A stretch of DNA of 40,069 nucleotides from assembly GCA_013820875.1 (NCBI GenBank), contig JACDHS010000036.1:1-40069 (forward strand). The letters run 5' to 3'. The position numbers were made by a program, and so were the translations under genes. Shown here one piece after another: positions 1 through 40,069 of this stretch; the stretch's first letter is position 1; each line of letters opens with the position of its first letter. The DNA comes from Verrucomicrobiota bacterium. Lineage in GTDB: Bacteria > Verrucomicrobiota > Verrucomicrobiia > Limisphaerales > JACDHS01. The notes beneath the pieces are model-generated. The model saw only the letters and a list, made by a program, of their open reading frames with translations. It ran no database searches and had not been told where the DNA came from.

Positions 1-104
1 TTGGGCGCAAGGCTGACGGAATGCCAGGCTGGCTGACCATCTGGCGTGGCTGGCAGCGACTCATTTGGATGTGCGAAGGATTAGAAAGCCTTAAGGTAAA
101 CTAA
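1..104 (+). CDS. IS4/Tn5-like transposase, C-terminal fragment
   Basis: Reading from base 3, 33 codons run to a TAA at 102-104. The peptide contains [10 protein letters not shown] followed by [10 protein letters not shown]. This matches the C-terminal dimerisation segment of Tn5-type IS4-family transposases, typically a GRKxDGxPG...W.G..RL pattern. The rest of the gene, including the DDE catalytic core, lies upstream of the window, so activity cannot be judged. The stop codon sits three bases before the terminal inverted repeat, as expected for a compact IS. The segment is too short to assign a specific element. Confidence 0.75.
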
Positions 105-125
105 AAAGATGTGGGTAATGACAAG
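1..125 (+). mobile_element. 3' end of an IS4-family (Tn5/IS50-like) insertion sequence
   Basis: The window opens inside an insertion sequence. Positions 3-104 encode a transposase C-terminus, and 107-125 (AGATGTGGGTAATGACAAG) closely resemble the 19-bp Tn5 outside end AGATGTGTATAAGAGACAG, with the first seven bases identical. From about position 126 the sequence reads as the interior of an hsdR gene, so the element boundary is placed at 125/126. Tn5-like elements make 9-bp target duplications, so GTTTCAACG (126-134) should recur just beyond the missing left end. That last point is inference; the left end lies outside the window. Confidence 0.8.
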
Positions 126-2193
126 GTTTCAACGCTGCCACGACATTCTCGGGCAGATACCGGTGCAGGCGGCAGACAGAGAACACCTCAAGGAGTTGCT
201 CAACCGAGCGAGTGGTGGCGTGATTTTCACAACCATTCAGAAGTTTGTGCCGGAGACGAAGGGCGAACGCTTTGCGCAACTGACCGACCGGCAAAACGTG
301 ATCGTGATCGCGGATGAAGCGCACCGCAGCCAGTACGAATTCGGCTCGCATGTGGTGAAACGGAAGGATGGCACCAGCTACATCGCCCACGGCCTCGCCG
401 TGAACATCCGCGATGCGATGCCCAACGCGAGTTTCATCGGCTTCACCGGCACGCCTATCGAGAAGACAGACGCCAACACGAAGGCGGTCTTTGGCGACTA
501 CATCAGTGTCTATGACATCCAGCGAGCCGTCGCCGACAAGGCCACGGTGCCGATCTACTACGAAAGCCGCATCGCCAAGCTTGCCCTGAACGCCGCCGAA
601 CTGCCGAGGATCGACGCAGAGTTCGAAGAGATCACCGAAGGCGAAGAGCAAACGAGCAAGGAGAAGCTTAAGACGAAGTGGGCCGCGCTGGAAGCCATGG
701 TCGGTGATCCTAAACGGATCGCGCTCATCGCTGCGGATTTGGTGGCGCACTGGGAGAAACGCATCGAGGCGATGAACGGAAAGGCGATGGTCGTCTGCAT
801 GAGTCGTCGCATCTGTGTTGCTCTCTATGATGCGCTGATCGCGCTGCGTCCCGAATGGGCGGCCGAAACGCTGAAGGTGGTGATGACCGGCAGCGCCGAC
901 GACGGGCCGGAGTGGCAGAAGCATATTGGCAACAAATCGCAGCGGCGTGAATTGGCGAAACGCTTCAAGGACAGCAAAGACCCGTTCCGTCTGGTGATCG
1001 TGCGCGACATGTGGCTGACCGGCTTTGACGCGCCGTGCCTGACGACGATGTACGCCGACAAGCCGATGGTCGGGCATGGTCTGATGCAGGCCATTGCCCG
1101 TGTGAATCGTGTCTTCCGCGACAAGCCCAGTGGCTTGGTGGTGGATTACCTCGGACTCGGCGAGGCGCTGAAGCTGGCGCTCGCCACCTACACCGAGAGC
1201 GGAGGTAAAGGCGCGCCGACTTACAACATGGCTGAGGCCATCGCCGTAATGATGGAGAAGCACGGCATCGCCTGCGACATGATGCATGGTTTCAATTGGG
1301 ATAAATGGACGAGTGGCAAACCCACGGAGCAACTCGCTCTTATCCCCGCCGGGCAGGAGCACATTCTCGAACAGGAAGACGGCAAGAAACGCTGGGTGCA
1401 GGTGGTGACCGAACTCTCCCGCGCCTTTGCCCTTTGCGCCGCGAGCGACGAAGCCACCGGGATTCGCAATGACGTTTCTTTTTTCCAAGCCCTCCAGGCC
1501 GCTCTGAACAAGCAGAGCACGAACAGCAGAAAGTCGCCCGAGCAGATAGACGCCGCCGTGCGCCAGCTCGTGTCCAGGGCCATCACCACCGACGGACAGG
1601 TGATTGATGTCTTCACTGCCGCCGGATTGCCGAAGCCGGACATCAGCATCCTGAGTGACCAATTTCTCGCCGAAGTGCGCGGCCTCAAGCACAAGAACGT
1701 CGCTGCCGAACTGTTGGAGAAGCTGCTCAAGGACGAACTCAAGGTGCGCTCGAAGAAGAATCTCGTGCAAAGCCAACTCTTCAGCGAGAAGCTCAGGAAG
1801 ACCCTCAACGCCTACCACAATCGTGCCATTACCACGATTCAGGTCCTGGAGGAGTTGATTAAACTCGCGAAGGAAATGGACGCCGCCACCAAGCGGGGCG
1901 AAGACCTCGGTTTGACGGATGATGAGATCGCCTTCTACGATGCGCTCGCGGCGAACGCCTCCGCCGTGCAAGCCATGGGCGACGATAAGCTTAAGCTCAT
2001 CGCCGCGGAACTCATCACCCAGGTTCGTAAAAGCGTGACGATCGACTGGACGCTACGCGAAGGCGCGAGGGCTAAGATTCGGGTCATGGTGAAACGCATT
2101 CTGAATAAATATGGTTACCCCCCCGACTTGCAGGACGAAGCGGTCAAGACCGTGCTGCGGCAAGCTGAACTGCTGTGTGCGGATTGGGCCTAA
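109..2193 (+). CDS. hsdR: Type I restriction enzyme R subunit (HsdR), 5'-truncated by an IS
   Basis: HsdR subunits are DNA translocases with an N-terminal nuclease, usually about 1000 residues long. Here only 694 codons are open. The first ATG lies inside the IS end, and true HsdR homology starts at [10 protein letters not shown] (codon 7 on). The Walker B/DEAH motif is present ([10 protein letters not shown], about residues 65-74), as are a motif III-like GFTGTP (about 112-117) and the motif V/VI region (LTGFDAP and QAIARVNR). The C-terminal 95 residues resemble the DUF3387 domain. The PD-(D/E)xK nuclease and the Walker A motif, which lie upstream in the family, are missing, and an in-frame stop at 97-99 blocks read-through from the IS. 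Neither hsdM nor hsdS is visible. The product is probably non-functional, although the frame is intact and any disruption may be recent. Confidence 0.85.
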
Positions 2194-2710
2194 CTCCGAA
2201 GCGAGTTGCTGTCGGATGTAGTAACACAACCATCAAAGGGTGAGCATTAACTAGCAGATCTATCCGGTTCGATATGCCGATCGGCAAGGTTTGGCCTCGC
2301 CCGCTGTTACACGCCTTGACGATTGAATATCCCGGCTGGTTTACCCCGTGAGTGTTCGTTTTTGCCTCTAAAATCCAGTTTCCCTTCCTGAAACTGCTCT
2401 GTTCCCCGAATTTTCACTTTTCGGACCGAACTTTTCTTCGTTTTTAGAAACTTTTTTTCATCTTTTTTCCTCGCTTCTCTCCAACCCTCATTCCTTCAAC
2501 GACTTATACAGAAAAAATATTTTTAGTGCCGGAGGGGGGTACCGCCAATTCTGCGGTACCCCCCCTGCCATAGTGGTTGCGTTCGATGAATGAACCGAGT
2601 CGAACACGGAAGAGGGAAAATTGAAAAATCGGTGGCGATGACAAGCACTGTTTGTTTGTGGCGCCAACCGGCCTCTTCCGAAGATTAGAGGTTCAGAAAG
2701 TGAAACCAAT
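2194..2710. other. Gene-free interval between hsdR remnant and FnIII protein
   Basis: About 517 bases without a convincing reading frame. Bases 2400-2480 are rich in T-runs. The only clear structure is the perfect hairpin at 2534-2564. No tRNA, IS end or recognisable promoter was seen. Confidence 0.5.
2534..2564. repeat. Perfect 12-bp inverted repeat (hairpin)
   Basis: GGGGGGTACCGC (2534-2545) and its exact complement (2553-2564) flank a 7-base loop, CAATTCT. The stem is GC-rich and has no T-run on either side, so it does not look like an intrinsic terminator. It lies about 147 bases upstream of the FnIII-domain gene, so it could be a 5'-UTR structure, an operator or a short mobile-element remnant. 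Confidence 0.7.
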
Positions 2711-3625
2711 ATGGAAAATATAATAACAAAATCAAAACCAGGCCTCATCGCGGCAGGCGAAGTTGTGCGCACCGCCCTGACGGATCACGCGTTAACAATC
2801 GGACTCGTCCACACCACTCCGGCGATGGTGGATGAAAAACTCGTGGACCTCATCATGGCTTGTGGCAACCATGATGCCGGTAAACTGGAGTTGACCGACC
2901 GCAAGGTGGCGCTCCGGTTGAAGGCGAAAGAAGGACGCGGCTTCGCCACAACGACGCGCGATGTCCTCAAACCGCATCTCGGCACTCAATATGCCGAGAG
3001 TTGGAACGGCAGCGGGTTCGTCAACTCACTCGCCATCCCGAGCGCGGCGGTCAAACTGCAGCCAATGTTGGGGTCGTTGAAAAACTATCTCACCCTGCGC
3101 CCTGCCCAGGAAAATCTGGCGCTGAACGTCACGGCAGTTCGTGCCGACACGCTCTACACGGAGATCGGCGCAAGACGGGCAGCCATCAGCGCACAGGAGG
3201 CAACGCTGAAAACCTTGCTCAATGCGAGTGATGCCAAGACAGCAACCCTCCGTCTGACCCTGCGCACTCTCCTGGACGAGATGGCGATCAAAATGGATCC
3301 GATGGACCCGCTCTGGCTGGCGTTCGGATTCAATATGCCGGGCAAAAAGCGCACCCCGGATGTGCCGAAGAACCTGACGGCGGTGTTGATCGGCACAAAC
3401 GCCATCGCGATGAAGTGGAATGCCGCACCGCGCGCGTCGCATTATCGCGTGTGGAAGAAGGTGATCGGTGTGGATGCCGATTACGTCTTCGTCGGCAACC
3501 CAGCCGACCTGGACTTCACGATCGAAGGGTTGCCCGGCAACGCGCAGGTGGAAGTGCTGGTTTCGGCTGTGAACAATGGTGGTGAAAGCCAGAAGAGTAC
3601 TCTCGTCCTGGTGCAGACGCTGTAA
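2711..3625 (+). CDS. FnIII-domain protein of unknown function
   Basis: A 304-residue protein with no signal peptide or membrane segment. Residues 1-200 appear mostly helical and are not recognised. Residues about 215-304 look like one fibronectin type III domain: PKNLTAVLIGTNAIAMKWNA starts the first strands, then SHYRVWKK, and V(S)AVNNGGES near the end. FnIII domains bind proteins or carbohydrates, but the partner here is unknown. The ATG at 2711 follows an A-rich stretch without a strong ribosome-binding site. The gene stands alone, with a hairpin region upstream and an intrinsic terminator just after it. Proteins of this FnIII-tail type seem frequent in Verrucomicrobiota, which I recall but cannot verify here. 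Confidence 0.75.
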   Translation: MENIITKSKPGLIAAGEVVRTALTDHALTIGLVHTTPAMVDEKLVDLIMACGNHDAGKLELTDRKVALRLKAKEGRGFATTTRDVLKPHLGTQYAESWNGSGFVNSLAIPSAAVKLQPMLGSLKNYLTLRPAQENLALNVTAVRADTLYTEIGARRAAISAQEATLKTLLNASDAKTATLRLTLRTLLDEMAIKMDPMDPLWLAFGFNMPGKKRTPDVPKNLTAVLIGTNAIAMKWNAAPRASHYRVWKKVIGVDADYVFVGNPADLDFTIEGLPGNAQVEVLVSAVNNGGESQKSTLVLVQTL

Positions 3626-3658
3626 TTCAGTATTCTGTTTATAGTCTCCAGAATCCAA

Positions 3659-3686
3659 GGCCGCTCGGGAAACCGGGCGGCCCTTT
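3659..3686 (+). terminator. Rho-independent terminator of the FnIII gene
   Basis: A 10-bp stem (3659-3668 with 3673-3682, one G.T pair) closed by a GAAA tetraloop and followed by CTTT. It begins 33 bases after the stop codon of the FnIII-domain gene. The T-tract is short, so termination may be partial. Confidence 0.65.
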
Positions 3687-3783
3687 CAGTTTATACAGTG
3701 ATCTTTTATCGAGTTGAAAAGTACGAACTTACGGAGGGCTCAAGTTGCCTTCGAAACTTTGGCCTTTTGTTGTATCTTGATCC

Positions 3784-4446
3784 ATGAACGGTCGCCGCGA
3801 CAGACGAACTCATGCAGCGGGTGCGCTTACTGCGCATGTGCAGAGTTTGCGCGCGTGCGCCCTTTGTCCGCAGATGCACAAGCCGGTCGTGAGTGGCGGG
3901 GCGAATGTCAGCGAGGTTCTTCTCCTGGGACAGGCTCCCGGCGATAAAGAACCGGTCTTTCAAAAACCATGGGCCTGGACTGCGGGGAAGACTCTATTCA
4001 GATGGTTCGAAGAATCGGCTGACCTTAATGAGATGGAGGTGCGAACGCTGGTTTACATCGCAGCAGTTTGCCGCTGTTTTCCCGGGAAGAAACCGACTGG
4101 CGGTGATCGGGTGCCTGCTCCCGAGGAAATCCGAAACTGTTCACGCTGGTTGGATGCTGAATTGAATATTTTACAGCCAGGGCTCGTTATTGCGGTGGGA
4201 AAACTGGCCATTGAACAATTCCTCGTTTTTCGAACGCTGGAAGATGTGGTGGGTAAAAAGTTTTCCGTGGATTATGATGGAATCCGATTTGACCTGGTAC
4301 CGCTGCCGCATCCGTCGGGCGCTTCGCCATGGCACCGGATGGAGCCGGGCAAAACCCTTTTGTTGCAGGCGATGCAACACATTGTGCAACACTCAGCCTT
4401 CAAGACCTTGATGGCAGAGGCTACAAGAGCGACTTCAAATCCGTGA
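3784..4446 (+). CDS. Uracil-DNA glycosylase family protein, Fe-S type
   Basis: A 220-residue member of the uracil-DNA glycosylase superfamily, which removes uracil from DNA in base-excision repair. Residues 47-54 (LLGQAPGD) match the family 4/5 motif GEAPG, and LPHPSGAS (174-181) holds the conserved His176 of the HPS motif. Four or more cysteines (C25, C28, C96/C98 and C119) are placed like the 4Fe-4S ligands of family 4/5 enzymes. The usual GxPFVGxAG segment reads KPWAWTAGKT (61-70), so this is a divergent branch and its substrate is uncertain. The ATG at 3784 is used because it precedes the CxxC motif. Its last 26 bases overlap the convergent threonine aldolase gene. Confidence 0.8.
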   Translation: MNGRRDRRTHAAGALTAHVQSLRACALCPQMHKPVVSGGANVSEVLLLGQAPGDKEPVFQKPWAWTAGKTLFRWFEESADLNEMEVRTLVYIAAVCRCFPGKKPTGGDRVPAPEEIRNCSRWLDAELNILQPGLVIAVGKLAIEQFLVFRTLEDVVGKKFSVDYDGIRFDLVPLPHPSGASPWHRMEPGKTLLLQAMQHIVQHSAFKTLMAEATRATSNP

Positions 4447-5452
4447 CGAACTGTTCCACATCTTCCCCGGTCGTATCCCAACTGCACATCAGCCGGCATC
4501 CGCCTTTTCCGATGAAACCGTAGAAGATCCATCCTTTGGCGTGCATTGCGTCGATGACTGGTTGGGACAGTTGCACGAATACGGAGTTCACCTGGCGCGG
4601 GAAAAGAATTTGCAGACCGGGAATTTCGCTGAGCTTTTGGTGCATCAGTTCAGCCATGCGATTCGCTGACTCGGCATAGCGCAACCAGGCTCCGTCCTGC
4701 AACATTCCAACCCAGGGCGCGGAAAGGAAGCGCATTTTCGACGCGAGTTGCCCCGATTGTTTGCAGCGGTAATCGAATTCTTCCGCCAGTGGTTTGTTGA
4801 AAAAGATAACGGCTTCCCCGAGAGCGACTCCGTTTTTCGAGCCGCCAAAACAGAGCACATCCACGCCTGCTTTCCACGTGACTTCGGCGGGGGAGACCTT
4901 GAGCGATGCCACGGCATTGGCAAATCGCGCGCCATCCATATGCAGATGTAGATTCAACTTTTTAGCTGCAGCACCGATTGCTTTCACTTCGTCGGCGGAA
5001 TAAACGGTTCCTACCTCGGTCGCATTGGTGATGCTCAACACCCGTGATTTCGGGAAGTGAATATCGGTGCGGCGCTTCACCATTTGCTCGATCGATTCAG
5101 GTCTGATCTTTCCATTCTCACCGGGGAGCAGCAGCACCTTGGTTCCGTTGGAGAAAAATTCGGGAGCGCCACATTCATCCGTTTCCAGATGCGCCAGTTC
5201 ATGACACAGAATGCTATGATAGCTCTGACAGAGAGAAGCCAGCGCGAGCGAATTGGCGGCAGTGCCGTTGAAGACGAAAAAGACTTCGCAATCCGTTTCG
5301 AACGTGTCGCGGATCAGAGTGGAGGCTTTGTCCGTCCAGGGATCATCGCCATAACTGCGCACATGACCTGAGTTGGCTTCGGCCATGGCGGCCCAGGCTT
5401 CGGGACAGATGCCGGAGTAATTATCGCTGGCGAATTGGCGGCGTGGTTCCAT
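4421..5452 (-). CDS. Low-specificity threonine aldolase, PLP-dependent
   Basis: This fold-type I PLP enzyme family cleaves L-threonine or allo-threonine to glycine and acetaldehyde. From the ATG at 5452 it is 343 residues, normal for the family. FNGTAANSLAL (61-71) matches the phosphate-binding region, HMDGARF (171-177) has the PLP-pyridine Asp173, and FGGSKNG (202-208) has the Schiff-base Lys206. An upstream TTG at 5491 would add 13 residues but precedes the conserved region, so the ATG is preferred. The 3' end overlaps the glycosylase gene by 26 bases on the opposite strand. The related beta-eliminating lyases share this fold, so substrate is inferred. Confidence 0.9.
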   Translation of the reverse strand: MEPRRQFASDNYSGICPEAWAAMAEANSGHVRSYGDDPWTDKASTLIRDTFETDCEVFFVFNGTAANSLALASLCQSYHSILCHELAHLETDECGAPEFFSNGTKVLLLPGENGKIRPESIEQMVKRRTDIHFPKSRVLSITNATEVGTVYSADEVKAIGAAAKKLNLHLHMDGARFANAVASLKVSPAEVTWKAGVDVLCFGGSKNGVALGEAVIFFNKPLAEEFDYRCKQSGQLASKMRFLSAPWVGMLQDGAWLRYAESANRMAELMHQKLSEIPGLQILFPRQVNSVFVQLSQPVIDAMHAKGWIFYGFIGKGGCRLMCSWDTTGEDVEQFVTDLKSLL

Positions 5453-5654
5453 ACGTGAGGTGATTATTCGTTTAATCGCTCTGCCGGTCAATGGAGGGAT
5501 GTTGGCCTGGGGGCGTCTGGAGCGTTGTTGGCGCGAATTGATGCAGGATTATGAGGGGAAGCACTGCGGTTCCTCGCGCTGTGTAATGCAAGTTGAGAAG
5601 AATTGTCTTTTGGCGGTCTCGACTGACAGGTAAGTTTTCCTTCACTCTTTACCT

Positions 5655-8600
5655 ATGAAACACAGACTCGCAGTTCTATTAGCCATCTGGTTTCCCCTCA
5701 TCACCGTTTTCGCGCAGCAACAACAACCGCTGCGAGTCTTTATCCGGGCCGGCGAGAAAACGCATGGGCCGGGTCAGCACGATCATCCGCGCTTTCTCGC
5801 GGAATGGCAGGAGCTGCTGAATGAACGCGGCGCCAAAGCGAGTGGAAAACTTGAGTTCCCAAGCGCAACGGAATTGGAAAACACCGATGTGCTGGTGATG
5901 TATGCGGCGGAAGCCGGAACGATCGCCCCGGAGCAACGCGCCGACCTTGAGAAATTCTTGAAACGCGGCGGCGGCATTGTGGCCATTCACGACGCGGTCT
6001 GCGGCAAAGATCCTGCATGGTTTAAAAACATCATTGGTGGCGCGTGGGAACATGGAAAATCGAAATGGTTCGAAGGGGACATCGCTTTTTATTACAGCGA
6101 CCGGGAACATCCGATTACCAAAGGGGCTTCGAACTTCGATTTCGATGACGAGCTTTACCACGACCTGCATATTTCTCCCGAAGCGCGCGTTCTGGCCGCG
6201 ACCTACGCGCCGGACAAACGCAACACACGCGATGGAAAACTGTTTCCATCCGTTTACGACATCGTTCCGCAAATGTGGGTCTATGAAAAAACTTTGGAAG
6301 GCGGGAAACCCTACCGCGCTTTTGTTTCAATCCCGGGCCACAATCACAAGACCTTCAACCTGCCGCATTTCCGCGCCATTTTGCTGCGCGGAATCGCCTG
6401 GGCGGGACACCGGGAAGCGGATTCTCTTTGCAGCAAAGAGGAACTGGCCAGCTTGCGCTATCCCGAGGGTGGCCCGACTGCTCCGGAAAAAGCGGCCGCG
6501 CAAATCAAAGTTCATCCTGAGTTCGACCTGAACCTGGTGGCCTCTGAGCCGCTCATGGAGAAACCAATCTCACATGATTGGGATGCGCAAGGCCGGCTTT
6601 GGGTTGCTGAAACTCCCGAATACCCGGCTGGACGTAAAGAAGGCGATCCCAATCGCACGCCGCAGGATCGCATTTCCATTCTTGAAGATTCGAACGGCGA
6701 CGGTGTGATGGATAAGAAATCAGTTTTTGCGGATGCATTGGAACTGGTCACCAGTTTTGTTTTTTTCAAAGACGGGGTGATCGTTGCGCAAGCGCCGGAG
6801 GTGCTTTGGTTGCGCGATACCAATGGCGATGGCAAAGCCGATAAGCGGGAAGTGCTTTACACCGGGTTCGGCACCCGTGACACCCATGCAGTTCTCAGCA
6901 ACATGCGCTGGGGGTTGGACGGCTGGGTCTATGCGGCGCTCGGTTATAGCGGCGGAGCGATCAAATCCGGTGACGGGAAAACAGATTTTGGCGGCGTCGG
7001 TTCAGGGGTGATTCGTTTTCGGCCTGACGGCGCTGGTGTCGAACAGGTTGCTTCGAGGAATGGGAATACCTGGGGATTGGATTTCGGGTGGGATGGCGAA
7101 CTGTTTTTCACCCAGGCGAACGGCGCCCATCTGCTTCACGTCGTGATGCCGGAACGGTTACTTTCGCGAGGGAGAATTCCAGGGACGACCAGTTCCAAAG
7201 TGATTGAAGATCATAAGGCTGTTTTCCCGATCCGCGACTACCCGAAACAAGCTTACGTGCAGATAGATCATGTGGGAGGGTTTACATCGGCGTCGGGTGG
7301 CACCATTTACAACGGTGGCGCATGGCCGGCGGAATGGGATTACAATCATTTCGTTTCTGAACCCACGGTGAACCTGGTGCATCGCGACATCCTGAAGGCG
7401 CAGGGGACTTCATTCGTTGCCAGCAAAGATCAGGAAGCTGAATTCATCGCCAGCACGGATCTTTGGTTCCGCCCCATTCATCATCGCGTTGGGCCGGACG
7501 GCGCGCTTTACATTTTGGATTTTTACAACCAGGCCGTTGTTCACAACGACACCCGTGGTCCGGCACATGGAGCGAACAATGCGGCGGTTCGGCCGGATCG
7601 CGATCATCACTTCGGACGCATCTGGCGTGTGCAGCATAAACAAGCAAAGAAACTGGAGATTCCTAATCTCGCCAAAGCGGCCCCTGAACAATTGGTGGAT
7701 GCGTTAAACCATCCCAATCAGTGGGTGCGGATGACGGCGCATCGTCTTCTGGTGGAAAACGGTTCGAAGGATTTATTTCCAGCGCTCGAAGCATTGGCCC
7801 GCGCCACCACTGCAACTCCTGCTGCCCGCGTTCACGCCATGTGGGTTCTTGAAAATTCCAGCGCGCCCATTCGCGATCTCGTCGGCAGCGTTTTGGACGA
7901 CGACAACGTGGCGGTGCAGAAGAATGCCTTGCAGATTGTTGGTGGTCTCAAAAATCTCAATCCTGACGCCGATTTCCACTTTTCTGTTATTGGCAAATTC
8001 ATGTTTGGCGATTCACGGGCGACCCTTTATGCGCTTGTTGCAGAAGCGGCTTTTCGCACAGGCAAACCGGCGCAGGATGCGATGATGTTTGCCTATCCGC
8101 AACTGGATGACCCGTGGCTGAAGTCTGCCGCGATTGGCACTGCTGTTGGCGCTGGCACGGAGTATCTGGAAGCGCTCTTCCTTGTGCAGAATCCAGAAGG
8201 GATGGAGAGCCTGGCAGCCGCCCTGGGCAGTGCCGTTGCTCAGAAGACAGACCTTGGGTTGGTGGCAAGTACCATTGTCCGCCTGGCGCTGGGCCCAGTC
8301 CATTCCGAGCCGTTGAAGAAAATTGTGTTGGAAAAGCTCACCACTGAAATGGATCCGAACACTATGCTTCCCTGGTCTGAACCCACGGAAATGTTGCTGA
8401 ACGGCTTGCTCGGCGCTCACAGTCTTGAAGTGCGCATGGGGGTCATCCCCCTGGTGGTGCGCTGGGATAAAGAAGGCAAACTGGCCCCTGAAGTTCGCCA
8501 CGTGATCATGGAAATTGTGGAGACGGTGAATAATGCGGAAGCGCCAGAGTCGGAACGGATTGCCGCCATTAACGGGCTTTTGGGTGTTCGGCATCTGCTT

Positions 8601-10025
8601 CCGGATGCAGTGAACGTCATCGGCGGCATCTTGAGCACGCCGGTTTCGCCAGCCATGCAGAAACATATCATTGAGGCGCTCGGCAGGGCATCGGAACCTG
8701 GAGTCGCTGTGGCCTTGATTTCTTCTTATGAAAGCCTTTCACCGGATTTGCAGGAACAGGCGCTCAGCCAGTTGCTCAAGCGTTCCGAATGGTCGCTCAT
8801 CTTTCTGGATGTCATTGCCTCGAAGCAAATTGACCTGGCGACATTAGGGCCAATTGCAGTGAACCGTTTGCGCACCCACAGTGACAGATCGGTTTCAAGG
8901 CGCGCTAATCAGGTGATCGAGCAAATTCTTGGACCGCAGATAAAGGAGAAGAACGAGCTAATTGCCAGGTTCGCACCGAGTATCGAGAAGCTCGGTGGTA
9001 ATATCGCCAATGGTAAAAAGGTATTCGACCAAAACTGCGCCATTTGTCACCGCTTCAACGGCGAAGGAAAAGAACTCGGCCCGGATTTGACCGGGATGGG
9101 CGCACATGGTCCGCATGAATTGCTCGTTCATACCCTGGATCCCAACCGCGTGGTGGAGCCCAACTTCCTTTCGGTGAGTGTTGAGACCACGGATGGCGAG
9201 AGCCACGACGGCATTGTTGGTCGTGAGACCAAGACCCACATTCTGCTGCGGAACACCGCTGGAGACATCGAGCTCAGCAAGAAGAACGTGAAACGTCAGA
9301 AGTCCACCGGGCGTTCTTTGATGCCGGAAGGATTTGAGGCGCTCGGCGAAGAAACGTTGCGGGACTTGTTGTCGTATATTTGCGCCGCCGAAACCAAGTA
9401 TCGGCTGATTGATCTGAAACACGTTTTCACCGCGAACTCGTTGAAGGGCATTTACATCAGCCAGGATTCTCTCAATGAGACGTTGAAGTTCAAAAATTTC
9501 GGGATGGTAAAGGTGGGTGATATTCCATTTGAAATCGGCAACCCGCTGACCACTGCTTCCGCGAAGAATGTCATTGTCCTGAAAGGTGGCAGTGGGTTTG
9601 CAAAAACATTGCCGCAGAAGGTGGAGATTGCGGATGTGAATCTGAGCGCTTCCAGGCTGCATTTCCTGGGGGGTGTGGCCGGATGGGGTTGGCCATGTTG
9701 CGGCGACAAGAAGAATGAGAATCTGCCGGCAGCCAAAGTCACCGTGCATTACGAGGGTGGCGAGACGGAAGAATTCATCCTGAAGAACGGACAGGAAATC
9801 GCCGATTACAATGGCAAGTTCGACGTGCCCGGTTCCCACGCAGCGGAAGGGTTGGTTGATGGCGGTCAGGTGCGCTGGTTCTCAAAGGACTTGAAAAAAC
9901 AGGGTAAGATCAAAAAAATCAGCCTGGAGAGTTTCGATAACCAGCTCGCGCCTACGTTCATTTCGATTACTGCCGAGACCATTAAAGGCGGCGGGCATCT
10001 GCAATCGAAAGTGGAAAAGAATTAA
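5655..10025 (+). CDS. ThuA / dehydrogenase propeller / HEAT / PVC-type cytochrome c fusion protein
   Basis: A 1456-residue exported protein. Residues 1-20 are a signal peptide ending near VFA-Q. A ThuA-like domain (about 27-260; ThuA relates to sugar utilisation) precedes a membrane-bound-dehydrogenase-type beta-propeller (about 295-650) with two NGDG loops resembling calcium sites (DSNGDGVMDK and DTNGDGKADK). Helical HEAT-like repeats follow (about 660-1100). Then comes a haem c domain with CAICH at 1128-1132 and a likely distal Met1223 (LMPEG). A C-terminal beta-rich domain (about 1260-1450) may bind carbohydrate. This propeller plus CxxCH pairing is characteristic of Planctomycetes and Verrucomicrobia. 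The likely role is periplasmic sugar oxidation with electron transfer to the haem; the substrate is unknown. A ThuA lipoprotein gene follows about 80 bases downstream. Confidence 0.88.
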   Translation: MKHRLAVLLAIWFPLITVFAQQQQPLRVFIRAGEKTHGPGQHDHPRFLAEWQELLNERGAKASGKLEFPSATELENTDVLVMYAAEAGTIAPEQRADLEKFLKRGGGIVAIHDAVCGKDPAWFKNIIGGAWEHGKSKWFEGDIAFYYSDREHPITKGASNFDFDDELYHDLHISPEARVLAATYAPDKRNTRDGKLFPSVYDIVPQMWVYEKTLEGGKPYRAFVSIPGHNHKTFNLPHFRAILLRGIAWAGHREADSLCSKEELASLRYPEGGPTAPEKAAAQIKVHPEFDLNLVASEPLMEKPISHDWDAQGRLWVAETPEYPAGRKEGDPNRTPQDRISILEDSNGDGVMDKKSVFADALELVTSFVFFKDGVIVAQAPEVLWLRDTNGDGKADKREVLYTGFGTRDTHAVLSNMRWGLDGWVYAALGYSGGAIKSGDGKTDFGGVGSGVIRFRPDGAGVEQVASRNGNTWGLDFGWDGELFFTQANGAHLLHVVMPERLLSRGRIPGTTSSKVIEDHKAVFPIRDYPKQAYVQIDHVGGFTSASGGTIYNGGAWPAEWDYNHFVSEPTVNLVHRDILKAQGTSFVASKDQEAEFIASTDLWFRPIHHRVGPDGALYILDFYNQAVVHNDTRGPAHGANNAAVRPDRDHHFGRIWRVQHKQAKKLEIPNLAKAAPEQLVDALNHPNQWVRMTAHRLLVENGSKDLFPALEALARATTATPAARVHAMWVLENSSAPIRDLVGSVLDDDNVAVQKNALQIVGGLKNLNPDADFHFSVIGKFMFGDSRATLYALVAEAAFRTGKPAQDAMMFAYPQLDDPWLKSAAIGTAVGAGTEYLEALFLVQNPEGMESLAAALGSAVAQKTDLGLVASTIVRLALGPVHSEPLKKIVLEKLTTEMDPNTMLPWSEPTEMLLNGLLGAHSLEVRMGVIPLVVRWDKEGKLAPEVRHVIMEIVETVNNAEAPESERIAAINGLLGVRHLLPDAVNVIGGILSTPVSPAMQKHIIEALGRASEPGVAVALISSYESLSPDLQEQALSQLLKRSEWSLIFLDVIASKQIDLATLGPIAVNRLRTHSDRSVSRRANQVIEQILGPQIKEKNELIARFAPSIEKLGGNIANGKKVFDQNCAICHRFNGEGKELGPDLTGMGAHGPHELLVHTLDPNRVVEPNFLSVSVETTDGESHDGIVGRETKTHILLRNTAGDIELSKKNVKRQKSTGRSLMPEGFEALGEETLRDLLSYICAAETKYRLIDLKHVFTANSLKGIYISQDSLNETLKFKNFGMVKVGDIPFEIGNPLTTASAKNVIVLKGGSGFAKTLPQKVEIADVNLSASRLHFLGGVAGWGWPCCGDKKNENLPAAKVTVHYEGGETEEFILKNGQEIADYNGKFDVPGSHAAEGLVDGGQVRWFSKDLKKQGKIKKISLESFDNQLAPTFISITAETIKGGGHLQSKVEKN

Positions 10026-10105
10026 GTCTTAGTGTAGAAAGTTCGAGAATTTTCCCAGACAACAGTGTCATGCCCCTTGGGGCAGAGCTGAGGAGTTTTA
10101 AAAAT

Positions 10106-11044
10106 ATGAGAATGAAATCGAATTACCTGATCGCAGCCTTCGCCGTGCTGGCTGGCGCTACTTTGGTTACCGGCTGCAAACCAGAAGCCCAATCTGAAGA
10201 AAAGAAACCGGTCACGACAGAGACAAATCTGGAAGCGCAAGCTGAGGTTGATGTTGAGGCAAGAGTTGAAGTCAAAAAATCGTATAAAAAGGTGGAAACG
10301 ATTGAAGACCTGGGCGATTTCTTTCCCACGGCGCTGGGATCGGTTCGGGTTTCCATGCTGGGCGGTGGCACTCACCACGATTTTGATCGATGGTTCAATA
10401 TTTCCGATTCGGTGACGATTTCGTACGCCACTACCGAGCCCGTCAACTACACCACGAACCTGACCTACTTCCTGGAAGGCATTCCAGAGCATGATGTGCT
10501 TTATCTTTGCAACAATTCGCCCATGACGAATGCAGAGGTTAACAAGGCGATCTTTGATTTCGCGGATAACGGCGGCGGTTTTCTCCTCATTCATCCGGCC
10601 CTTTGGTATAACTGGAAGAATTGGCCCGAATGGAATCGCGTGATGGTTGGTGGCGGCTCGCGCAAACATGATAAGTATGGGCCGGTGGAAGTGGTGATTG
10701 AAAATCGCGATCACCCGATCATGTATAATATCCCGAAAAGCTTCGTGGTGGAGGACGAGTTGTATCACTTCGAACCCGATCCAGAAGGTTCGCCCATCGA
10801 AGTGCTCGCCAGTGGAATCAATCCTGCCACCGGGGAAAAGCAACCTGTCGTTTGGATCACGAAACATCCTAAAGCCAGGATTATCTGCACATCGCTGGGA
10901 CACGACGGCAGCACTCATGAGAATCTCGCCTTCCGTGTGATGTTACAAAACTGCATGGCATGGGTGGGGAAACTCGATAAAGTGTTGGCGGATGAAAAGG
11001 CGCAAGTGGTGAAGGCGTCAATGGAAGCGGCTAAGGCTCCGTAA
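10106..11044 (+). CDS. ThuA-like domain lipoprotein
   Basis: A 312-residue lipoprotein. The N-terminus MRMKSNYLIAAFAVLAGATL leads to the lipobox VTGC, then a Glu/Lys-rich linker. The ThuA-like domain (about residues 75-300) shows GGGTHHDFDRW, NGGGFLLIHPALW and VVEDELYHFEP, and resembles the N-terminal domain of the preceding gene (IPGHNH there, SLGHDG here). The ATG at 10106 is chosen because AGGAG (10091-10095) lies 10 bases upstream; the upstream in-frame start at 10070 would spoil the signal peptide. It probably shares a transcript with the cytochrome fusion gene and may handle the same sugar-derived substrate. ThuA biochemistry is only partly known, so function is inferred. Confidence 0.85.
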   Translation: MRMKSNYLIAAFAVLAGATLVTGCKPEAQSEEKKPVTTETNLEAQAEVDVEARVEVKKSYKKVETIEDLGDFFPTALGSVRVSMLGGGTHHDFDRWFNISDSVTISYATTEPVNYTTNLTYFLEGIPEHDVLYLCNNSPMTNAEVNKAIFDFADNGGGFLLIHPALWYNWKNWPEWNRVMVGGGSRKHDKYGPVEVVIENRDHPIMYNIPKSFVVEDELYHFEPDPEGSPIEVLASGINPATGEKQPVVWITKHPKARIICTSLGHDGSTHENLAFRVMLQNCMAWVGKLDKVLADEKAQVVKASMEAAKAP

Positions 11045-11127
11045 GAATAGTTCTGTTTAACCACGAATGGCTGCGCGGATGCAGTGTTGCATGATGAAAA
11101 GCGCGCTTCTTTCGAGGCAACGATTCC

Positions 11128-11152
11128 ACCATGTCCATTCATGGTTTATTTT
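11128..11152 (+). terminator. Possible weak terminator after the ThuA pair
   Basis: ACCATG (11128-11133) pairs with CATGGT (11140-11145) around a 6-base loop, followed by TTATTTT. The stem is short and the T-run is broken by an A. It lies between the ThuA lipoprotein and rnhB, where a terminator would be expected. Confidence 0.35.
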
Positions 11153-11200
11153 AAATGCCAAGTAATGTTGCACTCGCACTGTTCCGTCCGAGACTGAACT

Positions 11201-11884
11201 ATGGCCAGCCAGGTTAAAATCCCGCGTCGGTTCCGCTATGAACACAAAGTGTTGCAAAGCGGTGTGACGCTTATCGCTGGCGTGGATGAGGCGGGTCGCG
11301 GACCATTGGCTGGTCCGGTGGTGGCTGCTGCGGTTTGTTTTCCGATTGAATGGTTGCTCGCCGGGTTGCCGAAGGAGCTGAAAAAGGTCAACGACTCGAA
11401 ACAACTGAACGCCGTGGAGCGTGACAGTTTGTTTTGTGAATTGACCACCAACCCGCTGGTTCGCTACGGAGTGGTTAGCGTCAATGAGCAGATGATCGAT
11501 CAGATCAACATTCTGCAGGCGACACATCGTGCGATGAATCTCGCGATCGGCCAATTGGATCCTGCCCCACAACACGCCCTTGTGGATGGGTTGCCGGTGA
11601 AAACGTTGTGTTGCGCCCAGACCGCCATCATTGCGGGTGACTCTCTGAGCTACTCGATTGCCGCTGCGAGCATTATCGCCAAAGTGACGCGGGATCGGAT
11701 GATGGTGGAATATCATCAGATCTATCCTGCTTACGGCTTTCACGAACACAAAGGTTACGGCACGCCAGCTCATGTCGCTGCCATCAGGCAACACGGCCCG
11801 TGTCCGATTCATCGGATGACCTTTGCTCCAATTCGACCCGTGCAAACTGAATTCTTCTCCGATGACTCTGCTGCAGCGGATTAA
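11201..11884 (+). CDS. rnhB: Ribonuclease HII
   Basis: RNase HII cuts the RNA strand of RNA:DNA hybrids and removes single ribonucleotides misincorporated into DNA. The 227-residue product has the motif I sequence GVDEAGRGPLAGPV with catalytic Asp29 and Glu30, then LVDG with Asp129 and AGDS with Asp147. The spacing of 18 residues between the last two equals that of D108 and D126 in the E. coli enzyme. The AAASIIAKVTRD motif (about 154-165) and the C-terminal HKGYGTPAH are also typical. The length is normal. Its last 23 bases overlap yraN, which suggests translational coupling; rnhB and yraN are neighbours in many bacteria. Confidence 0.96.
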   Translation: MASQVKIPRRFRYEHKVLQSGVTLIAGVDEAGRGPLAGPVVAAAVCFPIEWLLAGLPKELKKVNDSKQLNAVERDSLFCELTTNPLVRYGVVSVNEQMIDQINILQATHRAMNLAIGQLDPAPQHALVDGLPVKTLCCAQTAIIAGDSLSYSIAAASIIAKVTRDRMMVEYHQIYPAYGFHEHKGYGTPAHVAAIRQHGPCPIHRMTFAPIRPVQTEFFSDDSAAAD

Positions 11885-12290
11885 ATCCTGGTTTGGCGAA
11901 CGCCAGTTGCCCGTTCATCTGCAACGCGGGGCTTTGGGGGAAAAGGCCGCGAGAAAACATCTGCAAAAAAGTGGTTTCAAGTTTTTGACCGCGAACTTTC
12001 GCTCGAAGCGCGGTGAGATAGACCTGATTTTCAGGGATGACGACTGCCTGGTGTTCGTGGAAGTTAAAACCCGCTCTTCAGAAGACTGGACCCGTCCGGC
12101 TGCGGCTGTGAATGCGAAAAAGCAAAAGCTGCTTTCCGGTTGTGCCATGGATTACCTCAAACTTTTACGGAGACCACAGATCAAAATGCGCTTTGATATA
12201 GTTGAAGTCCTCCTGCAAGACGGAAGAGTCCACGAAGTGCGCCACATCTCAAATGCGTTTAGCCTCTCGGCACCGTATCGCTACGGATAA
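11862..12290 (+). CDS. yraN: YraN/UPF0102 family putative endonuclease
   Basis: A 142-residue protein with the predicted restriction-endonuclease-like fold of UPF0102. RGALGEKAARKHL (about residues 22-34) is the family's N-terminal signature, and RGEIDLIF...LVFVEVKTR (about 50-71) supplies the D-(x)n-ExK catalytic pattern. The biochemical role is unsettled; family members are linked to DNA processing. The ATG at 11862 is preferred over a TTG at 11823, because family members begin shortly before the GEKAA motif. It overlaps the end of rnhB by 23 bases, so the two are probably co-translated. Confidence 0.9.
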   Translation: MTLLQRIKSWFGERQLPVHLQRGALGEKAARKHLQKSGFKFLTANFRSKRGEIDLIFRDDDCLVFVEVKTRSSEDWTRPAAAVNAKKQKLLSGCAMDYLKLLRRPQIKMRFDIVEVLLQDGRVHEVRHISNAFSLSAPYRYG

Positions 12291-12340
12291 TCCTGAAAAC
12301 CATAGTTGAACCGCTGATTAAACTCCGAGGCTTCGAGGGC

Positions 12341-12727
12341 TCAGCCGATCCGAAAAGAAATTTTTTTGATCAACTCGCTTCCAAAACTGTGCTGCAGCCG
12401 TTGCAGAATTTCCCTTCGTCGGTAACGCACAATTTCATCCAGCCAGGCGCTGCTGTCCACGTTCACAAATAAAGTTCCATTGTGCAGGCCGGTGGGTTGA
12501 GCGTGGGCGGCAATATTGGGATCCATCAAATTGCCCCAAACCTTTACAATCTCGGTTTCTGCCTGACGACGTTCCAGGCGCAAATCCTTGAGTATCTGCG
12601 GCATCAATTCACTCACTGGCCGGGCTGATTTCGCCATGGCCTTTTCGAGCGGAGCCACGTCTATGCCACGCCACATCGCGAGAACCTGGCGGCGCGGATC
12701 GGGTCTGTCAGATTTCGAATACCACAT
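12341..12727 (-). CDS. DUF721 (DciA-like) protein
   Basis: A 128-residue protein of the DUF721 family, which includes DciA, the loader partner of replicative helicase in bacteria lacking DnaC. Typical features are VWGNLMDPNIAAHAQP (about residues 63-78), NGTLFVNVDSSAWLDEI and the C-terminal IKKISFRIG. The ATG at 12727 lies four bases after the stop of the GH42 gene; a longer frame would extend into that gene and is rejected. Its position behind a glycosidase gene is unusual, and coupling to it may be only positional. A replication role follows from family knowledge and is not shown here. Confidence 0.8.
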   Translation of the reverse strand: MWYSKSDRPDPRRQVLAMWRGIDVAPLEKAMAKSARPVSELMPQILKDLRLERRQAETEIVKVWGNLMDPNIAAHAQPTGLHNGTLFVNVDSSAWLDEIVRYRRREILQRLQHSFGSELIKKISFRIG

Positions 12728-12731
12728 GGGC

Positions 12732-14816
12732 TTAGGATTGCCCTTCAGGCTGTGGCTCGTGTTTGGGATGTTGGTCCAGCACCAGAACACCGTGCGCTGG
12801 CAGATCATAGGTGCCGGTGAAATCTTTGCCGCTCAAAAAGTCGTGCATTGGTTTGTAAAATTGAACTCGCACCGGTGAATTTTGATGATTCAGCAAAAAA
12901 TAAATCCGCGTGTCCGCGCTCTGTCGCATGCTGACTTCCACAGTATCGGGCACCTTCAAAAGCGGATGAAGACCAATCATCTTCTGGATCCACGCAATCA
13001 CGTCATAATAGAAGGACTGCTGGCTCATGGTGCCGATGTAAATGGCTTTGCCCAAGCCGAATTCATTACAGGTCATCGCCGCTTTCCCCGCGTAAAATTC
13101 TTTCGCGTAAGTGGCGAGCACCTGGCAGCCGTTGGGCTCGATGATATCGCACCAGACGCGGGCTGCATGTAAATGGGAGGCATGAAATGCACCGCCTCTG
13201 AACGTCAGATGATTCTCTTCACCGGGCGGAACAGGATCGAACTCCAGCACTTCCATTCCGAATAGATCGGTGAGGCCATGGGGATAACCGCTGTCGGGTG
13301 CGATGTGGTGTTCATCAAGCAAACCGGTGTTGCATGTGGCCACCAGCGTGCCGCCATTTTGCACATATAATTTCAGGTTATCCGCCTCGCCCCCGGCCAA
13401 TAGCTGGAGGGATGGCGCGATCACCAGTTTGTATTTCGAAAGATCTTCTGTGGGCCGGACAAAATCCACGGCGATGTTGCGATCGTGCAGAGCAGCATGA
13501 AAGAGCTGAATGTGTTCACGCTGGCTGAAGAACTTGGTGGGCTGGCGTGGGTAGGCCAATGCCCATTCATTGTCATGACTCATCAGGATCGCCGCATCCG
13601 CCACAACCTTTGTTCCTTTCAAGGCGGCGCCGAGTTTCTTCACGTCCTCGCCGATCTGTTGAATCTCCTTATAGATCCGGTTGTCGGCGCGCCCGGTGTG
13701 AGGCAGCACGCCTCCGTAGAACTGATCGGTTCCGAACCGCGGCTGTCGCCAATAAAAATATAAGATGCCATCGGCCCCGCGCGAAATCGCCTGGTAGGTA
13801 AAGAGGCGCAAGACGCTGGGACGCACGACAGAATTCACATCCTGCCAACTGACGTGTCCCGCCTTTTGTTCCATGACCCAGAATCCTTCGTCGCCATCGG
13901 GAGTTTTGATGCCGGACTTTTTCAACGAACGCATGATGTCGAGTTCGCAGGCGTTTTCCGCGGAACGCGATTTGATATTCGCATTGCTGATCGCGGAAAC
14001 GAAATCGAGCGGCTCACTGACATCGAACAAATCGAGGTGCGATGGCGCAAAGGTGCGTAAATTGGTGGTTAACGGGATAGTCGGCGTCAAGTCGCGCAAG
14101 ACTTCCGCCTGCATCCGAATGAATGCGACTGCGGTGTCGCTGCTGAAACGCATCCAATCCAGGACCAGTGCCGGGTTATGTAGCGTTGGTGCTTTCAACG
14201 GCATTGGAACCTGGGAAAAATCAGTGACGATCTGTCCGAGAAAGCGTGTGCCCAACATTTGGTTGAGCCGCTCAATGGTTTCGTATTTTACCTGGAGCCA
14301 CGCCTGCCAGTCGCGACGGACTTCTTCGTTGAAGGCGTGTTCCCGCATTCGGCCACCCATGTTGTTATCAATCTGCCAGGCGATGAGTTGCGGATGCTTT
14401 CCCAGCGCCCCGGCCATTTCCCGGACGATCTTGCGCGAGTATTCCCAATAGATATCGCTGTTCAAGCATGCCGCATGACGAGTTCCTTCGTGCAGGGTTA
14501 AGCCTTCATCCGTCTTCGGCAGGATGTTAGGATATTTTTTGGTGAGCCAGATGGGAGGAGCAGAAGTCGGCGTGCAGAGAACCACTTCGATTCCGGCAGT
14601 GCCCATGATATCCATCACGCGGCCCAGCCAGGAGAAGTCGAATTCGCCTTCCGCAGGTTCGCAGATGCCCCAGACCGTTTCCCCGATGCGCACCACGTTT
14701 GCGCCCATCTCGACCATCAACCGGGCATCTTCCTTCCACCGCGCCTCGGGTGCGTCGTGAGAGCCAGAGTATGGAAAGACCCAATGTTCCGGATGATAAT
14801 CAACGCCGAAATACAT
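12732..14816 (-). CDS. GH42 beta-galactosidase-like protein with altered acid/base residue
   Basis: A 694-residue glycoside hydrolase family 42 protein. The TIM-barrel domain (about 1-385) starts with FGVDYHPEHW and includes GANVVRIGE. The nucleophile region reads VMEQKAG, with Glu316 placed as in the A4 beta-galactosidase (E312). The acid/base motif normally reads DNE; here it is WQIDNNMGG, so residue 152 is Asn (codon 14361-14363). A trimerisation/Rossmann-like domain (about 390-600) and a C-terminal beta domain follow. No signal peptide is seen, so it would be cytoplasmic. GAGGT (complement of 14821-14825) is a plausible ribosome-binding site. With the acid/base lost, catalysis may be weak, changed, or supplied by another residue. 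Confidence 0.9.
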   Translation of the reverse strand: MYFGVDYHPEHWVFPYSGSHDAPEARWKEDARLMVEMGANVVRIGETVWGICEPAEGEFDFSWLGRVMDIMGTAGIEVVLCTPTSAPPIWLTKKYPNILPKTDEGLTLHEGTRHAACLNSDIYWEYSRKIVREMAGALGKHPQLIAWQIDNNMGGRMREHAFNEEVRRDWQAWLQVKYETIERLNQMLGTRFLGQIVTDFSQVPMPLKAPTLHNPALVLDWMRFSSDTAVAFIRMQAEVLRDLTPTIPLTTNLRTFAPSHLDLFDVSEPLDFVSAISNANIKSRSAENACELDIMRSLKKSGIKTPDGDEGFWVMEQKAGHVSWQDVNSVVRPSVLRLFTYQAISRGADGILYFYWRQPRFGTDQFYGGVLPHTGRADNRIYKEIQQIGEDVKKLGAALKGTKVVADAAILMSHDNEWALAYPRQPTKFFSQREHIQLFHAALHDRNIAVDFVRPTEDLSKYKLVIAPSLQLLAGGEADNLKLYVQNGGTLVATCNTGLLDEHHIAPDSGYPHGLTDLFGMEVLEFDPVPPGEENHLTFRGGAFHASHLHAARVWCDIIEPNGCQVLATYAKEFYAGKAAMTCNEFGLGKAIYIGTMSQQSFYYDVIAWIQKMIGLHPLLKVPDTVEVSMRQSADTRIYFLLNHQNSPVRVQFYKPMHDFLSGKDFTGTYDLPAHGVLVLDQHPKHEPQPEGQS

Positions 14817-14956
14817 GGTAACCTCACGGCCAGTGTAACCCTATGGGAAATGGCTGCAATGCTAAAAAGCAAATCCGATCGTGCGCATCATGACGCTGCT
14901 ACGTGCGGAGTTGCGGCATAACCGCTTTGCGGTTCGTCTCATTTATAGTTATGGTT

Positions 14957-15057
14957 GTCCGCAAGGATCAGCCGCAGCACTCAAGACTGTAACCATAGCA
15001 TTCGGCCTTCCAACGTTGCTCGGATTGCCGTAACCGCTGCGGCTGATCCTTCGGACA
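14957..15057. repeat. Long inverted repeat between GH42 and oxidoreductase genes
   Basis: About 22 bp at 14957-14979 (starting TGTCCG and ending CAGCCGCAGC) is repeated in inverse at 15036-15057, with a single inserted base, around a 56-base spacer. It falls between two minus-strand genes. No T-run follows, so it is not a simple terminator. It could be a small mobile element or an RNA stem. Confidence 0.65.
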
Positions 15058-15092
15058 CAGCCGCGCTCCGCGCCAGTCATCTACCGTGAGAG

Positions 15093-16235
15093 TTATCTGA
15101 CCTTCTTGACCTTTTCCCACCTTTTGGTTTTTGCGGATTTCAACACCGCATCCGTGACGTAATCCGTTGCCAAACCTTCTTTGAAGGTTGGTCCCGCCAT
15201 TTTGCCACTCTGCAATCCCTGGATGAAGTCGGCCACTTGATGAACAAATGTGTGTTCGTAACCGATTTGGAGACCGGGCACCCACCAGTTCTTCATGTAA
15301 GGATGATCGCCGTCAGTGACGTGAACCGATTTCCAGCCGCGGATCTTGCTCTCGTCTTTGTAATCGAACACTTGCAAGCGATGCAGATCATGCAAATCCC
15401 AGGCGAGCGAACCGTTCTCACCATTGATCTCGAAAGTATAAAGTGCCTTGTGACCGCGCGCATAACGGGTCGATTCAAAAGTGGCGAGTGAACCGTTGCT
15501 GAACCGGGCGAGAAACGCGCTGGCGTCGTCAATCGTGACCTTCGTCATTTTGCCGGTTTCAGTGTGCTTGCGCTCTTTGATGAACGTCTCGGTCATCGCG
15601 GTGACGGTATCGATGTTGCCGTTGAGCCACATCGCGGTATCGATGCAATGGGCGAGCAGATCGCCGGTCACACCGCTGCCGGCGACTTTGGCGTCGAGAC
15701 GCCACAATCCTGCGCCGCCTTGTGGGAGGTCGGCGTTGATCGTCCAATCCTGTAAAAATTTGGCGCGATAATGAAAGATTTTTCCAAGGCGCCCTTCATC
15801 AATGAGCTGCTTGGCGAGGGTGACGGCTGGGACGCGGCGATAGTTGTACCAAACCATGTTCGGCACTTTGGCTTTCTTCACGGCAGCCACCATTGTCTCC
15901 GCTTGCGGGCCATTCATTGCGAGTGGCTTTTCGCACAGGATCATTTTGCCGGCTTTGGCGGCGGCAATGGCGATCTCAGCGTGCGCGTTGTTCGGTGCCG
16001 CGATATCAATGAGATCGATGTCATCGCGTTCGATGAGTTTTTTCCAATCGGTTTCGACCGATTCATAACCCCATTGCGCGGCGAAAGCCTTGGCCTTGCT
16101 CGCATCGCGGGCGCAGATGGCTTTGAGAACCGGTTGGTAGTCGAGGTCGAAGAAATTGTTGACCTTCCGAAACGCGTTGGAATGCGTGCGGCCCATGAAG
16201 CCGTAACCAATGAGACCTACTCGTAATTGTTTCAT
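15093..16235 (-). CDS. Gfo/Idh/MocA family NAD(P)-dependent oxidoreductase
   Basis: A 380-residue sugar or polyol dehydrogenase-like enzyme. The N-terminal Rossmann fold has GYGFMG (10-15) for dinucleotide binding, AAPNNAHAE (79-87) and the family's EKPLA motif with Lys103. The C-terminal alpha/beta domain carries a [13 protein letters not shown] segment whose His is placed like the catalytic His of the family. There is no twin-arginine or Sec signal, so it is cytoplasmic. The ATG at 16235 is used; an upstream frame start at 16253 adds six poorly conserved residues. It lies behind no obvious regulator; it reads in the same direction as the GH42 gene, but 276 bases and an inverted repeat separate them. 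The substrate is unknown. Confidence 0.9.
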
Positions 16236-16402
16236 AATTTGGATCGACAACAAAAAGGCACAAATTTGGCCAGAATTACAAGAAAACAGATTTGTGAGTT
16301 GAGGAAATGTTTCATTGGAGAGCCAGGAAGTCAGTCGGGTCCACTTTCAGTTGAAAGGAACGTAATCCCTCACTCCACTGCGATTTAGTTAACTCGGCGG
16401 AC

Positions 16403-16772
16403 TGCTGGACGAGGGCGTGGGAAACGTTTCTCTCGTGTTTTTCCGATGGAAAATGTGGTGGAAAATATTTCCCACGTGTCTGCACGATGGAAAAAGGCGT
16501 GAGAAATATTCCCACGACCTCGCACGAATGGAAAAAGTGGTGAGAAATATTTTCCACGTGTTTTGCAGAGTGAAAATTCCGGGAAATATATTTCTGACGT
16601 GTCCGCCCGAAGTGCAGAGGCGTGAGAAATATTTCCCACGACCTCGCACGATGGAAAATGTGGTGGAAAATATTTCCACGTGTTTTACAGAGTGAAAATT
16701 CCGAGAAAAATATTTCCCACGAGTCTGCACGAAGGGAATGAAAGCGAGAAATGTCGTTTCCGCTTCTGTAAG
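16403..16772. repeat. Degenerate 41-bp tandem repeat array, about nine units
   Basis: Aligning the core GAAATATTTCCCACG places unit centres near 16425, 16466, 16507, 16548, 16589, 16630, 16671, 16711 and 16752, a 41-base period with one 40-base step. Each unit combines a purine-rich part such as GATGGAAAATGTGG, a near-palindromic A/T core (GTGGGAAATATTTCCCAC type), and CGTGTCTGCAC or CGACCTCGCAC. Alternate units share more features with each other than with their neighbours, hinting at growth by duplication of two or more units. The units are contiguous with no unique spacers, so this is not a CRISPR. Confidence 0.85.
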
Positions 16773-16896
16773 TGGCTGGGAGGGAATGGGATCTTGGTTT
16801 CCAGGAGGTTCCTTGCGGTTTTCGTTTGCCGCATTCATTCCCCCCAAAAACTCTGACAACCGCTGTCCGGGATCTGGCGGAGTTCGAGTGTAAAAT

Positions 16897-17180
16897 CGTG
16901 CGCCAGCGATCAACCCTGGTAGCAGACGACGTGAGGAGGCTCTGACCTTTTTTTCGCGTGTATCTCCCAGTTTCAGTTGCGACATTCCTATCGCAAGCGG
17001 AGAGGACGAACAATATTTCCAACGTCTGGCGAGCCGAGAGGCAGCGTAGAGGTTCCAAAAAAGCGTCCTTGCAGTGGATTCAACGTAGAATAGCCAGGAA
17101 CGACTGCCAAACGATTCTCTCGAAGAAAATATCAGAGCCTCCTCACGTCGTCTGCTACGAGGGTTTGGCTCGCTGGCGCG
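16897..17180. mobile_element. MITE-like element with 27-bp perfect inverted ends
   Basis: Bases 16919-16945 and 17132-17158 are exact inverted copies, 27 bp each, containing CAGACGACGTGAGGAGG. Imperfect complementarity extends outward (CGCCAGCGA at 16901-16909 against TCGCTGGCG near 17170-17178), so each arm approaches 50 bp. The roughly 186-base interior holds no transposase. The length, the long inverted ends and the absence of coding content suggest a non-autonomous transposable element or a structured RNA. No target duplication was identified by eye. Confidence 0.65.
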
Positions 17181-17282
17181 TGTCATCAGACCCATTTAAT
17201 TCCAGAATTCTGGCCGGCGATTAGAGTTTATGAAAAATTGATTTCGTTGCGCTGAGGCAGGTGCAAGTATTCCGGCATTACC

Positions 17283-18260
17283 ATGCTGCGCCTGCTTAAT
17301 CTGTTTACGAATCTGTTTCCAGTCTGGGTTTTGCTGGGGGGTGTGCTCGCACTCTTTCAACCCATGTGGTTCACCTGGTTCAAAGGTCCGGCGATTATCT
17401 GGGGACTCGCCGTAATCATGTTGGGTATGGGCCTGACACTGACGGTGGATGATTTTAAGGGTGTCCTGAAAATTCCGCGCTGCGTTGTCATTGGAGTCTT
17501 GGCGCAGTTTTGTTTCATGCCACTGCTCGGATGGAGCATCGCGCACCTCTTCAAGCTGGAAACAGCTTTTGCCGTGGGCCTTATCCTGGTGGCATGTTGT
17601 CCCGGGGGGACGGCATCGAACGTGGTCGTTTACCTGGCCCGCGCGAATGTGGCTCTTTCAGTAATGATGACGATGTGTTCGACATTTGCGGCAGTCGCAT
17701 TGACGCCGCTGCTCACCAAATGGCTGGCAGGCAGTCTCGTGGCGGTGAATGGATGGGCGCTTTTTCTCGATACGGTCAAAATTGTAGTGGCTCCGGTTCT
17801 GATCGGATTGATGCTGAGTCACAGATTTCCGGGCACCGTAAAACGCATCCTGCCGCTGGCGCCGCTGGTCTCGGTTATTACGATTGCACTGATTTGCGCC
17901 AGCATCGTCGGGCAGAACGCAGAGAGGATTCGCGAGCACGCGGGCGTTCTGTTGCTCGCCATCTTTTGCCTGCACAGTCTTGGCTTTCTGTTGGGATATT
18001 CGTTTGCACGGTTTTTCGGTTATGATCGGATGATCCGGCGCACTATCTCAATCGAAGTTGGCATGCAGAACTCCGGATTAGGCGTGGCGCTGGCGCGGAA
18101 TTTTGCTGATCCATTGACCGCTGTTCCGAGCGCCATCTCGAGTGTGTTTCACTCTGTGATCGGCAGCATTCTAGCCGGCATTTGGCGCATCGGATCAACG
18201 TCGAGGATTTCACCAACAACGGAGGCCCGGATTGTGGAGGCGCCGGTTGGGAAAAACTGA
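17283..18260 (+). CDS. Bile acid:sodium symporter (BASS/SBF) family transporter
   Basis: A 325-residue integral inner-membrane protein with about nine or ten hydrophobic segments. BASS family signatures are clear: GMGLTLTVDDF (about residues 48-58), CCPGGTASNVVVYLARANVA (about 105-124) and EVGMQNSGLGVALA (about 257-270). The family moves organic anions, typically with sodium; bacterial members carry bile acids, pantoate or other carboxylates. The substrate here is unknown. The ATG at 17283 gives a normal N-terminus. It stands alone between the repeat-rich interval and the convergent lysine aminotransferase gene. Confidence 0.92.
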   Translation: MLRLLNLFTNLFPVWVLLGGVLALFQPMWFTWFKGPAIIWGLAVIMLGMGLTLTVDDFKGVLKIPRCVVIGVLAQFCFMPLLGWSIAHLFKLETAFAVGLILVACCPGGTASNVVVYLARANVALSVMMTMCSTFAAVALTPLLTKWLAGSLVAVNGWALFLDTVKIVVAPVLIGLMLSHRFPGTVKRILPLAPLVSVITIALICASIVGQNAERIREHAGVLLLAIFCLHSLGFLLGYSFARFFGYDRMIRRTISIEVGMQNSGLGVALARNFADPLTAVPSAISSVFHSVIGSILAGIWRIGSTSRISPTTEARIVEAPVGKN

Positions 18261-18287
18261 TTGGTGACCCTCCTGCGACTGAGGTAT

Positions 18288-18319
18288 ACAAAAAAGCCGC
18301 TCAATGATCCGAGCGGCTT
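18288..18319 (-). terminator. Rho-independent terminator of the lysine aminotransferase gene
   Basis: AAGCCGCTC (18294-18302) pairs with GAGCGGCTT (18311-18319) around an 8-base loop. On the minus strand the stem is followed by a run of six T, as an intrinsic terminator requires. It lies 22 bases beyond the minus-strand gene and also between converging genes. Confidence 0.85.
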
Positions 18320-18341
18320 CTGTGCGAAAAAATAAAAGAAA

Positions 18342-19721
18342 CTAACCGAGTCGGCGGCATTCGCCGTCCATCAGCTTCAAGGCTTCTTCGATGATATCAT
18401 CTTTGAGGTCGAGCACGGGACGGAGACGAATGGATTTTTCTCCGCAACGAACGACCAAAAGGCCCAGTTCGTAAGCACCGGTCCAGAATTGATCGCGCAT
18501 CTGGCGATTGGGAAGATCGAACGCGAGGAGCAGGCCGCGACCGCGCACGGCAGAAATCGTGTTGGGATGGTTTTTCGCCAGAGTCTCGATGCCTTTTTTC
18601 AGCAAGTCACCTTTAACGCGGGCATTTTCCACCAGTTTTTCCCCTTCAATGACGCGCAGGTTGTGGGTGGAGCGAACAAAGTCGGTGAAGTTGCCACCCC
18701 AGGTGGAGCTAATGCGGCTCGGCATACGGAAAACGTTATCTTTGACTTCGTCCAGGCGCGGGCCAGCGATAACCCCGCAGACTTGTGATTTTTTGCCGAA
18801 GCTCAACAGATCCGGCATCACGCCGAAATGTTCGCAGCACCAGTTTTTGCCGGTGATCCCCATGCCGGTCTGAACTTCATCAAAAATGAGCAGCACATCG
18901 TTTTCATCGGCGAGTGTGCGCAAAGTTTGAAACCATTCTTTGCGGAAATGGCGGTCGCCCCCTTCGCCCTGTATCGGTTCGATAATGATGGCGGCGACGT
19001 CGTCCTTTTTTGTCGCAAGCACTTCGCGGATTTGCGCTTCAGCTTTCTTTTCCTTGGCGATGACGTCGTCCGTTTGTTGCGGTTGGGACAGGGAAAAATC
19101 GATGAACGGGGTCGAGATGCGAGGCCAGTTAAATTTGGCAAAATACTCGATTTTTTTGGGATCGGTATTGGTGAGGCTCATGGTGTAGCCACTGCGCCCG
19201 TGGAATGCGCCTTCGAAATGAATAATTTCCGTGCCGCGTTCACCTTTTCCTGCGGCGATGTTTTTACGGACTTTCCAATCCATGGCTGCTTTGACGGCGT
19301 TTTCAACAGCAAGCGCTCCGCCTTCGATGAAGAAATAACGTTCGAGCGGTTTCAGGGGCATCACCCGCGCGAAGGTATCCACGAAGTTCGCATACTGGAC
19401 GGAATACATGTCTGCATTGGCGACTTTGATTTTCGCAGCACGCAGCAGTTCGGCTTCGACTTCCGGTTGTGTGAAGTAGGGATGATTGTAGCCAATCGGT
19501 TGGGATCCGTAAAATGTGTAGAGATCAATGAAGGAGCGTCCGGTCGGCATATCAACGAGGCGAGAGCCGTTGCTCTTTTCGATATCAATGACGATTTTGA
19601 AACCGTCCACCAGGATGTGTTTCTCCAATTCGCAAACGACAGCTTGTGCAGGAATGTTCATGTTCTTGGGGTTCAGAATGCCGCCATTGGCAGAGGCTTC
19701 GATTTGTTCAGTTGTGGGCAT
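18342..19721 (-). CDS. lat: L-lysine 6-transaminase
   Basis: A 459-residue class III PLP aminotransferase. L-lysine 6-transaminase moves the epsilon-amino group of lysine to 2-oxoglutarate, giving allysine (which cyclises to piperideine-6-carboxylate) and glutamate. The PLP-contact FDEVQTGMG (about 280-288) and the Schiff-base region SFGKKSQVCG (307-316, Lys310) match the LAT subgroup rather than the acetylornithine or GABA branches. GAFHGRSGYT (about 171-180) is also typical. It starts at an ATG with no clear ribosome-binding site. It is divergent from the histidine kinase gene, with 200 bases shared between them. It likely serves lysine breakdown or alpha-aminoadipate formation; no partner dehydrogenase is in the window. 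Confidence 0.9.
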   Translation of the reverse strand: MPTTEQIEASANGGILNPKNMNIPAQAVVCELEKHILVDGFKIVIDIEKSNGSRLVDMPTGRSFIDLYTFYGSQPIGYNHPYFTQPEVEAELLRAAKIKVANADMYSVQYANFVDTFARVMPLKPLERYFFIEGGALAVENAVKAAMDWKVRKNIAAGKGERGTEIIHFEGAFHGRSGYTMSLTNTDPKKIEYFAKFNWPRISTPFIDFSLSQPQQTDDVIAKEKKAEAQIREVLATKKDDVAAIIIEPIQGEGGDRHFRKEWFQTLRTLADENDVLLIFDEVQTGMGITGKNWCCEHFGVMPDLLSFGKKSQVCGVIAGPRLDEVKDNVFRMPSRISSTWGGNFTDFVRSTHNLRVIEGEKLVENARVKGDLLKKGIETLAKNHPNTISAVRGRGLLLAFDLPNRQMRDQFWTGAYELGLLVVRCGEKSIRLRPVLDLKDDIIEEALKLMDGECRRLG

Positions 19722-19905
19722 AGAGCAAAAAACTTAAGCTAATCAGTATCTGGCTGGAATGAAGCTATTCAAGGAAATACCCACATTCCACCACGCGCAG
19801 CGGCGTGAACTCATAGAAGAACATAGACGATTCAAAAAGCCGACGCGAAAATTTCCGAGATAAGAGTTCGTCTGATCGGCTCAACCATTTCTCCTGGAAA
19901 TCGGT

Positions 19906-19911
19906 TATACT
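19906..19911 (+). promoter_or_regulatory. Possible -10 box just before the histidine kinase gene
   Basis: TATACT lies 11 bases before the GTG start. No good -35 box is seen at the normal spacing. If used, the transcript would begin almost at the GTG, giving a leaderless mRNA. This is tentative. Confidence 0.22.
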
Positions 19912-19921
19912 ATTTAAAGTC

Positions 19922-20629
19922 GTGAACACAATAGAGCAACAATTGAGAGCGTTACTGGCGCGCGAACGTATCCGGGTCGAGGCAGGCAAAACTAAGATAG
20001 CGACAAAGATGCATGATGAAGTGAGTCAAAACCTTACGGTGCTCACCATGGAGTTGGCCCTGTTGCAGAGTCGCCTTTGCGAAGGGCATCCTGAAACAAC
20101 GACGCTTTCCACCCTATTGGAGCTTGTTGGCGGGGTGAACCGGGCCGTGCGGCAAATCACGAGCGAATTGCATCCTAAAATGTTGGATGAGTTCGGGTTG
20201 GCCGCAGCTTTGCAGTCTGAATGCCGCAGGATGAGAGAGGAACATGGTGCGAAGGTGGCACTGGAGACGGATGTTCCGGAGGTTCCATTGGCTTCAGCGG
20301 TTGCCATTGAGGTCTTTCGGCTTTTTCAGGAAATCACTTCTATTGTGGTGAGCCATGCTAAAACAAACGAGGTGGCGGTAGGTGTCCGAGTTGAGAGAAA
20401 CATCCTGCTCATTTCAGTCACTGCAAGCGGCAGAGGACTCAATGGCAATCAATTGAGGGATGCCTCATCCCTTGAAATGCTTGGTCTCTGCGAACGCGCC
20501 CATTGGATCGGAGGACGACTTGAGAGCCAGGACAGGTCCGATGGCGGTATGGCGGTAACTTTCCATTTACCCGTTCAGTTGGCGAAGGTCAAAACTTCAC
20601 CAACCCCTTCTCAATCGCGTAACGAATAA
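19922..20629 (+). CDS. NarL-type sensor histidine kinase homologue with degenerate ATP-binding domain
   Basis: A 235-residue soluble protein starting at GTG, with no sensor or membrane segment. The HisKA_3-like dimerisation region (about 14-92) contains KMHDEVSQ with His31 and SELHPKMLDEFGLAAAL. The HATPase-like domain (about 125-217) is poorly conserved: the N-box Asn position is Ile141 (QEITSIVVSHA), the G1-box Asp position is Ala168 (VTASGRG), and the GGT motif is GGM. Normal kinases of this family need these residues for Mg-ATP. It may therefore be an inactive kinase, a phosphatase or a scaffold. Its last 41 bases overlap the convergent response-regulator gene, the obvious partner candidate. 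Confidence 0.82.
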   Translation: MNTIEQQLRALLARERIRVEAGKTKIATKMHDEVSQNLTVLTMELALLQSRLCEGHPETTTLSTLLELVGGVNRAVRQITSELHPKMLDEFGLAAALQSECRRMREEHGAKVALETDVPEVPLASAVAIEVFRLFQEITSIVVSHAKTNEVAVGVRVERNILLISVTASGRGLNGNQLRDASSLEMLGLCERAHWIGGRLESQDRSDGGMAVTFHLPVQLAKVKTSPTPSQSRNE

Positions 20630-21227
20630 GTTGCCCGTTTGTTTTGAGGTCCATTTTTTTAAGAATTCTCGCCCGATACGTGCTGACCGTTTTAACACTG
20701 AGAGAAAGTAGTTTTGCAATTTCGGTAGAAGTCTTGCCGTGGCCGAGCATTGAAAGAACCTGGTGTTCGCGATCCGATAACTCTTCATGGGGCAATTTTT
20801 CAGCGGGGGCATTCAGAAAGGTGGCAAGCATCTGGGCGGTATTGTTGGTGACATGTTTGCCGCCAGCCAGGACGGTTTTTACTGCTTTCACCAGCTCAAG
20901 GTGAGTGCTTTCCTTGGCAATAAAACCGGCAGCGCCAGCTTTAAGCACGCGAACGGCAAACTCTTCCTCGCTGTAAGCGCTGAGGATCAGCACAGGCAGC
21001 TTTGGCCGCATCACTTTTAAATCATCCAAAATCACGAGGCCGCTGCGACCCGGCAGGTTGATATCCATGATGACGACATCCCAATCCGATAGGGCGACTT
21101 TCTCGAGAGCCTGTTCGGCACTGGCCGCTTCGTCCACAAACGCTTCCATCCCAAACTCCGCTTGCAGGATCTGCTTCAGGCCGCAACGGATCAATAAATG
21201 ATCATCAACAATAAGAATGCGCAGCAT
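20589..21227 (-). CDS. NarL/FixJ-family response regulator
   Basis: A 212-residue two-domain regulator. The receiver domain (1-120) has the acidic pair Asp8/Asp9, phosphoacceptor Asp55 (VIMDINLPG), Ser83 and Lys105 (GFIAKES). The C-terminal LuxR-type helix-turn-helix (about 145-208) reads LSDREHQVLSMLGHGKTSTE and later LSLSVKTVSTYRARILKKM. All key residues are present, so it should be phosphorylatable. The ATG at 21227 is preferred over an upstream start that would add ten residues. It faces the histidine kinase homologue, with 41 bases of 3' overlap. Kinase and regulator genes are normally in tandem, so antisense effects between them are possible. Confidence 0.93.
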   Translation of the reverse strand: MLRILIVDDHLLIRCGLKQILQAEFGMEAFVDEAASAEQALEKVALSDWDVVIMDINLPGRSGLVILDDLKVMRPKLPVLILSAYSEEEFAVRVLKAGAAGFIAKESTHLELVKAVKTVLAGGKHVTNNTAQMLATFLNAPAEKLPHEELSDREHQVLSMLGHGKTSTEIAKLLSLSVKTVSTYRARILKKMDLKTNGQLIRYAIEKGLVKF

Positions 21228-21411
21228 ATCATTTAGAACACTCAACGCGCAGAACACTGCTCGTGCAATTTTTGTTCATGGCATGGTCGCTCCACAATAC
21301 CGATTTGGCTAGTAATTCCCGTTCGTTGAGCGCTTTGTATCAACTGGTTATTCCCGCAAACAAGCTGAAAACGAGTTGCTTCCGTTAGGTGTTTCCAGTA
21401 GTAATCCCCAA

Positions 21412-24400
21412 ATGCGAAAGTTTCTGTTCTCAATATTCTGTGCGGTGATGAGCTTTCTTTTGGCGTTAACGCCATCCGCTCAAGCTCAAACTAAATCTGA
21501 CGCCGAGGCTTTGAAGAAGGCCAGGGATGCGGAAGAGGCGGCAAAAAAGGAAGCTGTCAAACGGGCGAAAGAAGCCGAAAAAGCGGCAAAAAAAGCACGC
21601 GACCAGGAAGAGGCTGCGCGCAAGGCGGAACGCCTCGCGGCAGAGCAGAAGGCCCGTGCGCGGGATGAAGCTTTAAGGCGGGCTCGCGCCGCTGCGGCAG
21701 CCGCCAAGACAAGCGAAAGCAAACAAGCTGGAAAGATCACAGCAGGAGCTGAAGAAGCTGCACGCAAAGCGCAACTCGCCGAACAGGAAGCGCACAAGGT
21801 CTCCGCCGTCGAATCCGATAAACGCACCAAGTCCGTCGAAGAAGCTCGCAAGTCAGCGGAAATCGCCCGGGAAGCTGCAAAGAACGCTGGGGTGCAAGAA
21901 GCCGCGCGTAAAGCGAAAGAGGCCGAAGAGGCCGCCAAACACGAAGCATCCGTTCGCAAAGCTCAGGAAAAAGAGGTGGCACAACGGGCCAGGGAAACGG
22001 CGGAACAGCTTCGTAAACTAAATCTACAACAGGAAGCAGAGCGTAAAACGAAAGAGGCGGAACTCGCCCGCAAAACGAAAGCGGAGAATGAAGCAGTAAA
22101 AAAAGCTCAAGCCGAGGAGGCTGTGCGTCAGGCTCGCGCTGAAGCAGAGGCGCGCAAAGCGAAAGTTGCCGAAGAAGCAGCTAGTCGCGAGGCCGCAAAG
22201 GAAGTCGCTCGTCTTGAAAAGCAAGAGGCAGCGGCCCGCGCCAAGTCCCAGGAAGAAGCAGCGCGCAAATTGAAGCAGGCGAATGCTCCAGTGCGTTCAA
22301 CGGAGCCATCTCAAATCTCGTCGGCGTCTAACGTCTCCTATGAAGGAGAAACTTTCCGTATTGTCAAAGTGACAAGAGAGGGTTCAGCCAGCGTTGTCGC
22401 GCCGGAAGCTGGGATTCCTGTCCCGGTAAAAAATAATGCCGCAGCGGACGCCAAAGCGAAGGCAGCAGCAGAAGCCGAGCTGGCCCGCCAGGCGAAGTTG
22501 GCCGAGTCCGCTCGTCGCGCTCAGGAAGAGGAAGCCAGACGCTTCAGAGCTGAAACTGCTCGCAGGGCAGCCGAAGCCGAAGCTGCCGCTAATCGCATTG
22601 CAGCACTCGAAGCCGCCCTTGTCGAAAAAGAAAAAGCTGCTGCGCGTCTTCAATCTGAGTATCAGCCGAAACAGACCGGAACTCTTGCCGCCGGCAGAGG
22701 TGTTAAAACCAGTATGCTCGCTCCACCTCAGCCGGAACCCATGCCGGCTCCGGCGCCTCTTGCTCCGCGGGAAGAATACAGTCTTGAGGAACGAAATGCT
22801 GCTAACCAACTACGTGCGAAGCGCGAAGCTCTGAGAGACCCGGCACCAGTTTATGTAGCAGCACCTGTTGCGAGTATCTCGTCGCCAAGCCGTTCCGGCA
22901 GTAGCCAGGCTCGTTACTACGAAGAACTTTGGGAAAAGGAATTAGCCACTCGGGCTGGAAGCTCAAAACAGGTAGAGCCGACCTATGCAGGCTCGCCGGA
23001 CCGCCGCACCCAGGCCAGGTACTATGAGGAGCTATGGCGAAAAGAGCAGGAAGGCAAAGCCGCCAAAGCAGCTACTCAAACTGCAAGAAGTATCAATGCT
23101 GATGACGAAGCGGTATCCCGTGCGCAGCGTGTAGCAGAGCAAAAACGCATCAAGGAACAGGAAATCGCTCGCAAAGCAGCGCAGGCGGAATCAATCAAGC
23201 AGCAAAAGCTTCAGGCCGAGGCACTCGCCCAGTCAAGGAAGCCAGTTGTCGCCGCTCCACAAAGCACCTCGGCCGCAAAAGAAGCCGAACTGCGGGCAGA
23301 AAAAGCGCGTCTAAGTGCGTCCCTGGAAGCTAGTCGCAAGGCTCCAGAAGCTGAAACGTTCCGACCGGTTCAATTCGAAGCCTCGAAAGCAGCTGAACAG
23401 GAGGCGAGGAAAAGGGCGGAAGAAGACGTTCGAAAAGCTCGAGCCCAGGAAGATGCCGCTCGAAAAACTTTAGAACAAGCTGCAGCTAAAAAGGCCAAAG
23501 AAGAGCGTGCAGCCATGGCGCGTGCTGAAGAAGATGCCGCCAAAAAAGCCAGAGCAGAAGAAGTCGCCGCCCGTGCTGCTGAAAAGGAAGCCATTCAGCG
23601 CAGCAGGGAACAGCGTTCCACGGCCACTGCTCCTGCTGTGCAACTTCAGGCAGAGCCAGCGGAGAAGGAAAGTTTTTGGGCTCGTTTGCGCTCTGGGGGT
23701 GAAAAATCCAAAACGCCAGCCCCTGATGTTTCGGCGTTGCTTTCCGACGAAGAGCGTTCGGCACAAGATCGTGCTTTGGAAGCACTGCGCCAGAAACAAG
23801 CTGAGCTTGATGCGCAGGAAGCCCAGATCAAAAGCGGCATCGCCTCTCCATCGGTTTCAACTCCAGTTTTCCAGCCACAGGCAACACCTGCGCCACAGAC
23901 GATCGTGGTCGCTCCAGCCAGCAGCGCGGAAGAAGCCGCGAAGGAAGCGCGGGCGCTCGCTGCCTCCAATGCCGAATTGCAATCGCTCCGAAAGAAGCTG
24001 GCAAACGTCAGTGCTGAACACGACAAGGTCAAAACCGAAATCGAAACAGCTCAAAAGGAACTCTCCGCGCCAGGCGCCGCGAAATCGGTCGGCAAGAAGT
24101 TCGAAGTCATCGTGGATAATAATGATGCACGACTGGTGGGTACGTGGGCTGAAGGAAAGACCGGCGGTTTTTATGGAAAAGATTACGCCTTCAAGGGAAA
24201 AGGAACCGGCGCTAATTACGCCGATTTCACCCCGAATTTTTCTGCCGCCGGCACCTACGAGATTTTTGAGTGGCATGTCGCCGGCGCCAATCGCGCGGCA
24301 GACGCACCTTACATTGTGAACTACGATGGAGGCAGTCAGGTCGTTTCTGTGAATCAACAGCTTAATGGCGGCAAATGGAATTCGATCGGAACGTTTGCCT

Positions 24401-24999
24401 TTGCCGCTGGCCAAAGCGGTAGCGTGCGAATCACCGACGGCATCGGCCTGCAGGGACAAATGGTGATGGCTGACGCGATCCGATTTGTTCTCGTTGGTGG
24501 GGGCGGTGAAACGGCTCAGGTTGATAATTCGGCTCGAGAAAGGGCAATCGAAGCTTTGCGCATCAAACAAGACGCGCTTTCTTCTGAAGAAACCCGGTTG
24601 AAGAGCCAGGTCCAAGCCGCACAAAAGCGCATTGCCACGCTGACACAAGCGTCCGAGCAACGGACGACTACTGTCTCGACCCTTCCGACCCAACCAGTGC
24701 CTTCAACAACGGCCATTGTAACCCCGGCTCAGTCCGAAGAGGACATTCAAGGCAGAGCGCAAGAAGCCTTGCGGCGGCAGGAAGCCGAATTGAATGCGGC
24801 CGCCGCACTCGCTCCAAAGCCGACGAGCAAGAAGTTGCTTTCGGTGAAAAACAGTCCTGAACCTGTCGTTCAAGAACCGACACGTCCACTCACAGGGAAA
24901 GAGCAAAAGCTGTCGGATCTCCTGCGTCGCTACAAAGCAGACGAAATTACTCCACGCGATTATCACCAGGAACGGGCCAAAATTCTTGCTGAACCGTAA
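21412..24999 (+). CDS. Secreted Ala/Lys/Glu-rich coiled-coil protein with golvesin-like and SHOCT domains
   Basis: A protein of 1195 residues from the ATG at 21412; an in-frame TTG at 21376 is rejected because it would precede the signal peptide. Residues 1-26 (MRKFLFSIFCAVMSFLLALT then PSAQAQ) are a signal peptide. Residues about 27-300, 340-440 and 555-780 are dense in A, K, E and R and predict long coiled coils, like TolA stalks. Two ARYYEELW motifs 35 residues apart lie near 499 and 534. Residues about 896-1033 resemble the golvesin C-terminal/xanthan-lyase beta domain (VIVDNNDARLVGTW and VMADAIRF). The last 35 residues look like a SHOCT domain. The function is unknown; a periplasmic or surface spacer is plausible. 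Confidence 0.82.
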   Translation: MRKFLFSIFCAVMSFLLALTPSAQAQTKSDAEALKKARDAEEAAKKEAVKRAKEAEKAAKKARDQEEAARKAERLAAEQKARARDEALRRARAAAAAAKTSESKQAGKITAGAEEAARKAQLAEQEAHKVSAVESDKRTKSVEEARKSAEIAREAAKNAGVQEAARKAKEAEEAAKHEASVRKAQEKEVAQRARETAEQLRKLNLQQEAERKTKEAELARKTKAENEAVKKAQAEEAVRQARAEAEARKAKVAEEAASREAAKEVARLEKQEAAARAKSQEEAARKLKQANAPVRSTEPSQISSASNVSYEGETFRIVKVTREGSASVVAPEAGIPVPVKNNAAADAKAKAAAEAELARQAKLAESARRAQEEEARRFRAETARRAAEAEAAANRIAALEAALVEKEKAAARLQSEYQPKQTGTLAAGRGVKTSMLAPPQPEPMPAPAPLAPREEYSLEERNAANQLRAKREALRDPAPVYVAAPVASISSPSRSGSSQARYYEELWEKELATRAGSSKQVEPTYAGSPDRRTQARYYEELWRKEQEGKAAKAATQTARSINADDEAVSRAQRVAEQKRIKEQEIARKAAQAESIKQQKLQAEALAQSRKPVVAAPQSTSAAKEAELRAEKARLSASLEASRKAPEAETFRPVQFEASKAAEQEARKRAEEDVRKARAQEDAARKTLEQAAAKKAKEERAAMARAEEDAAKKARAEEVAARAAEKEAIQRSREQRSTATAPAVQLQAEPAEKESFWARLRSGGEKSKTPAPDVSALLSDEERSAQDRALEALRQKQAELDAQEAQIKSGIASPSVSTPVFQPQATPAPQTIVVAPASSAEEAAKEARALAASNAELQSLRKKLANVSAEHDKVKTEIETAQKELSAPGAAKSVGKKFEVIVDNNDARLVGTWAEGKTGGFYGKDYAFKGKGTGANYADFTPNFSAAGTYEIFEWHVAGANRAADAPYIVNYDGGSQVVSVNQQLNGGKWNSIGTFAFAAGQSGSVRITDGIGLQGQMVMADAIRFVLVGGGGETAQVDNSARERAIEALRIKQDALSSEETRLKSQVQAAQKRIATLTQASEQRTTTVSTLPTQPVPSTTAIVTPAQSEEDIQGRAQEALRRQEAELNAAAALAPKPTSKKLLSVKNSPEPVVQEPTRPLTGKEQKLSDLLRRYKADEITPRDYHQERAKILAEP

Positions 25000-25018
25000 A
25001 CAAACTTTTGTTCGCAAA

Positions 25019-25047
25019 CCCGCCGATTCTCAATCGGCGGGTTTTTT
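25019..25047 (+). terminator. Strong rho-independent terminator
   Basis: A perfect 10-bp stem, CCCGCCGATT (25019-25028) with AATCGGCGGG (25032-25041), has a 3-base loop and is followed by six T. It ends the coiled-coil protein gene 19 bases after its stop codon and abuts the end of the convergent heptosyltransferase gene. Confidence 0.93.
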
Positions 25048-26164
25048 ATTTAATATTTTTGCCAGCCGCATCAAGTGCAGCAGCAACGATCCGGGACACG
25101 CTAATCCCTCGCATACAGCGAAAGTCGATTGGGCATTCCCTTAAAAAACAGGGAGAACAAGGAGCGTCCGAGTAGATTGCCGCAGTCACTGGATCTTCAG
25201 GCAGACCCGGGCCAGTTAGATCGGCGGACGTGCTTCCAAACGGCACAACCACTCGGGTGCCGACTGCGGAGGCAAGGTGCATTGGCCCGGTGTCGTTTGT
25301 GAGAACGACGCGGCAAAGTTTCAATGCTGCGGCAAGTTCGCAGAGGCTTGTCCTCCCGACAAAATTCGTCACCTGATCTTTCGGAACCGCAGCGCAAAGA
25401 GCTTCGGCTATCTCGTTGCACAACGGAATATCGCCCTTTCCGCCAAAGATGAACCATCGACATCCGGTCTCTTTGTGCAGAGAAATCGCCGCCTCGATAT
25501 AAGACTCTTTTGGCCACCGTTTTGCCAAACCGTATTCAGCTCCGGGATTTAAGCCAAAGATTGGCTCGGAGCCCTGTGCGATTTCGAATCGAGACTTGAA
25601 CGCTTCGATCTGCGCATTTGTAACCCCAATCTGCGGTCTTAGCGGTGTGGAATTTCCACCAAAGGCTTCCGCAACAAGATGCACATATTGATGAACGTGA
25701 TGGGCAGATGGTGGAAACGCCTCGCGGGCTTTTTGTGATGCAACCAGCCGTTGTATCTCCGAAATCGACCGCTTATGCATTCGCGTTTCTTTCAAGCGGG
25801 GCGCGATCGTTCTCGTCAGAAACAGGTTGCGCCAGGGACGCGAGTAGCCGATGCGTTCCGGAATCCTCCCAAACCACATCTCCAATCCGGACCGAGGCGA
25901 GTTAGGAAAAATCAGTCCCGCATCGAAACGGCCCCAGCGCAATCTTCGCCCGATTTGAAGAGGGCTTTCTGAAGTGGTAAAGACCATCACATCGTCAACA
26001 AACGGCTGATGCTTCCAAAGACTGGCAAGTTTCTCGTGAGAAAGGATTGTGATGCTGGCCTTTGGGCGCGCCTCCCTCAGGCGTTGCAGCGCGCTGGTGC
26101 TCATCACGGCATCACCGAGCCAGTTGACACTGCGCACAATGATCTTCTCTGAGGGGTTGCTCAC
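25046..26164 (-). CDS. waaF: ADP-heptose:LPS heptosyltransferase (GT9), WaaF-like
   Basis: A 372-residue cytoplasmic glycosyltransferase family 9 enzyme, which adds heptose to the LPS inner core. IIVRSVNWLGDAVMSTSAL (about 8-26) is the N-terminal signature, GLNPGAEYGLAKRWP marks the nucleotide-sugar-binding half, and TNDTGPMHLASAVGT is the family's donor-site motif. The Cys-rich tail (CSPCFLRECPIDFRCM) is common in heptosyltransferase II. A GTG at 26164 fits best: it lies four bases after the stop of the acyltransferase gene, whereas longer frames run into that gene. It is the last gene of the lipid A cluster. Distinction between WaaC and WaaF is inferred. Confidence 0.88.
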   Translation of the reverse strand: MSNPSEKIIVRSVNWLGDAVMSTSALQRLREARPKASITILSHEKLASLWKHQPFVDDVMVFTTSESPLQIGRRLRWGRFDAGLIFPNSPRSGLEMWFGRIPERIGYSRPWRNLFLTRTIAPRLKETRMHKRSISEIQRLVASQKAREAFPPSAHHVHQYVHLVAEAFGGNSTPLRPQIGVTNAQIEAFKSRFEIAQGSEPIFGLNPGAEYGLAKRWPKESYIEAAISLHKETGCRWFIFGGKGDIPLCNEIAEALCAAVPKDQVTNFVGRTSLCELAAALKLCRVVLTNDTGPMHLASAVGTRVVVPFGSTSADLTGPGLPEDPVTAAIYSDAPCSPCFLRECPIDFRCMRGISVSRIVAAALDAAGKNIK

Positions 26165-26168
26165 GCGG

Positions 26169-27086
26169 TTAGCCTTCGACGACCGGCCTGGCCACTGGCC
26201 GGGAAGCGCGACCCAAACTTTTCCAGCGGTTGTGAACCCAAAACCAGTTGGCAGGATCCTTCCGAATGGCAACTTCGAACGCAGCATTCACATCCTGCAT
26301 GATGTCCGCGGTCGGTCGGGGTTGATTGTTAAAGTGCGTTGGAATCGCATCGCCAACTTCAATCCTCCAACGAGCGAGCGAGGTGCGATAACAGATCGAA
26401 GGGAACAACGGACAATCATATCGTAACGCGAGAACCGCAGCCGCTGCCCCGGTCGAACAATCCCGTCCAAATAACTTCAATCGCAATCCTTTGTCGCCGC
26501 CACTTTGATCCGAAAGCAAGCCAAGTAAGATGCTCCCTTCGTTCATGGCAGTTTTAAGCGCATCTGCATCTGTACGGCGTTCGAAGAACAGGCAACCAGA
26601 TTGTTCCCGCAAAGATTGCAAAAGCCGGTTCAAGGACGGTTGTCTCAAACCGCGGTAAGTGGTGGCGAAACGGTAACCGGGCGCAAACATAGAGCCACGG
26701 GCGTATAGCTCGAAGTTGCCGAAGTGTCCAATTGCGAAGATATGACTCTCCAGTTTCTGTCCCGGCTTTGGGGAATAGAATTTTTCCATGCCGGAAATTT
26801 CCATTACTTGGGCGATTTCCTCGTCTGGCATGCTGGCAGTTTTAACGGCACAGCAGAAGTTCTCGCCAATCCTGCAAAAATTCTCTTTCGCCAATGCGTG
26901 AATGGTTGCGATCGGCTTTTCTGGAAACGAAAGAGTTAAGTTCCTTGTGGCGACTTTACGATGGCGCGCATCCAGCAGGTAAAATGCGCCGCCACCGAAC
27001 CTGCCAATTCGCGCCACAGCCCGCAAAGGAAGCGCCTGCAGCAGCGACACCACGGCTCGAGCCAGGATGTAAAGCATCGTGTCCAT
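26169..27086 (-). CDS. Lipid A biosynthesis lauroyl/myristoyl acyltransferase (LpxL/HtrB family)
   Basis: A 305-residue inner-membrane-associated acyltransferase that adds a secondary acyl chain to lipid A precursors. Hydrophobic residues near the N-terminus (MLYILARAVVSLLQALPL) suit membrane anchoring. The catalytic HX4E motif is HFGNFE (121-126), and SDQSGGDKGLRLKLFGR follows the usual pattern of the family. The ATG at 27086 lies one base after the lpxK stop codon, so the two are coupled. Which acyl position and chain it uses cannot be read from sequence. Confidence 0.88.
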   Translation of the reverse strand: MDTMLYILARAVVSLLQALPLRAVARIGRFGGGAFYLLDARHRKVATRNLTLSFPEKPIATIHALAKENFCRIGENFCCAVKTASMPDEEIAQVMEISGMEKFYSPKPGQKLESHIFAIGHFGNFELYARGSMFAPGYRFATTYRGLRQPSLNRLLQSLREQSGCLFFERRTDADALKTAMNEGSILLGLLSDQSGGDKGLRLKLFGRDCSTGAAAAVLALRYDCPLFPSICYRTSLARWRIEVGDAIPTHFNNQPRPTADIMQDVNAAFEVAIRKDPANWFWVHNRWKSLGRASRPVARPVVEG

Positions 27087-27087
27087 T

Positions 27088-28260
27088 TTATCGGAAACAA
27101 ATCTTGCGCACACAGTCGCGAAAGTCATCCGCGCCGTTCAAAATCTTGATCTCTACCCTCATGAAATAAATCGGCAGATCCCTACGATCAAGCTTTGGAA
27201 ACCGAACGGCATCCTTTTGGGTCGTGATGATCATTTCCGCCATGCGCTTCTTACTGCGATTGATGGCATTGAGCATTTCCTGTTGGGAAAAGCGATGGTG
27301 ATCCGCAAATCGTTTGGAGTAAACCAGCCCCGCGCCCATTTTGATCAAGCTTCTTTCAAAACTTTCCGGCTGCGCAATACCGCTGAGAGATGCCACTTTA
27401 CGTCCCTGCAGAAATTCCAGCCCGCATCGTTCCCCTGTGAAGACGTCCTCAAAATAGAGCGGTTGATGGATGCACTCGATGATGCCCGCTTTCGGGTTCA
27501 GCGTATGGATACGCCGGCGCAACTCCTCGGTTTTGCCGTCGCTTTTGGTAAGAAAAATTGTTGTAGCCCGCGCCAAATGCCCTGGTGGCTCACGCAATGT
27601 TCCCCGCGGCAATAAATGTTCATTTCCAAAAGGCTGCTGGCAATCCACCAAAACAACATCATGACGACGGCCCCGCAATTTCCAGTATTGGAAACCATCA
27701 TCGAGCAACAATGTGTCGCAACCAAACTTCTCGATTGCGAATCGGCCGCTCTTCACGCGATCGGGATCCACCAACACCACGACATCCTTTAGATTCGAGG
27801 CCAGCATGTAAGGTTCGTCACCGGCGGTTTCGGAATCGAGCAGGAGGTTCTTTCCATCAGAAACAATGCGAGGGGGCGTGCTCTCGGATCGCAATAAAAG
27901 CTGGTTCAACAACCGTCTTGAGAGTGGTGGCGGCTTGGATCGATAACCGCGGGAAAGAATAGCCACGTTGCGCCCCTGATCCTTCAACTCTCGCGCAAAC
28001 TTTTCGACCACTGGCGTCTTGCCTGTCCCGCCCACTGTTAGGTTTCCAATGGCAATCACCTGAACCCCGAGAGTGGAGTCGCGGAATATCCGGACATCGT
28101 AAAGAAAGCGGCGCAGCTTAATTACGCCCGCGAATATTTTGGAAAGGCCAAAAAGGGTAATCCGCAAAGCTGTAGCACCTTTGCCGCGGCGCTCCCCAAG
28201 AATGACATCGAGCACGTATGTCTCGGCGTTTTCCAGATGAGCTCTGAGTCCATTGCGCAT
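27088..28260 (-). CDS. lpxK: Tetraacyldisaccharide 4'-kinase
   Basis: LpxK phosphorylates the 4' position of the tetraacyldisaccharide to make lipid IVA. From the ATG at 28260 it is 390 residues. The Walker A motif is GNLTVGGTGKTP, the LSRGYRSK segment follows, and DDGFQYWKL contains the conserved Asp-Asp-Gly-Phe-Gln of the family. A TTG at 28299 would add 13 residues and cannot be excluded. The N-terminal ETYVLDVILGERRG segment resembles other long LpxK proteins. It is followed directly by the lpxL-type and waaF-type genes, forming a compact lipid A/LPS core cluster and supporting an LPS-bearing outer membrane. Confidence 0.93.
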   Translation of the reverse strand: MRNGLRAHLENAETYVLDVILGERRGKGATALRITLFGLSKIFAGVIKLRRFLYDVRIFRDSTLGVQVIAIGNLTVGGTGKTPVVEKFARELKDQGRNVAILSRGYRSKPPPLSRRLLNQLLLRSESTPPRIVSDGKNLLLDSETAGDEPYMLASNLKDVVVLVDPDRVKSGRFAIEKFGCDTLLLDDGFQYWKLRGRRHDVVLVDCQQPFGNEHLLPRGTLREPPGHLARATTIFLTKSDGKTEELRRRIHTLNPKAGIIECIHQPLYFEDVFTGERCGLEFLQGRKVASLSGIAQPESFERSLIKMGAGLVYSKRFADHHRFSQQEMLNAINRSKKRMAEMIITTQKDAVRFPKLDRRDLPIYFMRVEIKILNGADDFRDCVRKICFR

Positions 28261-28317
28261 TAAGAGGCGAAGTGTGCCGATTTGCCAGTCCTGCCGCAAG
28301 ACGGTAGAGCGCTGCTG

Positions 28318-30306
28318 TCATTCGGTTGTGGGCAGCACAAGACGATAGTATCGTGCGAAGGCGTCCTCCAGGTGGTGATCAACGAATTTTCCAACGCCCT
28401 GACAATCGGTGCTGATGGTCCCAAAGAATTGCCAGTTGATCAGATTGGTGGACGATTGGATTTGATAATCAACATCAGGAATTCCATGGATCTGTATCGC
28501 TGCGTCGAACTCCACGAGGCTGATCGAAAGTTGTAATGGGGTATGGTGCGCCTGAGTTGGTGGTGTGGTTTGAGGAAAAACCTGAACGTTAAACGCCGTT
28601 TTGGCATACATAAAGCCGTCGCTGGCTACCAGGGTTATGTCAGTCGAACCGGTTCGATCTGAAGCCGGCATAATCGTTACGGTGCGGTTCGTTCCGGTGC
28701 CTTCGATGCGAATGTTTTTGTGCGGAACCAAATCCGAATTGGAGGAATGCACCGAAAGATTCAGATACGCCGCCGGTGTTTCGGAATCCTGCATAACGAA
28801 CGGGATGGGCTCCGATTCCGAATTCTCGTACGTTGCCTGTCCAGGAATTGAGGAGATCGTAGGAGGACTATTTGAAAACGTGGGATCTGGTGACTGTTCC
28901 GCTGGTTGAATGATGAAAATATTGAAGGCCGGAGAAGTTGAAGCCGGAGCATTTATTCCAATGGGCTTTGCCACGGGAAGATTACGGAGTGGCAGATAAA
29001 TCAATTCACCCTCGAAGGTGCCATTCAGGAGCGGAGGGCCCCGGAAATTTTGAGCATTCCTGACGGCGAACGGTGTTCCCAATGGAAGAAAACTTCCCAG
29101 ATCAACCCCTATACTTTCCTGGTTCTCCCAATTGTAAACGATGATTGTGGCGCGCCCCGGTTCGTATTTGTTGGTTCGCACCTTCACAACCATATTCAGC
29201 GGCAGTTTTTCCATGAAAATATTGTTGGGATGATTGGTGCGATCCAAAAATGTGGTGCCGCTCAAAAAGGTATTGCTGATCAGTATCATTCCTTCGCTGT
29301 GCTGAGAGAAATAGACGCTGGTCTGAAAATAGTTTCCCACAACGACCGCACTCGTGCTGCCTCCACTGTAACCAATGTTCGAATCGGACGAACTGCCGAA
29401 AGCATCAAAAATGAAATTGCTGATCAAAACGGGGTTCCTCGCCAGGCCGACAACAGATCCAATCAGGAGGTTGCCCTGATGTTTGCGCGCCAGAATGCCG
29501 TTGGAAAAAATGGCGTTTCCTTCGAAAGAAATATTGTCTACCCCGTCCTGATTTGCAGTGGCCTGAACACCCAGGCCGTAATTCGCGAAAAACAAATTCT
29601 CAGAGATCGTTGCCCTGCTTGGATCCTTGCTCTGAATGTAAAGGCCATGCCCGTGGCCCCGATCGCATCCCTGCCATCCGTTGTAATAGGAAAGAGTTCC
29701 ATAAACCTCCGGGTCTGTTGCAGCAACATTGGCGCTGATTCCACCGCCGATGGAGTCGTGTACCACAAGGTTGATCAGTTTCACGTTCGGGGCACGAAGA
29801 TCGAAGCCGCTCACCACCCAGTCATTGGTTTGACCTCCCGATCCAATGTAGAAGGCTGTCGGAAAGGAACCCGCCTCGGTGGTCACCCGATTGGGATGGC
29901 TGTTCATGATTTCAAATCCCCAATACTGAACCCACCCCCCGCTCTGCTGGAAAAGGTTTCCATCAATTATGGCTCGTTCTCCAGGGAATTGCCGAACGGT
30001 AATCGGCTGGCCGGGAGCACCAGCCAGGGTGCTCGTAAACCGGGTGAGTTGATTGTTTTTGTAATAAATCCCGCCCCTGAGCCAAACAACATCTCCCGGA
30101 GCCAAACCTGCTGGATGAAACAACGCCGTTTGCAGATCCCAGGGGGCTTCCATGCTGCCGTCATTTGTTGAAGATCCGTTTGGAGCAACAAAAAACTCTG
30201 CGCCATGAAGATCGCACGCAGCACAAACCAGGAATGTGAAAACTCCCAATGCACCCCGAATCAGTTGTGTTCGTGCCCGTTGAAAAAATGCCCCGATCTT
30301 TCCCAT
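28318..30306 (-). CDS. Secreted right-handed beta-helix protein
   Basis: A 662-residue exported protein. Residues 1-36 look like a signal peptide ending near LHGA. A pectate-lyase-like parallel beta-helix follows (about 40-370): FFVAPNGSSTNDGSMEAPWD is the usual start, and NLVVHDSIGGGISAN, ENLFFANYG and GNAIFSNGI are coil repeats. Residues about 475-580 resemble an Ig/cadherin-like domain (PPTISSIPGQ...ENSESEPIPF). The C-terminus (YQIQSSTNLINWQFFGTI, then ARYYRLV) is a tail I associate with many Verrucomicrobial surface proteins. Likely a polysaccharide-binding or degrading surface protein; catalytic residues were not identified. It precedes lpxK by 57 bases, but co-transcription is uncertain. 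Confidence 0.8.
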   Translation of the reverse strand: MGKIGAFFQRARTQLIRGALGVFTFLVCAACDLHGAEFFVAPNGSSTNDGSMEAPWDLQTALFHPAGLAPGDVVWLRGGIYYKNNQLTRFTSTLAGAPGQPITVRQFPGERAIIDGNLFQQSGGWVQYWGFEIMNSHPNRVTTEAGSFPTAFYIGSGGQTNDWVVSGFDLRAPNVKLINLVVHDSIGGGISANVAATDPEVYGTLSYYNGWQGCDRGHGHGLYIQSKDPSRATISENLFFANYGLGVQATANQDGVDNISFEGNAIFSNGILARKHQGNLLIGSVVGLARNPVLISNFIFDAFGSSSDSNIGYSGGSTSAVVVGNYFQTSVYFSQHSEGMILISNTFLSGTTFLDRTNHPNNIFMEKLPLNMVVKVRTNKYEPGRATIIVYNWENQESIGVDLGSFLPLGTPFAVRNAQNFRGPPLLNGTFEGELIYLPLRNLPVAKPIGINAPASTSPAFNIFIIQPAEQSPDPTFSNSPPTISSIPGQATYENSESEPIPFVMQDSETPAAYLNLSVHSSNSDLVPHKNIRIEGTGTNRTVTIMPASDRTGSTDITLVASDGFMYAKTAFNVQVFPQTTPPTQAHHTPLQLSISLVEFDAAIQIHGIPDVDYQIQSSTNLINWQFFGTISTDCQGVGKFVDHHLEDAFARYYRLVLPTTE

Positions 30307-30444
30307 ATCCCCCCTTAAAATGTGAACTGTTTCTCGGGAGGAAAAGTAGATTACAGCGGATATTCGTCAATCAGGGGCAAAGACTATAATCCCCATGGTC
30401 AAATTGAGTTTGCGTTTCGACTCGTTTTCGCAACACTCCCGCCG

Positions 30445-31632
30445 ATGAGCAAAAAGTCCGCATCCTCTTCGAAAAAGTTCGCTGCCTATCCACGCCTCAA
30501 TCCACTCGGTATCGGCAAAAATGTTTCCGCCGCCGATCTCGTGGATCAATGTTTCATGGCGTATAACGGAGGCCGCCTCCGCGAAGCTGCCAAGTTGCTT
30601 GCTGAAAAAATGCTACCGAAGGACGGCTACATCGGAATGAGTCTCACCGGCGCCCTCACTCCCGCAGGGCTCGGGAAGAGTTGCTTGATCCCGTTGATGA
30701 AAGCCGGCTTTGTGGATTGGATTGTTTCCACGGGCGCAAATCTTTACCACGACCTGCACTACGGCCTCGACATGCAGCTCTTCGCCGGGTCGCCTTTCCT
30801 GGATGACGTTGACCTTCACAAAGATGGAGTCATTCGCATTTACGATGTGCTCTTTGATTACAACGTGCTGCTCGACACCGATGAGTTTGTGCGCGAAGTC
30901 ATTCGTGGCGAAGAGTTCCAACGACCGATGGGCACCGACGAATTCCATTTTCTTCTCGGGAAGTATGTCGCGGCACGGGGGCGCAAGCTCGGCCTGAAAG
31001 ATTCCAGTGTGCTCGCCACGGCCTATGAGTGCGGCATTCCGATTTTCACCAGCAGCCCCGGCGACAGTTCCATCGGAATGAACGTCGCAGCGATGTCCAT
31101 GCGCGACTCCAAACTGATGTTCGATGTGAACCGCGACGTGAACCAAACTGCGGCCATTGTGTACGAAGCCAAATCGACCAAACACACATCCAGCGTGTTT
31201 ATTCTGGGTGGCGGTTCGCCAAAAAATTTCATGCTCCAGACGGAGCCTCAAATCCAGGAGGTCATGGGTATCCAGGAGAAGGGACATGATTATTTTCTGC
31301 AATGCACTGATGCCCGCCCCGACTCGGGTGGGTTAAGTGGCGCAACCCCGGCCGAAGCAGTGAGCTGGGGCAAGATTGATCCCAACACTCTTCCAGACTG
31401 TGTTGTTTGCTACACCGATTCCACCATCGCGCTGCCGCTCCTGACTGCGTACGTGTTGACGCGAGTTAAGCCGCGCAAACAAAAGCGCCTTTACGATCGT
31501 CGTGATGCAACGCTGGAAAAGGTGCGCAGCGTCTATCTGAAGACGGGCACTGTGTCGAAGGTTTTGACAAGCCGAAAACTGGCGAAACGCTCCAGCGGAG
31601 TTGGAACGAAAACCGTGGACCGCGACCGGTAA
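30445..31632 (+). CDS. Deoxyhypusine synthase family protein
   Basis: A 395-residue NAD-dependent enzyme of the deoxyhypusine synthase superfamily. In eukaryotes and archaea this enzyme modifies eIF5A. Bacteria lack hypusine, and bacterial homologues are thought to act on small polyamines, for example making homospermidine. TGANLYHDLHYG (about 96-107), FTSSPGDSSIGMN (about 201-213), GGGSPKNF (255-262) and SWGKI with the candidate catalytic Lys310 are all conserved. The ATG at 30445 is chosen because upstream residues are not conserved. It is divergent from the beta-helix gene. Tandem hairpins follow its stop codon. Confidence 0.9.
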   Translation: MSKKSASSSKKFAAYPRLNPLGIGKNVSAADLVDQCFMAYNGGRLREAAKLLAEKMLPKDGYIGMSLTGALTPAGLGKSCLIPLMKAGFVDWIVSTGANLYHDLHYGLDMQLFAGSPFLDDVDLHKDGVIRIYDVLFDYNVLLDTDEFVREVIRGEEFQRPMGTDEFHFLLGKYVAARGRKLGLKDSSVLATAYECGIPIFTSSPGDSSIGMNVAAMSMRDSKLMFDVNRDVNQTAAIVYEAKSTKHTSSVFILGGGSPKNFMLQTEPQIQEVMGIQEKGHDYFLQCTDARPDSGGLSGATPAEAVSWGKIDPNTLPDCVVCYTDSTIALPLLTAYVLTRVKPRKQKRLYDRRDATLEKVRSVYLKTGTVSKVLTSRKLAKRSSGVGTKTVDRDR

Positions 31633-31641
31633 TCCGGGTGG

Positions 31642-31683
31642 AACGGGCTACCAGCCCGTTGTCGGCGGCAACCTGCCGCCGAC
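31642..31683. repeat. Two tandem hairpins with identical ACC loops
   Basis: AACGGGCT/AGCCCGTT (31642-31649 and 31653-31660) and GTCGGCGGCA/TGCCGCCGAC (31661-31670 and 31674-31683) are perfect stems of 8 and 10 bp placed back to back, each with loop ACC. They begin 10 bases after the deoxyhypusine-synthase-like gene. There is no T-run. They resemble REP-type palindromes or a protective mRNA 3' end. Confidence 0.8.
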
Positions 31684-31780
31684 TGTTCGAACGTCGGACA
31701 ACGCCTTAATCGGTGTGTTGCCTCTCTGAACTCTGGCGGGTTGGCTGGCCTGCTGCCTGGTTAGCCCATGCCGCCCATTT

Positions 31781-32203
31781 TCAGAAAGGTTCTTTAGCTT
31801 TTACAAAGTCTTTAAGCTGGGCAACCAGTTCTTCTGGTGCCCGTTTGGGTTTTTCGTTTAGCCCAGTGCAAACGTGCCACGTTTCGCCTTCGAGTAGAAT
31901 GGTTCCGTTTTGGTTGAGAATGCGATGGCCGAAGTTCACGCGGATCTTTCCGAGTTCGGTCAACCAGACTTCGATCGTGAGCAGGTCATCATAGCGCGCA
32001 GGCCCCTTGTATTTCAGATGTACTTCGATGACGGGAAAGATTAAGTCCTGTTCCTGGAGTTGCAGAAGAGTCCTTCCGGTGCTGCGAATGAATTCTCCGC
32101 GCGCTTCTTCGAGTAAATCCAGATAGCGCGCGTAATAAATGTGATTTCCAACGGTACACTCGGAGTAGGTGACCCGGTGCGGGTGACGAAAGACTTCAGC
32201 CAT
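31781..32203 (-). CDS. Acyl-CoA thioesterase, 4HBT/YbgC-like
   Basis: A 140-residue hotdog-fold thioesterase that hydrolyses acyl-CoA or related thioesters in the cytoplasm. IYYARYLDLLEEARGEF (about 22-38) is the core helix, and PVIEVHLKYKGPARYDDLLT matches the dimer and substrate region. The usual active-site DxDxxG motif is TYSECTVGNH here, so the catalytic Asp of the 4HBT family is replaced. The SECTVGN variant may mark a subfamily with changed chemistry. The gene stands alone between two repeat regions. Confidence 0.88.
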   Translation of the reverse strand: MAEVFRHPHRVTYSECTVGNHIYYARYLDLLEEARGEFIRSTGRTLLQLQEQDLIFPVIEVHLKYKGPARYDDLLTIEVWLTELGKIRVNFGHRILNQNGTILLEGETWHVCTGLNEKPKRAPEELVAQLKDFVKAKEPF

Positions 32204-32308
32204 TGCTCCAATTCAAGCTGCACGAATATGAAAGTCGAGAGGAAGTTTACCCACTGCACACACAATCTCTCTCTCTGATTAGCGTACTAGCGGTGTAGAG
32301 TCTCCTAA

Positions 32309-32369
32309 TCAGGAACAGTTGGCTGACGTCCATCGCCTATCGTCTATGCCGCGACGCCAAATTGAGTTC
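32309..32369. repeat. Conserved flank of the 42-bp array, copy A
   Basis: Bases 32309-32337 are identical over 29 positions to 39891-39919, starting TCAGGAACAGTTGG and ending CATCGCC. After a variable stretch, AAATTGAGTTC recurs (32359-32369 and 39934-39944). Five bases later the first 42-bp unit begins. Its fixed position beside both arrays suggests it belongs to the same element. Confidence 0.85.
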
Positions 32370-32374
32370 GCCGC

Positions 32375-32540
32375 AAAGTGGCCAACACACTGTGTGGACG
32401 TCGTTTCCGCAGTTTCAAAGTGGACAACACAGTGTGCGGACGTCGTTTCCACAGTTTCAAAGTGGACAACACAGTGTGCGGACGCCGTTTCCGCAGTTTC
32501 AAAGTGGACAACACACTGTGTTGCCCACGTTTTTTGGCGA
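32375..32540. repeat. 42-bp tandem repeat array A, about four units
   Basis: Units start at 32375, 32417, 32459 and 32501, an exact 42-base period; the last unit decays after about 25 bases. Each begins AAAGTGG, carries an ACAC/GTGT near-palindrome, then has GACG at unit positions 23-26, GTTTCC and CAGTTTC. Units differ at only a few bases. There are no spacers between units. Forty-two bases equals four helical turns, so equivalent sites lie on the same DNA face. Confidence 0.92.
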
Positions 32541-32565
32541 CCCAAAGCAGAAAACCCCTTATCCT

Positions 32566-32738
32566 AAAAACGGCAGTTAACCGCTAATCTTCGCTAATAG
32601 TCGCTAATGGAGAAGTGGTTATGCGAAACAAAGACTTCACCCGACAGGTTGTTCGGTTTTCAAGCGGCCTTCCTCGCAATTTCCCTCTGATTAGCGGTCA
32701 TTAGCGTAGATTAGCGGTATTGAACTGCCGGATTTAGG
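32566..32738. repeat. CGCTAAT element, copy 1
   Basis: A 173-base element with inverted ends. The left end has CGCTAAT at 32582, 32592 and 32602; the right end has ATTAGCG at 32690, 32700 and 32710. All are spaced exactly 10 bases apart. Outer CGGCAGTT (32571-32578) and AACTGCCG (32723-32730) are also inverse copies. The interior shares GACTTCACCC with copy 2 and has no gene. Confidence 0.92.
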
Positions 32739-32895
32739 CTTATTTTTCGACAATTCGCCCGAATGAAGCTCCCGGACCAGCGTGCGAAACACGCGAAATC
32801 ATATCCCAATCGGGCCGTCCCAAAATGCCCTGTTCCCCGGTTTTTTAATGGATTACCCGGAAAACCGCAGGAACGGCGCACCAAGGAAAATGGTT

Positions 32896-34602
32896 CTACG
32901 CGGTTGGCAGGACGAGTGTGATCGTGGTCCCTTTGCCCTGTTCCGACGTCAGTTGGATTTCACCCCGGTGTGTTTCGACAACCCGCTTGACGATTGCCAG
33001 GCCGAGTCCGGTTCCTTTGGCTTTGGTTGTGTTCAACAGTGAAGTGAAAGCGCGTTCCCGTTGTTCGACCGACATCCCTTCGCCGGTGTCCTTGAACTCG
33101 ATCACAACGGATTTTTTCCCTGCGCGGGTTGTGATGGTGAGTTGGCCGCCGTGTGGCATGGCTTCGACGGCGTTCAAGACGAGGTTTAAACTCGCTTGTT
33201 CAAGTTGAGAGGAATCGGCGGCAATATCCGGCATAGCTGGATCGAGATGCCGGATAAGCTCGATGTTTTGATTGCGCAATTTGTGGCGGATCAGGAGGCC
33301 GAGGTTTTCGATGAGTTGATTGACGTTGACCGGAGCCAACTTGGGCTCTGCGCTGCGGGCAAAGTCGAGGATCTGTTCCACGATCTTGTTCAGGTGTTCC
33401 ATTTTTTCGCCCATGATAGCGGCATCCCGGGCGCGGGGATCCTCATCGCTAAACTTGAGGTCGAGGGAATGGAACATCATTTTCATGACCGTCAGCGGAT
33501 TGCGAATCTCGTGGGCAACCTCCGCAGCGAGAAGGCCCAGGGCGGAAAGTTTTTCGTTTTGGCGCAGTTGTTCCTCCGCATCCACCACCCGTTCATAGAG
33601 TCGCGCCTTTTCGATCGCGATGGCGGAGAGTTCCGCGAGGGCAGAAAGGATGCGAATCTCTTCGTTGGAAAAATTGTAGGATTCCCCCTTGTAAACATTC
33701 AGTGCGCCGATGGCTTGGCCGCGATAGAGCAACGGAACACTGAGAAACGACACGAGACCTTCCTGGATGGCGACAGCGATGTTGTGGTAACGCCCTGAGG
33801 TTTGCACGTTGCCGACCTGGATCGGTTTTTTGCGGCGAACCACTGTTCCGGCGAGACTTTCGAGGAGTTCGAGGCGCGGTTTGTTGATATACACTGCACT
33901 GGCTCCGCAACTGGCCCGCAGATCGAGCCACTCTCCGGTTTCATCCAGCATCAGGAGAGAACACATTTTGGCGTTCATCAACTGGTGGGCTTCACGAGTG
34001 ATGACTTGCAGGGCGTCATCGAGATTTAACGTGGAGTTGATGGTCTGCCCGATGCTGACCAGTGTTTCGAACAGGCGGGCTTTGAGGCGAAGTTGTTCAT
34101 AAAGCCAGGTGTTCTGAATCACCTTGGACGCTTGCAAGGCGAGTTCTTCGAGCAACTGCTGGTCGTCGCCGCTAAATGCCTCGGGTCGGGTCGAATCAAC
34201 ATTGATGACACCGCGTGGTTCGTCCTTGAGCAGCAGGGGGACAGCAAGTTCGGAGCAAACGTCCGGGCGAAGCATTATATAGCGGGGATCAGCGCTGACG
34301 TTTCCCACGCGGGCAGGTTTACCGTGGCGCGCCACCCATCCTGTGATTCCTTCCCCTATGTGAAGGGGCGGGCGAACAATGTTTTCGAGAAGGCCGGTGG
34401 AAGCTGCTATTTCCAGAAAACCTGTGTTGGGATTGATAAGAGAGATTGAGCCGCTGGTGGCATGGGTGATCCGGACCGTTTCGCGCAAAATGAGTTCGAG
34501 AGTCTCCTGGGGGTCGAGCGTGGAATGAAGGGTGTTGCTGACCTGGTAGAGAACGGTCAGCCGTTCGTAACGACTTCTCAGTTCAACCAGTTCATCGCTC
34601 AT
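32896..34602 (-). CDS. GAF-GAF sensor histidine kinase
   Basis: A 568-residue soluble kinase with no transmembrane segment. Two GAF domains (about 25-165 and 180-335) should sense a small ligand or redox signal. The HisKA domain (about 350-415) carries AHEIRNPL with phosphoacceptor His364. The ATPase domain (about 460-567) has Asn477 in the N-box, DTGEGM (505-510) and GTGLGLAIV (530-538), all intact, in contrast to the degenerate kinase near 19922. The ATG at 34602 is selected because it lies 13 bases after the LptF/G gene and upstream residues are low-complexity. No response regulator is adjacent. Confidence 0.93.
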   Translation of the reverse strand: MSDELVELRSRYERLTVLYQVSNTLHSTLDPQETLELILRETVRITHATSGSISLINPNTGFLEIAASTGLLENIVRPPLHIGEGITGWVARHGKPARVGNVSADPRYIMLRPDVCSELAVPLLLKDEPRGVINVDSTRPEAFSGDDQQLLEELALQASKVIQNTWLYEQLRLKARLFETLVSIGQTINSTLNLDDALQVITREAHQLMNAKMCSLLMLDETGEWLDLRASCGASAVYINKPRLELLESLAGTVVRRKKPIQVGNVQTSGRYHNIAVAIQEGLVSFLSVPLLYRGQAIGALNVYKGESYNFSNEEIRILSALAELSAIAIEKARLYERVVDAEEQLRQNEKLSALGLLAAEVAHEIRNPLTVMKMMFHSLDLKFSDEDPRARDAAIMGEKMEHLNKIVEQILDFARSAEPKLAPVNVNQLIENLGLLIRHKLRNQNIELIRHLDPAMPDIAADSSQLEQASLNLVLNAVEAMPHGGQLTITTRAGKKSVVIEFKDTGEGMSVEQRERAFTSLLNTTKAKGTGLGLAIVKRVVETHRGEIQLTSEQGKGTTITLVLPTA

Positions 34603-34615
34603 ATCGTCTTCACAA

Positions 34616-35734
34616 TTACCGCACCCGGAGAGTGAGGACAATGCCGGCGACGGCAAAGAAAACATTCGGAAGCCACGCTGCCAGCCATCCGGGCAAATAC
34701 CCGCCGGTCCCAAGGGCGAGCCCAAGCTTGAAAAGGATGAAATAGATGAACGCGATAAAAATGCTCGCAGCCACGCCGACAAAGACATTGCGCCGTCCCG
34801 ACGGTGCTCCAAACGGAATGGCAATCAACACCACGACCAAACAGGTCCAGGGCGCCGCGATACGACTGTGCAGTTGCGTATTGAGCATGGCTGCCTGGGC
34901 CGGGGGGAGATCGGGGTGCAAACGGAAGTAATCCAAAATCTCCGCCAGGGAAAGTTGTGCTCCTTTGGCGGCGTCCTTGATGCTAAGCGTATTGATTTTG
35001 ATTTCGCTTCTGATCAACTCGGGGGTTTCCGAAAAATCCGCAAATGAGAGGACATTCGTTTCCGTGCGAAGCGGATACATGTAGGCGGGAGACGTAACCG
35101 CTTCCTGCACGTTAAAGAATGTCCATGAGCCTTCGCTATAGCGACCGCGCTCGGCATTGATCACGCGCTTCACATTCCCCGGCAGCTCCCAGATGAGCGT
35201 GGGCGACAACATTTCGCCCGTGCGCAAATTGTAAGCGGCGATATTCCAGGATCGATTCTCGGGGGTGTTTTTGAAAAAAAGATTCTTTTTCCAATCCAGG
35301 GAGGTGGCGCTGGTCTCCGAAATGTAACGGGTAAGAATTTCTTCACTCCGTTCCTGGGTCTTGGGCACCCAGAGTTCGTTGATGGCAAACAAGAGCGCGC
35401 TAAAGAAAAAGCCGACCGCCAGGTACGGCAATGACAATCGCCACAAACTGATGCCCGCAGCGCGAATGGCCGTGAGTTCGTGGTGTCGGGCGTGGTTGGT
35501 GAGCGCGTAAAGCAGCGCGAGAAGCAACGCAACGGGGAGCACGACCGAAAGTAACTCCGGTGTCCGCACCAGGTAGTATTCGGCGATGTCGGTTGCTTTG
35601 AGTTTGTTCCTTTGAAATTCGTTGATCTCGGAGAAGACATCGAACGAAATCCAAAAGATCAGAAAACCGCCGATGCAATAGCTGAGCGGGACGAGCAGTT
35701 CGCGTAGCAGGTAGCGATCGAGCAGACGCATCAT
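34616..35734 (-). CDS. LptF/LptG family LPS export permease
   Basis: A 372-residue YjgP/YjgQ permease, the inner-membrane part of the Lpt complex that extracts LPS and sends it to the outer membrane. It has about six transmembrane segments: three in the first 125 residues (including IGGFLIFWISFDVF and VVLPVALLLALLYAL) and three in the last 90. The central soluble domain (about 130-280) is the beta-jellyroll that passes LPS onward. LLDRYLLRELLVPL is the family's usual start. Three bases separate it from pheA upstream. Whether it is LptF or LptG cannot be decided, and the second permease is not in the window. Confidence 0.9.
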   Translation of the reverse strand: MMRLLDRYLLRELLVPLSYCIGGFLIFWISFDVFSEINEFQRNKLKATDIAEYYLVRTPELLSVVLPVALLLALLYALTNHARHHELTAIRAAGISLWRLSLPYLAVGFFFSALLFAINELWVPKTQERSEEILTRYISETSATSLDWKKNLFFKNTPENRSWNIAAYNLRTGEMLSPTLIWELPGNVKRVINAERGRYSEGSWTFFNVQEAVTSPAYMYPLRTETNVLSFADFSETPELIRSEIKINTLSIKDAAKGAQLSLAEILDYFRLHPDLPPAQAAMLNTQLHSRIAAPWTCLVVVLIAIPFGAPSGRRNVFVGVAASIFIAFIYFILFKLGLALGTGGYLPGWLAAWLPNVFFAVAGIVLTLRVR

Positions 35735-35737
35735 CGG

Positions 35738-36799
35738 TTACTCAGCGTTCGGGTAGGAACCAAGGACTTTCACGAAATGGCAAACCTGTTCGAGGTCAAC
35801 AATCGCCCTGGCGACTTTCTTCTCAGAGAAATGACCGTCACAATCCACAAAGAAAAAATATTCCCACGCTTTGCGTTTGCTTGGGCGAGATTCGATTTTC
35901 GTCATGTTGAGTTTGTATTTCTGAAATGGAGCGAGCGCAGAATGCAGCGCGCCCACTTCATCCTTAATGCTCAACATCAGGCTGGTGCGATCCTTGCCAG
36001 TGGCCGGGCTGCATGTCCGGCCGAGCACAAGGAACCGGGTGGCGTTGACTGAATTATCCTGAACATTTATTTCCAGGATGGGGACATTATATTTTTCGGC
36101 AGCCAAAGCGCCGGCGATGGCGGCGGAGTTTTTCTCTTTGGCAGCAAATTCCACGGAGCGGGCATTGGAAGAGGTCTCGATAATTTCCGCATTCGGGAAA
36201 TGGCGTTGAATAAAGGCGCGACATTGCGCGAGCGTCTGCGGATGGGTGTAGAGTTTTGTTATCTCCGTCTTCTTGAAGCGGCTGACGAGACAGTGCTGGA
36301 TGCGAAGAATGATTTGCGCAACGATTTTGAGGTCGCTTTCCACGAACATGTCGAGGGTGTGTGTGACAACGCCTTCGGTTGAATTCTCGACCGGGACCAC
36401 GCCATAGTCCGCGCGTAGTTTGCTCACCTCGGTAAAAACTTCGGCAATGGTTCTTTGTGGTGAGTATTTCAGGCTCGCGCCGAAACGGCGGATGGCAGCT
36501 TCATGGGTGAAGGTGGCCTCCGGGCCGAGGAAGGCTATCGCCATGGATTTCTCGAGCGAGAGTGCGCTGGACATGATCTCCCGGTAAATCGCTCGCAAAG
36601 ATTCGCTGGTAATCGGGCCTGCATTCATTTTGCAGATGCGATCGAGCACCGCCTGTTCCCTGTGCGGGGCATAAATTTCTTCGCCCGCCTTGAGTTTGAT
36701 TTCGCCGATATGCAGAACGTGTTCGGTTCGCTCGTTAAGGAGCTTCACGATTTGGGCGTCGAGCTTGTCTATGGCTTTGCGATGCTCAGTAAGGTTCAT
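35738..36799 (-). CDS. pheA: Bifunctional chorismate mutase / prephenate dehydratase
   Basis: A 353-residue P-protein of phenylalanine biosynthesis. Residues 1-85 are an AroQ-type chorismate mutase, residues about 87-262 the prephenate dehydratase with the catalytic NATRF motif (252-256), and residues about 272-350 an ACT domain. The regulatory motifs GALH (283-286) and ESRP (303-306) are intact, so feedback inhibition by phenylalanine is expected. The ATG at 36799 is chosen over an upstream start with a cysteine-rich extension. Downstream lie LptF/G and the GAF kinase. Confidence 0.95.
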   Translation of the reverse strand: MNLTEHRKAIDKLDAQIVKLLNERTEHVLHIGEIKLKAGEEIYAPHREQAVLDRICKMNAGPITSESLRAIYREIMSSALSLEKSMAIAFLGPEATFTHEAAIRRFGASLKYSPQRTIAEVFTEVSKLRADYGVVPVENSTEGVVTHTLDMFVESDLKIVAQIILRIQHCLVSRFKKTEITKLYTHPQTLAQCRAFIQRHFPNAEIIETSSNARSVEFAAKEKNSAAIAGALAAEKYNVPILEINVQDNSVNATRFLVLGRTCSPATGKDRTSLMLSIKDEVGALHSALAPFQKYKLNMTKIESRPSKRKAWEYFFFVDCDGHFSEKKVARAIVDLEQVCHFVKVLGSYPNAE

Positions 36800-36859
36800 G
36801 CTGCGGCAAACAATACAGGACTCCCACAAATGCGGCAGGAGAAAATTGGTCGGATGTTT

Positions 36860-38602
36860 TTAGTGCGCTGCAGTGACAATGAGCGTTTGTTCCAGCGTGG
36901 AGATGCCTTCCTTCACTTTGTCCAAAGCCGCGTCGCGCAAGGTTTTCATCCCTTGTTCGACGGCGATTTTGCCGATCTCGCTCGCGCTCGCACGTTGGAT
37001 CACCAGCTTGCGAATCTCGTCGGTCATCGTCATGACCTCAATGATGGCGGCTCGTCCTGAATACCCGCTGTTCTTGCAACGATCACAACCGCGACCGCGA
37101 TAAAACGTAACGCCGTCCATGGTTTTGGGATCGATGTCGAGATCCTTGAACATTTTGGCTTCGTAAGTGACCGGTTCTTTGCACGCGTTGCAGATACGGC
37201 GCATCAGACGCTGCGCACAGGCAAGAATGACCGCGGATGAGATCAAGAACGGTTGAATGCCCATGTCATCCAGACGCGCAATAGCTCCCGGTGCGTCGTT
37301 ACAATGCATCGTGCTTAAGACCTGATGCCCCGTGAGCGCGGCTTCGACAGCGATCTCTGCCGTTTCGGTATCACGAATTTCACCGATCATTACGATGTCC
37401 GGATCCTGGCGGAGAATGGAACGCAGGGCGCTCGCAAAGGTAAGCCCGATTTCTTTCTTCACCGGCACCTGGTTAATGCCGGGGATCTGGAATTCAACCG
37501 GATCTTCCACGGTGACGATGTTGTATTCCGGATTGTTCAGTTCGTTGAGAGCGGAATAGAGTGTGGTCGTTTTGCCAGAGCCGGTAGGGCCGGTGACAAG
37601 CAGCAAACCGTGTGGCGCATCCACGGCGGATTTGAAGCGGCGGAAGGTGTCAACATCCATCCCCAGCTTGTCGATGCTTGCTGACAAGTTGCCTTTGTCC
37701 AAAATACGGAGCACGCATTTCTCACCATGCGAGGTAGGCAGGAAAGAGACGCGTAAATCGATTTCTTTTCCTGCGACTTTGACCCGCATGCGCCCGTCTT
37801 GCGGTAATCGACGTTCCGCAATGTCGAGGTTGCTCATGATCTTGAGGCGGGAGGCGAGCGCGATCTGCAAATTCTTCGGCGGTGGCGGCATGTCAGCGAG
37901 AGCGCCGTCAATGCGGTAACGCAAACGCACAACTTTTTCGAACGGCTCAAGATGGATATCGCTCGCTCGATCTTTAATCGCCTGCACGAGAATCAAATTT
38001 GCCAGTTTGATGACCGGGGCCTCTTCCGTGGAAGCTGCCAATGCGCCAATGTCAGCGACATCGTCGAACATCTGCTGGGACACTTCGAGATTGTCCGCGT
38101 CGGCTTCGGCGTCCGCCTGTTTTTGAGCGTCCTGGAGGAAATCCTCCATGCTGTTGCCGGCTGCGCTGTCCCAGTTCGCGATTTTGTCCATGATCGCCCG
38201 TTCGGTAGCAATCATGGGAACTACTTCGAGCTTCGTGATGCGCTTGACGTCATCAACGGCGATGACGTTCAGCGGATCGACCATGGCCAGGAACAACTTG
38301 TTATCCAGCCTGCAAATCGGAACGACTTTGTAATTGTTCGCTATGTCCTTTGGGAGGAGGTCGGTTAGCTCGGGGGACAATTGCACGCGAGCAAGATTGA
38401 TGGGGGGCGTATTGAGAACGCGTCCCATGCAGACAACCATATCCATCTCGGTGACGTAAGCCTTCTCGAGCAGCAGTTTGTGAAGGCGAAGACCTTCTTT
38501 CTTCTGCCGCGCCAGAAGTTCGTCCACCTGTGTTAATGTGAGCAGGCCGTCTTCGACGAGAGCGTCGGCAATGCGTTCTCCAAATGATTTTACAGGGGGC
38601 AT
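36860..38602 (-). CDS. GspE/PilB-type secretion ATPase
   Basis: A 580-residue hexameric motor ATPase for type IV pilus assembly or type II secretion. The N-terminal MshEN-like domain (about 1-140) and an acidic linker (about 145-195) precede the ATPase core. Walker A is GPTGSGKTTT (Lys344), the Asp box is about 363-371, Walker B is DIVMIGEIRD (402-411) and the His box is STMHCND. A zinc-binding loop has CNAC (471-474) and CDRC (506-509), common in PilB and GspE. It follows the TPR/GspE-N protein by three bases and probably works with it; pilin and secretin genes are not in the window. Confidence 0.94.
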   Translation of the reverse strand: MPPVKSFGERIADALVEDGLLTLTQVDELLARQKKEGLRLHKLLLEKAYVTEMDMVVCMGRVLNTPPINLARVQLSPELTDLLPKDIANNYKVVPICRLDNKLFLAMVDPLNVIAVDDVKRITKLEVVPMIATERAIMDKIANWDSAAGNSMEDFLQDAQKQADAEADADNLEVSQQMFDDVADIGALAASTEEAPVIKLANLILVQAIKDRASDIHLEPFEKVVRLRYRIDGALADMPPPPKNLQIALASRLKIMSNLDIAERRLPQDGRMRVKVAGKEIDLRVSFLPTSHGEKCVLRILDKGNLSASIDKLGMDVDTFRRFKSAVDAPHGLLLVTGPTGSGKTTTLYSALNELNNPEYNIVTVEDPVEFQIPGINQVPVKKEIGLTFASALRSILRQDPDIVMIGEIRDTETAEIAVEAALTGHQVLSTMHCNDAPGAIARLDDMGIQPFLISSAVILACAQRLMRRICNACKEPVTYEAKMFKDLDIDPKTMDGVTFYRGRGCDRCKNSGYSGRAAIIEVMTMTDEIRKLVIQRASASEIGKIAVEQGMKTLRDAALDKVKEGISTLEQTLIVTAAH

Positions 38603-38605
38603 AGC

Positions 38606-39457
38606 TTAGCGGTAGATCTTTTTGATCAGTCTTGAGAGTTCGATGGGATGCACCAGATACCAGATCAGTCTGGTCTGAGATTCGGCCTGCAACTCCTCGG
38701 CGGCCTGCTGGTTGAACGGATTTGCCGTCGCCACCAAAACCGATTTGCTCATCCGATCAAAAGGCAGGATGCACCAGCGTTGACAAACTTCTTTGCGAAA
38801 GCTCCGCGCCAGATCGAGGTCGATTTCATATTTCTCAATCTGTAAATAACCGAGGCGGGTTTTTTCGATCAGCAGCTTGAGCGATTTATCAATCGGAAAG
38901 ATCGCTTTTTCATGCAAACCGGCCAGCAGCGGTTCCACCACTTTCCCGGGTGGTTCGTTCAGCAGCGGCATCGGCCAGTGAGTGGTGAAATCCCCTGCCG
39001 AAACGATATTCGATTCCACAAACAACTTGTGCATCATCTGCCGGCCATCGTCGATGTCGGAGTGACTCAACACGCGCGAGGCGGCTTTTTCTTTTTTTGT
39101 AAAAGTGGTGTGGACGCTTTGGGCGACGCTGTCACTGTCCGTGCTTCCTGCCGTGAGGCTGTTCGCCCGCATTTCGATCTCTGCCAATGCAGTCAACACA
39201 TCCGGATCTTCCGGATAACGCTGGAGAATGGTTTCGTATTCGAGGATGGCCGAGGAAAGCTGCCCCATCAAAACGTAAGCCTGGGCAATGCGTTTCGAGG
39301 TGGCGATGACATCCTTGTGGCGCTCCAGCTTGAGGTAAGCTTCCTTGAGAATTTCCAGCGATTGATAATCATTCGGTTGTGATTGAGTAATCACTTCGAA
39401 CATCTCAATCGTCTGCAACACCTGTGCTTCTTCGCTTGGAGTAATCGTGCCGAGCAT
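38606..39457 (-). CDS. TPR protein with C-terminal GspE N-domain
   Basis: A 283-residue cytoplasmic protein. Residues about 10-100 look like TPR helices (AYLKLERHKDVIATSKRIAQ, then AYVLMGQLSSAILEYETIL). A linker rich in Ser and Thr follows (about 98-125). The C-terminal 80 residues resemble the N-terminal domain of GspE/PilB ATPases (CQRWCILPFDRMSKSVLVAT). It has no ATPase core. It lies directly upstream of the secretion ATPase gene and is probably its operon partner, perhaps an adaptor or a competitor for an ATPase partner. The exact role is unknown. Confidence 0.75.
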   Translation of the reverse strand: MLGTITPSEEAQVLQTIEMFEVITQSQPNDYQSLEILKEAYLKLERHKDVIATSKRIAQAYVLMGQLSSAILEYETILQRYPEDPDVLTALAEIEMRANSLTAGSTDSDSVAQSVHTTFTKKEKAASRVLSHSDIDDGRQMMHKLFVESNIVSAGDFTTHWPMPLLNEPPGKVVEPLLAGLHEKAIFPIDKSLKLLIEKTRLGYLQIEKYEIDLDLARSFRKEVCQRWCILPFDRMSKSVLVATANPFNQQAAEELQAESQTRLIWYLVHPIELSRLIKKIYR

Positions 39458-39518
39458 CGTTTCTTTCTTTTCAGCAGGTTGACCCTAACCCCTTTTCCTA
39501 CTGGGTAAAATCCGGGTG

Positions 39519-39548
39519 AGTTTAGTTGTTGCAGTTACCTTCTGCAAC
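39519..39548 (-). promoter_or_regulatory. Candidate promoter overlapping an inverted repeat
   Basis: Read on the minus strand, TTGCAG (39547-39542) and TAAACT (39524-39519) are 17 bases apart, as for a sigma-70 promoter, about 55 bases before the TPR protein. GTTGCAG and CTGCAAC (39528-39534 and 39542-39548) form a 7-bp inverted repeat covering the -35 box and spacer, which could be an operator. On the plus strand the same repeat followed by TTTT resembles a weak terminator. Confidence 0.32.
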
Positions 39549-39599
39549 TTTTGTATTGGGAAACACGCCGGGATTTGCGCAGCCCCACCATTTCACCCC

Positions 39600-39774
39600 A
39601 AAAACGGCAGTTTAACCGCTAATCTGCGCTAATAGTCGCTAATGGAGAAACGGTTACGCGAGACAATGACTTCACCCAGCAGGTGGTTTTGTTTGCCAAG
39701 CTGTTTCCCCCGCAAATCTTTGGATTAGCGTTCATTAGCGCAGATTAGCGGTTAAGTAACTGCCGGATTTAGGT
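39600..39774. repeat. CGCTAAT element, copy 2
   Basis: A 175-base relative of the copy at 32566. CGCTAAT lies at 39617, 39627 and 39637, and ATTAGCG at 39724, 39734 and 39744, again exactly 10 bases apart. Outer CGGCAGTT (39605-39612) and AACTGCCG (39758-39765) match copy 1. The interiors have diverged at many positions while all six heptamers are kept, which suggests they matter. Confidence 0.92.
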
Positions 39775-39890
39775 TCACCGGTAAACGCCATTCGGCGGGA
39801 AGCGCAAACAGGCCTGCAAAGGGGGGATGGCGAGTCGTAGAAACGTTATAAGCGGCTCCTTTGCGGGATTTGTACCCCAGAGCCTCCCGG

Positions 39891-39944
39891 TCAGGAACAG
39901 TTGGCTGACGTCCATCGCCCATGCGCGCCCGCTAAATTGAGTTC
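39891..39944. repeat. Conserved flank of the 42-bp array, copy B
   Basis: Shares the 29-base identical block (39891-39919) and AAATTGAGTTC (39934-39944) with copy A, with a shorter variable stretch between them. The array begins six bases later. The 116 bases before it (39775-39890) hold nothing I can identify. Confidence 0.85.
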
Positions 39945-39950
39945 CCCGGG

Positions 39951-40069
39951 AACGTGGACTTGAGACCATCCAGGCCGTTTCCGGATGATCCGGAAGTGGG
40001 CTTGAGACCATCCAGACGGTTTCCGGATGATCCGAAAGTGGGCTTGAGACCATCCAGACGGTTTCCGGA
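39951..40069. repeat. 42-bp tandem repeat array B, truncated by the window edge
   Basis: Units start at 39951, 39993 and 40035, exactly 42 bases apart; the third is cut at 35 bases, so the array continues outside. Units begin AAAGTGGGC or close variants, have GACG at unit positions 23-26 as in array A, and contain the near-perfect palindrome TTTCCGGATGATCCGGAAA spanning the unit junction. The sequence between the shared motifs differs entirely from array A. Confidence 0.92.

What the first reader, a model, noticed from the sequence alone, without database searches (positions are those of the whole stretch)
14361..14363. GH42 protein with Asn in place of the catalytic acid/base Glu
The segment WQIDNNMGG corresponds to WQxDNExG of GH42, and the nucleophile Glu316 is present. 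Glu to Asn needs at least two base changes, so it is not a simple read error. Retaining glycosidases without the acid/base may act only on activated substrates, use another residue, or have become binding proteins.
Basis: partly seen in the sequence, partly recalled or inferred. Interest (0 to 1): 0.6.

Follow-up and report, generated by a model that had tools for sequence, protein, structure and literature searches.

The report
Beta-galactosidase relatives lacking catalytic acid
Nearly a whole order of soil and water bacteria (Limisphaerales, Verrucomicrobiota) carries one well-preserved relative of the sugar-cutting enzyme beta-galactosidase in which one of the two catalytic residues is always missing, so it probably binds or transfers a sugar instead of cutting it in the usual way.

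Summary
The window gene (12735-14816, minus strand, 694 aa) is a full-length GH42 protein with Asn152 where GH42 has its catalytic acid/base Glu; the nucleophile Glu316 is kept. In 104 distinct relatives from the same order this position is Gly 73, Ser 20, Asn 4, Ala 4, Lys 2, Pro 1, never Glu, Asp or Gln. In 110 other GH42 proteins of the phylum it is Glu in all 110. The lineage is one clade (SH-aLRT 100). It was found in 150 of 196 genomes of the order, usually one copy, and is under strong purifying selection (median dN/dS about 0.07).

Other changes come with it. The Tyr that H-bonds O1 and the residues around O1/O2 are lost or free to vary. The Met packed against the acid/base is now Arg254, and a Lys318 lies two residues after the nucleophile; both are nearly invariant. 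Residues contacting O3/O4/O6 are kept. Constraint has shifted from the catalytic face towards the trimerisation domain.

Most likely this is a GH42-derived pseudo-glycosidase that keeps a sugar pocket with a cationic leaving-group side. A phosphate- or transfer-type enzyme using Glu316 is not excluded. No activity was tested.

The parts
12735..14816 (-). GH42-like protein, 694 aa, no signal peptide visible (M1 starts at strand beta-1; M1 invariant in the 56-row alignment)
   Evidence: AlphaFold2 model pLDDT 82, pTM 0.86; best PDB match 3tts_A, TM 0.90/0.93
13632..14798 (-). Domain A, catalytic (beta/alpha)8 barrel (Pfam PF02449, residues 7-395)
   Evidence: E 2.8e-109; only match in the own genome that also carries GH42M
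12978..13601 (-). Domain B, GH42 trimerisation domain (PF08532, residues 406-613)
   Evidence: unusually conserved in this clade relative to the catalytic face
12774..12941 (-). Domain C, GH42 C-terminal domain (PF08533, residues 626-681)
   Evidence: 21.4 bits against a cut-off of 21
14361..14363 (-). Asn152 (AAC) at the acid/base position (Glu160 of BiBga42A)
   Evidence: never Glu in the clade, Glu 110/110 in other phylum GH42
13869..13871 (-). Glu316 (GAA), catalytic nucleophile position (Glu318 of BiBga42A)
   Evidence: Glu in 102 of 104 distinct clade members, Asp in 2
14055..14057 (-). Arg254, replaces the Met (M262 of BiBga42A) that packs on the acid/base in the +1 subsite
   Evidence: Arg in 102 of 104; Met or gap in most canonical GH42; role of M262 from PMC10688820
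13863..13865 (-). Lys318, two residues after the nucleophile, clade-specific
   Evidence: 111 of 112 loci; not among the common residues in canonical GH42
13983..13985 (-). Asn278, in place of the Tyr (Y287 of BiBga42A) that contacts O1 and is needed for turnover
   Evidence: Clade N/T/Y/D/A; canonical Tyr 108 of 110; Y287F lowers kcat 80- to 170-fold in BiBga42A
13989..13991 (-). Ile276, in place of the Asp (D285 of BiBga42A) that binds O2/O1; the clade mostly keeps Asp or Glu here
   Evidence: clade D50/E47/I3; canonical D98 of 110
13725..13727 (-). Asp364, in place of the O4-binding Glu (E366 of BiBga42A)
   Evidence: clade E99/D5; canonical E 110 of 110
14478..14480 (-). Arg113, retained O3/O4-binding Arg (R121 of BiBga42A)
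   Evidence: clade 103 of 104; canonical 110 of 110
14178..14180 (-). His213, aligned with F221 of BiBga42A, which reaches the +1 subsite of the neighbouring subunit in the trimer
   Evidence: His in 102 of 104; role of F221; geometry not tested
12341..12808 (-). Downstream co-directional DciA (DUF721) gene; the ORF overlaps the end of the GH42 gene, with a likely in-frame start at 12727
   Evidence: PF05258, 72 bits; adjacent and same strand in 68 of 106 loci with enough downstream sequence

Best explanation
The gene belongs to an old, vertically inherited, order-wide GH42 lineage that gave up the classical two-Glu retaining mechanism (shown by sequence). It is most likely a cytoplasmic pseudo-glycosidase (inferred). 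The homotrimeric GH42 fold and the half of subsite -1 that recognises O3/O4/O6 are kept. The half that handles C1/O1/O2 and the leaving group is remodelled into a pocket lined by Arg254 and Lys318, with Glu316 serving mainly to hold the ligand. The protein would bind a galacto-configured sugar, probably one with an anionic substituent on the C1 side, and act as a sensor, scaffold or partner through its highly conserved trimerisation domain, not as a turnover enzyme. Shown here: acid/base loss across the clade, monophyly, purifying selection, which residues are kept or lost, and the shift of constraint towards domain B. Inferred: absence of hydrolysis, ligand type and role.
For: Position 152 is never Glu/Asp/Gln in 112 same-order loci and is Glu in 110/110 other phylum GH42; 19 Gly and 1 Ala appear in 20 further fetched order matches, partly the same genomes. 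The clade is monophyletic, SH-aLRT 100. It is found in 150 of 196 order genomes, and is the only strong GH42 in 35 of 38 near-complete genomes that have one. dN/dS among close pairs has median about 0.07, so it is not a decaying pseudogene. Tyr278 and the O2-side residues are free to vary, although Y287F costs 80- to 170-fold kcat in BiBga42A. The nucleophile is Asp in L004/L197 (the window's own family) and in L224. The catalytic face changes at 0.84 times the rate of domain B in the clade, against 0.36-0.54 in five canonical GH42 subgroups. The fold is intact.
Against: Glu316 is Glu in 102/104 and O4-binding Glu364 in 99/104, more than a mere fold relic would need. The catalytic face is still more conserved than the rest of domain A. 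In BiBga42A, E160A alone lowers kcat on pNP-galactoside 170-fold without abolishing it, so residual or specialised activity is plausible. No ligand, partner or phenotype is known. The gene neighbour DciA reveals no sugar pathway.
Confidence: 0.5

Rival explanations
1. It is a retaining glycoside phosphorylase or transglycosidase. Glu316 still forms the glycosyl-enzyme, and removing the anionic acid/base (with Arg254/Lys318 added) lets phosphate or another anion enter as acceptor or leave as leaving group, as in GH3 enzymes that use His instead of Glu/Asp, or in GH84 Asp-to-Asn mutants.
For: Nucleophile nearly invariant; Arg254 (102/104) and Lys318 (111/112) are clade-specific. PMC8950772 states that a non-carboxylate acid/base lets phosphate into retaining enzymes and that one Asp-to-Asn change converts GH84 hydrolases to phosphorylases. 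The protein has no visible signal peptide, as expected for a phosphate user.
Against: No residue for protonating a sugar leaving group was shown. Loss of the O1-contacting Tyr and variable O2 contacts argue against efficient glycosylation. Lineages with nucleophile Asp exist (L004, L197, L224). No partner kinase, mutase or transporter is conserved beside it. Side-chain geometry was not available.
Confidence: 0.25
2. It is still a hydrolase, either for substrates with good leaving groups (myrosinase-like) or with a replacement acid/base such as His213 from the neighbouring subunit or a residue of the clade-specific loop 13-24.
For: Plant myrosinase replaces the acid/base Glu with Gln. His213 (102/104) aligns with F221, which reaches the +1 subsite in trans. 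E160A of BiBga42A keeps measurable pNP-Gal activity.
Against: His213 also occurs in 17 of 110 canonical GH42 that have Glu152. Tyr278 loss is expected to hurt any double displacement. No obvious activated natural substrate in a cytoplasm.
Confidence: 0.2
3. An ordinary beta-galactosidase, or a sequencing/assembly artefact at one codon.
For: High Pfam GH42 score.
Against: Order-wide in independent assemblies; codon AAC shared by L004, L196, L197, L198; E160A-type loss costs 170-fold even on pNP-Gal.
Confidence: 0.03

Closest known systems
GH42 beta-galactosidases (9ta3 LacZ; 3tts Bca-beta-Gal; BiBga42A 8ibr/8ibs/8ibt; T. thermophilus A4 1kwg)
   Same: Three-domain fold, Pfam domains, nucleophile Glu, O3/O4/O6 contacts (Arg113, Trp324, acidic 364, Phe354), about 29% identity to 3tts in the fold alignment, TM 0.90
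   Different: No acid/base Glu; Tyr287 equivalent lost; Met262 to Arg; Lys after the nucleophile; extra loop at 13-24
GH3 His-type phosphorylases (Nag3, BglP) and GH84 Asp-to-Asn phosphorylase mutants
   Same: Retaining beta-glycosidase scaffold with nucleophile but a non-carboxylate at the acid/base position (PMC8950772)
   Different: Different families; no His-Asp dyad identified here; phosphate use untested
Plant myrosinase (GH1)
   Same: Clan GH-A-type retaining enzyme with the acid/base Glu replaced by an amide residue, nucleophile kept (ascorbate role from the title of its reference Burmeister 2000)
   Different: There Gln is used; here mostly Gly/Ser; substrate and cofactor unknown; more of the -1 subsite is altered
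Ignavibacterium album beta-1,2-glucosyltransferase (7vkx) and GH164 beta-mannosidase (6t5o)
   Same: Next-closest folds (TM 0.77 and 0.70); IaSGT transfers instead of hydrolysing
   Different: IaSGT keeps both Glu residues (E176, E343); 13-16% identity

Membership tests
GH42 (sequence family) | Pfam PF02449 + PF08532 + PF08533 in order | tested here: met
   all above curated cut-offs (GH42C only just)
GH42 (sequence family) | GH42 three-domain fold | tested here: met
   TM 0.90/0.93 to 3tts_A; 33 top matches all GH42
GH42 retaining glycosidase | Catalytic nucleophile Glu at the end of beta-7 | tested here: met
   Glu316
GH42 retaining glycosidase | Catalytic acid/base Glu at the end of beta-4 (WxxxNE) | tested here: not met
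   Asn152 here; 0 of 112 clade loci have Glu; 110/110 canonical do
GH42 retaining glycosidase | Conserved Tyr contacting O1 (Y287 of BiBga42A) | tested here: not met
   Asn278; Tyr in 11 of 104 clade members, 108 of 110 canonical
GH42 retaining glycosidase | O3/O4/O6 galactose contacts (R121, E366, W326, H369) | tested here: inconclusive
   Arg113 and Trp324 kept; Glu to Asp364 and His to Tyr367 here
GH42 retaining glycosidase | Homotrimer and beta-galactosidase or arabinopyranosidase activity | not testable with these tools
   Domain B present; no assay
Retaining glycoside phosphorylase (GH3/GH84 type) | Phosphate-dependent turnover through a glycosyl-enzyme | not testable with these tools
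   Only suggestive residues (Arg254, Lys318)
Retaining glycoside phosphorylase (GH3 type) | His acid/base, as His/Asp dyad | tested here: inconclusive
   No His at the acid/base position; His213 conserved but position in trans unproven
Decaying pseudogene | Relaxed selection, frameshifts, patchy presence | tested here: not met
   Mostly intact ORFs, median dN/dS about 0.07, 150/196 genomes

The most novel reading that the evidence does not exclude
An entire bacterial order uses a GH42 protein as a new kind of retaining enzyme: Glu316 forms the glycosyl-enzyme, and a cationic Arg254/Lys318 pocket in place of the carboxylate acid/base makes it phosphate- or anion-dependent (a GH42 phosphorylase or transferase), a reaction that I know of no report of in GH42.
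Probability: 0.2. Interest if true: 0.8.

Novelty: new variant of a known kind. Interest (0 to 1): 0.55.

Why it matters
Automatic annotation will call well over a hundred of these proteins 'beta-galactosidase' and count them as lactose or galactan degradation genes in a widespread soil and freshwater order, which is probably wrong. The clade is also a clean natural experiment: one loss of the acid/base, followed by long purifying selection with the nucleophile kept. It can show either how a glycosidase becomes a conserved binding protein or how a retaining enzyme works without a carboxylate acid/base.

Tried and rejected
Read error or local frameshift: rejected, since independent assemblies share the codon and the clade-wide loss. 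Alignment slip hiding a Glu: rejected, since MAFFT, tblastn, phmmer and profile alignments agree and no neighbouring residue of the WQxDNx motif is Glu in the window; a second GH42 in genome G348 aligned the same way shows Glu. Decaying pseudogene: rejected. Horizontal or accessory gene: not supported (single copy, 57-72% identity, order-wide). Operon-based function: DciA is next door in 68/106 loci, but DciA is a replication factor and gives no metabolic clue; the Gfo/Idh/MocA oxidoreductase upstream in the window is adjacent in few loci, so a 3-keto-glycoside pathway was not pursued. NCBIfam had no model. Literature searches found no report of this clade; only open-licence papers were searched. 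Side-chain distances could not be measured because the model's coordinates are not exposed.

Full report
OBSERVATION. The ORF at 12735-14816 (minus strand) encodes 694 aa with the three GH42 Pfam domains. Codon 14363..14361 is AAC, Asn152, in WQIDNNMGG. HMM alignments to solved GH42 enzymes place Asn152 opposite the acid/base Glu and Glu316 opposite the nucleophile; 5dfa, the nucleophile-Ala mutant, aligns at Glu316. The AlphaFold2 model (pLDDT 82, pTM 0.86) matches GH42 structures with TM up to 0.90/0.93.

IT IS A CLADE FEATURE. 80 loci from a genome-wide scan (titles are Verrucomicrobiota: Limisphaerales, Pedosphaera, subdivision 3, plus some unassigned 'bacterium'), 12 loci of best matches and 20 of the most diverged order members were read. 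Together with the window, 104 distinct sequences have at position 152 Gly 73, Ser 20, Asn 4, Ala 4, Lys 2, Pro 1. As a control, 110 GH42 proteins from other orders and classes of the phylum all have Glu. A second, distant GH42 in one order genome (G348) also has Glu. In a tree of 136 rows the no-Glu group is one side of one branch, SH-aLRT 100, length 0.76. The branching is from a quick tree, midpoint-rooted. 150 of 196 order genomes have the gene. In 47 near-complete genomes, 38 have a strong GH42 match and 35 of these have exactly one; the own genome has no other GH42/GH42M protein.

SELECTION. Close pairs give dN/dS of mostly 0.02-0.10, median 0.07 over 78 pairs. Codons at 152 are GGC 51, AGC 15, AAC 5 and others, so Glu>Gly>Ser>Asn by single steps is the simplest history (inference).

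WHAT ELSE CHANGED. Residue roles are from the BiBga42A structure and mutants (PMC10688820), where E160A costs 170-fold and E318A 2,900-fold in kcat on pNP-Gal. The residue map to BiBga42A was made by motif and offset, not by a direct pairwise alignment. Against that map, the contacts to O3/O4/O6 are mostly kept: R121>Arg113 (103/104), W326>Trp324 (102/104), F356>Phe354 (89/104), E366>Glu (99/104; Asp in the window). The O1/O2 and leaving-group side is not kept: E160 lost (0/104), Y287 lost (11/104 Tyr), D285 is Asp 50/Glu 47/other, N159 is Asn 88/104. M262, which holds E160 in place, is Arg254 in 102/104, and Lys318 follows the nucleophile in 111/112 loci. The nucleophile is Glu in 102/104. 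The window protein departs further than most (Ile276, Asp364, Leu193 for Trp, Arg156 for His); its sister L004/L197 also has nucleophile Asp.

WHERE THE CONSTRAINT LIES. In five canonical subgroups the catalytic face changes 0.36-0.54 times as fast as domain B; in this clade the ratio is 0.84, at a mean identity (0.68) equal to that of canonical subgroup V (ratio 0.39). The face is still slower than the rest of domain A (0.70). So the pocket is still used, but no longer with the stringency of a working GH42 active site. The face was defined from strand ends of the model, not from distances.

READING. The classical two-Glu mechanism is gone across the clade (sequence fact plus established GH42 chemistry). 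A ligand pocket, the trimer domain and strong selection remain. I commit to a sugar-binding pseudo-glycosidase at about 0.5. A phosphate- or anion-using retaining enzyme (precedents) gets 0.25, a residual or alternative hydrolase 0.2. Geometry, ligand and activity were not tested.

CONTEXT. DciA follows on the same strand in 68 of 106 loci. It fits vertical inheritance of the region and gives no functional clue.

Noticed in passing
window 16406-16758: Array of diverged (61-71% alike) repeats with 41-base spacing, upstream of the Gfo/Idh/MocA gene; mechanical ORFs of 248-268 aa run through it.
   Followed up: partly
window 5655-10025: 1456-aa protein with ThuA, DUF7133, HEAT and cytochrome c domains, followed at 10070-11044 by a second ThuA protein with a lipoprotein-like start.
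   Followed up: no
L218, L219 (genomes G368, G325): A second, more diverged copy of the clade with Lys152, Asp151, Asp278 and Asp364 beside the normal Gly152 copy: a paralogue with an even more altered pocket.
   Followed up: partly
L004 / L197, L224: Clade members whose nucleophile Glu316 is Asp; L004/L197 is the window's closest family member.
   Followed up: partly
G000:C1:3974-4180 (L002): Weak PF02449 hit in the own genome lies in a 440-aa GH1-like protein, not a second GH42 (GH1 by eye, not by a profile search).
   Followed up: partly
L043, L074, L075 and similar loci: In a subclade the gene follows a DUF748/AsmA-like protein and a response regulator, often with a GT21-type glycosyltransferase downstream and no DciA detected.
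   Followed up: partly

Follow-up and report, generated by a model that had tools for sequence, protein, structure and literature searches.

Tandem arrays of 40- to 43-bp unit length and unrelated sequences in a Verrucomicrobiota genome, partly carried in IS1380-type MITEs

Arrays with a base period of 40 to 43 bp dominate the longer-period tandem repeats in the genome of this Verrucomicrobiota bacterium and in that of a family-mate from another genus, and they fall into many unrelated sequence families. They form a lineage-specific, probably mainly noncoding class of fixed length and free sequence, in which the units are helically phased and part of the arrays lie in MITEs. It seems to be the physical repeat length, and not the sequence, that is conserved. 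The explanation that we favor, and hold to be reasonably probable, is that these are satellite-like arrays, helically phased and partly MITE-borne, in which a length of four helical turns (41 to 43 bp) is under selection and is kept while the sequence drifts.

Genome-wide class of 40- to 43-bp arrays

The stretch of DNA analyzed (the window, 40,069 nucleotides) is one whole contig (C28). For an unselected sample the largest contigs were taken regardless of whether they held arrays (829 kb including the window), and tandem arrays with a period of at least 28 bp were collected from them. The base period was 40 to 43 bp in 44 of the 48 arrays, or 53 per Mb; apparent periods of 82 to 83, 123 to 126, and 168 to 170 bp reflected higher-order repeats built of two, three, and four units, respectively. 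By extrapolation, the 5.7-Mb genome would hold about 300 such arrays, and the genome of the family-mate likewise hundreds, the rates being taken from samples of draft genomes. Loci that had been fetched for their MITE ends alone unexpectedly contained more arrays, of period 41 to 43 bp and with unrelated units.

A single further genome of the family was found (G001, from a different genus), and it gave a similar picture, with 13 of 17 arrays at this period in 279 kb (47 per Mb). Samples of 27 genomes from other families of the order, 865 kb in all, yielded eight arrays of period 28 bp or more, none of them with a period of 40 to 43 bp. The sequences of the arrays were diverse. Those of the genome studied formed 15 to 23 families, depending on the threshold, and those of G001 about 12. 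No unit was common to the two genomes above the control level (best match 15; shuffled maximum 16), and one G001 array was absent from the genome studied in a search run without a positive control. Similarly, no 5- to 7-mer was common to more families than in shuffled units. Most arrays (32 of 44) lay outside gene-like open reading frames as delimited by a crude gene caller; the 12 that overlapped such frames were mostly period-42 arrays.

Among known kinds of repeat, the nearest is the constant-size, variable-sequence satellite that Subirana and Messeguer described in bacteria, with sizes of 20 to 21 and 52 nt (PMC8161180). As in those satellites, which are largely noncoding, there are many short arrays per genome, they are lineage specific, few other sizes occur (PMC8161180), and several families with unrelated sequences have one repeat length, here in 44 of 48 arrays. 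The present arrays differ in size, and because a base period of 40 to 43 bp is neither 20 to 21 nor 52 they were filed as a new size class. They also differ in that the known satellites have short motifs that recur in every array within a species, whereas no shared motif was found here; in that no transposon link was described for them (PMC8161180), whereas part of the present arrays lie in MITEs with target duplications; and in the one-turn harmonic measured here. The class of 41 to 43 nt, the link to transposons, and the helical harmonic that was measured look like additions to what was reported in PMC8161180.

The two window arrays and the family of A-to-D elements

Two arrays in the window (Table 1) had been singled out in a first-pass annotation of the sequence. 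The annotation described them as 42-bp tandem arrays behind one and the same leader, within which the two loci have an identical 29-base block; these observations were borne out. Tandem Repeats Finder (TRF) gave a period of 42 for both, with 3.5 copies at 93% for array 1 (32374 to 32520) and 2.9 copies at 93% for array 2 (39949 to 40069), which is incomplete at the contig end. In the draft assembly, many contig ends coincide with the repeats. In the phase that we chose, the units of array 1 are 32376 to 32417, 32418 to 32459, and 32460 to 32501, followed by the half unit at 32502 to 32531, where a separate inverted-repeat analysis also found the inverted repeat.

Table 1. Features of the window that belong to, interrupt, or adjoin tandem arrays and their flanks
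Feature	Coordinates	Strand	Basis or remark
Leader A1 of array 1	32309..32375	+	29-base block 32309-32337; AAATTGAGTTC 32359-32369
Array 1, three type-A units of 42 bp	32376..32501	+	TRF and unit matching
Terminal half unit and its own inverted copy (hairpin GTGG..CCAC), end of array 1	32502..32531	+	Covarying stem over 26 distinct termini of types A to D
3' tail (type i) of array 1, first part, cut by a MITE at CCCTTAT	32532..32562	+	Uninterrupted at L027, L040, and L043
176-bp MITE within the tail of array 1	32563..32738	.	IS1380-type ends; duplication CTTAT 32558-32562 / 32739-32743
Remainder of the 3' tail of array 1 after the MITE, CTTATTTTTCGACAATTCGCCCGAATGAAGC...	32739..32830	+	3' limit approximate
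177-bp MITE upstream of the second leader	39597..39773	.	Duplication TTCAC 39592-39596 / 39774-39778
Leader A1 of array 2	39891..39951	+	29-base block 39891-39919; AAATTGAGTTC 39934-39944
Array 2, type-B units of 42 bp, ending with the contig	39952..40069	+	TRF and unit matching
Third window array, base period 41, unrelated in sequence to A to D, fixed-length class	16427..16752	.	TRF

Only two further copies of the 29-base block were present genome-wide at up to three mismatches (reversed control, 0), one exact (C128) and one with a single mismatch (C152), and the same unit family follows both. The check that the annotation had proposed, whether copies of the flank elsewhere precede 42-bp repeats, therefore came out positive at four of four copies, the one in C152 having one full unit only. 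Other details needed amendment. Unit 1 of array 2 starts with ACGTGG and not with the proposed AAGTGG, and it has GGCC at the place where the other units have GACG. The GACG motif, placed by the annotation at unit positions 23 to 26, falls at 22 to 25 in the phase used here. The unit frame that the two arrays were said to share is evident from the flank but not from the units alone, which match at 17 of 42 positions in phase and at 17 in the best other shift.

Genome searches with the two arrays returned 91 and 65 matching stretches, which after merging and reorientation left approximately 60 arrays, whose units fall into four related types (A, B, C, and D). Types B and C have the first half of the unit in common (32 in-phase matches), and types B and D the second half (30 in-phase matches). 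By eye, the family of L174 and L214 shows a partial likeness to type B. Over the approximately 60 arrays, the spacing of consecutive matched units was exactly 42 bp in 227 of 227 cases, as determined with an ungapped matcher that would miss units with insertions or deletions; an insertion is visible in at least one imperfect unit, at the edge of the array at L093. An inner unit has about two substitutions. The first unit of an array usually opens with ACGTGG; at the other end, the last half unit continues into its own inverted copy, ending in CCACGTT. The pairing of 5' and 3' array ends is specific to the type and not to the locus.

Leader A1 precedes A units at 15 loci and B units at 3. Leader A2 with A units is followed by tail ii or, once, by tail i, and leader B with B units by tail iii or tail i. 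The occurrence of leader A1 with both unit types and the swapped tails indicate that the flank is one interchangeable module. Exchange of leader, unit, and tail modules by recombination is thus supported, as is a shift of copy number by unequal exchange within arrays, which is seen in shared variants and higher-order repeats. The view of a single mobile family with a fixed unit length and a fixed flank stands, except that the flank can be swapped. The recombination of modules is the reason that the window arrays share leader A1 and yet have units of types A and B, respectively. The annotation had attributed the difference between their units to separate homogenization within each array. Rather, the window arrays differ because A and B are two dispersed unit types. 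Separate homogenization is a real effect that is too small to be the main cause: identity of inner units was 92.1% within arrays versus 87.9% between arrays for type A and 92.7% versus 91.1% for type B.

It had also been thought that the architecture was without a named precedent, which overlooked the BOX elements, whose boxB module is about 45 bp long. BOX elements of Streptococcus pneumoniae consist of boxA, tandem boxB, and boxC; the BOX-type families of S. suis place one middle module between different end modules, and it has been proposed that an insertion sequence with similar ends supplies the transposase that mobilizes the elements (PMC3049150). The likeness is one of architecture only, a dispersed element with an end module, a variable number of tandem middle modules, and another end module (PMC3049150). 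The present elements belong to another phylum and are linked to another, IS1380-like, insertion sequence with 5-bp NTNAN duplications, and their four unit types are part of a far larger set of arrays that have the same period but unrelated sequences. CGTC-tagged palindromic repeats are also short, dispersed, and abundant (PMC3733652), and the A-to-D units contain a GACG/CGTC motif. However, those repeats are single hairpins with stems of 8 to 9 bp that mostly occur as head-to-head dimers and are rarely clustered (PMC3733652), in contrast to the head-to-tail arrays here, and the families outside A to D are without the motif. No convincing match to a known RNA family was found, and no DNA match pointed to a plasmid or phage origin. 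Four exact pattern matches to the tail in other species came from unrelated phyla and were taken as chance.

The arrays might be transcribed and act as hairpin RNAs, for example small RNAs, sponges, or terminators, which we regard as improbable. The terminal hairpin shows compensating changes between types, with 81.6% of cells paired over 26 distinct termini of types A to D and a covariation of 0.372, versus 0.161 in shuffled and 0.05 to 0.11 in slid alignments. Array 1 folds better than its shuffles (z of −3.6), and satellites of Bacillus coagulans are transcribed (PMC8625621). However, array 2 folds weakly (z of −1.8), and the mean z over sampled arrays was −0.9, so that hairpins are a feature of part of the arrays and a universal hairpin was rejected. 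Neither a terminator nor a promoter was called around array 1. Furthermore, MITEs would also be expected to give inverted repeats, and an RNA function leaves the four-turn DNA length without explanation.

That the arrays encode 14-residue peptide repeats is largely refuted, and we give this reading hardly any credence. Several frames are open through the A and B arrays, but every forward frame is closed in the C arrays, and the open reading frames that span arrays lack the codon-position GC pattern of the neighboring genes. Periods of 40, 41, or 43 bp, which are not multiples of three, were found in 28 of 48 arrays. On these three grounds coding arrays were rejected for the class.

Carriage of arrays in IS1380-type MITEs

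Full-length B elements start with CCTTAAAACGGCAGTTAA and end with TTAACTGCCGTTTTTAGG. Exact 5-bp duplications flank five of the six array elements with two ends (L004, ATAAA; L006, GTAAA; L009, TCCAC; L055, TTGAA; L057, GTTAA). Such end sequences occur 141 times in the genome versus 9 times in the reversed control, and the nearest pairs of ends at fetched, mainly array-less, loci had exact duplications in 10 of 13 cases. In three relatives the same ends flank insertion sequences of 1,714 to 1,730 bp that contain a single transposase gene and are bordered by exact 5-bp duplications. The transposase has a DDE domain, and its best match, below the curated cutoff, was IS1380 (NF033539). The duplication pattern NTNAN is common to the array elements, the MITEs, and the insertion sequences. 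No intact transposase of this IS1380-like kind was found in the genome studied.

Like other IS1380-derived MITEs, the array elements have the terminal repeats and 5-bp duplications of the full insertion sequence of the relatives. They differ in size: the ordinary MITEs here are 126 to 177 bp long, whereas the array elements are 481 to 676 bp long, with tandem arrays as cargo. An unrelated family of 41-bp arrays is also located inside an IS1380-type MITE, with the duplication ATCAA. Type-B arrays and one unrelated array family therefore sit in chimeric MITEs with IS1380-like ends. The link of type A to MITEs is more indirect: the tails of L026, L030, and L036 continue into the same right ends; the leaders of L042, L076, L079, L083, L085, and L089 come after such an element; and the contig ends L076 and L030 have the flank ATTAT in common.

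Ends of the IS1380-like type, together with the 5-bp duplications, would explain how these arrays were dispersed, and type-B arrays were probably mobilized, at least in part, as MITE cargo. Other routes exist, as indicated by elements with a right end only (L008, L012, L016, L020, and L026), for which no left end was found by the expected duplication, and by the A2 elements L028, L029, and L031, the ends of which are ATCCTAAGNGATCNACTTAGGAT palindromes. IS1380-type ends are absent at most of the array families outside A to D, and together with the A-to-D elements that have no left end this means that transport by MITEs covers only part of the arrays. A candidate empty site for the array core was rejected because the hairpin repeat beside core B in L055 was truncated at the junction and not split.

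Helical phase and possible function of the arrays

The mean autocorrelation within arrays had local maxima near 10 to 12, 20 to 22, 31, and 41 to 42 bp. With one representative per family (27 families) and Markov-shuffled units as the control, the fourth harmonic of the unit, which corresponds to one helical turn, was enriched in the genome studied (z of 3.4), in G001 (z of 3.6), and in the combined set (z of 5.1). It was the only clearly enriched harmonic, the others ranging from −1.6 to 2.0 in the combined set, and random choices of the representatives gave z values from 4.4 to 6.6. The power ratio at this harmonic was about 1.66, compared with 1.04 in noncoding and 1.09 in coding windows of equal length. 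Thus, the units have an internal modulation of one turn (approximately 10.5 bp). G/C, purine, and keto content all contribute to the signal, which does not lie in long A-tracts, so it may reflect an internal resemblance of quarter units or binding on one face rather than classical A-tract bending. It could also be a remnant of shorter subrepeats.

Only the length and the helical phase are common to all families, and the arrays therefore most likely act as helically phased DNA. Their function is probably helically phased binding or bending, to judge from the sequences. Each unit would present the same face to a polymerizing or bending protein of the nucleoid type, and a putative phase-sensing protein would select against units that depart from four turns. 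Unequal exchange would vary the copy number, recombination would swap leaders, units, and tails, and the ends recognized by an IS1380-like transposase would spread part of the arrays as MITE cargo. Selection on DNA geometry through a polymerizing or bending protein has already been proposed for the satellites of Bacillus, and it was remarked that a satellite length of 20 to 21 corresponds to two turns of the helix (PMC8161180). Points against the proposed selection for four turns are the range of periods, 40 to 43 bp and not exactly 42, and the overlap of 12 of 44 arrays with gene-like frames in the crude gene call.

The main rival is neutral descent. The arrays would then be selfish passengers without a role, derived from one old 42-bp array that was spread by MITEs and recombination, and unequal exchange would keep the period while the sequence turned over, so that the length would reflect ancestry and not selection. 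The half units that types B and C and types B and D have in common, in phase, are consistent with such descent, as are the partial likeness of the L174/L214 family to type B, the carriage in MITEs with target duplications, the restriction of the arrays to a lineage, and the exact spacing within arrays. However, most families, and the two genera, retain no residual likeness, yet the period and the helical harmonic are kept in both, and the length of neutral arrays should drift by insertions and deletions. The helical harmonic and the lack of units common to the genera are not readily explained by neutral descent, which we consider unlikely.

Selection for phased DNA of four turns may be an instance of a wider rule, which we put forward tentatively, as somewhat short of an even chance. 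Satellite repeats of about 21, 42, and 52 bp would be whole numbers of helical turns (two, four, and five), and their phase, rather than their sequence, would be selected through a putative protein or process that acts on DNA, or makes it, in whole turns.

Constant length with free sequence is an acknowledged puzzle of bacterial satellites. A third size, of four turns, in a different lineage, in two genera without common sequences, and with a one-turn modulation suggests that DNA geometry is what is conserved. It predicts either a protein that binds DNA in phase or a machinery that operates in whole turns. For some of the arrays, the transposon ends with their target duplications also provide a concrete means of spreading. 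If the length rule is true, bacteria would have an equivalent of satellites of nucleosome length.

MITEs near the leaders and their source

A miniature transposon (MITE) lies upstream of leader 2, the leader of the second 42-bp array, and another, in opposite orientation, occupies the homologous place on contig C128, which carries an exact copy of the 29-base block. Both are flanked by CCATTTCAC and TTCACCGG. Either the MITE was inverted between its ends, or one site was hit by two insertions. The probable source of the MITE ends in the source genome is IS1380-like insertion sequences of the kind found in related genomes; no intact copy of this kind was found in the source genome.

Other elements carrying or flanking arrays

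Arrays are also carried by a second type of element, A2, which has imperfect palindromes, ATCCTAAGNGATCNACTTAGGAT, at both of its ends. A dispersed hairpin repeat, GGACTGCGGTGGCAAGCG...CGCTCTGCCAGCGCAGTCC, is present in about 20 copies, and in several composite MITEs it is truncated exactly at the start of the type B array core. The inverted-repeat family AAAYGGCAGTSGGGAGAAGGTTA, which flanks some arrays (flanks of L015 and L061), is possibly a third MITE family hosting arrays.

Repeat elements and arrays by locus
Feature	Position	Detail
MITE at leader 2	window 39597-39773	
MITE on C128	L094 299-474	
A2 array-bearing elements	L028, L029, L031, L034, L048, L081, L084	
Dispersed hairpin repeat	L055 1417-1525; L192, L194, L197	
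Higher-order repeats	L207 4478-4806; L266 11301-11568; L270 279-557; L275 18228-18567	three or four ~42-bp units each
Apparently coding tandem repeats	L211 15020-16122	period 138-147 bp (multiples of three)
IS1380-like insertion sequences	L137, L138 (G148); L139 (G013); L140 (G079)	1714-1730 bp; 5-bp NTNAN duplications

Apparent coding repeats and higher-order repeats

The clearest coding array among those sampled, at L211, apparently encodes CxxCH-like motifs, and its product may be a multi-haem cytochrome. Four other arrays form higher-order repeats, as eukaryotic satellites do.
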